Shown one piece after another: positions 1 through 41,599 of a stretch of DNA of 41,599 bases. Position 1 is the stretch's first letter, and every line of letters begins with the position of its first letter. This DNA is from Bacteroidales bacterium. GTDB taxonomy: Bacteria > Bacteroidota > Bacteroidia > Bacteroidales > VadinHA17. The position numbers were made by a program, and so were the translations under genes. The stretch covers positions 1-41,599 of the forward strand of contig PLMC01000121.1 of assembly GCA_003141495.1 (NCBI GenBank). Direction: 5' to 3'. The notes below the pieces were generated by a model. The model worked only from the letters and a program-made list of their open reading frames with translations. It made no database searches and was not told where the DNA came from.

Positions 1-2484
1 AATGATTTACTTACAGCTCAGTATTATAATCTTACAAACCATCTGGCACCGGGGAAACATGTACTGACTATTCTTGTAAATAATAGTGATAATTCTGTTC
101 CGCATGGAGTAACAGGTTCGCATGCCTGGACAGAACACACTCAGAGCAACTGGAATGGGATCATAGGTAAATTCTGTCTCGAAGCCTATAATCCGGTTCA
201 CATTGAAACAGTTCAGGTCTATCCCGATATTGACTTAAAAAAAATCACAGTAAGGGTGAAAATATCTAATCCTCAAGGTTCTGTTGAAAAGACTAAACTG
301 ACACTGAAAGCTGATGCCTGGAATACCAATGAAAAACATAGTGTTCCACCAAAGTCATTTCAGGTTACACTCAGAAAGGGTGAAAATATAATTGAAGTAA
401 CTTACAGTATAGGAAGCAAAACCCTCTTCTGGAGCGAGTTTAATCCGGTATTATATAAGCTGGATGTCACATTGAAGAGCAAAAAAGCACTTGATAATTC
501 AACACTTGATTTTGGTATGCGTAAGTTTTCCACACAAGGGACACAATTTACAATAAACGGCACAAAGATATTTTTACGAGGAAAGCACGACGCATGTGTT
601 TTCCCCCTAACCGGTTATCCTCCTATGGATGTTAAAGGCTGGCAAAAAGTTTTCAGGATTGCGAAATCATACAATATCAATTTTTACCGTTTCCATTCGT
701 GGACACCACCACTGGCCGCATTTGAGGCTGCAGATATTGAAGGAATCTATCTTCAGCCGGAATTACCTTTCTGGGGTGAATTCAACAAAAACAGAAATTC
801 TGATTTGAATGCCTTTCTTCTCAAAGAGGGTGACCATATTCTTGACACTTATGGAAATCATGCATCATTTGTGATGTTTGCGCTAGGGAATGAACTTTCA
901 GGCGACTTTGATGTAATGAAAGAATTTCTGAATCATTTTAAATCGGCAGACAACCGTCATCTAATGGCCTATGGATCAAATAATTATCTGGGTTCAAGAG
1001 GCCAGGCTGAAGGCGAGGATTATTATGCAGGCTGTCGTGTCGGCGCCGATACCGATGCAACCTACAGCACCCACATCCGTGGCTCATTCTCATTTGCCGA
1101 TGCAAGCGATGGCGGTTATATTAACGGCCGCTATCCATCTACAAATCGGAACTATTCAGGTGCCATATCAAAATGCAAGGTTCCATCTGTCGGCACTGAG
1201 GTTGGACAATATCAGATCTATCCTGATTATGCTGAAATAAAAAAGTATACCGGTGTTATGAAGCCATGGAATTTTGAAGTCTTCAGGAATCGGCTTAAGG
1301 AGAATAACCTGAGTGATCAGTCCAATGACTTTTTCAGAGCTTCCGGAGCATTGAGTGCAATCTGTTATAAGGCTGATATTGAGATGGCAATGAGAACTCC
1401 GGGTTTTGGAGGGTTCCACCTGCTCGACCTTCAGGATTTTCCGGGGCAGGGAACAGCATTAGTGGGTTTACTTGATGCATTTATGGATAGTAAAGGAATT
1501 ATAACTCCTGAGGAATTCAGTCAATTCTGTAACAGAGTGGTTCCTTTAGTTATTATGGAAAAATATTGCTGGGCGAACAATGAACAATTCAGAGCGAAGA
1601 TCCAAGTAGCAAATTATTCCGAAGCTTCATTAAAAACGCAATCTGTAAAATGGGAACTTAAAAATGGAAAAGGGGCAACTGTTTTCCAGAGAGATGAAAC
1701 AGTTGATATTTTACATGGAGGATTGACGAATACGGGCTCTATCAATATTGATCTTTTAAAGTTTTCCAAAGCAGAAAAACTTACTCTTTTAGTCTATCTC
1801 GAAGGAACACATTATGAAAACTCTTATCCAATATGGGTCTATCCCTCCGATACAAATACAAAAGTACCAAATAACATTTTTGTTTCGAAGAACCTGGATA
1901 AAATCACTATTTCGAAACTTACAGAAGGAGCAATGGTATTATTATTCCCTGATTTTAATGAGATAAAAGATCTTTCTGTAGGAGGATTGTTTACTCCCGA
2001 TTACTGGAATTTCAAGATGTTCAAAGGTATCTCAGAATCAAATAATAAACCCGTATCGCCTGGCACCATGTCAATTCTTACTAATCCTAAATCTCCTTTA
2101 TTCACTGATTTTCCTACCGAATTTCATTCAAACTGGCAGTGGTGGGCCATTGTTAAAAACAGCCGCCCGTTTATCCTGGATAATGCACCGAAAGATTATC
2201 GTCCTCTTGTTCAAGTGGTTGATAATATCGAAAGGAACCATAAATTGGGTTTGATATTCGAATTCACTGTAGGACAAGGAAAATTGCTGGTCTGTATGTC
2301 TGACCTGAAAAAAATACATAATAAACCGGAAGGCAGACAGTTGTACAGTGCAATTCTAAAATACATGTTATCTGATAAATTCAATCCTGCTCAAACACTC
2401 AACCCGGAGGAACTTGTAGCCTTATTTAAAACAAAAAATTCAGGCACAAAAATTGGAGGTGCAAAGAACATTTCCTACAAGTAA
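1..2484 (+). CDS. Glycoside hydrolase family 2 enzyme (beta-galactosidase/glucuronidase-like), 5'-partial
   Basis: The frame is open from the first base, so the N-terminus lies outside the window; an in-frame GTG at 256 is internal. Codons 1-85 look like the end of a GH2 sugar-binding domain, with HTQSNWNGIIG at codons 46-56. An immunoglobulin-like sandwich follows, then the TIM barrel from about codon 190. The acid/base Glu is in GNELSGD (codon 298) and the likely nucleophile Glu is in GTEVGQ (codon 400), about 100 residues later as usual for GH2. The long C-terminal part resembles accessory beta domains of Bacteroidota GH2 enzymes. It probably removes a beta-linked sugar from plant or algal glycan oligosaccharides in the periplasm; the exact substrate cannot be read from the sequence. 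The next gene follows after 286 bp, so it may end its operon. Confidence 0.85.
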   Translation, partial: NDLLTAQYYNLTNHLAPGKHVLTILVNNSDNSVPHGVTGSHAWTEHTQSNWNGIIGKFCLEAYNPVHIETVQVYPDIDLKKITVRVKISNPQGSVEKTKLTLKADAWNTNEKHSVPPKSFQVTLRKGENIIEVTYSIGSKTLFWSEFNPVLYKLDVTLKSKKALDNSTLDFGMRKFSTQGTQFTINGTKIFLRGKHDACVFPLTGYPPMDVKGWQKVFRIAKSYNINFYRFHSWTPPLAAFEAADIEGIYLQPELPFWGEFNKNRNSDLNAFLLKEGDHILDTYGNHASFVMFALGNELSGDFDVMKEFLNHFKSADNRHLMAYGSNNYLGSRGQAEGEDYYAGCRVGADTDATYSTHIRGSFSFADASDGGYINGRYPSTNRNYSGAISKCKVPSVGTEVGQYQIYPDYAEIKKYTGVMKPWNFEVFRNRLKENNLSDQSNDFFRASGALSAICYKADIEMAMRTPGFGGFHLLDLQDFPGQGTALVGLLDAFMDSKGIITPEEFSQFCNRVVPLVIMEKYCWANNEQFRAKIQVANYSEASLKTQSVKWELKNGKGATVFQRDETVDILHGGLTNTGSINIDLLKFSKAEKLTLLVYLEGTHYENSYPIWVYPSDTNTKVPNNIFVSKNLDKITISKLTEGAMVLLFPDFNEIKDLSVGGLFTPDYWNFKMFKGISESNNKPVSPGTMSILTNPKSPLFTDFPTEFHSNWQWWAIVKNSRPFILDNAPKDYRPLVQVVDNIERNHKLGLIFEFTVGQGKLLVCMSDLKKIHNKPEGRQLYSAILKYMLSDKFNPAQTLNPEELVALFKTKNSGTKIGGAKNISYK

Positions 2485-2770
2485 TAAAGAGCATTGCAAT
2501 TGTAAAAATTATCATTATTAGGTATCCTGATTATAACTCTATCCCTGATTAATTCGTAATCGTAATATAAAACAGGCATCAAATGCCAGTTTTTAAATAG
2601 GTGGTCATAAGTCAGTGGATCTCAGACCATATTAACGGTCTTACTTACAGTCTGGTCATTTTAATATCTTCAGGTCATCGGTAAAGTAGGCACTCAAAGA
2701 TGCTATGTAAATAGCACTGATTCTCTGGCATAATAATTGATGTAATATTTATTATCCATAATAATCAACC

Positions 2771-3187
2771 ATGAAGAAAGACAATTATAAGAGGATTCTT
2801 GTAGTAATATTCCTCACTTGTTTAGCTGTGATGTCAGGTTGCGACAGTAAAAAAACTCTTGTTGCAGGTATTCTTGAAGGCACTATTTCTATAGGCCCGA
2901 TTTGTCCGGTGGAGACAATTCCTCCGGATCCTGCTTGTCTGCCAACTGCCGAAACTTATAAGGCTTATCCCGTGAGTGTATTCACTTCCGACGGGAAAAC
3001 CAAAGTAGCACAATTAATGCCGTCACTTGATGGGTCTTATTCAAGTGAGCTTCCTCCGGGCGATTATCTCATTGTATTGGAAAGGGCAAAGAATAATATA
3101 GGGGGAAGCAATCTTCCTGTTATGGTTTCAATTACCGCTCAGGATAAAACTCTGCTGAACATAAATATTGATACCGGCATCAGGTAA
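2771..3187 (+). CDS. Small lipoprotein with a carboxypeptidase-regulatory/transthyretin-like domain
   Basis: A 138-residue protein with a lipoprotein signal peptide: Lys/Arg-rich start, hydrophobic core and lipobox VMSGC, with Cys24 as the lipidated residue. The mature part contains EGTISIGPICPVE and a Pro/Cys-rich stretch, followed by a predicted beta sandwich ending in a PPGDYLIVLE-type strand. That pattern is typical of small carboxypeptidase-regulatory-like (transthyretin-fold) domains, which serve as binding or structural modules. It is probably anchored to the periplasmic or outer face of a membrane. It stands alone between the GH2 gene and the protease gene. Function unknown; the fold is inferred from the pattern only. 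Confidence 0.7.
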   Translation: MKKDNYKRILVVIFLTCLAVMSGCDSKKTLVAGILEGTISIGPICPVETIPPDPACLPTAETYKAYPVSVFTSDGKTKVAQLMPSLDGSYSSELPPGDYLIVLERAKNNIGGSNLPVMVSITAQDKTLLNINIDTGIR

Positions 3188-3320
3188 TTGGAATAAAACA
3201 TCTTCATCTTTTGTCTGTTTTACAGATAAGATTATTATTTTATTCCTCTGTTCAAATTGAGATACTGAGGAATGAAGAATTTATTTCATGCTATCTCTTT
3301 GGCATAGATTTTATTTGAAC

Positions 3321-5414
3321 ATGAAAAGCTTTTTATTCATTTGCCTTTTATATCTGGTCTCATTTTCTGTTCTGGCACAGAAGGTGACAATCAAAGTTTC
3401 AAAGACTAAAAACTCTGGCTTAACAACCTGGCAAATTATTGATGATCAGAATAATATGGTTTTTTCGGGAACTGAATACCTTCAAAATGATACTGTTTCT
3501 TTTAGTCTTGATGCAAATAAACGCTATTTTTTAAAGATATCTGTTTCAGGAAATAATAATCCTGGTTCGAGTATATGTACACTCGAACTTAATGGAGAAC
3601 CACTCTTATTTATAAAATCAGATATTGGGGAAGGTGATCATTTATTTCCATTCTTTACCGGGATAAGATCTATCAATGCTAAGATTACCGGAGGCACAAA
3701 CTCAGTTATTTCCGATTTTCCCTGGCAGGTATATTATATTTCAGGTAATTTCAGGTGCGGAGGTTCAATAATCGGGAGTAACTGGGTGGTTACGGCTGCC
3801 CACTGTACAAAAAACAGTACCGGAGGCGCTATTCCTGCTTCACAAATGTTTGTAAGAGTCGGATTAAATAATCCATCCAATACCAGTGAAGGGAAATCGT
3901 ATTCTGTGAGTGAAGCAATAGTTAATGAAGGTTACAACAGTCAGACTCTTTTAAATGATATTGCTCTTTTAAGATTAACAGACACTGTTAATTTTGTTAA
4001 TGCGACTCCAATTAAACTTGTTACAACCTTTGATGCCGCGAAGGGTGCCATTGATCCGGGTGTTATGTCGTGGGTAACAGGATGGGGTCTGACAAATGTC
4101 AATCCGGAAGTATTCCCCACTTCACTTCAGAAGCTTCAGCTGCCAATCATTTCCGATGCACAGGCATCTACAGTCTGGGGCACTATCCCGACAACCGATC
4201 TCATGGCAGGTTATCTTAACGGAAACAAAGATGCCTGCAATGGAGATAGCGGTGGACCCCTGGTTGTTCCTGTGTCTGGTGAGTATAAATTAGCAGGAAT
4301 TGTCAGTTGGGGTAGTCAAAACTGTAATACTTATGGCGCTTATACAAATGTTTCAGATATGGAATCCTGGATCCGGACAAAAACCGGTATTGCCAGAAAT
4401 TTTATGCCCTCTTCCCCGGTTGGCGATTCATTAATATGCCAGGGAATTGAATCAAGTCAGTATTCGGTACAACCCATCTCAGGTGCCACAGCGTATGAAT
4501 GGAATCTTTTACCGGCAAATGCAGGTGTTATAACAGGGAATTCCCAAAATGCTTCGGTGCTTTGGAATATCGGTTATACCGGATCTGTAAATGTAATTCT
4601 CAGGGTCACAATAAATAATAAGGTTTCAGATTGGTCAGGGCTTAATGTGAATATATTTCTTAACACAAAAATACTCTACCAGTCACATGATACTATTATC
4701 TGTGTCGGACAATCGGTTACTTTTAATATTAATGCTGAAGGACATAATCTTAATTACAATTGGTCAAGGAATGGTCAGATTGTTCAGTCTGGATCTTCAG
4801 CAGTGTTGAATATTATAGCTGCAACAACCAATGATTCCGGTGATTATAAATGCGAAATATCCGGTTCTTGCGGGGTATTAGTATCCAATATCATAAAACT
4901 GACTGTTTATCCGCTGACTAAAATAACCTCTATTTCTCCGAATGTTGAGGTCCCGTTTGGGAATAGTGTTACTCTTGAAGTTAATTCGGATGGCCATGAT
5001 CTGTCGTATCAATGGCAAAAAGATGGTAAAGTGATAGATAACAGTAATACTTCTCAGTTAATACTGCCCGACCTGAATGCCACTGATATAGGTCTTTACA
5101 GAACTACCGTTACAGGCACATGCGGTGTCGAGATAAGTGATAGTATATATGTTTATGTAAAAAAAGCAAATTCTTCGTCATATCCTGAGGTCTTTCTGTG
5201 GCCTTCAATTACAACCGAGAATTTCACGGTAGCGCTGAGTACTGATGCACTTTATAATGTTCAGATATTTAGCAGTATGGGCAAAAAAATCAGAGAACTG
5301 AAAAATTGCCGTTACCAGACAAGCATCAATATAAGCACGATAGCCAAAGGTGTATATATTGTCGAAGTAAATAACAACGATTTTCGAAAATCAATTAAGG
5401 TGATAAAGGAATAA
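3321..5414 (+). CDS. Secreted trypsin-like serine protease with Ig-like domains and T9SS sorting domain
   Basis: The start at 3321 is chosen because it gives a clean signal peptide (MKSFLFICLL..VLAQ); an in-frame TTG at 3288 would add 11 unlikely residues. The S1 peptidase domain spans about residues 120-365. Its catalytic triad is His161 (TAAHC), Asp213 (NDIALL) and Ser310 (GDSGGP). Asp304, six residues before the Ser, corresponds to chymotrypsin Asp189 and predicts cleavage after Arg/Lys. Then come a PKD-like segment and two Ig-like domains (about residues 450-540 and 545-630), each with a YxCE- or YRTT-type strand. The last ~75 residues match a type A T9SS sorting domain (ISTIAKGVYIVEV, then KSIKVIKE), so the protein should be secreted or cell-surface attached through the Por system. 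No prodomain or inhibitor gene is adjacent. Confidence 0.9.
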   Translation: MKSFLFICLLYLVSFSVLAQKVTIKVSKTKNSGLTTWQIIDDQNNMVFSGTEYLQNDTVSFSLDANKRYFLKISVSGNNNPGSSICTLELNGEPLLFIKSDIGEGDHLFPFFTGIRSINAKITGGTNSVISDFPWQVYYISGNFRCGGSIIGSNWVVTAAHCTKNSTGGAIPASQMFVRVGLNNPSNTSEGKSYSVSEAIVNEGYNSQTLLNDIALLRLTDTVNFVNATPIKLVTTFDAAKGAIDPGVMSWVTGWGLTNVNPEVFPTSLQKLQLPIISDAQASTVWGTIPTTDLMAGYLNGNKDACNGDSGGPLVVPVSGEYKLAGIVSWGSQNCNTYGAYTNVSDMESWIRTKTGIARNFMPSSPVGDSLICQGIESSQYSVQPISGATAYEWNLLPANAGVITGNSQNASVLWNIGYTGSVNVILRVTINNKVSDWSGLNVNIFLNTKILYQSHDTIICVGQSVTFNINAEGHNLNYNWSRNGQIVQSGSSAVLNIIAATTNDSGDYKCEISGSCGVLVSNIIKLTVYPLTKITSISPNVEVPFGNSVTLEVNSDGHDLSYQWQKDGKVIDNSNTSQLILPDLNATDIGLYRTTVTGTCGVEISDSIYVYVKKANSSSYPEVFLWPSITTENFTVALSTDALYNVQIFSSMGKKIRELKNCRYQTSINISTIAKGVYIVEVNNNDFRKSIKVIKE

Positions 5415-5759
5415 TCTTTTATTTCAGGTTAAATCTATTCTCACTTTATTTTGTAAATATTCGCTTCCTGTACTTTTTTATCTTCTCGTACATTCTGTTA
5501 GTCAAAATTCAATTTTATAAGTTTTTTTTGATATAGAAATATAATTGGATATTTATTACTCAGATTATCAGCATATTGTATTTTTAAAGAGCCCTCTTTA
5601 GCTTTTTTTGTGGCTGTAGGTTCATAAAAGGCATATCATTTTTGACGAAGTTCTATTTTTAGATTATCAACAGTTTGTTACTGTAATTATTCGTCCCGAT
5701 TTCGGCGATAAAGCATATCCTAAAAAGTCTCATTTCCCCACTAATTGGGCATCAGCTGC

Positions 5760-5786
5760 TTGACTGGTATGTTATTATGCTATAAT
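5760..5786 (+). promoter_or_regulatory. Possible promoter (TTGACT - 15 nt - TATAAT)
   Basis: In the 399-bp AT-rich gap before the gene at 5814, TTGACT (5760-5765) and TATAAT (5781-5786) resemble classical -35/-10 boxes. The 15-nt spacer is short, and Bacteroidota normally use TAnnTTTG instead, so this is tentative. I see nothing else of note in 5415-5759. Confidence 0.25.
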
Positions 5787-5813
5787 TTTACATCGAATAA
5801 CAGACATATAATT

Positions 5814-6380
5814 ATGGAAGATATTTCAGTTTTAAAAAGGCCGGTAACAACTACCAATAGAAAAGGCAGGATAAATTTAAATGCTACAAAAATTCCTCCC
5901 GTAGCAAGAAAAAATAATCTTGTTCCCAATAAACTGTCTGGAGAGGTTGACGAGAACTTTATAAATTATCTTAACTGGCACGGTCTTGCAAATGAAGACA
6001 ATTTACTGGTTCTCTCTTCAAAAATGCACTATTATTATGATTATGAAGAACTGAAAGAAGTGACAACCTTAATTAATCTTAAAAAATTGAATCTTATTAA
6101 ACATCTCGATGATTTTTTACATACTCTCTGTAGTGGATTATCTCCAAAGGCCAACTTCATAGGATGCTTTTCTGACAGGAGAACTCAAAAGGGAGTCAGT
6201 ATGACTTCACGGATGTACAAAAAAGTTATTAATTTTTTAGATTCAAAGACTGATGTTGATATTGACAAGAAGGATTTCTCAAGACTTCTTGAATCTCACG
6301 GATTCAAAATAATTGACATGACAGAAATCAACGGGTTAACATATTTCAGAACACAAAATTTCAGAAGAGAAGCAGTCTGA
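5814..6380 (+). CDS. Hypothetical protein, possibly methyltransferase-related
   Basis: A 188-residue soluble protein, starting at the ATG at 5814; an upstream in-frame TTG at 5745 would add a cysteine-rich leader with no support. There is no signal peptide or membrane segment. The first ~45 residues are basic and look disordered. The rest has alternating helix/strand character: LLVLSS, a helical NLKKLNLIKHLDDFL segment, the strand-like FIGCF, and a conserved-looking C-terminal GFKIIDMTEINGLTYF. The order resembles the second half of a Rossmann-type methyltransferase, but no SAM-binding glycine motif is visible, so I do not assign a function. Related short proteins seem common in Bacteroidota (from memory). 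It is convergent with the SiaC-like gene. Confidence 0.65.
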   Translation: MEDISVLKRPVTTTNRKGRINLNATKIPPVARKNNLVPNKLSGEVDENFINYLNWHGLANEDNLLVLSSKMHYYYDYEELKEVTTLINLKKLNLIKHLDDFLHTLCSGLSPKANFIGCFSDRRTQKGVSMTSRMYKKVINFLDSKTDVDIDKKDFSRLLESHGFKIIDMTEINGLTYFRTQNFRREAV

Positions 6381-6504
6381 TCGTCTTTAACTTTTCATCA
6401 AATTATAATTCAGGAATTCTTACCAGGGAGTTGCAGACGCATAGCAACAGGTTAATGTTGTATAATAATCTCCCGCTAAATTGTATCAGAATACGACTTA
6501 ATAC

Positions 6505-6930
6505 CTAAACTGAGCTGGTCTTCCATCTCAATGAATCTGACTCAGGTAATAAAGGATCGCTGATCATTATAAAATTAAAAGGAATATTCAAGGCTGATGA
6601 GATATCTTCTCCTTTCTCAAGGATATCTTCATCACCCTCTTCATAATACCAATTGATCGAATACTTTTTGTTAATCATCCTGATAGATCCGATCTTCTTA
6701 AGCAGATTAAAGTATATTTTAAAATTGATTGAATTAAAATATTCAAGATAAATATCTACAGTAGTGATTTCAGCAGGATTACTTACGTAATCATCAATCC
6801 ATTCATCTATCTGTTCAGAGAATCCTGACACATTTTCATTTATTGACCGGCCTGTTATTTTAATCATCCCCGCAGGATCAAGGCTGATCTCCGGCGTGCA
6901 TTTCGTCGATAATATCTTTTTCCCCAACAT
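6505..6930 (-). CDS. SiaC-family (DUF1987) regulatory phosphoprotein
   Basis: A 141-residue cytosolic protein with the DUF1987 layout: TPEISLDPAGMIKITGRSI near the start, a helix with IDEWIDDYVSNPAE, the core strand VDIYLEYFNS, and a C-terminal WYYEEGDEDILEKGEDISS followed by IPFNFI. In Pseudomonas, SiaC is phosphorylated on a Thr in the equivalent of LEYFNT, and the unphosphorylated form binds and activates a diguanylate cyclase. Here the position appears to be Ser67. The usual partners, a SiaA-type PP2C phosphatase and SiaB kinase, are not within this window, so the protein is orphaned locally. It is convergent with the hypothetical gene on its left flank. Confidence 0.8.
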   Translation of the reverse strand: MLGKKILSTKCTPEISLDPAGMIKITGRSINENVSGFSEQIDEWIDDYVSNPAEITTVDIYLEYFNSINFKIYFNLLKKIGSIRMINKKYSINWYYEEGDEDILEKGEDISSALNIPFNFIMISDPLLPESDSLRWKTSSV

Positions 6931-7151
6931 AAGTTTTCCCTTTCATTGCAAATATAGTGCATTATATGTAGTGTTTCAGGTTAGTTCTGGTATCGCTTCA
7001 AAGGTTTTTGATCAATACTAAAATAGGAATGACTAAAAGGGTTGAACATGTGATTAGCAGAAATTGTAGCATAAAAAGAGATGTGTCGCTATCTCAACGA
7101 ATGAATATTGGCGGTTGAAAGTTTGTTTATAAAAGAAATTGAATTTCATTT

Positions 7152-7176
7152 ATTTACAACAAGTTATGTTGTAAAT
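7152..7176 (+). promoter_or_regulatory. Operator-like 10-bp perfect inverted repeat overlapping a -7 box
   Basis: ATTTACAACA (7152-7161) and TGTTGTAAAT (7167-7176) are perfect inverted repeats around AGTTA. The right arm overlaps TAAATTTG (7172-7179), which matches the Bacteroidota -7 consensus TAnnTTTG. The position, about 90 bp upstream of the lysozyme-like gene at 7268 in the divergent region 6931-7267, suits a repressor site. No clear -33 TTG lies at the usual distance. Confidence 0.45.
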
Positions 7177-7267
7177 TTGTAAAGAGGTCGTGGTTTCTTG
7201 ATAAATAGCAAGTAAATAACCAGAATAATCCGGTTTGCATATTAAAAGAATAATTCGGCATTTCACA

Positions 7268-7690
7268 ATGAACACCAATCTAAAAAAGATAAAGATTGTA
7301 TGTTTTATTTTGTTGTCTTTTTCACTGGAACTTTCCGCACCCAGCGAGAAATTTCTTACAGTTCTTAAGAATTCTCCCATACAACCGTATAAGCAACTTG
7401 CATTCGCTATAGGAATGGTAGAAACAAAAGGTGATACGCTGGCATACAATCCATTGGAAGAAGCTTCAGGAATTTATCAGATACGTCCTATCAGACTTAT
7501 TGATTATAATAAACGAACGGGGAACAGCTATACCAGGAATGATTTGTTTAACTATGAAATATCAGAAAGGATTTTTTTATACTTCGCTGATCAGGTTGGT
7601 CCTTATAATTTTGAACAGATTGCCAGGAAATGGAATGGATCGGGACACCTTACAACCAATTACTGGTACAGGATCAGACAATACCTTTGA
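7268..7690 (+). CDS. Secreted lytic transglycosylase-like (lysozyme-fold) protein
   Basis: A 140-residue protein; the ATG at 7268 is preferred over 7235 because it places the signal peptide (MNTNLKKIKIVCFILLSFSL..) at the start. The body follows the SLT/lysozyme-fold plan: AIGMVETKGD carries the candidate catalytic Glu, then ASGIYQIRPIRLIDYN (the GxxQI-type substrate-binding motif), and ARKWNGSG near the end, ahead of the closing YW. Such small proteins cleave or bind peptidoglycan glycan strands in the periplasm. It is unusually short, with no LysM or other wall-binding domain. A second, unrelated lysozyme-like gene lies 497 bp downstream. The inverted repeat at 7152 may control it. Confidence 0.72.
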   Translation: MNTNLKKIKIVCFILLSFSLELSAPSEKFLTVLKNSPIQPYKQLAFAIGMVETKGDTLAYNPLEEASGIYQIRPIRLIDYNKRTGNSYTRNDLFNYEISERIFLYFADQVGPYNFEQIARKWNGSGHLTTNYWYRIRQYL

Positions 7691-7866
7691 TTGAATGCTT
7701 TTGCCACCCGTAAGACCTTTTGCAATGACGGGACTGAATCCTCTGGACGACCCTGGGTTATTCATTTTGAATTGAATAGTTCCAGTTGGATCAATTTTAT
7801 TGGAGATACACCTGATTTTTTATCTAAATTAATTGACAATTAGTCAAATTCTCATTTTGAGAAATA

Positions 7867-7881
7867 GTTCTGAATCAGAAC
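7867..7881. promoter_or_regulatory. 15-bp palindrome in the 7691-8187 gap
   Basis: GTTCTGAATCAGAAC is a perfect 7-bp inverted repeat around one base. The smaller TCTCATTTTGAGA lies just before it (about 7851-7863). Both are in the 497-bp gap between the two lysozyme-like genes and about 225 bp ahead of the promoter at 8103. They could be an operator or the stem of an attenuating hairpin; the only other support in this gap is the promoter at 8103. Confidence 0.3.
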
Positions 7882-8102
7882 AGTTAATATTAATGTATTG
7901 ATCAGAATATCATTGTATTATATCAAAAGAGTTTCTATAAAGAACCCTGTTTTGCTCAGATTTTTAGTAAATTTTGCCTGCATTTTGACGAACTTTCCCA
8001 ATTTGTTCATTAATCCTTAAATCCTATAATTAACTGTCTGTTTTTCTTTGATTAAACAGGTAAAATCGTGTCACTTTAAACCCGGATCGGAGTCTGACGC
8101 AA

Positions 8103-8133
8103 TTGACTTCAGTATTTATAAGGTCTAACTTTG
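8103..8133 (+). promoter_or_regulatory. Bacteroidota-type promoter (TTG - 20 nt - TAACTTTG)
   Basis: TAACTTTG (8126-8133) matches the TAnnTTTG -7 box exactly, and TTG (8103-8105) sits 20 nt upstream at the -33 position. This predicts a transcript starting near 8140 and a short leader to the ATG at 8188. Confidence 0.55.
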
Positions 8134-8187
8134 CAGAGATAAGTAAACAATTGAACTGAAGGAATATAATTCTTAAAATTATTTATC

Positions 8188-8754
8188 ATGAGAAAAATAT
8201 TTCTGACATTACTGTTAATTCTTATTTCTCATATCTGTAGTGCTCCGAATATTGATTTCCGGTTGGGGATAATTAAATTTAAATCGTTATCAAAATTCGT
8301 GATTGAGAAATACCATGAATCGGAATTATCCAGGTTTATTAATGATCTGGGATACAAAGAATCCGGAAACAACTGGTTATGCATAAACCAGATAGGCTGT
8401 TTCGGTGAATGGCAGTTTAATGAATCCACCTTGAAGTATCTGGGATACAAAAAGATAACATTAAAGAATTTTAAAGCGCATCCTGAAATTTTCCCACGGG
8501 AGTTGCAACTGCAGGTACTAAAGACACTGATTAAGGTAAATCTTTTGATTCTGGACGACTATGAACATTATATAGGGGATTCGATTAATGGTGTTGTAAT
8601 TACAAAATCAGGAATGATAGCTGCATCACATCTTGGTGGGGCAGGATCATTAGAGAAATTTCTGAATTCAAATGGAAGGATAAACAAGAAAGATGTTCTC
8701 GGGACATCAATATTTGATTATCTGAAGAAATTCAGCTATTACGATCTGGAGTAA
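8188..8754 (+). CDS. Secreted lysozyme-fold (peptidoglycan lytic) protein
   Basis: A 188-residue protein with a signal peptide (MRKIFLTLLLILISHICSA). The motif LGYKESGNNWLCINQIGCFG followed by EWQFNESTLKYLGY matches the catalytic-Glu/EYQF plan of a Bacteroidota lysozyme-like family, with Glu in YKESGN. It continues with FPRELQLQVL, an YIGDSINGVVITKSG segment and AASHLGGAGSLEKFL, ending in LGTSIFDYLKKFS. The role is probably periplasmic cleavage of peptidoglycan. It is not homologous in detail to the gene at 7268, so this is not a tandem duplication. It has its own promoter at 8103. Confidence 0.72.
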   Translation: MRKIFLTLLLILISHICSAPNIDFRLGIIKFKSLSKFVIEKYHESELSRFINDLGYKESGNNWLCINQIGCFGEWQFNESTLKYLGYKKITLKNFKAHPEIFPRELQLQVLKTLIKVNLLILDDYEHYIGDSINGVVITKSGMIAASHLGGAGSLEKFLNSNGRINKKDVLGTSIFDYLKKFSYYDLE

Positions 8755-8782
8755 TAAAAACCAATATTTAAAAAAAGCAAGT

Positions 8783-8917
8783 ATGAAAACGATATACAGG
8801 ATTACCTCAAAAGAAGTTGGTGATGTCTTGCTTAAAAAAAGGAAGATAGCAAAGGCTTATCGATGGTGGTTACGCGAAAATGGATATACCTATAATTCCA
8901 CTTTCTTTTTCAGATAG
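8783..8917 (+). CDS. Possible 44-residue basic peptide
   Basis: A short frame starting at the ATG at 8783, 28 bp after the lysozyme-like gene and in the same direction, preceded by a purine-rich AAAAAAGCAAG. It encodes MKTIYRITSKEVGDVLLKKR and more, rich in Lys/Arg with a WW pair, and has no signal peptide. The close spacing suggests co-transcription. It could be a remnant or a genuine small protein; there is no family I recognise. Confidence 0.35.
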   Translation: MKTIYRITSKEVGDVLLKKRKIAKAYRWWLRENGYTYNSTFFFR

Positions 8918-8949
8918 GAAGAATAACAAATGGCTTCACCTCTGGCATT

Positions 8950-9174
8950 TTAAAATCCCTTTAAAAGTTCTTCTGCTTCACGCCAGTCTCCTTCCGGAGT
9001 CCCATGTTCACCGCGGGCGATACGTTCGTAATAGATTTCCCTGGCTTTTTCGCGAATCTCTTCTTCACTTGGGACATACCTGGACGATGTAACTTTTTTT
9101 TTCGCTAATGCTTTACCGGCATCAGGAGTTTTTTTTGGTTTGCTGATTGTTTTTGCTTTGGTAGTTTTCATCAT
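8950..9174 (-). CDS. DUF2934 domain protein
   Basis: A 74-residue protein. After a Lys/Thr-rich basic tail (residues 1-32) comes the DUF2934 signature: EEEIREKAREIYYERIARGE followed by a DW-x-EAE-x-LL stretch ending in GDWREAEELLKGF. DUF2934 proteins are small helical proteins of unknown role, often found with stress or DNA-related small genes. The start may be the first or second Met. It lies 31 bp downstream of the DUF4342 gene on the same strand, so the two are probably one transcript. Confidence 0.75.
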   Translation of the reverse strand: MMKTTKAKTISKPKKTPDAGKALAKKKVTSSRYVPSEEEIREKAREIYYERIARGEHGTPEGDWREAEELLKGF

Positions 9175-9205
9175 TCCAAATTTAATTATATTAATAATTT
9201 AAGGA

Positions 9206-9475
9206 TCATTTTACGTCTTCGCTGTTTCGTTTTTCAACAATTATTGTGCAATGTGTTGCCAGGGCAGTCAGGGTGCCAACAGCTGCAAATATGGGTGCCA
9301 GTACAACACCTATTGCACCGATTGTGAGGGGAAATTCCATAATAGTTTCGTCCTTATCGTTTTTAATAATTATTTTTCTGGCATTTCCTTCCTTAATTAT
9401 CTCTTTAACCTTTGATAATATCTCGTCGCCCGTAACTTTAAACGACTCATGATTTGACTTCTCATTCTGTTCCAT
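9206..9475 (-). CDS. DUF4342 domain protein
   Basis: An 89-residue protein matching DUF4342: FKVTGDEILSKVKEIIKEGN, then ARKIIIKN and EFPLTIGAIG, followed by a hydrophobic stretch (about residues 50-72) that may be a membrane segment, and TIIVEKR at the end. The family is uncharacterised; the N-terminal part resembles the UBA-like helical region seen in other DUF4342 proteins. It is the first gene of a likely two-gene operon with DUF2934 and has a good promoter directly upstream (9498-9528). Confidence 0.8.
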   Translation of the reverse strand: MEQNEKSNHESFKVTGDEILSKVKEIIKEGNARKIIIKNDKDETIMEFPLTIGAIGVVLAPIFAAVGTLTALATHCTIIVEKRNSEDVK

Positions 9476-9497
9476 TATATTTCAATTAGTTAACTAA

Positions 9498-9528
9498 CAA
9501 AATTAGTCTTTAGTTTAGTTTAAAGCAA
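9498..9528 (-). promoter_or_regulatory. Bacteroidota-type promoter for the DUF4342-DUF2934 pair
   Basis: On the minus strand, TAATTTTG (9505-9498) matches TAnnTTTG, with TTG (9528-9526) 20 nt upstream. The predicted start of transcription is near 9492, giving a leader of about 17 nt to the ATG at 9475. Confidence 0.5.
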
Positions 9529-9624
9529 TTTTATTTTGTTCTGACAATAAAAGGCGGATGGGTTCCGGGCATCTTTTCAGAAGTCAATATGAACAGTAAC
9601 GAACAAAGATACTTTGCCAATAAA

Positions 9625-11532
9625 TCAATCCTCCAAGGTAGTTATATCTCCATCGGGTAGTCCTTGTGCACGTGCTTTGAGAAGGCGTCGCATAATTTTC
9701 CCTGAACGGGTTTTGGGCAGATTATCAACAAATGTAATTGACTCAGGTTTGGCAATAGGGCCTATTTCATGTGCAATATGGTTACGAAGGTCGTCCTTTA
9801 ATGAATCGGAGGGATCAAAGCCGGTACGTAATATAACATATGTATGGATAGAATTGCCTTTCACTTCGTGTGGCAGACCGATAGCTGCTGCTTCAGCCAC
9901 GGCCGGGTGGCTCACTAGTGCGGATTCGATCTCGGCTGATCCCAGCCGGTAACCGGAAACTTTTATTACATCATCAACACGCCCGATAATCCAGAAATAT
10001 CCATCCTTATCGCGCCTTGCCGAATCGCCCGTCATATACTTGTCAGGATATGTACTCCAGTATTGACTGACATATCGGTCAGGATCTCCATAAATGTTGC
10101 GAATCATTGCAGGCCACGGCCTTGTTAGCACCAGGAATCCTTCCTCCCCATCGGGTACAATCTGTCCATTGGCATCCACAATCTCAGCAGCAACACCAAA
10201 GTATGGAAGGGTGGCTGAACCAGGCTTCAACGCCAACACCGGTGTCGGTGTAATTATAAACATACCTGTTTCGGTTTGCCACCAGGTATCCATGATTGGG
10301 CATTTGTTTTTGCCAATTACCCGGTGATACCATTTCCAGGCTTCCGGATTGATAGGTTCTCCAACAGAGCCCAGAAGACGCAGAGAGCTAAGATCATGTC
10401 TATTGGGCCAGGCTTCCCCGAAGCGCATTAATCCGCGAATAGCAGTAGGGGCGGTATAAAGAATTGTTAGGTCGTATTTTTCAATCATCTGCCACCACCG
10501 GTTAGGATATGGAAATGTAGGCGCTCCTTCATACAAGAATGAAGTTGCTCCATTAAGTAAAGGGCCGTAAACAAGATACGAATGACCGGTAACCCATCCC
10601 GGATCAGCTGTACACCACCATCTGTCTTCATCCTTCAGATCAAAGACATCCTTAAGCGTAGCATAAATTCCGACCATATAACCACCATGTGTATGCAGAA
10701 CTGCTTTAGGTTTACCTGTAGTACCGGAAGTATAAAGGATATATAATGGATCTTCTGCATCCATTATTTCCGTCTCGCATTTAGGGCTTGCAATGGGAAG
10801 TGACATCAGGTCGTGATACCATAAATCCCGTTCAGGTTCCATCATAACATCCTGTCCGGTTCTCTTAATTACGATTACGTGCTCCACACTTGGCGATCGC
10901 CGGAGAGCTTCATCCATCATATCTTTGAGCTTGACAATTTTACCGTTCATCCACCCACCATCGGCAGTGATCGCTATTTTGGAATGAGAATCAAGAATAC
11001 GTCCATGCAAAGACTCAACCGAGAACCCGCCATAGACAACCGAATGGATTGCTCCGATCTTAGCGCATGCAAGCATTGCAATAACAATTTCCGGAATTCG
11101 TGGCAGATAGATAGTTACTCTGTCACCTTTCGTTATACCCATAGCTTTGATTACGCTTGCGAATTTGGATACTTCGCGATTCAGGGCATGATATGAATAG
11201 GAACGCTGATCTCCGGGCTCACCTTCCCATATCAGGGCCAGTTTATTCCGGCGCCAGGTTTTGACATAACGATCGAGACAATTATGGACAATGTTCACTT
11301 TTCCTCCTGCAAACCACTTGAAAAAAGGTTTGTTGCTCTCATCCAGAACGGAACTCCACGGTTGGTACCATTCAAGTTCAGAAGCGCGTTCAGCCCAGTA
11401 GCCTGTCAGGTCCTGTTCAGCCTGGATAATTTTTGAATCCCATGACTTGACATTAGCTTTTGCAATGAAGTCAGATGACGGAAGATAAACTTCCCCGTTT
11501 GACAGGGGTTCGAAAGGTGAATTGTCCGACAT
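9625..11532 (-). CDS. acs: Acetyl-CoA synthetase (AMP-forming)
   Basis: A 635-residue cytosolic enzyme of near-standard length that activates acetate to acetyl-CoA through acetyl-AMP. Visible motifs are the P-loop YTSGTTGKPK (residues 267-276), the family signature DTWWQTETG (415-423) including the acetate-pocket Trp, the hinge and A8 region (YMTGDSARRDKDGYFWIIGR), and the C-terminal KTRSGKIMRR. Its Lys612 is the catalytic and acetylation-regulated Lys (K609 in Salmonella Acs). The usual GG after WWQTETG reads GM here, which could slightly alter the pocket; propionate or other short acyl substrates are possible. No deacetylase or acetyltransferase gene is adjacent. It is divergent from the pentapeptide-repeat gene, with 260 bp between them. 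Confidence 0.93.
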   Translation of the reverse strand: MSDNSPFEPLSNGEVYLPSSDFIAKANVKSWDSKIIQAEQDLTGYWAERASELEWYQPWSSVLDESNKPFFKWFAGGKVNIVHNCLDRYVKTWRRNKLALIWEGEPGDQRSYSYHALNREVSKFASVIKAMGITKGDRVTIYLPRIPEIVIAMLACAKIGAIHSVVYGGFSVESLHGRILDSHSKIAITADGGWMNGKIVKLKDMMDEALRRSPSVEHVIVIKRTGQDVMMEPERDLWYHDLMSLPIASPKCETEIMDAEDPLYILYTSGTTGKPKAVLHTHGGYMVGIYATLKDVFDLKDEDRWWCTADPGWVTGHSYLVYGPLLNGATSFLYEGAPTFPYPNRWWQMIEKYDLTILYTAPTAIRGLMRFGEAWPNRHDLSSLRLLGSVGEPINPEAWKWYHRVIGKNKCPIMDTWWQTETGMFIITPTPVLALKPGSATLPYFGVAAEIVDANGQIVPDGEEGFLVLTRPWPAMIRNIYGDPDRYVSQYWSTYPDKYMTGDSARRDKDGYFWIIGRVDDVIKVSGYRLGSAEIESALVSHPAVAEAAAIGLPHEVKGNSIHTYVILRTGFDPSDSLKDDLRNHIAHEIGPIAKPESITFVDNLPKTRSGKIMRRLLKARAQGLPDGDITTLED

Positions 11533-11792
11533 AATTATATTGATATTTAAACAGTAAAAATTAGAACAATAAATAATTATTTAGTGTACCAGCTAGATAA
11601 ACAATAAATTATGATATTTGTTTCGGCGTATTTAATTATCCGGGAGCGTAAATAAGTACACATAAAACTTTTATTCATCACCAGGGCCATTTTATCTTGA
11701 AATTTTAATTTCATACTTTTACTAAAACAGTGATTGTGGTTTAGGAAGAATATGAAACCTGAAGTGAAGCTGCTGCAATTAATTTGACACCG

Positions 11793-12374
11793 ATGAGACA
11801 AGAATATATAAAAGAAAAAGCTTTTAATAAAATCGATTTCAGCCAAAATCCTTTGATCAAAGGAGAATATGACTCGTGCAACTTCATAAGCTGTGATTTT
11901 TCAAACTCCGACCTTACCGATACAATCTTTATGGAATGTGAATTTGAAAACTGCAACCTGAGTATGGCCAGGTTAATTAAGACTGCTTTACGGGAAATAA
12001 GGTTCAGGAACTGCAAAATGCTGGGACTTCATTTTGAGAATTGCAACAAATTTGGTTTGACGGTAAGTTTTGACAATTGTAATCTCAGTCATTCTTCTTT
12101 TTATCAGCTAAAGCTTAAAATGACAACTTTCCGAAATTCAAATCTTCTGGAAGTCGATTTTTCAGAATGTGATTTAACCGGTTCGGTTTTTGATAACTGT
12201 GATTTTATAAGAGCGACCTTTGAAAATTCAATTATTGAAAAGGCTGATTTTCGCACTTCTTTCAACTATTCTATTAACCCTGAGAAAAACCGCATTAAAA
12301 AAGCCAGGTTTTCATCGGATGGAATAACCGGACTTCTGGATAACTATGATATTGAAATAGATATAAAGGAATAA
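11793..12374 (+). CDS. Pentapeptide-repeat protein (Qnr/McbG-like fold)
   Basis: A 193-residue protein built of A(D/N)LXX-type repeats through most of its length: SCDFSNSDLTDTIFMECEF, ENCNLSMARL, NCNLSHSSF, ECDLTGSVFDNCDF and so on. This forms a right-handed quadrilateral beta helix. The sequence ends with the NRIKKARFSSDGITGLLDNY segment typical of this soluble Bacteroidota group. The ATG at 11793 is preferred; a TTG at 11784 is also in frame. Relatives Qnr and MfpA mimic DNA and bind gyrase, but whether this one does is unknown. The GyrI-like gene starts 13 bp after its stop, so the two are almost certainly co-transcribed. Confidence 0.85.
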   Translation: MRQEYIKEKAFNKIDFSQNPLIKGEYDSCNFISCDFSNSDLTDTIFMECEFENCNLSMARLIKTALREIRFRNCKMLGLHFENCNKFGLTVSFDNCNLSHSSFYQLKLKMTTFRNSNLLEVDFSECDLTGSVFDNCDFIRATFENSIIEKADFRTSFNYSINPEKNRIKKARFSSDGITGLLDNYDIEIDIKE

Positions 12375-12387
12375 ACTACTTCTGGAG

Positions 12388-12873
12388 TTGGAACCAAGAA
12401 TTGAAATACTGCCTGAAAAGAAATTTATTGGGAAACGGATTAAGATGTCATTTTCCAACAACAAAACCCGTGAAATGTGGAGTAGTTTTATGCCGGTACG
12501 AAGAGAGATTAAGAATATCATTGGTACGGAACTCTATTCAATTGAAGTTTACGAGCCGCTCTACTTTAACAATTTTAACCCTGAAAACGAATTTGATAAA
12601 TGGGCTGCCGTTGAAGTAATTGATTTTGAAACAGTTCCCGATGATATGGAAACGCTGACATCACCTGGCGGACTTTATGCCGTTTTTATACACAAAGGAA
12701 GTGCTGACAAAGCACCGGAAACATACCGGGATATTTTTGGCACCTGGCTGCCTGCCTCTGATTTTATATTGGACAACAGACCTCATTTTGCAGTAATGGG
12801 AGAAAAATATAAAAATGATGACGCTGATTCGGAAGAAGAAGTGTGGATCCCTGTAAAAAATAATAATTATTAA
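12388..12873 (+). CDS. GyrI-like small-molecule-binding domain protein
   Basis: A 161-residue protein of the GyrI-like/AraC effector-binding fold: PRIEILPEKKFIGKRIKMSF at the start, then MWSSFMPVRREI, WAAVEVIDFETVPDDM, YAVFIHKG and a closing WIPVK strand. It has no DNA-binding HTH, so it is the free-standing type. Members bind or hydrolyse small hydrophobic compounds; SbmC/GyrI itself protects gyrase. The start is a TTG at 12388: an in-frame stop at 12364 and no ATG before the conserved IEILPEKK region leave this as the only sensible start. It lies between the pentapeptide-repeat gene and the C1 peptidase with 13-bp and 16-bp gaps. Confidence 0.8.
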   Translation: MEPRIEILPEKKFIGKRIKMSFSNNKTREMWSSFMPVRREIKNIIGTELYSIEVYEPLYFNNFNPENEFDKWAAVEVIDFETVPDDMETLTSPGGLYAVFIHKGSADKAPETYRDIFGTWLPASDFILDNRPHFAVMGEKYKNDDADSEEEVWIPVKNNNY

Positions 12874-12889
12874 CCTAAAAACTTAAGAT

Positions 12890-14152
12890 ATGTTTAAAAT
12901 GAATTTAAAAAACCTGTACGGCATGATCATTACAGGTTTAATGGTCTTTCTGCCGGTTAACGGACAAAATAAAGACAAAGCGATTTTCACTGTTCCCAAA
13001 CCGGGGTTCTATCAGAATTCTATTCTTAAAGATGACCGGGAAGTTAAGGAACAGATAACTCCTTCAAAAGAGAATAAGGTTTTTGTCGTCGATCTTTCGG
13101 GGTACCAGCTTCCCAATAAAATAGAGCTTTACAAAAATCAGCTATGGCATAATCCTCCTGTTTCACAAGGCAATACAAACACATGCTGGTGTTTTTCAAC
13201 AACTTCTTTTCTCGAAGCTGAGGTTTACAGGATTAACAAAATGAAAGTAAAACTTTCGGAAATGTATACAGTGTACTGGGAATATGTTGAAAAAACCCGC
13301 CGGTTTATTCAGGAAAGAGGAAACTCCGCTTTTGATGAGGGTTCTGAAGCAAATGCCGTTACCCGTATGTGGAATAAGTACGGGATTATTCCGGAATCTG
13401 ATTATTCGGGATTACCGGTTGACAGAAAATTCCATAACCATGAGGAAATGATTGCAGAAATGAAAGCTTATCTTCAGTCGTTGAAAACGAATTCTGCATG
13501 GAATGAAGAAGCTGCGGTTGCGACCATAAAATCGATCATGAAGCATTACATTGGCGAGCCTCCTTCAGAAATCGTTGTCGAAGGTAAAAAAATGAACCCG
13601 CAGCAGTACCTTCATGATGTTATCCGCATCAATCCTAATGATTATGTCGACATTCTTTCTTATGAACAGGAGCCATTTTATAAACAAGTGGAGTACAAGG
13701 TACCTGATAACTGGTGGCATAGCACAGATTATTGTAATGTCCCTCTTGATGTTTTTATGGAGACATTAAAAAAAGTGGTCCGTAACGGATACACAGTAAG
13801 TATTGGCGGTGATGTATCTGAACCCGGATTCGACAGGCAGACTCAATGTGCAATTGTCCCTGATTTTGATATCCCTTCGGCCTACATCAACGATGATGCC
13901 CGGCAGTTCAGGTTCTCAAATGAGACAACAACAGACGATCATGGCCTGCACCTTGTGGGTTACCTCGAAAAGGACGGGAAGGACTGGTATCTGATAAAGG
14001 ACTCAGGTTCGGGTTCACGGAACAATGACCCGAAGGCTGGGGAATCCGGTTACTATTTTTTCTCTTCAGATTATATAAAACTGAAGATGATGGACTACAT
14101 GGTACATAAGGATGCCGTGAAGGATCTTTTAGAGAAATTTAAATCAAATTAA
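12890..14152 (+). CDS. Secreted C1 (papain/bleomycin hydrolase-like) cysteine peptidase
   Basis: A 420-residue protein with a signal peptide ending near NGQ (residue 26). The papain-type active site is visible: oxyanion Gln93 and nucleophile Cys99 in QGNTNTCWCFSTTSF, and the His in DDHGLHLVGY. The third residue, Asn in papain (VKNSWG), reads Asp in YLIKDSGSGS. The arrangement and the large insert between Cys and His resemble Bacteroidota aminopeptidase C/BleC homologues, here exported to the periplasm or outside. Reaction: hydrolysis of peptides, probably as an aminopeptidase. It starts 16 bp after the GyrI-like gene, so it is the third gene of one operon. Confidence 0.85.
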   Translation: MFKMNLKNLYGMIITGLMVFLPVNGQNKDKAIFTVPKPGFYQNSILKDDREVKEQITPSKENKVFVVDLSGYQLPNKIELYKNQLWHNPPVSQGNTNTCWCFSTTSFLEAEVYRINKMKVKLSEMYTVYWEYVEKTRRFIQERGNSAFDEGSEANAVTRMWNKYGIIPESDYSGLPVDRKFHNHEEMIAEMKAYLQSLKTNSAWNEEAAVATIKSIMKHYIGEPPSEIVVEGKKMNPQQYLHDVIRINPNDYVDILSYEQEPFYKQVEYKVPDNWWHSTDYCNVPLDVFMETLKKVVRNGYTVSIGGDVSEPGFDRQTQCAIVPDFDIPSAYINDDARQFRFSNETTTDDHGLHLVGYLEKDGKDWYLIKDSGSGSRNNDPKAGESGYYFFSSDYIKLKMMDYMVHKDAVKDLLEKFKSN

Positions 14153-14249
14153 TTCGACGTAAGTTTGCTTTCTCTCATGATAAGAAAAGTACTCGTATGA
14201 TTTTTTACCGATAATTTATCATTCATTTGTCTAATATCTTTATGAAATA

Positions 14250-15662
14250 ATGAAAAAAACAGTACTTCTTCTCTTAGTTGTTTTTGTTTGCTCTGCTTTA
14301 ACGCATAGTCAGACTGGTTATCAGCTTACAAGCGAGCAGAAAGCATGGCTGACAAAAGCAAATCGTCATGAAAAAAACGGATGGATTTATCTGCATATCG
14401 AAGGAACCCCGGAAGAACGTGGTTTCCAGCATGGATATTTACTTGCAAAAGAAATAAAGGAAGCACTCATGGAGATGAGCGAAGTTTGGCATTATGAGAC
14501 AGCCCTGGATTGGCAATGGCTGGTTCAGAAAGGTTCCAAAATGTTCAATTCCAAGATTGATTCTGAAAATATGGAAGAAATTGATGGAATTGTGGAAGGG
14601 ATGAAGGCAGCCGGTGTTGTGACCAACCGCGATGAAATTGTAACTTATAATGGTACCTCTGAACTCAAGGGATATTGGTGGCCTATGATAAAGGACACAA
14701 TCTCTCCAAATTCACCTGATCATAAGAAGGAGTCATGCAGTTCATTTATTGCGACAGGAAGTATGACGGCAGATGGCAGTATCGTTCTGGGACATAATAC
14801 TATGAGTTCTTTCTATTATCCCCTGTGCAATATTATTCTGGATATTCTTCCGGATAAAGGTCATCGCATATTGATGCAATCTACTGCCGGTCTGATTCAC
14901 AGCGATACTGACTTTTTTATTACAAGCGCCGGCCTTGTAGGTTCTGAAACAACAATCGGTGGTTTTTTCCGGTTCGATGTACATGGAACCCCGGAATTTG
15001 CCCGCATGCGGCATGCGACACAATATGCTTCCACAATTGATGAATGGTGTGAAATAATGAAAACCGGTAACAACGGAGGGTATGCAAATGCCTGGTTGAT
15101 TGGAGATATAAATACTAATGAGATTGCCCGTCTTGAGCTTGGATTGAAATATATCGGTTTCGAAAAAAAGAAAGACGGCTTTTTTGTCGGATCAAATGTT
15201 GCTGAAGATTTAAGAATACTGCGTTTCGAAACCAAAACTTCAGAAACGGATATAAAGAATTCTTCAGTTGCCAGGCGGGTACGGTGGAAACAATTAATGA
15301 GAGAAAATAAAGGTAAGATTAACCTGGAACTGGCGAAAGAATTCGAAGCCGATCATTATGACACTTATTTAAATTCCAGTACCCCCGACATGAGAACCCT
15401 GTGTGCTCATCCCGATCTCGATTCTGATATTTATGGTGTTGATATCCCATTTTCCCCATGGGGGACGCTCGATGGGAAAGTTGTCGATTCAAAAATGGCA
15501 AAACAAATGACATTTGTTGCGAGATGGGGTTCAGCCTGCGGTATACCCTTCGATGCTAAAGCTTTTTTAGATAAACATGAACAGTTCGATTGGATGAATG
15601 GATTGCTTAAAGACCGTCCGACACAACCATGGACTTTGTTTAAGGCCGGCGAGGATAAATAG
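14250..15662 (+). CDS. Secreted C45-type Ntn hydrolase / phospholipase B-like amidase
   Basis: A 470-residue protein with a signal peptide (MKKTVLLLLVVFVCSALTHS). The GTPEERGFQHGYLLA segment and the KESCSSFIATGSMTADGS motif define the C45/phospholipase B-like Ntn group. Self-cleavage before Cys163 would expose it as the N-terminal nucleophile, followed by GHNTMSSFYYP, which contributes to the active site. The family hydrolyses amide bonds of acyl conjugates (acyl-CoA:6-APA acyltransferase-like, N-acyl amidases); the substrate is not predictable. It lies 97 bp after the C1 peptidase and 47 bp before a YncE-like propeller, all in the same direction and all exported. Confidence 0.82.
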   Translation: MKKTVLLLLVVFVCSALTHSQTGYQLTSEQKAWLTKANRHEKNGWIYLHIEGTPEERGFQHGYLLAKEIKEALMEMSEVWHYETALDWQWLVQKGSKMFNSKIDSENMEEIDGIVEGMKAAGVVTNRDEIVTYNGTSELKGYWWPMIKDTISPNSPDHKKESCSSFIATGSMTADGSIVLGHNTMSSFYYPLCNIILDILPDKGHRILMQSTAGLIHSDTDFFITSAGLVGSETTIGGFFRFDVHGTPEFARMRHATQYASTIDEWCEIMKTGNNGGYANAWLIGDINTNEIARLELGLKYIGFEKKKDGFFVGSNVAEDLRILRFETKTSETDIKNSSVARRVRWKQLMRENKGKINLELAKEFEADHYDTYLNSSTPDMRTLCAHPDLDSDIYGVDIPFSPWGTLDGKVVDSKMAKQMTFVARWGSACGIPFDAKAFLDKHEQFDWMNGLLKDRPTQPWTLFKAGEDK

Positions 15663-15709
15663 AACCGTATTTAATATTTATTGAAATCAATAACATAAAC
15701 TCAAGAATT

Positions 15710-16741
15710 ATGAAAAAAACGATCATTATTATGGCAGGTATTTTCCTGTCTCTGATTGGTCTTAATGGCCAGAATGCTTCCAACGGGTATAAAATTATTC
15801 AGAAAATTTCTCTGCAGGGAGACGGTTTCTGGGATTATCTGAATGCTGACGATGCTACAGGAATGCTATATGTTTCACATGGTAAAATGGTGAATATAGT
15901 GGATATGAAAACCGGGAAAAATGTCGCCACCATTACAGATGTAAATGGGGTTCATGGCATTGCCATTGCCCCGGAATTCAAAAAAGGATTCATAAGCAAC
16001 GGAGCTGATAGTAATGTAACAGTATTCAACACCACAGATTTCAGCGTAATTGAAAAAGTGCCTGTGAAAGGGAAGAATCCTGATGCTATTCTATATGAAC
16101 CGTTCACCAAAACCATTATTACATGGAATGGACGTTCATCAAATGCCACCGTGATAGATGCCAAAACAGATAAGGTAATACAAATCATCGCCCTGGCAGG
16201 AAAACCCGAGGCAGCAGTAAGTGATGGGAAAGGGAAGGTGTTTGTGAATATTGAAGACAAGAGTGAAGTTTGCATGATCAATGTGAAAACCTGGAAGGTG
16301 GAACAAACATGGTCTATAAGTCCTGGTGAAGGACCAAGCGGACTGGCTCTCGATATTGAGAATCATCGGCTCTTCAGCGCCACAGATAAGCTGATGGTAG
16401 TGCTTGACTCGGAAACGGGTAAGGTTATTACAACGCTTCCTACAGGAGATCGTGTTGACGGGGCAGGTTTTGATCCGGGTCTCAAACGTGCCTACAGTTC
16501 CTGTGGAGAAGGTGTACTCACAGTGGTTCAGGAAGAAAATCCGAATTCATTTAAAGTACTAGAAAATGTACCTACACAGGCTGGTGCCAGAACTATTTCA
16601 GTAAGCGCAGTAACACATAGGATCTATTTACCACCAGCTGAATTTGGACCTGCTCCGGAGAAGACAGCTGATAATCCCCGGCCGCGTCCCACATTGAAAC
16701 CAGGCACATTTACCGTGCTTGTTGTTGAACCCGTTAAATAA
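15710..16741 (+). CDS. Secreted YncE-like beta-propeller protein
   Basis: A 343-residue protein with a signal peptide (MKKTIIIMAGIFLSLIGLNG). The rest is a seven-bladed-type propeller with repeated strand pairs such as NIVDMKTGKNVATI, VTVFNTTDFSVIEKV, ATVIDAKTDKVIQII, CMINVKTWKVEQTW and MVVLDSETGKVITTL, each carrying the D-x-x-T-x-K/KV turn typical of the YVTN/YncE family. No catalytic motif is evident; such proteins usually bind ligands or partner proteins in the periplasm. It is the last gene before the bidirectional terminator at 16796. The C-terminal Pro-rich RPRPTLKPG segment precedes one final strand. Confidence 0.85.
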   Translation: MKKTIIIMAGIFLSLIGLNGQNASNGYKIIQKISLQGDGFWDYLNADDATGMLYVSHGKMVNIVDMKTGKNVATITDVNGVHGIAIAPEFKKGFISNGADSNVTVFNTTDFSVIEKVPVKGKNPDAILYEPFTKTIITWNGRSSNATVIDAKTDKVIQIIALAGKPEAAVSDGKGKVFVNIEDKSEVCMINVKTWKVEQTWSISPGEGPSGLALDIENHRLFSATDKLMVVLDSETGKVITTLPTGDRVDGAGFDPGLKRAYSSCGEGVLTVVQEENPNSFKVLENVPTQAGARTISVSAVTHRIYLPPAEFGPAPEKTADNPRPRPTLKPGTFTVLVVEPVK

Positions 16742-16795
16742 TTTTAGGATTTCAAACCGGTATCAGCGATAATTATTGCGCAAGTTATTTAAAAT

Positions 16796-16829
16796 CCATC
16801 CATCTGAGTTATCACTCAGGCGGATGGGT
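16796..16829. terminator. Bidirectional intrinsic terminator
   Basis: A 14-bp stem (16796-16809 with 16814-16827, one mismatch and one G-T pair) around the loop TATC, followed by TTTTTATTTATTTT on the + strand and preceded by A-rich sequence. It sits between the convergent ends of the YncE-like gene and the five-repeat gene and can serve both. Confidence 0.85.
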
Positions 16830-16842
16830 TTTTATTTATTTT

Positions 16843-18945
16843 CTATTTTTCACACTGTGTAATTGCACTTTTGAAAGCTTCGGCAATATTTTTGGCAGTT
16901 TCTACATCGTTTGTCGCGATTTCTACATCGGTTCCCCAAGCTTGTTGAGTCCCGTTTTTATATACTTTCACAAGTTTTTCTTTGTTTTTACAGGTAAGGG
17001 TTACCAGCACATTTTGGCCGCTCACTTTGAAATCGACCATCAGCTTATTCAAATCATTAAGGGTAAATTCATAAATTTCATCTGTTGTTTTACCTTTATC
17101 GTCGCTGCTGGAAACGGTATATGAAACTTTACAGGGATCATTATCGGTTAGTTCTATTTTTTGCTTTACCTCTTTTCCTTCACTTTTCAAGGCGTCAATA
17201 TTTTCCATCACAAACTTCATGGCAGATTGTTTATCACCCCAGGTTCTCTCTTTCGGTTTGCTATTATTGGCGAGATATTTAATGGCTTCAGCGATGTCCT
17301 GAGCTTGCCTGGCATCGAAAGCCATGATTTCTATATCCTCAGCAAATGCTTGTTGCTTATCTTCTTTAAAAACTTTAACGAAAGGCTTTTTGTTACTAAC
17401 TGATGCTTCCACATTCAGATATTTACCCGATGACCCAATTTTTACTGTGCCGGGATCCAGCATATATGCGTAAAATTCAAATGATTGTCCAACCGATATA
17501 CCTTTTACATCAGTTTTGCTATGCACATATTTGATTTTCAGTGGATCTGTAGAAATTGAGCTAAAATCAAGCTTATATATGTCTGATCCTATGGTCTCTC
17601 CTTTAATTGTGTTGCTTAAAAATGTAATTGCGTCACTGAGGGTTTTCCAGGTTGGAGGCTGAGTTTCGGAGCTTTTAATGGCTGCTTTAAAAGCTTCCAC
17701 CATTTCACGGGAAGTTTCCAAATCGGCATTTAAAATGTCGATCTCATTTTGAAAATCCTGAAGTGCATCGTCTTTATAATACTTGATGAACTTTGTTTTA
17801 TTCTTAGACATGGGAACGATGGTTATCTTTTTCCCGTTTACTTTAAAGTTTAAGCTGTTTGCATCGATGTCATTGAGATAAAACTCATACCGTTCTTCAA
17901 CAGGTTTCCCTTTTGAATCGGGCTCGGTATAAGTAAATACCGATTTTGTCCCATTCCCGGGGGTGAAATTAATCTTTTGATTCAGCGTTTTTTTATCTAT
18001 AGTCAGATCTGTGGTGTTTTTCGTAATAAAATCGAGTGATTTCTGTAAGCTGCTAAAATCCGGCATCACAGGTTTACTTTTTTCAATAGCTGTTGAAAAT
18101 GCAGCAATGATATTACGAGCTTGGTCTATATCTTCCGCAATGATTTCAAAAGCATTATCAAAGTTTTGTTGTTCATTATTTTTTGTATATTTAATAAAAT
18201 GGTCATTTCCTTTGGTTTCAACAGAAACGGAAAGTTGCGTCCCACTGATTTTAACCGTTAAGTTTTTCTTATTGATATCCAGGATATTGAATTCATATTT
18301 TTCTTCAGTGGAAACATTTTTCTGATCGGTCTTTTTCATGACAAAACTGGCCAGGTAGTCTTTGCGTTCGCCAAATGAGAATGATTGTTCGACAGTCGTC
18401 GAACCTGAATTTATTTTAGAAATGTGGGTTTTAAGCCAGTTCAGTGCATCAGTATTTGAGTTCCATACTGTTTCGCCGGAGTTAACCAAAGGTATTGCGG
18501 CCTTAAAAAGGTTTGTCAGCTCCTGGGCTGCCTCGGCACTTGATAATAAAATTTCCAAATAATTGGTATAGCTGTCAAGCTTATCCTCCTTAAAGTGCTT
18601 AATGAACTTTTGATTATTATTGATTGAAAGGCTTATAAAAAGCTTTTTCCCGGATGTCTTACGGATAATTGTATTTTTGTCAATGTCAGACACGTAGAAT
18701 TCAAAGCTTTCTTTGGCTGTTTTGCCTTTTTCGTCAACCAATACAGAAACAAAACTTAGCTTTCCTTTATTTGCGTCCAAAATATCGATGGATTGCTTAA
18801 AGGTGGTTTTATCAATCTCAACATCTTGTACCTTATCCTTTATTGAAGCAAGGGATTGGCTCAGCTTATCCTGTGATTTAGCATCAAAAATTGAGACCAC
18901 AGAGAGAACAACTATACAAAAGATTTGAAAAGAATTCGTTTTCAT
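16843..18945 (-). CDS. Secreted protein of five tandem ~136-residue domains, family unknown
   Basis: A 700-residue protein with a signal peptide (ends near DAKSQ, residue 25). The mature part is five copies of one domain. The motif (Y/F)EF-x-x-x-D(I/L) recurs at residues 81, 217, 353, 489 and 625, exactly 136 residues apart each time, although identity between copies looks low. Each unit runs: helix with (A)..FL/WL, strand pair, (Y/F)EF..DID, VKVSGK-type strand, KFIKYYKD-type strand, then a helix ending AA..AI. Copy 4 has a divergent YEF region (FEFYAYMLD). I do not recognise the family. The alternating strand-rich and helix-rich halves suggest one compact alpha/beta domain per unit. Single gene on this strand, ending at the shared terminator. 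Confidence 0.85.
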   Translation of the reverse strand: MKTNSFQIFCIVVLSVVSIFDAKSQDKLSQSLASIKDKVQDVEIDKTTFKQSIDILDANKGKLSFVSVLVDEKGKTAKESFEFYVSDIDKNTIIRKTSGKKLFISLSINNNQKFIKHFKEDKLDSYTNYLEILLSSAEAAQELTNLFKAAIPLVNSGETVWNSNTDALNWLKTHISKINSGSTTVEQSFSFGERKDYLASFVMKKTDQKNVSTEEKYEFNILDINKKNLTVKISGTQLSVSVETKGNDHFIKYTKNNEQQNFDNAFEIIAEDIDQARNIIAAFSTAIEKSKPVMPDFSSLQKSLDFITKNTTDLTIDKKTLNQKINFTPGNGTKSVFTYTEPDSKGKPVEERYEFYLNDIDANSLNFKVNGKKITIVPMSKNKTKFIKYYKDDALQDFQNEIDILNADLETSREMVEAFKAAIKSSETQPPTWKTLSDAITFLSNTIKGETIGSDIYKLDFSSISTDPLKIKYVHSKTDVKGISVGQSFEFYAYMLDPGTVKIGSSGKYLNVEASVSNKKPFVKVFKEDKQQAFAEDIEIMAFDARQAQDIAEAIKYLANNSKPKERTWGDKQSAMKFVMENIDALKSEGKEVKQKIELTDNDPCKVSYTVSSSDDKGKTTDEIYEFTLNDLNKLMVDFKVSGQNVLVTLTCKNKEKLVKVYKNGTQQAWGTDVEIATNDVETAKNIAEAFKSAITQCEK

Positions 18946-19129
18946 AATGTTTCATTTTAAGGTATTGCATAAAGGTACAAAATTTTAGTATACAGCATTT
19001 GCACTTTCATTTCGTAATCAGCTGGCTGAACTGTTTTTGAGCAGCCCGGTTCGTAATCCGGCCTTATTATGATCCGGGATCCAACCTTTTAAAAGAATCT
19101 TCGTTAAAAAATGCATGTTTGAGGAGGAG

Positions 19130-19144
19130 TGCATTAATAATGCA
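19130..19144. promoter_or_regulatory. Palindrome TGCATTAATAATGCA in the 18946-19351 gap
   Basis: A perfect 7-bp inverted repeat around one base, with another ATGCAT about 20 bp upstream (19111-19116). It lies in the 406-bp gap between the divergent five-repeat gene and the PepSY-like gene, about 210 bp from the latter. It could be a regulator-binding site. No exact TAnnTTTG box is near; TAGTTTTT (19323-19330) is the closest match to one. Nothing else is supported in the gap. Confidence 0.25.
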
Positions 19145-19351
19145 TACAAACTGCCAGAAAATGTGTGAATTATGCAACTTATTTTTAAAATTTTGTAACA
19201 CCCTCGTGAGTTAAAAGGTATATCATTGTATCTCAAAAGTTCATTCTCAATTTCTGAAAATGAAGACAACATAATTAATTGAAACTCGAATGAGCAGAAA
19301 GTCAGGCTTAAACAGAATCCTGTAGTTTTTAAACCAAATAAATTTTTATTT

Positions 19352-19669
19352 ATGAAAAAAGTATTATTAGTTCTTGTATTAGTTATGGCAGTTCTGGCAG
19401 TCAATGCACAGGTCACCAAACCAACTGTCACAAAAGAAAAGCCCGTCCGTGCTGCCGTTATGGTAGCTGATCTTCAGAAAACTATAACTGACAATATTGC
19501 CAAAGATTATGTTGGTTATACTATTAAAGAAGCAACAAGCGTTACAGCAAATGGTATTGTTACATATGAAGTCGTTGTTGTCAAAGACACAATGACTGAG
19601 ACACTTGTATATGACAATAATGGAGTATTTGTAAAGAAGCTTCCACCGCCAACTCCAAAGAAAAAATAA
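19352..19669 (+). CDS. Small secreted PepSY-like protein
   Basis: A 105-residue protein with a signal peptide (MKKVLLVLVLVMAVLAVNAQ) and a mature domain VADLQKTITDNIAKDYVGYT, IKEATSV, VTYEVVVVKDTMTETLVYD and GVFVKK. This is the helix followed by three strands of the PepSY-like/BF-type small periplasmic proteins. The tail is Pro/Lys-rich (PPPTPKKK). Members bind or inhibit partner proteins; the partner is unknown here. It is monocistronic, ending at the strong terminator at 19714. Confidence 0.72.
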   Translation: MKKVLLVLVLVMAVLAVNAQVTKPTVTKEKPVRAAVMVADLQKTITDNIAKDYVGYTIKEATSVTANGIVTYEVVVVKDTMTETLVYDNNGVFVKKLPPPTPKKK

Positions 19670-19713
19670 CACATAAAGGGGTTTAGTTTCTTCTTTTAAG
19701 TTTTTTAGTATTT

Positions 19714-19754
19714 ATACCATTCATCTGAATTTATTCTCAGATGGATGGTATTTT
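19714..19754 (+). terminator. Intrinsic terminator of the PepSY-like gene
   Basis: A 15-bp stem (19714-19728 with 19737-19751, one T-G pair) with loop ATTTATTC, followed by TTTTAATATTT. The stem shares the core CATCTGA with the terminator at 16796, suggesting a repeated terminator family in this genome. Confidence 0.8.
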
Positions 19755-19797
19755 AATATTTATATTTAACTATGTGTTGCGAAAAATAATTATCCAA

Positions 19798-20001
19798 ATG
19801 AGGTATAAACCTTCTCGCATAAGAAAGATATATCCTATTGAGTCGCCTTGTAAAAAGACAATGTATAATTCATTTATTGATGCAAAAGAATCAATAGACT
19901 ATCTTCAGGAGAATAAAGGGGTGAAAGACTTGTCGGCATATGAATGTTCCGTGTGTGGATTCTGGCATTTAACAAGCAAATCAAAAGGTTACTTGTCTTA
20001 A
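19798..20001 (+). CDS. Small zinc-ribbon-like protein
   Basis: A 67-residue protein starting at the ATG at 19798; an earlier in-frame ATG at 19741 lies inside the terminator stem and is rejected. The sequence contains SPCKKTMYNSF, a helix (DAKESIDYLQENKG), and YECSVCGFWHLTSK. The C-x-x-C-G-x-W-H-L-T-S ending is a recurring pattern of small proteins in which two Cys, plus the upstream Cys and the His, may bind zinc. Function unknown; it could bind nucleic acid. The FISUMP gene follows after 64 bp in the same direction. Confidence 0.6.
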   Translation: MRYKPSRIRKIYPIESPCKKTMYNSFIDAKESIDYLQENKGVKDLSAYECSVCGFWHLTSKSKGYLS

Positions 20002-20065
20002 CTTACATAATAAAGTCTTTCTAAGCACGTTTAATATCTGATAATCAGCAAATACAGACAACTTA

Positions 20066-20830
20066 ATGAAGACAGCCATGAGAAAAGGGAAAACATATAT
20101 CGCACTAACCGGTGTTTTTGTACTTTTGTTTTCTTATGTAAATATGTCAGCTGATACAGATCTTTCAGGTGAATCAATTTTTGACCAGACAACTTCAAAT
20201 TCTACCCAGACAAAATCAAAATCCACCCAAAAGAGTTCAAAATCTGAACCAGTAAATAAAACCAAAGATGTTGGAACCGTCAGGATAGGTAAACAGACCT
20301 GGGCAATAGCAAACCTGAATGTTACCACCTTTCGTAATGGTGATTCAATTCCTGAGGCAAAAACCAGCAAAGAATGGGTAACAGCTGGCGAGTCAGGGAA
20401 ACCCGCATGGTGTTACTATAATAACGACCCTGCAAATGGTCTGAAATACGGCAAACTATACAATTGGTATGCAGTGAACGACCCCAGAGGATTATCTCCG
20501 GCCGGCTGGACTTTGTCGGGTGCTGATGATTGGGCAATTCTTATTAATTTTTTGGGAGGACAGGGAGCTGCTGGAGGCAAAATGAAAAGCATTAGTGGTT
20601 GGAGTGAGGATAACAATGGAACCAATGAAGCCGGTTTTATAGGATTCCCCGGAGGTTACCGTGTAGAGAATGGGACTTTTTTGAACATTGGCAGTATTGG
20701 TATATGGTGGAGTTCAACTGAAAACAATGCTCATACCGCCATTGACCATTACCTTGCACAGAGTAACAGTGCAGGCAGGAGCAACAGTCCCAAACAACGT
20801 GGGGAAGCAATTCGTTGTATCAGGAAGTAG
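20066..20830 (+). CDS. FISUMP-domain exported protein
   Basis: A 254-residue protein with an N-terminal hydrophobic export segment (about residues 12-28; a second possible start is at 20078). A Ser/Thr/Lys-rich linker (residues 35-70) is followed by the Fibrobacter succinogenes major paralogous domain: TVRIGKQTWAIANLNVTTF, NGDSIPEA, CYYNNDP, YGKLYNWYAV, GWTLSGADDWAIL, GFPGGYR, WWSSTEN, and RCIRK at the end. FISUMP domains are common in surface and secreted Bacteroidota proteins and have a C-type-lectin-like appearance; the ligand is unknown. It is convergent with another FISUMP gene 91 bp away. Confidence 0.88.
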   Translation: MKTAMRKGKTYIALTGVFVLLFSYVNMSADTDLSGESIFDQTTSNSTQTKSKSTQKSSKSEPVNKTKDVGTVRIGKQTWAIANLNVTTFRNGDSIPEAKTSKEWVTAGESGKPAWCYYNNDPANGLKYGKLYNWYAVNDPRGLSPAGWTLSGADDWAILINFLGGQGAAGGKMKSISGWSEDNNGTNEAGFIGFPGGYRVENGTFLNIGSIGIWWSSTENNAHTAIDHYLAQSNSAGRSNSPKQRGEAIRCIRK

Positions 20831-20921
20831 TTAACGCCAGTCTCCTAATCCAAACTCAAAAACAGCCCTGAGAGTACTCGAAGGACGGTCATTTGTTGTC
20901 ACATCAGGTCCTGGATTTTCT

Positions 20922-21953
20922 TTATTTGACCACATTTTGCAGGCAGCGAACAGAAAAGCCATCCTTTTTATCGCTATCACCCCTATCTGCATTGCCAGAA
21001 TCAAAGAATAAGACATGGTAGTAGGCATTTACCGAAGAGATCTCGGCAGAAGACCACCAGTAACCTTGCTTTCTAATGCCGGTGAATGAACCATCCTTAC
21101 TACGGTAACCACCCGGAAGGGCTGTATAACCACTTTCGTTAGTAGCTCCTGTATTTGGACTCTGCCAATGAGTTAATCCGGTTTCTTTTTGTTTATCTCC
21201 AGCATCGCTTTCACCACCTAAATAGGTTGTTAGGGCAGTCCATTCGACGTCGGAGGGTATATGCCAACCCATTGGGCATAGTTTACCTGTGTTTACAGTA
21301 TAAAAGTTGTACAATGCTCCATATGAAACTGAATCATTAGTATACCAGCAGTAGCCGGGCGTGGCTAATCCTATCCATGCTAATACTTCTTTTACCAATG
21401 GAATTGCTGTTCCATCATTGTATTTTGTAGTTTTCAGATTTTCAGCCATCCATGACTGGGTTCCGATTTGAATAGTTTTATAAGTATTACCATCATTATC
21501 TGTAACCGAGCCATATGTCAGATCAGGATTAAAGATGATCCTGTTACCCCCTGTACCTGCAGTAGTAAAAGTCGTATCCTTTCCATATGTCGTTCCATCT
21601 GAGTTTTCTGCTTTTACACGGAAGTGATATATTGTACTTGCTTTTAAACCTGTTACAAAAGCGCTTTCATAGGTGTATGTATTTCCATTTATAGTATCTG
21701 GAGTTGCATTTATGCTCTGTTTGTAAGAAGTAGTCGTATCATAGTCAAAAGTAACAATAGTACTTTGATTGTTGGCAGTTACTCCACCCTCTAGTGTTGC
21801 CCATGTTTGGCTTACATTTACAGCATAGGAAGTTACGACTGTTGTCGCAGAGGAGGGAATAAGCTCTTTACTTTTTTTGCACGAAGGGAGAACCATTAAC
21901 ACACTCAATAGAGCGATTAAGTTCATCAATTGTAAATTAAATTGTTTTCTCAT
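20922..21953 (-). CDS. FISUMP lipoprotein with an N-terminal fibronectin III-like domain
   Basis: A 343-residue lipoprotein: signal peptide with lipobox LPSC (Cys25). Residues about 40-130 form an FnIII-like domain (ATLEGGVTANN, then GLKASTIYHFRVKAEN, GTTYGKDTTFTT) common in Bacteroidota surface lipoproteins. The FISUMP domain follows (about 150-340): TYKTIQIGTQSWMAENLKTT, YCWYTND, YGALYNFYTV, GWHIPSDVEWTAL, YTALPGGYRSKDGSF, YWWSSAE, and SVRCLQ. It is anchored in the outer or inner membrane and probably surface exposed; binding partner unknown. The two FISUMP domains of this pair share the order of motifs but are clearly diverged. Confidence 0.88.
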   Translation of the reverse strand: MRKQFNLQLMNLIALLSVLMVLPSCKKSKELIPSSATTVVTSYAVNVSQTWATLEGGVTANNQSTIVTFDYDTTTSYKQSINATPDTINGNTYTYESAFVTGLKASTIYHFRVKAENSDGTTYGKDTTFTTAGTGGNRIIFNPDLTYGSVTDNDGNTYKTIQIGTQSWMAENLKTTKYNDGTAIPLVKEVLAWIGLATPGYCWYTNDSVSYGALYNFYTVNTGKLCPMGWHIPSDVEWTALTTYLGGESDAGDKQKETGLTHWQSPNTGATNESGYTALPGGYRSKDGSFTGIRKQGYWWSSAEISSVNAYYHVLFFDSGNADRGDSDKKDGFSVRCLQNVVK

Positions 21954-22534
21954 GAAAGTTGCAAATATTAGAAATTATTCATATTCAGGTATTATTAAAT
22001 TTAGTCCTTGTTTAGGTCAGTCAAAGTATAACGATAATTGTTGTAAAGTATATATTTAAGATAAAAGAAATCGATTGTTTCATATCCTGAAATATTAGGA
22101 ATTAACGCATTAAGATGTATATATATTGTAATATCAAATCAAATCAGGAATGGGAAAGCCAGACAACATAGCTATACTTAACTGATCCTGTTATAATTAA
22201 CATATATAGAAAAAAACAAATACTTAACTCTGGTTGGAAAATCCGGTCAACCTCAACCTGCTATTTAATGCCTGTTATCCCCAAAACCTGGCAAGATCAG
22301 CAATTATGCAAAATAAACTTTGATTTTCTCAAAAGACATGGATTGCCCACTATGGGGATTGATGGCTCGTTTGATTTTTTTGAATTTCAACTTTCTTTTC
22401 TCCTAGATTTAATTTAGATTTATTGTGTAATTTTATTACATACTTTGAATTGATTTTACTCAAAGTCATAATATAGCTGCGGTCAAAACAGTCCATTCAA
22501 TTTATAAATTCAAAATAAACATAAAGAGTTAATT
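21954..22534. other. Gene-free 581-bp stretch with a repeat fragment
   Basis: AT-rich, with no credible reading frame. It holds one F2-family fragment (22264-22297: TTTAATGCCTGTTATCCCC, then AAAACCTGGCAAGAT), the only copy on the left side of the window. A CTTTGA...TCAAAG half-palindrome (22443-22465) lies about 70 bp before the GH95 gene. Confidence 0.6.
22264..22297 (+). repeat. F2-family repeat fragment
   Basis: It carries TTTAATGCCTGTTATCCCC followed by AAAACCTGGCAAGAT, matching the F2 copies at 25459, 37693 and 39662. Only the central part is recognisable. Confidence 0.65.
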
Positions 22535-25216
22535 ATGAAGCGCAGAATTTTTCTTAAGACAGGCGCGGCTGCCGGCCTATTTAGTGCTGCAAAGCCGTTC
22601 ACAGTATTCACAACACCCGAAGGAAATCCCCCGAAGCCAGCCAAGTTTCCAGGCCGGGTTTCAGGCCCGGCAGGGGCGACACAGGAGGAGATCCGATCTG
22701 CCGACTATCTTCGTCGCGCACGGGCGGATAAATATTTGCCAGGACCACCGGTATTCGCGGAATCGTATCAGTCGCCTGCTGTAAACATATCGCCAATGTC
22801 TCTTTCGGAAAGGCTCAAGCGTAAAATTGTACCACGACACGGTTTCTGCAGTATTCTTCCCGGCAGTACAGTCAGCGAGGGTCTCACTTCCGGCAATGGA
22901 GCGATGAATATCGAGATGACGTGTGATCCCTTCTCGGAACAGATTCTCTTCCATCATGAAAGTCTGCTTATGCCATGGAAAAGGCCCCTCGAGGCTCCAA
23001 AGGCCGCGGACATATTTCCACAAGTGCGGCAAATGGTAATAGACGGAAAATACAAGGAAGCGATTGAATTTGCTTTCAAGGAAATGGAGAAGGGCCCCAT
23101 AAAGATGAATACATTTGGGCACCCAACAATCCCGGCATTCCTGATGCATCTTGATTTTCCGAAAGCCGCGTCGGTCAAGGACTATCTCCGTACTGTAGAT
23201 TTCGAGAGAAGTGAGGCAAAGATTTATTGGAACGATGAGCGCGGTGAATGGCTTCGCCAGACTTTCACCTCCAGGCCCGACAACGTCGTGGTCCAATTGC
23301 TCACCGCCCCGAAAGGACAGTCGGTGAATGCCCGAATAGCTCTGTCGAATTCCGTGAGAAGAATGCGCCCCAATTCGGCGTTCCAGCAAGGACAGAACCA
23401 GGCAACCAGTAGTGGGGAAAGTGAAATTATGCGTGACTTTAATGAGCAACGATTGATTTACAAGTGCCGTTTGGATCCTTCCACAGACAACAGCGGCTAT
23501 GCCGGGGTGATCCGTGTGGTTCGCAACGGAGGCTCGGCACGTATGGAAGATGGCACTTTGGTCATGGAGAATGCGTCGTCGGTGATGCTGCTAACACGCA
23601 TTGAATGGTTCTCCGATTATAGTGAGGACAAAGTGGAAGCTCTGCGGCTGGCAGTGGAAGGACTCACCCCGGACTATCAGGCAATGTTGGAGAGGCATTG
23701 TAAGGTCCAATCAGAGACCTTCAACCGCGTCACTGTGGATTTCGGAGGCGCCTCTCAGTATGGATTGTCTTCTGAGGAACTTCTCGCGGATCAGAGGTCG
23801 CGGCCGGACTACTCGCCCGCGTTGCTGGAGAAGATATTTGAAATGGGACGTCATTGGTTTATCCTCACCAGCGGTAAATATTGCAGCATGTCGGCCGAGG
23901 TTAATGCCAATATTAATCTGCAAATAGCCCCCGGAGTGATGGGCGATCATCGGGAAGGCATGGATGCATACTTTAATTGGATGGAGAGCTTAGCCCCTGA
24001 CTTCCGGATTAACGCAAAGAACATCTTCGGGATGCGTGGCACACATTATTCCCTCATGCCCGACAAAGGGTTCGGCGTTGCATACCATTACTCCAATGCC
24101 AATAATTCCGGGGAGATATGGCCTCATCCCTACTGGATTTCCGCCGGTGGCTGGTGTGTTCGCCCGTTCTGGGATCACTATCTGGTAACCGGCGACCTGG
24201 AATTCCTCCGCAAGCGCGTGGTGCCAGGTCTGAAAGAATTGGCGCTGTTTTACGAGGATTTCCTGACGGCCATCGATAAGGATGGGAAATACATCTTCGC
24301 TCCATCCTTCTCTCCTGAGAACTGGCCCGCGAACTTGAATACTTCGTGCATGATGTCGATCAACGCTACAATGGATGTCACTGTGTGCAGGGAAGTGCTG
24401 ACCAATTTGATCCAGGCTTCGGATATTCTGGGCATCGAAACCGACAACATACCGAAATGGAAGGCAATGCTGGAGAAGATGCCACCATATATGCTTGAGA
24501 AGGACGGCACCTTGAAGGAATGGGCTTGGCCCACGCTGCAAGAGAATTACAACCAGCGGCATGTCTCTCATCTTTACGGGGCCTGGCCAGGCGACGAAAT
24601 TGATCCGGACCGCACGCCGCAACTTGCCCGGGCCGCGATGATGGCCGACAGGAGGCGCGTGCCGGAGAGGCTGGCGGCTCATGGTCGCTGCCATCGCGCT
24701 TTGGTTGGGGCGAGGCTTAAAGACAGCTTCATGGTGGACACCGAGCTGAGGCAACTGATTGAACAGGGCTACGTTGGCACAACACTCAGATGTTCTCACG
24801 ACCCCTACGCCTTCCCCATGCCGGACGCACAGGGCGGGATTCCCGCAATCATGATGGAAATGCTTGCCTACTCACGTCCCGGTGTGATTGAGCTGCTTCC
24901 CGCACTTCCTCCCTCGCTGGTAAAGGGATCGATTAACGGGATGCTTGCCCGTACCTTCGCGAGGATAGACAAACTGGCCTGGGACATGGAAGCCCGGACC
25001 GTGGATGTAACCATCACCTCGGTGAGAAAGCAGGATATCACATTGATTGCCCGGCATGGAATCGAGGAGATCTCTGCACCTGCCGGAGTTTTGGCGGCTA
25101 TGCCCCAGAAAGGCAAGGCCAACTGCGATCTGCACCTGCCTGAGAAAATGCCGGTGAAAATACATATAAAGCTTGGCTGGCACGAACCGCTGGAATGGGT
25201 TGATCAAATTACCTAA
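22535..25216 (+). CDS. Tat-exported GH95-family glycosidase (alpha-L-fucosidase/galactosidase-like)
   Basis: An 893-residue protein with a twin-arginine signal (KRRIFLKTGAAAG). GH95 features are in order: an N-terminal beta domain (to ~420), then an (alpha/alpha)6 barrel with NANINLQ (Asn459/Asn461, the pair that activates water), SFSPEN (Glu595, general acid), QRHVSHLYGAWPGDEI (from 674), PMPDAQGG (Asp764, catalytic base position) and VIELLPALP near the end. Known members remove alpha-L-fucose or L-galactose by inversion. The DNA is visibly GC-rich (GCC, CGG, CCG codons) over exactly the length of the gene, unlike everything around it, which suggests recent transfer. It is monocistronic with long AT-rich flanks. 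Confidence 0.85.
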   Translation: MKRRIFLKTGAAAGLFSAAKPFTVFTTPEGNPPKPAKFPGRVSGPAGATQEEIRSADYLRRARADKYLPGPPVFAESYQSPAVNISPMSLSERLKRKIVPRHGFCSILPGSTVSEGLTSGNGAMNIEMTCDPFSEQILFHHESLLMPWKRPLEAPKAADIFPQVRQMVIDGKYKEAIEFAFKEMEKGPIKMNTFGHPTIPAFLMHLDFPKAASVKDYLRTVDFERSEAKIYWNDERGEWLRQTFTSRPDNVVVQLLTAPKGQSVNARIALSNSVRRMRPNSAFQQGQNQATSSGESEIMRDFNEQRLIYKCRLDPSTDNSGYAGVIRVVRNGGSARMEDGTLVMENASSVMLLTRIEWFSDYSEDKVEALRLAVEGLTPDYQAMLERHCKVQSETFNRVTVDFGGASQYGLSSEELLADQRSRPDYSPALLEKIFEMGRHWFILTSGKYCSMSAEVNANINLQIAPGVMGDHREGMDAYFNWMESLAPDFRINAKNIFGMRGTHYSLMPDKGFGVAYHYSNANNSGEIWPHPYWISAGGWCVRPFWDHYLVTGDLEFLRKRVVPGLKELALFYEDFLTAIDKDGKYIFAPSFSPENWPANLNTSCMMSINATMDVTVCREVLTNLIQASDILGIETDNIPKWKAMLEKMPPYMLEKDGTLKEWAWPTLQENYNQRHVSHLYGAWPGDEIDPDRTPQLARAAMMADRRRVPERLAAHGRCHRALVGARLKDSFMVDTELRQLIEQGYVGTTLRCSHDPYAFPMPDAQGGIPAIMMEMLAYSRPGVIELLPALPPSLVKGSINGMLARTFARIDKLAWDMEARTVDVTITSVRKQDITLIARHGIEEISAPAGVLAAMPQKGKANCDLHLPEKMPVKIHIKLGWHEPLEWVDQIT

Positions 25217-25277
25217 AAACTTGTGCTATACTGATAGGAAGAAAGATTAGACTACGTGCTAGCGTATATCAAGAAAA

Positions 25278-25299
25278 ATGCCGGCCAAAGAACCGGCAT
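25278..25299 (-). terminator. Hairpin with T-run on the minus strand, next to the 83-nt repeat
   Basis: A perfect 7-bp stem (ATGCCGG 25278-25284 with CCGGCAT 25293-25299), loop CCAAAGAA. On the minus strand it is followed by TTTTTCTT, the form of a Rho-independent terminator. It lies directly after the 83-nt repeat read on the minus strand, so it would end a transcript of that repeat. Confidence 0.55.
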
Positions 25300-25307
25300 C
25301 GTGGTTA

Positions 25308-25390
25308 TCCCGTCAGGTTTCGAACCCGGACGACCGTTAAGAAATTGCCCTGTGGGCAATTTTAGGGAGGAGCGTGACTGCAGGGGTGGC
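25308..25390 (-). repeat. 83-nt repeat, copy 1 (possible structured RNA or tRNA-derived element)
   Basis: All 83 nt are identical to 37542-37624, while the flanks have drifted. On the minus strand it contains CCGGGTTCGAAACCTGA, which looks like a tRNA T-arm (T-loop TTCGAAA, 4 of 5 stem pairs including one G-T), here followed by CGGGATA and ACCA. The rest does not fold as a tRNA: there is no matching 5' acceptor strand and the central stem AAATTGCCC/GGGCAATTT has only a 3-nt loop. The strand is chosen from the T-arm and the adjacent terminator. Confidence 0.7.
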
Positions 25391-25458
25391 CTTCAGATCC
25401 AGAATCATTAATATATATCACAGTTATATCTTAACAAATTGAATATCAATGGTGAGCT

Positions 25459-25535
25459 ATAAAGACAAAATCATTACATTTCCATTATTTATTACCTGTT
25501 ATCCCAAAACCTTGCAAGAAATCTAGCAAGATTTT
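25459..25535 (+). repeat. F2-family repeat
   Basis: Contains AAAGACAAAATCATTACATT, then TTTATTACCTGTTATCCC and two CNTNGCAAGA units. It matches 37693-37770 and 39662-39735. It lies about 70 bp after the 83-nt repeat, as at 37.6 kb. Confidence 0.75.
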
Positions 25536-25616
25536 TATAACAAGTTAAAATCAGAAAGTACTTCTAAAGTGAGATCAGATTATTGTCCAGGCTAAAAGGC
25601 ATTAAGTTATAAGAAA

Positions 25617-25697
25617 CTAAACAACAAGATCATAACTCCGGATTTTTGTTGGCCAATTTATTCAATACAGCTATTGCCAAGACTGCTGGCTTTTCCA
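25617..25697 (+). repeat. F1-family repeat, copy A
   Basis: Carries ACAACAAGATCATAACTCCGG, a diverged GTTGGCCAATTTATTCAAT (25648 on) and CTGGCTTTTCCA (25686-25697). It stands 82 bp to the right of an F2 copy with no gene between them. Confidence 0.6.
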
Positions 25698-25745
25698 CTT
25701 TAAATTGTCTTGCAAAATAAAAATGACTTTGGCTTAAGCAAGATG

Positions 25746-25802
25746 TAACTTTGATGAACAGAGAAAAAATCACAAAGTGAACTTTTATTCATGTAATTTG
25801 TT
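25746..25802 (+). promoter_or_regulatory. TAACTTTG box and upstream motif shared with the gene at 28363
   Basis: TAACTTTG (25746-25753) matches the -7 consensus, though no -33 TTG is at the right distance. From 25761 the sequence AGAAAAAATC...GAACTTTTATTCATGT..TTTGTT is repeated almost exactly at 28180-28219, ahead of the lipocalin-like gene. It may be a shared leader or operator element. Confidence 0.4.
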
Positions 25803-25921
25803 TTGGTTAAGTGGAATTCTGTTAATTAAATAAACGAATTAATGACAAGGTTTTAATTTCAATGGATTACAAACACGAATTAATAAGTTATTAATTTATA
25901 ACAATTCTAAAATCAAATACC

Positions 25922-26644
25922 ATGATTAATACTTCAGAAATTTCGCCAGACGTTTACAGATTTTCGATCTATGTGCCAGAATTTAACTTGCAGTTTAATC
26001 ATTTTCTGATTAAAGATGATGAACCTATGCTCTATCATGCGGGAATGAAACAAATGTTCCCTGTATTGTTGGAAGCAGTTAGCAGAATTCTTCCTCCATC
26101 ACAAATAAGATGGATTGGCTTTAGTCATTTTGAGGTAGATGAATGTGGGGCACTTAATGATTGGTTGCAAGTGGCACCTAATGCCAAAGGAGTTTGCAGT
26201 GAAGCAGGTGCTATCCTCAATATGCCGGACTTTGCTACAAGACCCGTTTATGCTATGAAAGATAATACCCTTTTGAAGACAGGACAATTTACTTATCGTT
26301 TTATTCGAACTCCGCATTTGCCTCACGGCTGGGATGCAGGGATAATGTTCGAGGAAAAAAATCGAACCCTATTGTGTTCCGATTTATTTCATCAAAACGG
26401 AGATGCGGTTAATTTGACCGATAAAGATATTTTAGGTGCATACAAAAACGCAATTCTTGAATATGAAAAAGGACCTTTAATGGGATACACACCATACACG
26501 AGAAATACTTCAAAATTGCTTAATACCCTGGCAGATCTTAAACCAAAAACACTTGCAATTATGCACGGTTCTTCCTATCATGGGGACTGCCAAAAGGCAT
26601 TAATAGACCTTAATTTAGTGATGAAAGAAATTTGGGGTAATTAG
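25922..26644 (+). CDS. Metallo-beta-lactamase-fold protein of the flavodiiron (ODP) type
   Basis: A 240-residue cytosolic protein corresponding to the diiron MBL domain of flavodiiron proteins, without the flavodoxin domain. Candidate metal ligands are His69, Glu71 and Asp73 in SHFEVDE, His132 or His135 in PHLPHGWD, Asp154 in LCSDLF, and His215 in IMHGSS. Classical flavodiiron proteins have HxExDH; here the position after Asp73 is Glu74, so one ligand may be missing. Family members reduce oxygen or nitric oxide or sense oxygen; with no flavodoxin domain it would need a separate electron donor or act as a sensor. Convergent with the monooxygenase gene, 99 bp away. Confidence 0.82.
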   Translation: MINTSEISPDVYRFSIYVPEFNLQFNHFLIKDDEPMLYHAGMKQMFPVLLEAVSRILPPSQIRWIGFSHFEVDECGALNDWLQVAPNAKGVCSEAGAILNMPDFATRPVYAMKDNTLLKTGQFTYRFIRTPHLPHGWDAGIMFEEKNRTLLCSDLFHQNGDAVNLTDKDILGAYKNAILEYEKGPLMGYTPYTRNTSKLLNTLADLKPKTLAIMHGSSYHGDCQKALIDLNLVMKEIWGN

Positions 26645-26743
26645 GTGTTAGGTTGGTCTTTTTCGATTAATTAAGGTATATTCTCTCCATCTGAGTTAAT
26701 CTTGCGTCTATAGGTTCCATTTTGAAATAAAATTGACTACAAA

Positions 26744-27838
26744 TTAAGACTTTGGTTGATAATTGTTGTGCTGATTAATATGTTTCACAATAAAAGCAGC
26801 ATCTCTTCCTACTCCACCTATAAGACCGGAAGTCAACCCATACTGGAATAACATTCCGATGAAGTACATCCCCTTGACCTCAATGGAAACTCCCCTTTTT
26901 GTCATAGGCCAACCATTCTTTTCATCAGTGACTTTTAGACCTATCCATGAAAAATCCGGCTTATACCCTGTCGCCCATACAATTGAAGAAACTTTAACCA
27001 TCCGTCCATCTTCCAATTTAGGTTGTCCACTTTCAACTCCAGTCACGCGAGGAACCTGTTTAACACCGGCAGCAATAAGATTTTTAACTGATACATTTAT
27101 TAGTGGTCCTCCTCCTTTTACAATACTTTTTTTAGTTTTCCGTCCTATAGGTGTATTGACTGTAAGAATATTGCTGGCAAACCACCAATAAAGTCTTTCT
27201 GCATAACGAAATACCGGATCAGGAATATGAAATGTCGGATGTCCTGAAATAAGAGTATGTCTGCTTTTTGCAAGTTCAATAGCTATTTCCACTCCTGAAG
27301 TACCTGCCCCTACTACAAGAACACTACCTTTGGGTAAAGAATCTGGATTAAGATACTGAGAAGAATGAATCTGATGAATATTCTCATCTAAATCTTTTGC
27401 GAATTCGGGGATACGAGGAAGTGGATTGGTTCCTGTAGCAACAATAACCTTGTCACATTTCAAGATATCTTTAGTTGTAGTTATTTCAAATCCTGGTTGT
27501 TTACGGGAGAGATGAATTACTTTCTCTTCCAGGCGGACAGGCAAGTTAAATTTTTCTGAATATTTTTCAAGATAATCAGCAATCTCAGTTTTTGAAGGCA
27601 TAATATCTCTCGCTGCAGGAAAGGAGAATCCAGGCAACCCGTCATATTGTGACGGGGTAAATAAACGAAGCGAATCCCATCGTTTACGCCATGAATCACC
27701 AATATTTTCAGCAGCGTCAATAATTACGAAATCCTCACCTGCTTTTAAAAGGTGATACCCTGTAGCTAGACCTGCCTGTCCGGCACCAATAATGATCGTA
27801 CCCCAATTAGCCTTTTCATTTACATTAATCGTTTTCAT
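26744..27838 (-). CDS. Flavin-containing monooxygenase-like NAD(P)/FAD oxidoreductase
   Basis: A 364-residue cytosolic protein with two Rossmann dinucleotide motifs: IIGAGQAGLATG (FAD, residues ~17-28) and VLVVGAGTSGVEIAIELA (NADPH, about 173-190). Between them are IGDSWRKRWDSLRLFTPSQY (as in CzcO/YUCCA-type enzymes), VATGTNPLPRIP and HSSQYLNP, and later VWATGYKPDFSW. These features match the CzcO-like group, which oxidises small organic or indole-type substrates using NADPH and O2. The closest known activities are N- or Baeyer-Villiger-type oxidations; the substrate cannot be told. The gene is isolated on the minus strand. Confidence 0.85.
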   Translation of the reverse strand: MKTINVNEKANWGTIIIGAGQAGLATGYHLLKAGEDFVIIDAAENIGDSWRKRWDSLRLFTPSQYDGLPGFSFPAARDIMPSKTEIADYLEKYSEKFNLPVRLEEKVIHLSRKQPGFEITTTKDILKCDKVIVATGTNPLPRIPEFAKDLDENIHQIHSSQYLNPDSLPKGSVLVVGAGTSGVEIAIELAKSRHTLISGHPTFHIPDPVFRYAERLYWWFASNILTVNTPIGRKTKKSIVKGGGPLINVSVKNLIAAGVKQVPRVTGVESGQPKLEDGRMVKVSSIVWATGYKPDFSWIGLKVTDEKNGWPMTKRGVSIEVKGMYFIGMLFQYGLTSGLIGGVGRDAAFIVKHINQHNNYQPKS

Positions 27839-28362
27839 ATTCTTTAGAATTAAAAGCTAAGAACCAGTATAATTATTTACTTTAAAAACAGTTGAGGGGT
27901 AAGATATAAGTTCTCAGTTTTTCGTAGTAAAAGGCAAGTCAAAAAAAAGTGTTAATACTCTTACCGAATTTATTATTAAGTATTTAACAATTGATTAGTG
28001 TGAACGTTCATGGTAATTAGGTGTTCAGGTTGCATTATTAAATGAGCTGTAAAAATTAATTCTGCCATCGGGTCAGTAAAGTAATAGGAGATTGATTTTC
28101 CCGGATAAAAAAGATGCAGAATATGATGTGTAAATAACATGGACTTCAGACTAAACAAAATCTAAAATTGATTAAATAAAAGAAAAAATCCTAGCGAACT
28201 TTTATTAATGTTTTTTGTTATAATACAATGAATTCTATTGAATTGCAGTTCCAAATAGATGTTTAGGGATAAGTACAAGTAGTTAATTGAATATTCATAA
28301 GTAGAATTTTCAATATGATTTAATTAACTCATTTTAGAGATAAATCAATTTTAAATAATTAG
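27839..28362. other. Gene-free 524-bp stretch
   Basis: AT-rich. A 60-codon minus-strand frame (27976-28158) has no recognisable motifs and is not called. The part from 28180 holds the motif shared with 25761. Nothing else is supported. Confidence 0.5.
28180..28219 (+). promoter_or_regulatory. Upstream motif shared with the gene at 25922
   Basis: AAGAAAAAATC then GAACTTTTATTAATGT and TTTGTT repeat the element at 25761-25802 with few changes and a 1-nt gap. Both lie 118-144 bp upstream of a gene start, in the same orientation. Confidence 0.4.
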
Positions 28363-28851
28363 ATGAGAACAAAAACGTTTAAAGCTTTTACATTAAAAGC
28401 TATACTTATTCTTACATGCACTATAGTCGGATTTTCGGACTTTAGTAAATGCCATGCACAAACTATTGTTGGTAAGTGGAACCAGGTATCAACTAAACAG
28501 TTCCTTACTGCTGAAGGTTCCAAAACACATGGTAAATCGGTTTTGGAAACTCAAATGGCCTCTATTGGCACCGTAGTATTTGAATTTAAGTCTGATCATA
28601 CTTATATAGAGAAAACTTCACATGCTGGTGATTCTAAGGTGCTCACATTTACCGGGACATGGTCCTTATCGGGAAATCAGTTGGAATTGAAACTGGATCC
28701 AAAACAAGAGGATCCAAAGTATAATCCTAAAAATGATGCCGTTCCACCAAAGATCACTCTGTCAATAAACGGGAATACGATGGTATGGAGCACTTTGTAT
28801 CCTGACAGCAAAATAGCTACTAAAATTGAGCTATCCTTAACCAGATTATAA
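28363..28851 (+). CDS. Secreted lipocalin-like protein
   Basis: A 162-residue protein with a basic N-terminus and hydrophobic export segment ending near CHAQ (residue 33). The mature part fits the lipocalin-like layout: IVGKWNQVSTKQF at the start of the barrel, then VVFEFKSDHTYIEK, FTGTWSLSGNQLELKL, ITLSINGNTMVWSTLY and a closing ELSLTRL. This is the Bacteroidota 'lipocalin-like domain' group of small periplasmic proteins that probably bind hydrophobic ligands. It heads a set of genes in the same direction (DUF1772, HAB-like, ABM-like), 34 bp before the DUF1772 pseudogene. Confidence 0.7.
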   Translation: MRTKTFKAFTLKAILILTCTIVGFSDFSKCHAQTIVGKWNQVSTKQFLTAEGSKTHGKSVLETQMASIGTVVFEFKSDHTYIEKTSHAGDSKVLTFTGTWSLSGNQLELKLDPKQEDPKYNPKNDAVPPKITLSINGNTMVWSTLYPDSKIATKIELSLTRL

Positions 28852-28885
28852 ATGAACATAGGCAATAATAATTAATGCCAAAACT

Positions 28886-29342
28886 ATGACAACTTCAATT
28901 ATTAGGTTTCTAAACATTATTATTGCTGCTTTACTCGCAGGTACTAGTTTTGGGATATGGATGGGATTCAATCCATTGAATTTGTCACCTTCGACTTATA
29001 TAGAGCAACAGCAAAATATGATCCGGGCACTCAATACATTGATGATTATACTTGTCTTTGGGTGCCACCGTAATAAATATAATTTCTGCCATTCTTCAGA
29101 GAGACGATAAGCAGACATTTATCCCTTTACTCATTGCTTCTCTATTCTTTATTGCCTGTATCATTATATCACGATTTGGCAATCAACCAATAAATAATGA
29201 AATAATGACATGGACTTCCGGTACTCTCCCGGGTAACTTATCAGAGCTTCGTGACAAATGGTGGAACTTTCATATAATGAGAACTATAGCTGAATTGATA
29301 GCTTTATTCCTAATTACCTGGACAAGTATTAAAAAGAGTTAA
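28886..29342 (+). pseudogene. DUF1772 (anthrone oxygenase-like) membrane protein, frameshifted
   Basis: Two overlapping frames together make one DUF1772 protein of about 152 residues with four membrane segments. The first frame (from ATG 28886) ends ...MRALNTLMIILVFG-type sequence, and the second continues GATVINIISAIL to NFHIMRTIAELIALF. The join is at GGG (29060-29062): removing one G restores VFGATVINI without a break. The breakpoint is in a short homopolymer, so a sequencing or assembly error is possible as well as a real mutation. DUF1772 proteins include anthrone oxygenases that oxidise quinol-type compounds. The gene lies 34 bp after the lipocalin-like gene and 22 bp before the HAB-like gene, so it should be in the same operon. 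Confidence 0.8.
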
Positions 29343-29364
29343 TAGTAATATAAAAAAATACAAA

Positions 29365-29847
29365 ATGGAACAAAAAAAACTAATTGAAAAACAGTCAGAT
29401 AGACTGATTTTTTTTGGAATGTTACTGTTTTTTCTTGCTTTGGTGATAGGACTTATTGCCCCAATGTTAGCGAATCCAAGATTGGGGATTTCATGTCACG
29501 TTGAAGGAGTTTTGAACGGAATTTTTCTTATTGTTTTAGGACTTATCTGGAATAAGGTAGCATTATCAGGAAGGTGGATGATAATCACGTACTGGCTAAG
29601 TATTTACGGAACATTTTCAAACTGGCTTGCATATCTGATAGCTGCAATATTTAATGCCGGCAGGCATTTGACTATAGCAACAAAAGGAAAGGAGGGAGCT
29701 CCGTTGGCAGACGATATTATTGACTTTCTGCTTGTTTTCCTCACAATAGCAATGTTGACCATTTGTATTACGATAATAATCGGATTATACAGAAATATGA
29801 AAAATAAAAAACTGGAGAGAATGGTTAATCCAGCAAATAAAAGCTAA
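29365..29847 (+). CDS. Hydroxylaminobenzene mutase / styrene oxide isomerase-like membrane protein
   Basis: A 160-residue protein with four membrane segments (about residues 15-35, 47-64, 74-95, 122-145). The signature NPRLGISCHVEGVLNGIFLI (37-56) with His45, and YGTFSNWLAY (81-90), match the HAB mutase (HabA/HabB) and styrene oxide isomerase (StyC) group. Known members carry out mutase or Meinwald-type rearrangements of hydroxylaminoarenes or aryl epoxides, and StyC is a haem b protein. The conserved His in (A/C)HVEG is the likely haem ligand. Length fits the family. It is 22 bp downstream of the DUF1772 gene. Substrate unknown; the neighbouring monooxygenase could supply an epoxide or hydroxylamine, but that is inference. 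Confidence 0.78.
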   Translation: MEQKKLIEKQSDRLIFFGMLLFFLALVIGLIAPMLANPRLGISCHVEGVLNGIFLIVLGLIWNKVALSGRWMIITYWLSIYGTFSNWLAYLIAAIFNAGRHLTIATKGKEGAPLADDIIDFLLVFLTIAMLTICITIIIGLYRNMKNKKLERMVNPANKS

Positions 29848-30164
29848 CCCTAGTTAACAAGAGAAAGACATATTGTAACTCATACGATCGTTAATCATTC
29901 ATAAATTTTAATATTTGAAATAATCGAACAAATGGTCTAGTGCTTTGTTTTCTTAAAACTTATAATTACGAAATGTTATTGGTAAATTAAAACCAAAACG
30001 ATACAACAGACAGCTAAGAATACCGGCGAGCATATTTTGGTATACCTCATTACTATATAAAAATTCTATTAATTCTTAAAAACAACGAGGAGTCCAGTAC
30101 CCTCTTAAAAAAACGGGGCGAAACCGAAAAGCCATACGAATAGGAAAATATTAATTCAAAAAAA
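29848..30164. other. 317-bp gap before the ABM-like gene
   Basis: Contains a small imperfect hairpin (CTAACCC...TAGTTAAC near 29847) that could end the HAB operon, and a stretch GAGGAGTCCAGTACCCTC (30089 on) with a GAGG/CCTC stem. I see no promoter consensus and no riboswitch class I recognise. Confidence 0.4.
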
Positions 30165-30434
30165 ATGGTAACAGTAATTATTTCTCATGAATGCAAAAAC
30201 TATTCAGACTGGAGAAAAGTTTTTGATGCTGATGAAGTAAATCGTTCAAAAGCAGGTTTCAAAAGTACGGGTGTATATCATTCTGTTGATAATGCAAATA
30301 AGATAACAATTATTGGCGAAGCTCCAAGCGTGGAAGCAATAAAAGGTTTTATGGCAAATCCTGCATTAAAAGAAGCAATGGAAAAAGGAGGAGTAATAGG
30401 CATGCCCGATGTTAAGATTTTAAGTAAAGTGTAA
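30165..30434 (+). CDS. Small ABM-fold (antibiotic biosynthesis monooxygenase-like) protein
   Basis: An 89-residue soluble protein: MVTVIISHECKNYSDWRKVF, then KAGFKSTGVYHSVDNANKIT, then a beta strand IIGEAPSVEAIKGFMANPAL and KEAMEKGG, ending IGMPDVKILSKV. The strand-helix-strand-strand-helix-strand order with paired strands and the DW..VFD segment are those of dimeric alpha/beta-barrel (ABM-like) proteins. These can act as cofactor-free monooxygenases or as binding proteins; no catalytic residues can be assigned. It is followed by an intrinsic terminator at 30472, so it ends its transcript. Confidence 0.7.
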   Translation: MVTVIISHECKNYSDWRKVFDADEVNRSKAGFKSTGVYHSVDNANKITIIGEAPSVEAIKGFMANPALKEAMEKGGVIGMPDVKILSKV

Positions 30435-30471
30435 TAATATTGAGAAATTTCTACTACAGTAGACTAAAGAA

Positions 30472-30511
30472 ATTAGGACAGACTTATTTGTAAGACCATC
30501 CTATTTTTTTA
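30472..30511 (+). terminator. Intrinsic terminator of the ABM-like gene
   Basis: An imperfect stem: TAGGA (30474-30478) pairs with TCCTA, the inner CTTA pairs with TAAG, and TTTTTTT follows. It lies 38 bp after the stop. Confidence 0.5.
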
Positions 30512-30600
30512 GTTTTGTATTAGCGGTCCGATGTAAAATTCGTTCGTCTTTGACCTTTTCAAATTCACTCAAATTCCACTTAACATACCTAACTAAAGAA

Positions 30601-30672
30601 CAAGGATTTATCTTCGGGTTTGGGTGGTCAATTTATTCGGGGCAAATGTGTTCAGCGCTTCAGGCTTTTCCA
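30601..30672 (+). repeat. F1-family repeat, copy B
   Basis: TTTATCTTCGGGTTTGGGTG, then GTCAATTTATTCGGG (30626 on) and CAGGCTTTTCCA (30661-30672). It sits in the 382-bp gap 30435-30816, which also holds the terminator at 30472 and no gene. Confidence 0.65.
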
Positions 30673-30816
30673 GTATTATTCTGTTTGAATAATTACTTGC
30701 ACATATAGAGAGCAAATCTATCACCGATTACCCGGTGCCAAATAAATCTTTATCAGTCGGTATAATGAACTTAATGAAGTCTATAATGTTTTACTGGACA
30801 ACTAATCAAACAGGAT

Positions 30817-31446
30817 ATGAAAAAAATAGTCCTTTGCATTTTGGTGGTCTATCCCTTATTGTCCTTTGGCCAGATTGGAGTTAAAGCAGGTCTTAATTTT
30901 TCAAATGTTACAAATACTTCTTCAATAAGCCACAGCAATAGAACCGGCTATAATATTGGTATATTCCTGGCTCCGAAATCCAAAAGTATTATCAGTTCAA
31001 AAACTGAATTGATTCTTTCAAAACAAGGGTATAATTATTTGACCAATTCTGTGGATGGAACTGCCGACCTGTTATATATCATGCTGCCAACATATTTGTG
31101 TATTAATATAACCAGATTTTTTCAAATCCATATTGGTGCACAAATGGCTTACCTCATAAATGCGAAAGCTGATAGTAAAACTGCTTCAGGAAGTACATCT
31201 CCTGTATCCGATGCTATGCAATATTACAATCGTTTTGATTATGGGCTTGGGGGAGGAGTAGAGATTCACCCATTTAAAGGATTATTGGTCGGGACCAGAA
31301 TGAATATTAGTTTGGCAAATTTATATAAGGATGCGGCAAGCGGTCAGGTCCCGTCCTTTGCAAGTGTAAATGTCAAACAAAACCTGTTTCAGATATATAC
31401 CGGATGGCATTTTGGAAAACAACCTGCTTCATCAAATAAGAAATAA
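30817..31446 (+). CDS. Outer-membrane beta-barrel (PorT-like) protein
   Basis: A 209-residue protein with a signal peptide (MKKIVLCILVVYPLLSFGQ) followed directly by IGVKAGLNFSNV, the opening of the Bacteroidota 'porin family' / outer-membrane barrel group. Alternating amphipathic strands follow (TGYNIGIFLAP, TELILSKQGYNY, YIMLPTYLCINI, FQIHIGAQMAYLI, FDYGLGGGVEIHP, LLVGTRMNISLANL), ending in LFQIYTGWHFG, an aromatic-ended last strand suitable for BAM insertion. About eight strands are expected. Its function is probably transport or structural. It is followed by the repeat-bracketed module at 31539. Confidence 0.78.
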   Translation: MKKIVLCILVVYPLLSFGQIGVKAGLNFSNVTNTSSISHSNRTGYNIGIFLAPKSKSIISSKTELILSKQGYNYLTNSVDGTADLLYIMLPTYLCINITRFFQIHIGAQMAYLINAKADSKTASGSTSPVSDAMQYYNRFDYGLGGGVEIHPFKGLLVGTRMNISLANLYKDAASGQVPSFASVNVKQNLFQIYTGWHFGKQPASSNKK

Positions 31447-31538
31447 GAATGAGTTTCTTGTTTGGATTAATTAAGGAAGGTGTTAGCAAACCCCGACCTC
31501 TGTACCATTCTGAACCAATTATCTTAAAATCAACAAAG

Positions 31539-32382
31539 ACCTGGCAAGAAACCTGGCAAGATAATTGGTCATTTTGCAAATAGATCGAGATATAGGGAAG
31601 CTGACATTTTGAATAAACTTTCTTCATTACAGATACTATCCTATTATTTTTCTCGTTAATTTTACCTGACTGTTTAACAGGGATTATCATTAACCATGTC
31701 TGGATGTAAATGTAACATAAGCTTAACTATTGTCCTGGTTTCACTATTTTCTATTCAGGCTTTTTCGCAACAAATCAATTTCCGCGATAGCCTTACTGAG
31801 CATAATTCTCAAAAAGTAAATTTAAAGCCCAAGCTGTATTATTCGGTGGGAAGTACCTTTATAATTGTTCCTCGTTTGGGAACTGTCACTGGTTTTACAC
31901 TCTCCCCTTTTTTATCCATTCCGTTGTCTCCAAAGTTATCGATTGATGGCGGAATTATTGCCGGACGCTTTTATTCTGCATTATGGAATTTTAATCCTGA
32001 AGGTGCGATAAATGGGGCATTTAACGAATTATCTGTATACGGATCAGTTAGCTATCATATTAATTCTCAGTTGGCTGTATATGGTACCGGGATAAAACAA
32101 CTTACAGGCACTTCTCCATTTTATTTTCTCCCCAAAAGCAGTTATACCGTTGGATCCACTTTTAATTTCGGAAATTCTTCAATAGGTGTTACTTTGCAGA
32201 TGTCAAAATGGAATGATATCTTCAGCCCCTTGCCATTCAATAGCTCTCAGGGATTTTATTCTCCATATGAGCAAAGACCAGAACATTGACCACATTTGGC
32301 CGATGAGAAAAATCTGTGCTTACATATTCCAACATCAAAAATTTAACACCGACGAAAGGTGGTCAATGACGCTGGCTTTTCC
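31539..32382 (+). repeat. Repeat-bracketed gene module, copy 1
   Basis: The left end is ACCTGGCAAGAAACCTGGCA (F2 core), and the right end is an F1 repeat (copy C) with an internal deletion, finishing CTGGCTTTTCC (32372-32382). Between them lies the gene at 31696. The whole unit is repeated at 39712-40580: left end to ATG is 157 bp in both, with only scattered substitutions. Upstream, 31478-31500 (GGTGTTAGCAAACCCCGACC) resembles 37411-37432 next to another F1 copy. Confidence 0.75.
31696..32289 (+). CDS. Secreted beta-rich protein, copy 1 of a duplicated gene
   Basis: A 197-residue protein with a signal peptide (MSGCKCNISLTIVLVSLFSI..AFSQ). The mature sequence is beta-rich with alternating strands (LYYSVGSTFIIVPRLGTVTG, FTLSPFLSIPLSPKLSIDGG, ELSVYGSVSYHINSQL, SIGVTLQMSKW), consistent with a small outer-membrane barrel. 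I do not recognise the family. The gene at 39869 encodes a protein about 91% identical. A one-base length difference near the end makes this copy stop early as ...EQRPEH, whereas the other continues to ...KLTTFGR. Both the promoter region and the flanking repeats are shared with the second copy. Confidence 0.78.
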   Translation: MSGCKCNISLTIVLVSLFSIQAFSQQINFRDSLTEHNSQKVNLKPKLYYSVGSTFIIVPRLGTVTGFTLSPFLSIPLSPKLSIDGGIIAGRFYSALWNFNPEGAINGAFNELSVYGSVSYHINSQLAVYGTGIKQLTGTSPFYFLPKSSYTVGSTFNFGNSSIGVTLQMSKWNDIFSPLPFNSSQGFYSPYEQRPEH

Positions 32383-32447
32383 AAACGGGTAAAAGATCCA
32401 TCCTTACATGAACTCAACAAAATTTGGTCTAATTCCCCTTAACATAC

Positions 32448-32504
32448 ATTATTAAACAACAAAAATGTAACTCCGGCTTTTGGTGGTCAGTTTGTTCCGG
32501 CCAA
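32448..32504 (+). repeat. F1-family repeat, copy D
   Basis: ATTAAACAACAAAAATGTAA, CTCCGGCTTTTGGTGGTCAG and TTTGTTCCGGCCAA (core 32481-32500), one of the best-preserved F1 copies. It lies about 65 bp to the right of copy C (32335-32382), so two F1 ends are in tandem in the 372-bp gap 32290-32661. Confidence 0.7.
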
Positions 32505-32661
32505 AGGTAGCTACATTAAGGATAAAGCATAAATTGAATATTATTGTATTAAACCAATCAATACTTGTGTTTTTTAGAAAACAAATTCGTTCGAGATATA
32601 AATCCTTTGCATTTGTATTGTCTGATATCTTTACTTTAAAATATAATATTTTTATTCGGGC

Positions 32662-33459
32662 ATGAAAACAGCAATTATTACTGGAGGTACAAGGGGCATT
32701 GGTGCCGGACTTGTAAGGGATTTCCTACGATGTGGATGGGATGTCGCATACTCAGGAACAACCAAGGAATCAATAGAAAAATCATTATTATCGCTTTCAG
32801 AACAATTTGATAAAGAAAACTATATCGCATTGAAATGTGATGTAACAAATGAAAAGGATCTGATTAATCTATGGAAAAGTACCTTGAAAAGTTTTGGAAG
32901 GGTCGACATTTGGGTAAATAATGCAGGAGTTACTAATGAACAGGCTCCATTTTTTCAGATTTCGCCTGATGAATTCATGAAAATAATTGATATAAATATT
33001 AAGGGATTAATGCTCTCAACTTATATTGCTTATAACAGGATGTTACTTCAGGGATATGGTGCAATATACAATATGGAAGGTCTCGGAAGTGATGGGAGAG
33101 TAATTTCAGGTATGGCACCTTATGGAACATCAAAACGGGCAGTCAGATATTTTACTGATGCATTTGCAAAAGAGGTTAATAACGGTCCTGTGATTGTAGG
33201 CACTATCAGTCCTGGTATGGTCATGACCGATATGACTCTTGCGCCATTAAGGAAAGATCCAACTAAAAACAAGCAGCTTATCAGGATATATAATATTCTT
33301 GCAAATGATCCCGATACAGTAACTCCCTTCCTGGTAAGCGAGATGATAAAAAACAAAAAAAACGGAGCGAAGATATCATGGCTTTCATCATGGAAAGTAA
33401 TGGAAAGATTTATATCCGCACCTTTCACTAAGAGAGATTTAGTCGGCAAATATATATAA
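32662..33459 (+). CDS. Short-chain dehydrogenase/reductase (NYC1/NOL-like)
   Basis: A 265-residue classical-type SDR: cofactor motif TGGTRGIG (residues 7-14), NNAG (86-89), and YGTSK with Tyr154/Lys158. The usual catalytic Ser would be near position 143 (GLGSDGR). The EGLGSDGR stretch before YGTSK and the long C-terminal helix recall the chlorophyll b reductase-like (NYC1/NOL) branch, which has bacterial relatives of unknown substrate. It is cytosolic and NADP-preferring by the presence of Arg11 in the glycine loop. It is a single gene with F1 repeats on both sides. Confidence 0.85.
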   Translation: MKTAIITGGTRGIGAGLVRDFLRCGWDVAYSGTTKESIEKSLLSLSEQFDKENYIALKCDVTNEKDLINLWKSTLKSFGRVDIWVNNAGVTNEQAPFFQISPDEFMKIIDINIKGLMLSTYIAYNRMLLQGYGAIYNMEGLGSDGRVISGMAPYGTSKRAVRYFTDAFAKEVNNGPVIVGTISPGMVMTDMTLAPLRKDPTKNKQLIRIYNILANDPDTVTPFLVSEMIKNKKNGAKISWLSSWKVMERFISAPFTKRDLVGKYI

Positions 33460-33510
33460 TTGTGACATCCTATAAAATTGTAAAAACCGTACAGTCTGAC
33501 CCCATTTGAT

Positions 33511-33617
33511 CGGTATGATTTCACCGTACATTCAATTCAAAACAACAATTTTTTAACTCCGGGGGTGGGTGGTCAATATCATCAGGCTAAAAGTGACTTG
33601 GGTCATCGGTTTTTCCA
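33511..33617 (+). repeat. F1-family repeat, copy E
   Basis: Starts with TCGGTATGATTTCACCGTAC, then AACAACAATTTTTTAACTCC, GGTGGTCAATATCATCAGG (33569-33587), GGGTCATCGG and TTTTTCCAA (33610 on). The doubled GGTCAATAT/GGTCATCGG pattern resembles the multiple terminal repeats of IS21-type elements. Confidence 0.65.
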
Positions 33618-33670
33618 ATTAATTAAGTTACTTGTTGTGTTTTCGGTTTAGAATTATACTTTAAACCTTG

Positions 33671-34594
33671 TCAAGATGCGATCAGTTTTTCAAGATACTC
33701 TTTTGTTTTTAATAGATATTCGCTTGTGCTTTCAGCAAGTTCATATTCAATAATTATACCACCTTTGAAGTTCAATTTTTTAAGAGATGAAATTACCGCT
33801 GGAAAATCAACATCTCCCATGGGGATAGGAACCTCTTTGCCAAGCTCATATGGATTTGTGGGGTATTTACCATCTTTCGCATGTAGTGACCTGACATACT
33901 TTCCCAGAACCTTTAGCCCGTCTACAGGATTTGATTTCCCATACATTATCAGATTGGCTGTATCATAATTCACAAATAGGTTTCCAGTTCCTATATCTAA
34001 GATTGCCCTTAGCAGCGTAACAGGCGTTTCCTGTCCGGTTTCAAAATAGATGTCAACGCCGTTTTTTAATGCATATTCCCCGAGTAGTTTCATCGTTTCA
34101 ACAAACTCACCATAAAGAACATCTTTCGGATTTTCCGGAATAAAACCAAAATGAGTTTGAATTGCAAGAATGCCTGCTGCTTTGCAAAAATTCATACCAT
34201 TTTTAAGGCGTTCCATACGTGCTGCTCTGTTTTCACGAGGCACAAGACCAATTGTTGACGGACCCTCGGTAAAGGTATACTTGTCTACACCAGGGCCTCC
34301 ACAAATTAGTGACGTAGCTTTAATCTTGTATTTTTCAAGCGTTGCAGTAAGCTTTTTCGCCAGCTCGGGAGAATAAATTCTGATATTAAGCTGACATACA
34401 GGGAAGCCAAGATCCCTGACAATATTCAGATCTTTTTCCGGGTTGTCAGCAGAAGCGATCACGCCAACTTGAATATCATTTAATATGCCTCCTGATTTTA
34501 CATAGGTCCCGGTGTCAAAAGAAGAAAGAACCCCGGGAATCCCTGAAATGAGTGCCGTGGTATAAATGAATTTCCTTCTGCTGATAGGTGTCAT
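33671..34594 (-). CDS. Tat-exported sugar phosphate isomerase/epimerase (TIM barrel)
   Basis: A 307-residue protein with a twin-arginine signal (SRRKFIYTTALISG) and a xylose-isomerase-like TIM barrel. The metal-binding acids and histidine of the family appear in order: Glu in YFETGQET, Asp in NYDTANLIMYG, His in SLHAKDG, and Glu in IIIEYELAE. The GDVDFPAVISSL segment is also typical. Members isomerise or epimerise sugars (as in inositol or hexulose pathways); substrate unknown, and Tat export suggests a folded metalloenzyme in the periplasm. The gene stands alone on the minus strand. Confidence 0.85.
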   Translation of the reverse strand: MTPISRRKFIYTTALISGIPGVLSSFDTGTYVKSGGILNDIQVGVIASADNPEKDLNIVRDLGFPVCQLNIRIYSPELAKKLTATLEKYKIKATSLICGGPGVDKYTFTEGPSTIGLVPRENRAARMERLKNGMNFCKAAGILAIQTHFGFIPENPKDVLYGEFVETMKLLGEYALKNGVDIYFETGQETPVTLLRAILDIGTGNLFVNYDTANLIMYGKSNPVDGLKVLGKYVRSLHAKDGKYPTNPYELGKEVPIPMGDVDFPAVISSLKKLNFKGGIIIEYELAESTSEYLLKTKEYLEKLIAS

Positions 34595-34703
34595 GGAATA
34601 TAGGTTTTTAATTGGTTGTTTATTAAATGGCCTTATCCTTTAATGATTCATTAAAATTAAAGATTTTTTCTTATGCAAAAACAGAACATCTTGACCAAAA
34701 CAA

Positions 34704-34803
34704 AAACCGGTCTAATTTCACCGGACATTCAAAACAAAACAACAAACATATGACTCCTGCAATGGGTAGTCAATTTATTCCGGACAACTTTGGACAAGGT
34801 CTT
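34704..34803 (+). repeat. F1-family repeat, copy F
   Basis: Begins AAAACCGGTCTAATTTCACC, then ACAACAAACATATGACTCCT and AGTCAATTTATTCCGGAC (34768 on), then TGGACAAGGTC. It fills most of the 223-bp gap before the lipoprotein gene. The initial CCGGTCTAATTTCACCGG portion is shared with copy E. Confidence 0.65.
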
Positions 34804-34817
34804 TTACGATTTATGCT

Positions 34818-35108
34818 TTAGTCATACCATCTTCTTCTTGTTGCATAACCACTACCACTACCGCCAAGAAGAAGAACAACACCCAAAATAAATCCCAACC
34901 AATATAACGAACCTGTATTATGTTCAGCATACAATCCAATATGTGCTCCTAATAATTTTGCAATCAATACGAAAGGGGAAATGAACCCGTGAACAATACC
35001 GTAAAGAAAACCATATTCCTCCTTGGTCATACCAACAGGAGCACAGGAAGTAATAAAAAACAGAACCAGCAATAATAATAATCCAATAAATATTCTTTTT
35101 GTTTTCAT
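34818..35108 (-). CDS. Small membrane lipoprotein
   Basis: A 96-residue protein with a hydrophobic signal segment and lipobox ITSC (Cys22). A widely shared pattern follows: EEYGFLYGIVHGFISPF, an apolar stretch (about residues 41-55), then the soluble YAEHNTGSLYW, and a C-terminal apolar LGFILGVVLLLGGSGSG before the basic end RRRW. Two membrane-associated helices are likely. The same EE..G...GI.HGF..P pattern is known from many uncharacterised bacterial proteins (from memory), so it is conserved, but the function is unknown. F1 copy F lies directly downstream of its stop. Confidence 0.7.
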   Translation of the reverse strand: MKTKRIFIGLLLLLVLFFITSCAPVGMTKEEYGFLYGIVHGFISPFVLIAKLLGAHIGLYAEHNTGSLYWLGFILGVVLLLGGSGSGYATRRRWYD

Positions 35109-35915
35109 ATAAATTAATTTTAAATGTTTTTACTCATAAAGTGATATAAATTTGAAGGATATGAAAAATGTCAAAATATTTCCATTCAGAGTTTTATTAA
35201 AATTATACTGGATAACCTTAAAGAGATCCAGGTATAATACAAAAAGAGGAAACTATTAAAGAAAACTATCTATTAATTGTTTATAAAGGTTGGCATCTTT
35301 ATACTAAAAAATATTACATAACTTTAGAAAAAGTTTACATAATTCACATTTCCAGGAACAATATGTTAAAACTGTAAATCAATTACATAGAGCACATCAA
35401 ATGCCTCATTCTTAGTCATAGTCATTTATATTAAATCTTGTTTTTAACCCTTTAATTTTGACAGAATTGTTTAAAGAAAGAGAACTAAAAAGATGGATTA
35501 AGAAAAGAATTATATTAAGTACCACCGACCATTTCATCATGTAAAATCCGTCCTTATTCGACCACTTCAAAATCCGGTCTTGTAACACTTATAAAATAAC
35601 AAGTGTTAGATAATACAGGAAATAAATTATATTATTCATAAATACTCCAAAACGTTGCGCCCTTTGTGCTTAAGATTTTATAAAATAGCCTATTCAAAAC
35701 CTTCTTCTTCCGGCAGCATCGGAATAATGGTCACCATAAATCATAATATGTGTGAATTATATAAATCTGATAAGGAATTGTGTAAAAATACCCTGCACAA
35801 AAGGAATTATCTTTATATAGTTGGAATTTATAAGGGTGCAGGTTAATTTTAGTAGGTTATTATTGATGGTTTAAACATGGGGGTGCTGAATATAAATCAT
35901 TAAAACTGTAAGAAG
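35109..35915. other. Gene-free 807-bp stretch
   Basis: Strongly AT-rich. It holds one clean hairpin, TAACACTT (35583-35590) with AAGTGTTA (35601-35608), preceded by CCGTCCTTATTCGACC and AATCCGGTCTTG, which resemble the outer end of F1 copies E and F. A 63-codon frame at 35655 lacks any protein-like features and is not called. Confidence 0.45.
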
Positions 35916-36083
35916 ATGCCACTAAAAAAGGGAAAGTCAAAGAAAGTGATCAACTCAAACATAGAGGAGTTACTTCACAGTTACAAGGAGGATGGAACAA
36001 TCGGAACAAGCCACCCAAAGTCGATGAAACTGGCCCAGAAACAAGCTGTTGCTATAGCATACTCAAAGGCAAAAGAGAAATAG
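35916..36083 (+). CDS. DUF6496 small basic protein
   Basis: A 55-residue basic protein: MPLKKGKSKKVINSNIEELL, then GTIGTSHPKSMKLAQKQAVA, ending AIAYSKAKEK. The start MPLKKGKSKK, the TIGTS stretch and the QAVAIA motif identify the DUF6496 family, a group of short, Lys-rich proteins seen in bacteria and phages. The ATG at 35916 fits with a purine-rich AAGAAG just before it. Function unknown; its charge suggests nucleic-acid association. It is 162 bp upstream of the lipid kinase gene and could share its transcript. Confidence 0.8.
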   Translation: MPLKKGKSKKVINSNIEELLHSYKEDGTIGTSHPKSMKLAQKQAVAIAYSKAKEK

Positions 36084-36245
36084 CAACAACTGAAAAAACG
36101 GAATTCCAGCCAAAATACATAATAATAATTTTTTTATAATTTAAAGAAATACAGTGCATGCCATAGTGCAAAAGCTTGACGTCTTGAACACTGATATGAA
36201 TTACTGCAATATATTTCTTTAACCATGAAAGCATTTTATTAACAG

Positions 36246-37214
36246 ATGAAAGCCATTCTAATAATAAATCCTTCTTCCGGCAAGATGAAAAGGGAGATGC
36301 CCCCTATACTAAGGTGGACTTTAAAAAAATTAGAAAGAAGATTATCGGGACTATTCAAGCCTAAAATAACTGAAGATGACATTATCGAAGAAGTAAAAAA
36401 CAAGTGTGATGAAGCGAAGATAAAATTAGAGATAGAATTCACAAAATATCCAAAACATGCGACAAAACTAGCAGAAGCTGCAAAGGATAAATACGATTTA
36501 ATTATTGCGGCAGGTGGAGATGGAACAATAAATGAAGTAATTAATGGGATGGCTGAATCAAAAGCCACACTGGTAATAATTCCTTTTGGCAGTACGAATG
36601 TTTTAGCATGTGAACTAGGTGTACCTAATGATCCAAAAAAGGCAGCAGAATTAATTACAAAGGGCAAAAAGATAAAAATGGATTTAGGTTATGCAAAAAC
36701 AAGTAAGGAATCTAGATATTTTTCAATGATGTTAGATGTGGGTCCTTTTGCTCAGGTTATAAAAGACACAACTCCGGAATTTAAGAAAAGATGGGGAAAA
36801 TTTGCATATCCGTTTAGGCTGATAAAACTTCTTTTCAGATATAAATGGCATAAGATTTATGTCAAACATAAGGTAGAATCGACAGGATATTTTATAATCA
36901 TGGCAAATATTAAATATTATGGCGGGGAATATGAAATAGCTGATAAAGCAAACATAAGAGACGGCCTGCTGGATCTGGTGATAATAAATAGAAAAAATCC
37001 ATGGGATATAATTATGTTAATCTTTTCATTTACAAGTGGGAAATTAAACAAATTTTTAAGAAAAGAATATTTTCAATTAAAAGAAGCAGAAATTTATTCG
37101 CATCATAATATGCAGATTCAGGTTGATGGCGAAGTATTAGGAATGGCCCCGGTAAGAGTTGAAATTATACCAAAAGCGTTAAATGTAATTGCAGCTTCTC
37201 AAAATGTCATCTGA
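36246..37214 (+). CDS. Diacylglycerol/lipid kinase family protein (DgkB/YegS-like)
   Basis: A 322-residue soluble kinase. Motifs: INPSSGK (residues 7-13) in the first strand, GGDGTINEVINGM (90-102) for nucleotide binding, PFGSTNVLACELG (113-125), and the C-terminal domain with SMMLDVGPFAQVI, IMANIKYYGGEYEIA and QIQVDGEVLGMAPV, whose Asp/Glu complete the catalytic site. The family phosphorylates diacylglycerol, sphingosine-like or other lipids using ATP. The GSTNVLA form is the more YegS/BmrU-like variant of GTGND. Length and domain order are complete. Lys-rich, AT-rich codon use matches the surrounding genes. Confidence 0.88.
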   Translation: MKAILIINPSSGKMKREMPPILRWTLKKLERRLSGLFKPKITEDDIIEEVKNKCDEAKIKLEIEFTKYPKHATKLAEAAKDKYDLIIAAGGDGTINEVINGMAESKATLVIIPFGSTNVLACELGVPNDPKKAAELITKGKKIKMDLGYAKTSKESRYFSMMLDVGPFAQVIKDTTPEFKKRWGKFAYPFRLIKLLFRYKWHKIYVKHKVESTGYFIIMANIKYYGGEYEIADKANIRDGLLDLVIINRKNPWDIIMLIFSFTSGKLNKFLRKEYFQLKEAEIYSHHNMQIQVDGEVLGMAPVRVEIIPKALNVIAASQNVI

Positions 37215-37316
37215 TGAAAAGAACAATAAAAGCGTTTTTCAAAATTGTTGGCTCTGCTGCAGAAGCCGGGAATCTTGACTACATTTAAGCAGGCCAGATT
37301 ATTCTTATAATATATA

Positions 37317-37396
37317 ATTAAACAACAATTATTTAACTCAGGCTTTTGATGGTCAATTTATTGCGGCCATTGTTGGCAAGGTCACTGACTTTTCCA
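37317..37396 (+). repeat. F1-family repeat, copy G
   Basis: AACAACAATTATTTAACTCA, TGGTCAATTTATTGCGGCC (37350 on), GGCAAGGTCACTG and ACTTTTCCA (37388-37396). It is followed by GGTGTTAGTCAAACCGACCT, also seen at 31478. Confidence 0.7.
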
Positions 37397-37467
37397 ATAT
37401 TAAAAGAATGGTGTTAGTCAAACCGACCTTTGTTTAATGTTAAGAAGGTTGTTATAAAATCGCTTAA

Positions 37468-37490
37468 AAAACCTAGCAAGAACCTGGCAA
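37468..37490 (+). repeat. F2-family partial copy
   Basis: AACCTAGCAAGAACCTGGCA only: the two iterated ACCTGGCAAG-type units without the upstream F2 segment. It lies 52 bp before the second 83-nt repeat. Confidence 0.5.
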
Positions 37491-37541
37491 CAACAAATAA
37501 ACACTTACAAAAATAATTATAAGTGATTTATTATCTTGTTG

Positions 37542-37624
37542 TCCCGTCAGGTTTCGAACCCGGACGACCGTTAAGAAATTGCCCTGTGGGCAATTTTAGG
37601 GAGGAGCGTGACTGCAGGGGTGGC
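37542..37624 (-). repeat. 83-nt repeat, copy 2
   Basis: Identical base for base to 25308-25390, whereas flanking bases differ except for scattered similarity on the right side leading into an F2 copy. On the minus strand the T-arm-like part continues as CGGGACA, A, then CAA, so the CCA seen in copy 1 is lost. A weaker stem (CACTTA/TAAGTG, 37502-37525) stands where copy 1 has its terminator. Confidence 0.7.
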
Positions 37625-37692
37625 TTTCTGATTCAGAAGAATACGAGAATATAATAATCTTACCTTAACACATTGATTATTAAACTTATTTT

Positions 37693-37770
37693 ATAAAGAC
37701 AAAATCATTACATTTCCATTATTTAATACCTGTTATCCCCAAAACCTAGCAAGAAACCTAGAAAGATTTT
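37693..37770 (+). repeat. F2-family repeat
   Basis: AAAGACAAAATCATTACATT, then TTTAATACCTGTTATCCCC and AAAACCTAGCAAGAAACCTA. It is nearly the same as 25459-25535 and sits at the same distance from the 83-nt repeat. Confidence 0.75.
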
Positions 37771-37818
37771 TTTGTGTGTCTGGAAAAAATCCTTTTCCAG
37801 AAGGGATGACCCATTCCT

Positions 37819-37956
37819 TCACTTTTCATTAAAAAGTGAAGGAATTTCATTTTCGTTCAAAACATGGTTATATATTCTGATATCATCTATTTTCCCATTG
37901 ACTGAGGATCCAAAGTATTTTTCAATACCAAATCTTCCAAATGCAATTGCGTCACA
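37819..37956 (-). pseudogene. C-terminal remnant of a LamG/concanavalin-like domain
   Basis: The minus-strand frame 37956-37819 (45 residues and stop) reads AIAFGRFGIEKYFGSSVNGK then IDDIRIYNHVLNENEI and LFNEK. This is the end of a LamG-type carbohydrate-binding domain: the G-x-IDD-(I/V)-R-I-Y-N motif and the L-x-x-x-EI tail are diagnostic. An in-frame stop at 37957-37959 truncates it on the N-terminal side, so the rest of the protein is gone. A perfect 11-bp hairpin (37816-37826 with 37832-37842) overlaps its end. It is probably a relic of a secreted glycan-binding enzyme lost at the F2 repeat boundary. Confidence 0.75.
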
Positions 37957-38081
37957 TCAAGAGTATTTTTAAATGAAGAATGTTCTATCAACAAAAAGAA
38001 AAAAGAACCCAAAAAGAAATTTTTAACATCATCATAATAAATGAAAAACAAACTTAACTTTGATTAAATTCTGCCCTGGAA

Positions 38082-38441
38082 ATGGGGTACATTATAGTAC
38101 AGGATATTAAAACGGGAATGTGGTGCCAGGTGGTTGATAAACCCTATGAACCAGGGAACTGGAACGAAACCTCAGGAACCGGAATGTATATCTATTTGCT
38201 TAAAAAATCAATTAAAAAAGGGTTTCTTCCCGTTGACGTATATTCACCGGTAATAAATTCAGCTTATGCCGGTATTATTAAAAAAGCAAAAATCAGTGAG
38301 AAAGGATTAATTGATATTTACGATTGCAGTAGCATCGGTATTCAGGATAATTACAAGGCTTACATTTCACAGCCAAAAGAAATAAACTCCTATGCTCCTA
38401 TTGGTTCGTTCATATTAGGGACATCATCAATGGAATTTTAA
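38082..38441 (+). pseudogene. C-terminal fragment of a GH105/GH88-type unsaturated glycuronyl hydrolase
   Basis: A 119-residue open frame with the GH105 C-terminal pattern: MWCQVVDKPYEPGNWNETSG, GMYIYLLKKSIKKGFLPVDV, YAGIIKKA, and the late DCSSIG and PIGSFILG parts. Intact enzymes are about 360-380 residues; the N-terminal half with the catalytic Asp and the signal peptide is missing, and upstream DNA shows no trace of it. Such enzymes remove unsaturated uronic acid from pectin or ulvan fragments, so this is most likely a dead remnant, although an ATG and an open frame remain. The nearby LamG remnant, which points the other way, supports decay of a carbohydrate locus. Confidence 0.75.
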
Positions 38442-38485
38442 AAGAATATATCTATATAGTTCATAATGATTAAAATGCAACTCAC

Positions 38486-39487
38486 ATGAAAGTACTATTC
38501 ATTGGCGGAACAGGTAACATCAGTAGCCCTGTAAGCAAATTAGCCCTTGAAAAAGGAGTGGATTTATATCACCTTAACAGGGGCAACAGACCTTCAGTTG
38601 AAGGAGTGAAAACTCTAGTAGCCGACATCAATAACAAAGAGCATACAAAGAAGCTGCTTGCTGATCATAAATGGGATGCCGTGGTAAACTGGATTGCATT
38701 TACAACTGAAGATATATTACGCGATGTTGATCTGTTCGAAGGAAATACCGGACAGTATATTTTTATCAGTTCAGCATCGGCTTATCAAAAGCCTCCTGTC
38801 AGCTACATTATTACAGAATCAACGCCGCTGAAAAATCCCTACTGGGATTATTCAAGAAATAAAATAGCGTGTGAAGATCTGCTGACGGCCCTGTACCGTG
38901 AACGGAATTTCCCGGCTACCATTGTACGTCCATCACATACTTACAAAACGATAATACCAGTTACATTAGGTGGGGGGGAAGAATATACAGTAGTCGACAG
39001 GATAAGGAAAGGTTTGCCAATTGTGGTTCAGGGAGATGGAACTTCTTTATGGACAATCACTCATTCCGATGATTTTGCAAAAGGATTTTCAGGCCTTCTT
39101 GGTAACCAGCACGCAATAGGTGAATCTTTTCAAATTACATCAGATGAAGTCCTTTCATGGAATCAGATTTATCAGACGCTGGCTCATGCAGCCGGTTGTG
39201 AGGCAAAAATAGTTCATATTTCTTCTGATTATATTTGCGACTATGCAGACAGGCATAATTATCCTTCGGAGCGTGGAAATTTATTGGGAGATAAAGCTCA
39301 CTGTGCTATTTTCGACAATTCAAAGATTAAACGGTTTGTACCGGATTATGTTGCCACTATTCCGTTTTCAGAAGGGATAAAACAAACCCTTAAATGGTTT
39401 GAATCTGAACCTTCCAGAATGATAGTTAAGGAAGAAACAAACCGTTTCCTGGATGAGCTTATTGAAACCTTTGTCAGGAAAGATTGA
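38486..39487 (+). CDS. NAD-dependent epimerase/dehydratase (extended SDR)
   Basis: A 333-residue cytosolic extended SDR. The cofactor loop is GGTGNIS (7-13), and the active site is Tyr122-x-x-x-Lys126 in WDYSRNKIACE with Ser near 95-97 (ISSASAY). Downstream are IVRPSHTYK, the typical GDGTSLWTITHSDDFAKGF segment (as in isoflavone-reductase/epimerase-like proteins), and SFQITSDEVLSWNQIYQTLA. The substrate is probably a sugar nucleotide or similar; nothing points to one. Directly upstream is the GH105 remnant (44 bp), which may share its promoter region. Length is normal and no frameshift is seen. Confidence 0.87.
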   Translation: MKVLFIGGTGNISSPVSKLALEKGVDLYHLNRGNRPSVEGVKTLVADINNKEHTKKLLADHKWDAVVNWIAFTTEDILRDVDLFEGNTGQYIFISSASAYQKPPVSYIITESTPLKNPYWDYSRNKIACEDLLTALYRERNFPATIVRPSHTYKTIIPVTLGGGEEYTVVDRIRKGLPIVVQGDGTSLWTITHSDDFAKGFSGLLGNQHAIGESFQITSDEVLSWNQIYQTLAHAAGCEAKIVHISSDYICDYADRHNYPSERGNLLGDKAHCAIFDNSKIKRFVPDYVATIPFSEGIKQTLKWFESEPSRMIVKEETNRFLDELIETFVRKD

Positions 39488-39556
39488 ATTAAACCGATAG
39501 TATTTGAAATCCAATATTAAATAGTCTCAGTAAAAACCTTATTACATGAAACTGCC

Positions 39557-39646
39557 ATGATTAAAAAACTTCTATTTTTCCTGAGTGCCGCTATACTTTC
39601 AGTCTGTGCATTTTCTCAAAATCCTGTTGCTGAAAATGGTCAATAA
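39557..39646 (+). pseudogene. Orphan signal peptide of a truncated secreted protein
   Basis: A 29-codon frame, MIKKLLFFLSAAILSVCAFS plus QNPVAENGQ, which is a perfect signal peptide with cleavage near the Q, then a stop. The mature protein is absent, and an F2 repeat begins 15 bp further on at 39662, so deletion or insertion at the repeat may have removed it. QNPVAENGQ would fit the start of a mature secreted enzyme, but the family cannot be determined. Confidence 0.6.
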
Positions 39647-39661
39647 GCCTGGCTTCTGCAA

Positions 39662-39735
39662 TAAAGACAATATCATTACATTTCCATTATTTAATACCTG
39701 TTATCCCCAAAACCTGGCAAGAAACCTGGCAAGAT
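39662..39735 (+). repeat. F2-family repeat, left part of module copy 2
   Basis: TAAAGACAATATCATTACAT, TTTAATACCTGTTATCCCC and ACCTGGCAAGAAACCTGGCA (39712 on). This is the only place where the full F2 sequence runs directly into the gene-bearing module; the copy at 31539 keeps just the ACCTGGCAAG units. Confidence 0.75.
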
Positions 39736-40580
39736 AATTGGTCAAATTGAAAATAGATCAAGATATAGAGAAGCTGACATATTGAATAAACTTTCTTCAT
39801 TACAGATACTATCCTATTATTTTTCTCGTTAATTTTACCTGACTGTTTAACAGGGATTATCATTAACCATGTCTGGATGTAAATGTAACATAAGCTTAAC
39901 TATTGTCCTGGTTTCACTATTTTCTATTCAGGCTTTTTCACAACAAATCAATTACCGCGATAGCCTTGCTGAGTATAATTCTCAAAAAGTAAATTTAAAG
40001 CCCAAGCTGTATTATTCGGTGGGAAGTACCTTTATAATTGTTCCTCGTTTGGGAACTGTCACTGGTTTTACATTATCTCCTTTTTTATCAATTCCTTTGT
40101 CTCCAAAGTTGTCAGTTGATGGCGGAATTATTGCCGGACGCTTTTATTCTGCATTATGGAATTTTAATTCTGAAGGTGCAATAAATGGGGCATTTAACGA
40201 ATTATCTGTATACGGATCAGCTAGCTATCATATTAATTCTCAGTTTACTGTGTATGGTACCGGGATAAAACAACTTACAGGAACTTCTCCATTTTATTCT
40301 CTCCCAAAAAGCAGTTATTCCATTGGATCCACTTATAATTTCGGAAATTTTTCAATAGGTGTTACTTTGCAGAGGTCAAAATGGAATGATATCCTCAGCC
40401 CCTTTCCATTCAATGGCTCTCAGGGATTTTATTCTCCATATGAGCAAAAACCGGGCAAATTGACCACATTTGGCCGATGAGAAAACACTTTGCTTACATA
40501 TTTCAACATTAAACATTTAACTCCTTCACTTGGTGATCAGTTTATTATGGCCTATTATGGTTAAGGCCACTGGCTTTTCA
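39712..40580 (+). repeat. Repeat-bracketed gene module, copy 2
   Basis: Same order as 31539-32382: F2 core, 157 bp leader, gene, GACCACATTTGGCCGATGAG, then F1 (copy H, core 40531-40552, CTGGCTTTTCA at 40570). The F1 part is full length here, whereas copy 1 has lost about 25 bp inside it. Confidence 0.75.
39869..40480 (+). CDS. Secreted beta-rich protein, copy 2 of a duplicated gene
   Basis: A 203-residue protein about 91% identical to that at 31696, with the same signal peptide (identical through AFSQQIN). Differences are scattered (for example Phe to Tyr after QIN, Ser versus Pro in NFNSEG, Arg versus Met in LQRSKW), and synonymous changes are also common, so the duplication is not very recent. 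The extra C-terminal KLTTFGR comes from a one-base length difference near 40458. It is a beta-rich, probably outer-membrane protein of unknown family. A 190-bp gap with F1 copy H separates it from the aldo/keto reductase. Confidence 0.78.
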   Translation: MSGCKCNISLTIVLVSLFSIQAFSQQINYRDSLAEYNSQKVNLKPKLYYSVGSTFIIVPRLGTVTGFTLSPFLSIPLSPKLSVDGGIIAGRFYSALWNFNSEGAINGAFNELSVYGSASYHINSQFTVYGTGIKQLTGTSPFYSLPKSSYSIGSTYNFGNFSIGVTLQRSKWNDILSPFPFNGSQGFYSPYEQKPGKLTTFGR

Positions 40581-40672
40581 ACTATAAAAACTAGATCTGT
40601 AATAAAAATACAGTTCCTGACGACAGTATAATTCTTTATTTAGCTACTTTAGATTCATCAAAAATTAATTAA

Positions 40673-41599
40673 ATGGAGAATATGAATAGTTTAAGTCATT
40701 TGGGACGCACCGGTATCATGGTGACCCCAATAGGGCTTGGTTGTTGGCAATTCAGCAAACAAAAAAACATGGCAGGGAAATATTGGCCCGCACTTGAAGA
40801 TGACCTCATTAACAAGGTCATTTCCCTTTCCCTTGAAGGAGGAATTAACTGGTTTGATACAGCAGAAATATATGGTAACGGGGCTTCAGAAAAAGCTCTT
40901 TCAAAAGGCCTGCAGGCAGCTGGGAAAAAACCGGGTGAGGTTATTATAGCCACAAAATGGTGGCCTATGTTTCGTTTCGCTTCAAATATCCGCAAGACCA
41001 TTGACGATCGGATCAGGGCATTGGCGCCATATTCTATAGACCTGTACCAGGTTCACCAGCCGTGGAGCTTCTCTAGCGAAAAGAGTGAAATGACGGTTAT
41101 GGCTGAAATGTTTGATAAAAAGCTTATCAAATGCATTGGGGTAAGCAATTTTTCGGCGAAGGAGATGAAGCACTCTTGGGAGACACTCAATAAAGCGGGA
41201 ATACCGCTTGCATCAAACCAGGTCAAGTACAATCTCCTCGACCGCAAGATAGAATCGAATGGCGTAATGGACCTTGCAAAGAAACTAGGTATTTCCATCA
41301 TTGCATACTCACCGCTTGCACAGGGCCTGGTGACTGGTAAGTTTCATGATAATCCGGAACTGCTCAAAAACATCGGACTAAGAAGGTACAGCTCGCAGTT
41401 CAAACCGGAAGGACTCGAGAAAAGCCGGAAGGTGATAATGCTGGTAAAGGAACTTGCCTTTAAGTACAATGTGACACCATCACAGGTGGCACTCAATTGG
41501 CTCATCAATTATCATAGTGATACAGTTGTTGCAATCCCTGGGGCAACAAAGGAAATCCATGTAAAGGAGAACACAGGTTCGATGTCGTTCAGGCTTTCC
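40673..41599 (+). CDS. Aldo/keto reductase, 3'-partial
   Basis: The frame is open from ATG 40673 (a second ATG at 40682 is possible) to the last base, 309 codons, and the stop lies beyond the window. The AKR catalytic tetrad is in place: Asp62 (NWFDTAEIYG), Tyr67, Lys95 (IATKWW) and His128 (YQVHQPW). Then follow VSNFSAKEM, NQVKYNLLDRK (cofactor-side strand), AYSPLAQGLVTGK, and near the end AIPGATKEIHVKEN, the NADPH-binding region. Members reduce aldehydes or ketones with NADPH; the TGK..H and long middle loop are those of the general bacterial AKR family (YdbC/Tas-like). F1 copy H lies upstream. Confidence 0.9.
   Translation, partial: MENMNSLSHLGRTGIMVTPIGLGCWQFSKQKNMAGKYWPALEDDLINKVISLSLEGGINWFDTAEIYGNGASEKALSKGLQAAGKKPGEVIIATKWWPMFRFASNIRKTIDDRIRALAPYSIDLYQVHQPWSFSSEKSEMTVMAEMFDKKLIKCIGVSNFSAKEMKHSWETLNKAGIPLASNQVKYNLLDRKIESNGVMDLAKKLGISIIAYSPLAQGLVTGKFHDNPELLKNIGLRRYSSQFKPEGLEKSRKVIMLVKELAFKYNVTPSQVALNWLINYHSDTVVAIPGATKEIHVKENTGSMSFRLS

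Follow-up and report, generated by a model that had tools for sequence, protein, structure and literature searches.

Mobile insertion cassettes and genes flanked by MITEs move by transposition of their outer ends; blaPER-1 is one gene flanked by MITEs (PMC3934969). Homologous recombination between repeats (portable homology), of the kind that dispersed IS copies allow, leaves breakpoints anywhere in the repeat. The ends of IS21 elements consist of two repeats each with a terminal CA, and a 5-bp target duplication has been described for an IS21-family element (PMC10122671). The repeat examined here, F1, is 139 bp long and resembles IS21-family MITEs in being short and non-coding, in its TG...CA ends and in carrying the repeated end motifs of the istAB elements of its genus, but it differs from them in that no 5-bp target duplication was seen, in its co-oriented runs and in that its copies bound exchanged genes. 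Like integron cassettes and CALIN arrays, F1 units often comprise one gene plus one site, share a common polarity and recur in new contexts across species; unlike them, they lack the attC R' box, no integron integrase was found, their crossovers are spread and their genes lie in both orientations. As in mobile insertion cassettes and MITE-flanked genes, passenger genes lie between transposase-less IS-type ends, yet F1 units start and stop inside the repeat. Breakpoints anywhere within F1 recall portable homology, although, unlike dispersed IS copies, F1 is a 139-bp, ~67%-identical mini-repeat, and the exchanges are mostly gene-sized and range across a genus. No published description of such F1-type arrays was found in the open-licence PMC literature.

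The window, the whole stretch of DNA analysed, is a contig of 41,599 nucleotides (G000:C130) from a Bacteroidales genome of 3.5 Mb in 135 contigs (~90% complete). A profile search located nine copies of F1 in it, all on the + strand (Table 1). All named F1 carriers are metagenome-assembled genomes, the named relatives being Bacteroidales from fen, permafrost and lake sediment. The F1 consensus starts with TGCAAAAGCCGG and ends with GGCTTTTCCA, and each arm contains several copies of a motif of the transposase-site type (TTGACCAC/GCCGG). Its two ends agree with those of istAB (IS21-family) elements from this genus (TGGAAAA..CGG..TTGACCACC..GCCGG), and F1 is therefore built like a non-autonomous IS21-type mini-element (MITE). 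It carries both IS21-type ends itself, a complete mini-element architecture, and it combines terminal inverted repeats and istAB-type end motifs with a high copy number and no transposase, as expected of a MITE. A search with a profile derived from the copies in the window detected F1 in 36 of 40 sampled genomes of the genus, at 1 to 75 matches each. An order-wide draw of 198 genomes gave matches above 80 bits only in the window's own genome and in G042 and weaker ones in 11 further genomes, and F1 was absent from the plasmid and phage records searched. F1-like mini-elements of the same architecture and a different sequence were observed in other families of the order (L312-L316 in G042, L327 in G163 and L324-L326 in G111); a genome-wide pattern scan gave many scattered matches, of which those in Anaerophaga, Clostridiales and the like were dropped, as the F1 profile did not confirm them.

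The sequence-only reading had centred on a secreted-protein gene that is present twice, with a common leader and a common 3' repeat, and this duplication is borne out. The direct repeat D1 (31536-31835 versus 39709-40008) is 96% identical, and an end-to-end alignment of the copies, ~93% matching at the DNA level, begins inside F2 (31536/39709), spans the leader and the gene, and stops where F1 ends (...CTGGCTTTTCnA); the proteins are 90% identical. The sequence GACCACATTTGGCCGATGAG is common to the 3' ends of both gene copies, and the protein of copy b terminates in ...KLTTFGR* with its stop codon inside F1, so that F1 is fused to the 3' end of the gene. The F1 that closes copy a is internally deleted and is followed directly by a second one. 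It had also been claimed that the duplication ends at the repeats rather than at the gene ends, which agrees with the alignment and would be the case because segments were exchanged at the repeats. F2 does lie to the left of both copies, as had been stated, in full at copy b and with only its last part (31536-31560) at copy a. The gene-free F2 plus F1 reported at 25459-25697 is present. The gene product is predicted to be a small secreted beta-barrel protein: the AlphaFold2 model of copy b has an N-terminal hydrophobic helix followed by 7 or 8 predicted beta strands (mean pLDDT 60.5, moderate confidence), and a Pfam search with this protein returned no family. On the reading favoured below, which we hold as a whole with slightly more than even confidence, the gene, of which the window has two copies that each run into F1 at the 3' end, would be an F1-type exchanged unit.

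Table 1. Features of the window; the profile search and repeat comparison yielded nine F1 and five F2 copies, two of the latter partial.
Feature	Positions	Strand	Remarks
F1, left part only	22152..22235	+	border between conserved chromosome and variable region; G035:C3 homology ends inside
F2, partial	22262..22296	+	
F2	25459..25533	+	followed by F1 at 25573-25697, no gene between
F1, 'empty' pair with F2	25573..25697	+	58 bits
F1	30532..30672	+	94 bits
Shared leader, copy a	31536..31695	+	starts in last part of F2
OMP-like gene, copy a	31696..32289	+	197 aa
F1 with internal deletion, 3' end of copy a	32272..32381	+	alignment and profile
F1, second in tandem	32392..32513	+	83 bits
Short-chain dehydrogenase gene between two F1	32662..33459	+	
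F1 downstream of short-chain dehydrogenase gene	33479..33617	+	99 bits
Xylose-isomerase-like TIM barrel gene between two F1	33671..34594	-	opposite strand
F1	34674..34807	+	88 bits
Diacylglycerol-kinase-like gene between two F1	36246..37214	+	
F1 downstream of diacylglycerol-kinase-like gene	37258..37396	+	105 bits
F2	37693..37767	+	
F2, left of copy b	39661..39735	+	
Shared leader, copy b	39709..39868	+	repeat comparison
OMP-like gene, copy b	39869..40480	+	203 aa; stop codon within F1
F1, 3' end of copy b	40444..40580	+	101 bits
Aldo/keto reductase gene	40673..41599	+	runs off window

To locate the limits of shared DNA, the flanks of 179 F1 copies were compared. Only the upstream side was shared in 64 pair entries and only the downstream side in 42 pairs, in both cases often flush with F1, while both sides were shared in 6 pairs, 4 of them neighbouring copies on one contig (not every pair represents an independent event). 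Two F1 copies taken at random agree at only ~67% of positions. Among upstream-sharing pairs identity was high over F1 positions 1-80 and then fell to background, and among downstream-sharing pairs it rose from about position 90-100; as judged from these alignments, positions 1-80 travel with the preceding gene and those from about 90-100 with the following gene. Within contigs chosen for carrying F1, the homology blocks between genomes had 150 internal ends, of which 19 fell in F1 on both contigs, compared with a mean of 1.5 and a maximum of 6 in 300 permutations in which F1 was moved to random intergenic spots. One such end is anchored in core DNA: a match of 90% between G035:C3 and the window at 21.8-22.24 kb takes in F1 positions 1-86 and breaks off there, with the OMP-like gene beyond the break in G035 and a GH95 gene in the window. 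The breakpoint intervals of different pairs are mutually exclusive (16-30, 82-83, 100-105 and 125-129), about half of the estimates lie near positions 80-90, and the densest cluster sits between the two most conserved blocks of F1. Under a simple breakpoint model a single breakpoint common to 15 pairs was rejected (likelihood loss of 52-159 versus a simulated mean of 15-16 and maximum of 31), and the rejection held with within-F1 identity assumed as low as 85%.

Complete F1-flanked units were found in different contexts in L048/L050, L130/L156 and L128/L142 and as two copies within L117, and in both G035 and G032 the aldo/keto reductase gene seen at the end of the window is preceded by another F1 and another upstream gene. 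Segments bounded by F1 were also more similar between genomes than core DNA, for which the DNA around dnaA served as reference: G006 and G032 share such segments at 95.6-96.6% identity (core, 83.6%), G027 and G032 share one at 95.7% (core, 87.1%), and those of G026 are 93% identical to G006/G032 (core, 77-78%). These comparisons point to an exchange of whole genes, both within a species and from one species to another, at joins that lie inside F1. Mechanically called ORFs between F1 copies occur in both orientations, and no recombinase was present among the 25 commonest families of 99 such ORFs. Defence cargo was considered and set aside, given scattered single matches only.

We favour, at somewhat better than even probability, the reading of F1 as an IS21-type mini-element that acts as a portable recombination site through which genes are swapped. 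An IS21 transposase would first have spread F1; the DNA between two copies, often one gene, would then be swapped within and between species through recombination inside F1, presumably homologous and of the RecA type, so that each exchanged unit would carry the right part of the preceding F1 and the left part of the following F1. The spread of breakpoints favours homologous recombination, since one common breakpoint was rejected and the intervals are mutually exclusive. The low identity of random F1 pairs is poor for RecA, though the two conserved blocks flank the commonest breakpoints, and the cluster at 80-90 could mark a preferred position that gene conversion has since blurred. A dedicated integron-like system, whose recombinase would excise and insert cassettes at an F1 core at about positions 80-92, would suit that cluster and the core-anchored break at 86, as well as the co-oriented runs (97 neighbours of the same versus 14 of opposite polarity) with a median spacing of ~1.6 kb and usually one or few genes per interval, the tolerance of both gene orientations, the shared units in different contexts and the strong, imperfect hairpin into which the consensus folds (z -5.8). 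We nevertheless regard it as unlikely: besides the rejection of a common breakpoint under the simple model and the want of a recombinase among the common inter-F1 families, most single F1 copies fold no better than shuffles, the attC R' box GTTRRRY is found in fewer F1 copies (11 of 179) than shuffled ones (20.6), and the integron integrase (TIGR02249) was above cut-off in none of 36 genomes of the genus, comprising 35 relatives and the window's own, G000, at ~90% completeness. An integron-type recombinase linked to F1 was also sought in recombinase-centred regions and rejected, F1 being nearby in only 1 of 20. The comparisons document, gene by gene, a shuffling that spans species of a single genus, in which a transposon-end mini-repeat forms the joint and for which no integron integrase was detected. 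Should the recombination be homologous, a mini-element is enough to provide a lineage with integron-like gene exchange, and no dedicated enzyme is needed; if an enzyme takes part, there would be a second type of cassette system. The latter, a Bacteroidales cassette-capture system independent of integron integrases, with an IS21-end-derived site, a dedicated enzyme and a genus-wide pool of single-gene cassettes, seems to us doubtful. A true integron integrase (TIGR02249, 367 bits) was observed in a genome of another family (G042:C50:52308-53159, L317), with no F1 near.

The remaining explanations are less probable still. F1 could be a passive intergenic marker, with rearrangements of other cause and with F1 polarity and gene order following replication direction, and across 74 F1-bearing contigs polarity indeed tracks GC skew (rho 0.40, p 4e-4; signs agree on 48 of 70 contigs), so that co-orientation alone is no proof of cassette insertion and replication direction may account for part of it. 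The breakpoint enrichment persists, however, against F1 permuted among intergenic positions, and we give a purely passive role little credence. Composite transposition, in which an IS21 transposase moves a gene together with its flanking F1 copies, would explain why F1 ends match IS21 ends, but it fails because the exchanged units start and stop inside F1 and not at the outer ends, and it is very unlikely. Nor was istB detected, beyond DnaA-type matches, in G000 or in the F1-rich G032 and G035, and target-site duplications, which the sequence-only reading had proposed to look for, did not appear: no perfect 4-9 bp duplication flanks any of 133 F1 copies. Four autonomous istAB/IS21 copies with visible flanks also had no obvious target duplication by eye; this test therefore cannot confirm transposition and is silent on the first spread of F1. 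The empty sites suggested alongside were likewise not encountered among the F1-bearing contigs compared or at two tested loci, and flanks are rarely conserved. Chimeric assembly or mis-binned metagenome contigs might mimic shuffling, given that every named carrier genome was assembled from a metagenome, several of them in a single fen study, and that a 6.7-kb segment is 99.6% identical between L141 (G006:C70) and L151 (G011:C14), whose genome cores are 71.7% identical; for this segment, either the transfer was very recent or a contig is mis-binned. As a general account, artefact is highly improbable, since F1 copies are too different to collapse in an assembly graph, the shared units are 93-97% and not 100% identical, the 95.7% unit is common to a Chersky and a fen genome, and L130 contains syntenic DNA of 85% identity in addition to that unit. 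The least probable reading, scarcely credible to us, is the original one, in which F2 and F1 terminate a single non-autonomous element that carries the gene as cargo. The order F2-gene-F1 does occur twice in the window, F2 precedes the OMP-like gene in G032 too, and polarity is shared, but F1 is itself two-ended and as a rule occurs without F2, F1-gene-F1 units without F2 contradict it, and in G006 a reversed F1 takes the place of F2 before the gene.

F2 is a separate, less common repeat of the genus, found in 10 of 60 sampled genomes, the window's own included. The expected F2...F1 pairs around varied cargo did not materialise as a fixed pair, and the common order that had been noted survives as shared polarity with the nearest F1 in 17 of 18 F2 copies. 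What stands of the proposed mobile cassette is that repeat-bounded gene units are mobile; they are not F2...F1 elements, F1 bounding most of them on both sides. Most F2 copies are preceded by a reverse-strand sequence that resembles the 3' half of a tRNA (TGTCCCGTCAGGTTTCGAACC...TTCTGATCCAGAA; for example, window 25304-25509 and 37538-37743), which neither ARAGORN nor Rfam called, and F2 was likewise not called as a tRNA or Rfam family. A DUF805 cis-regulatory RNA (RF03081, 76.9 bits) lies at 30082-30150 on the + strand, immediately before a small ORF (30165-30434). Adjoining F2, the + strand at 38082-38441 encodes the C-terminal third of a GH88 glycoside hydrolase, and since it matches only profile positions 241-348 of 352, it is probably a gene remnant.
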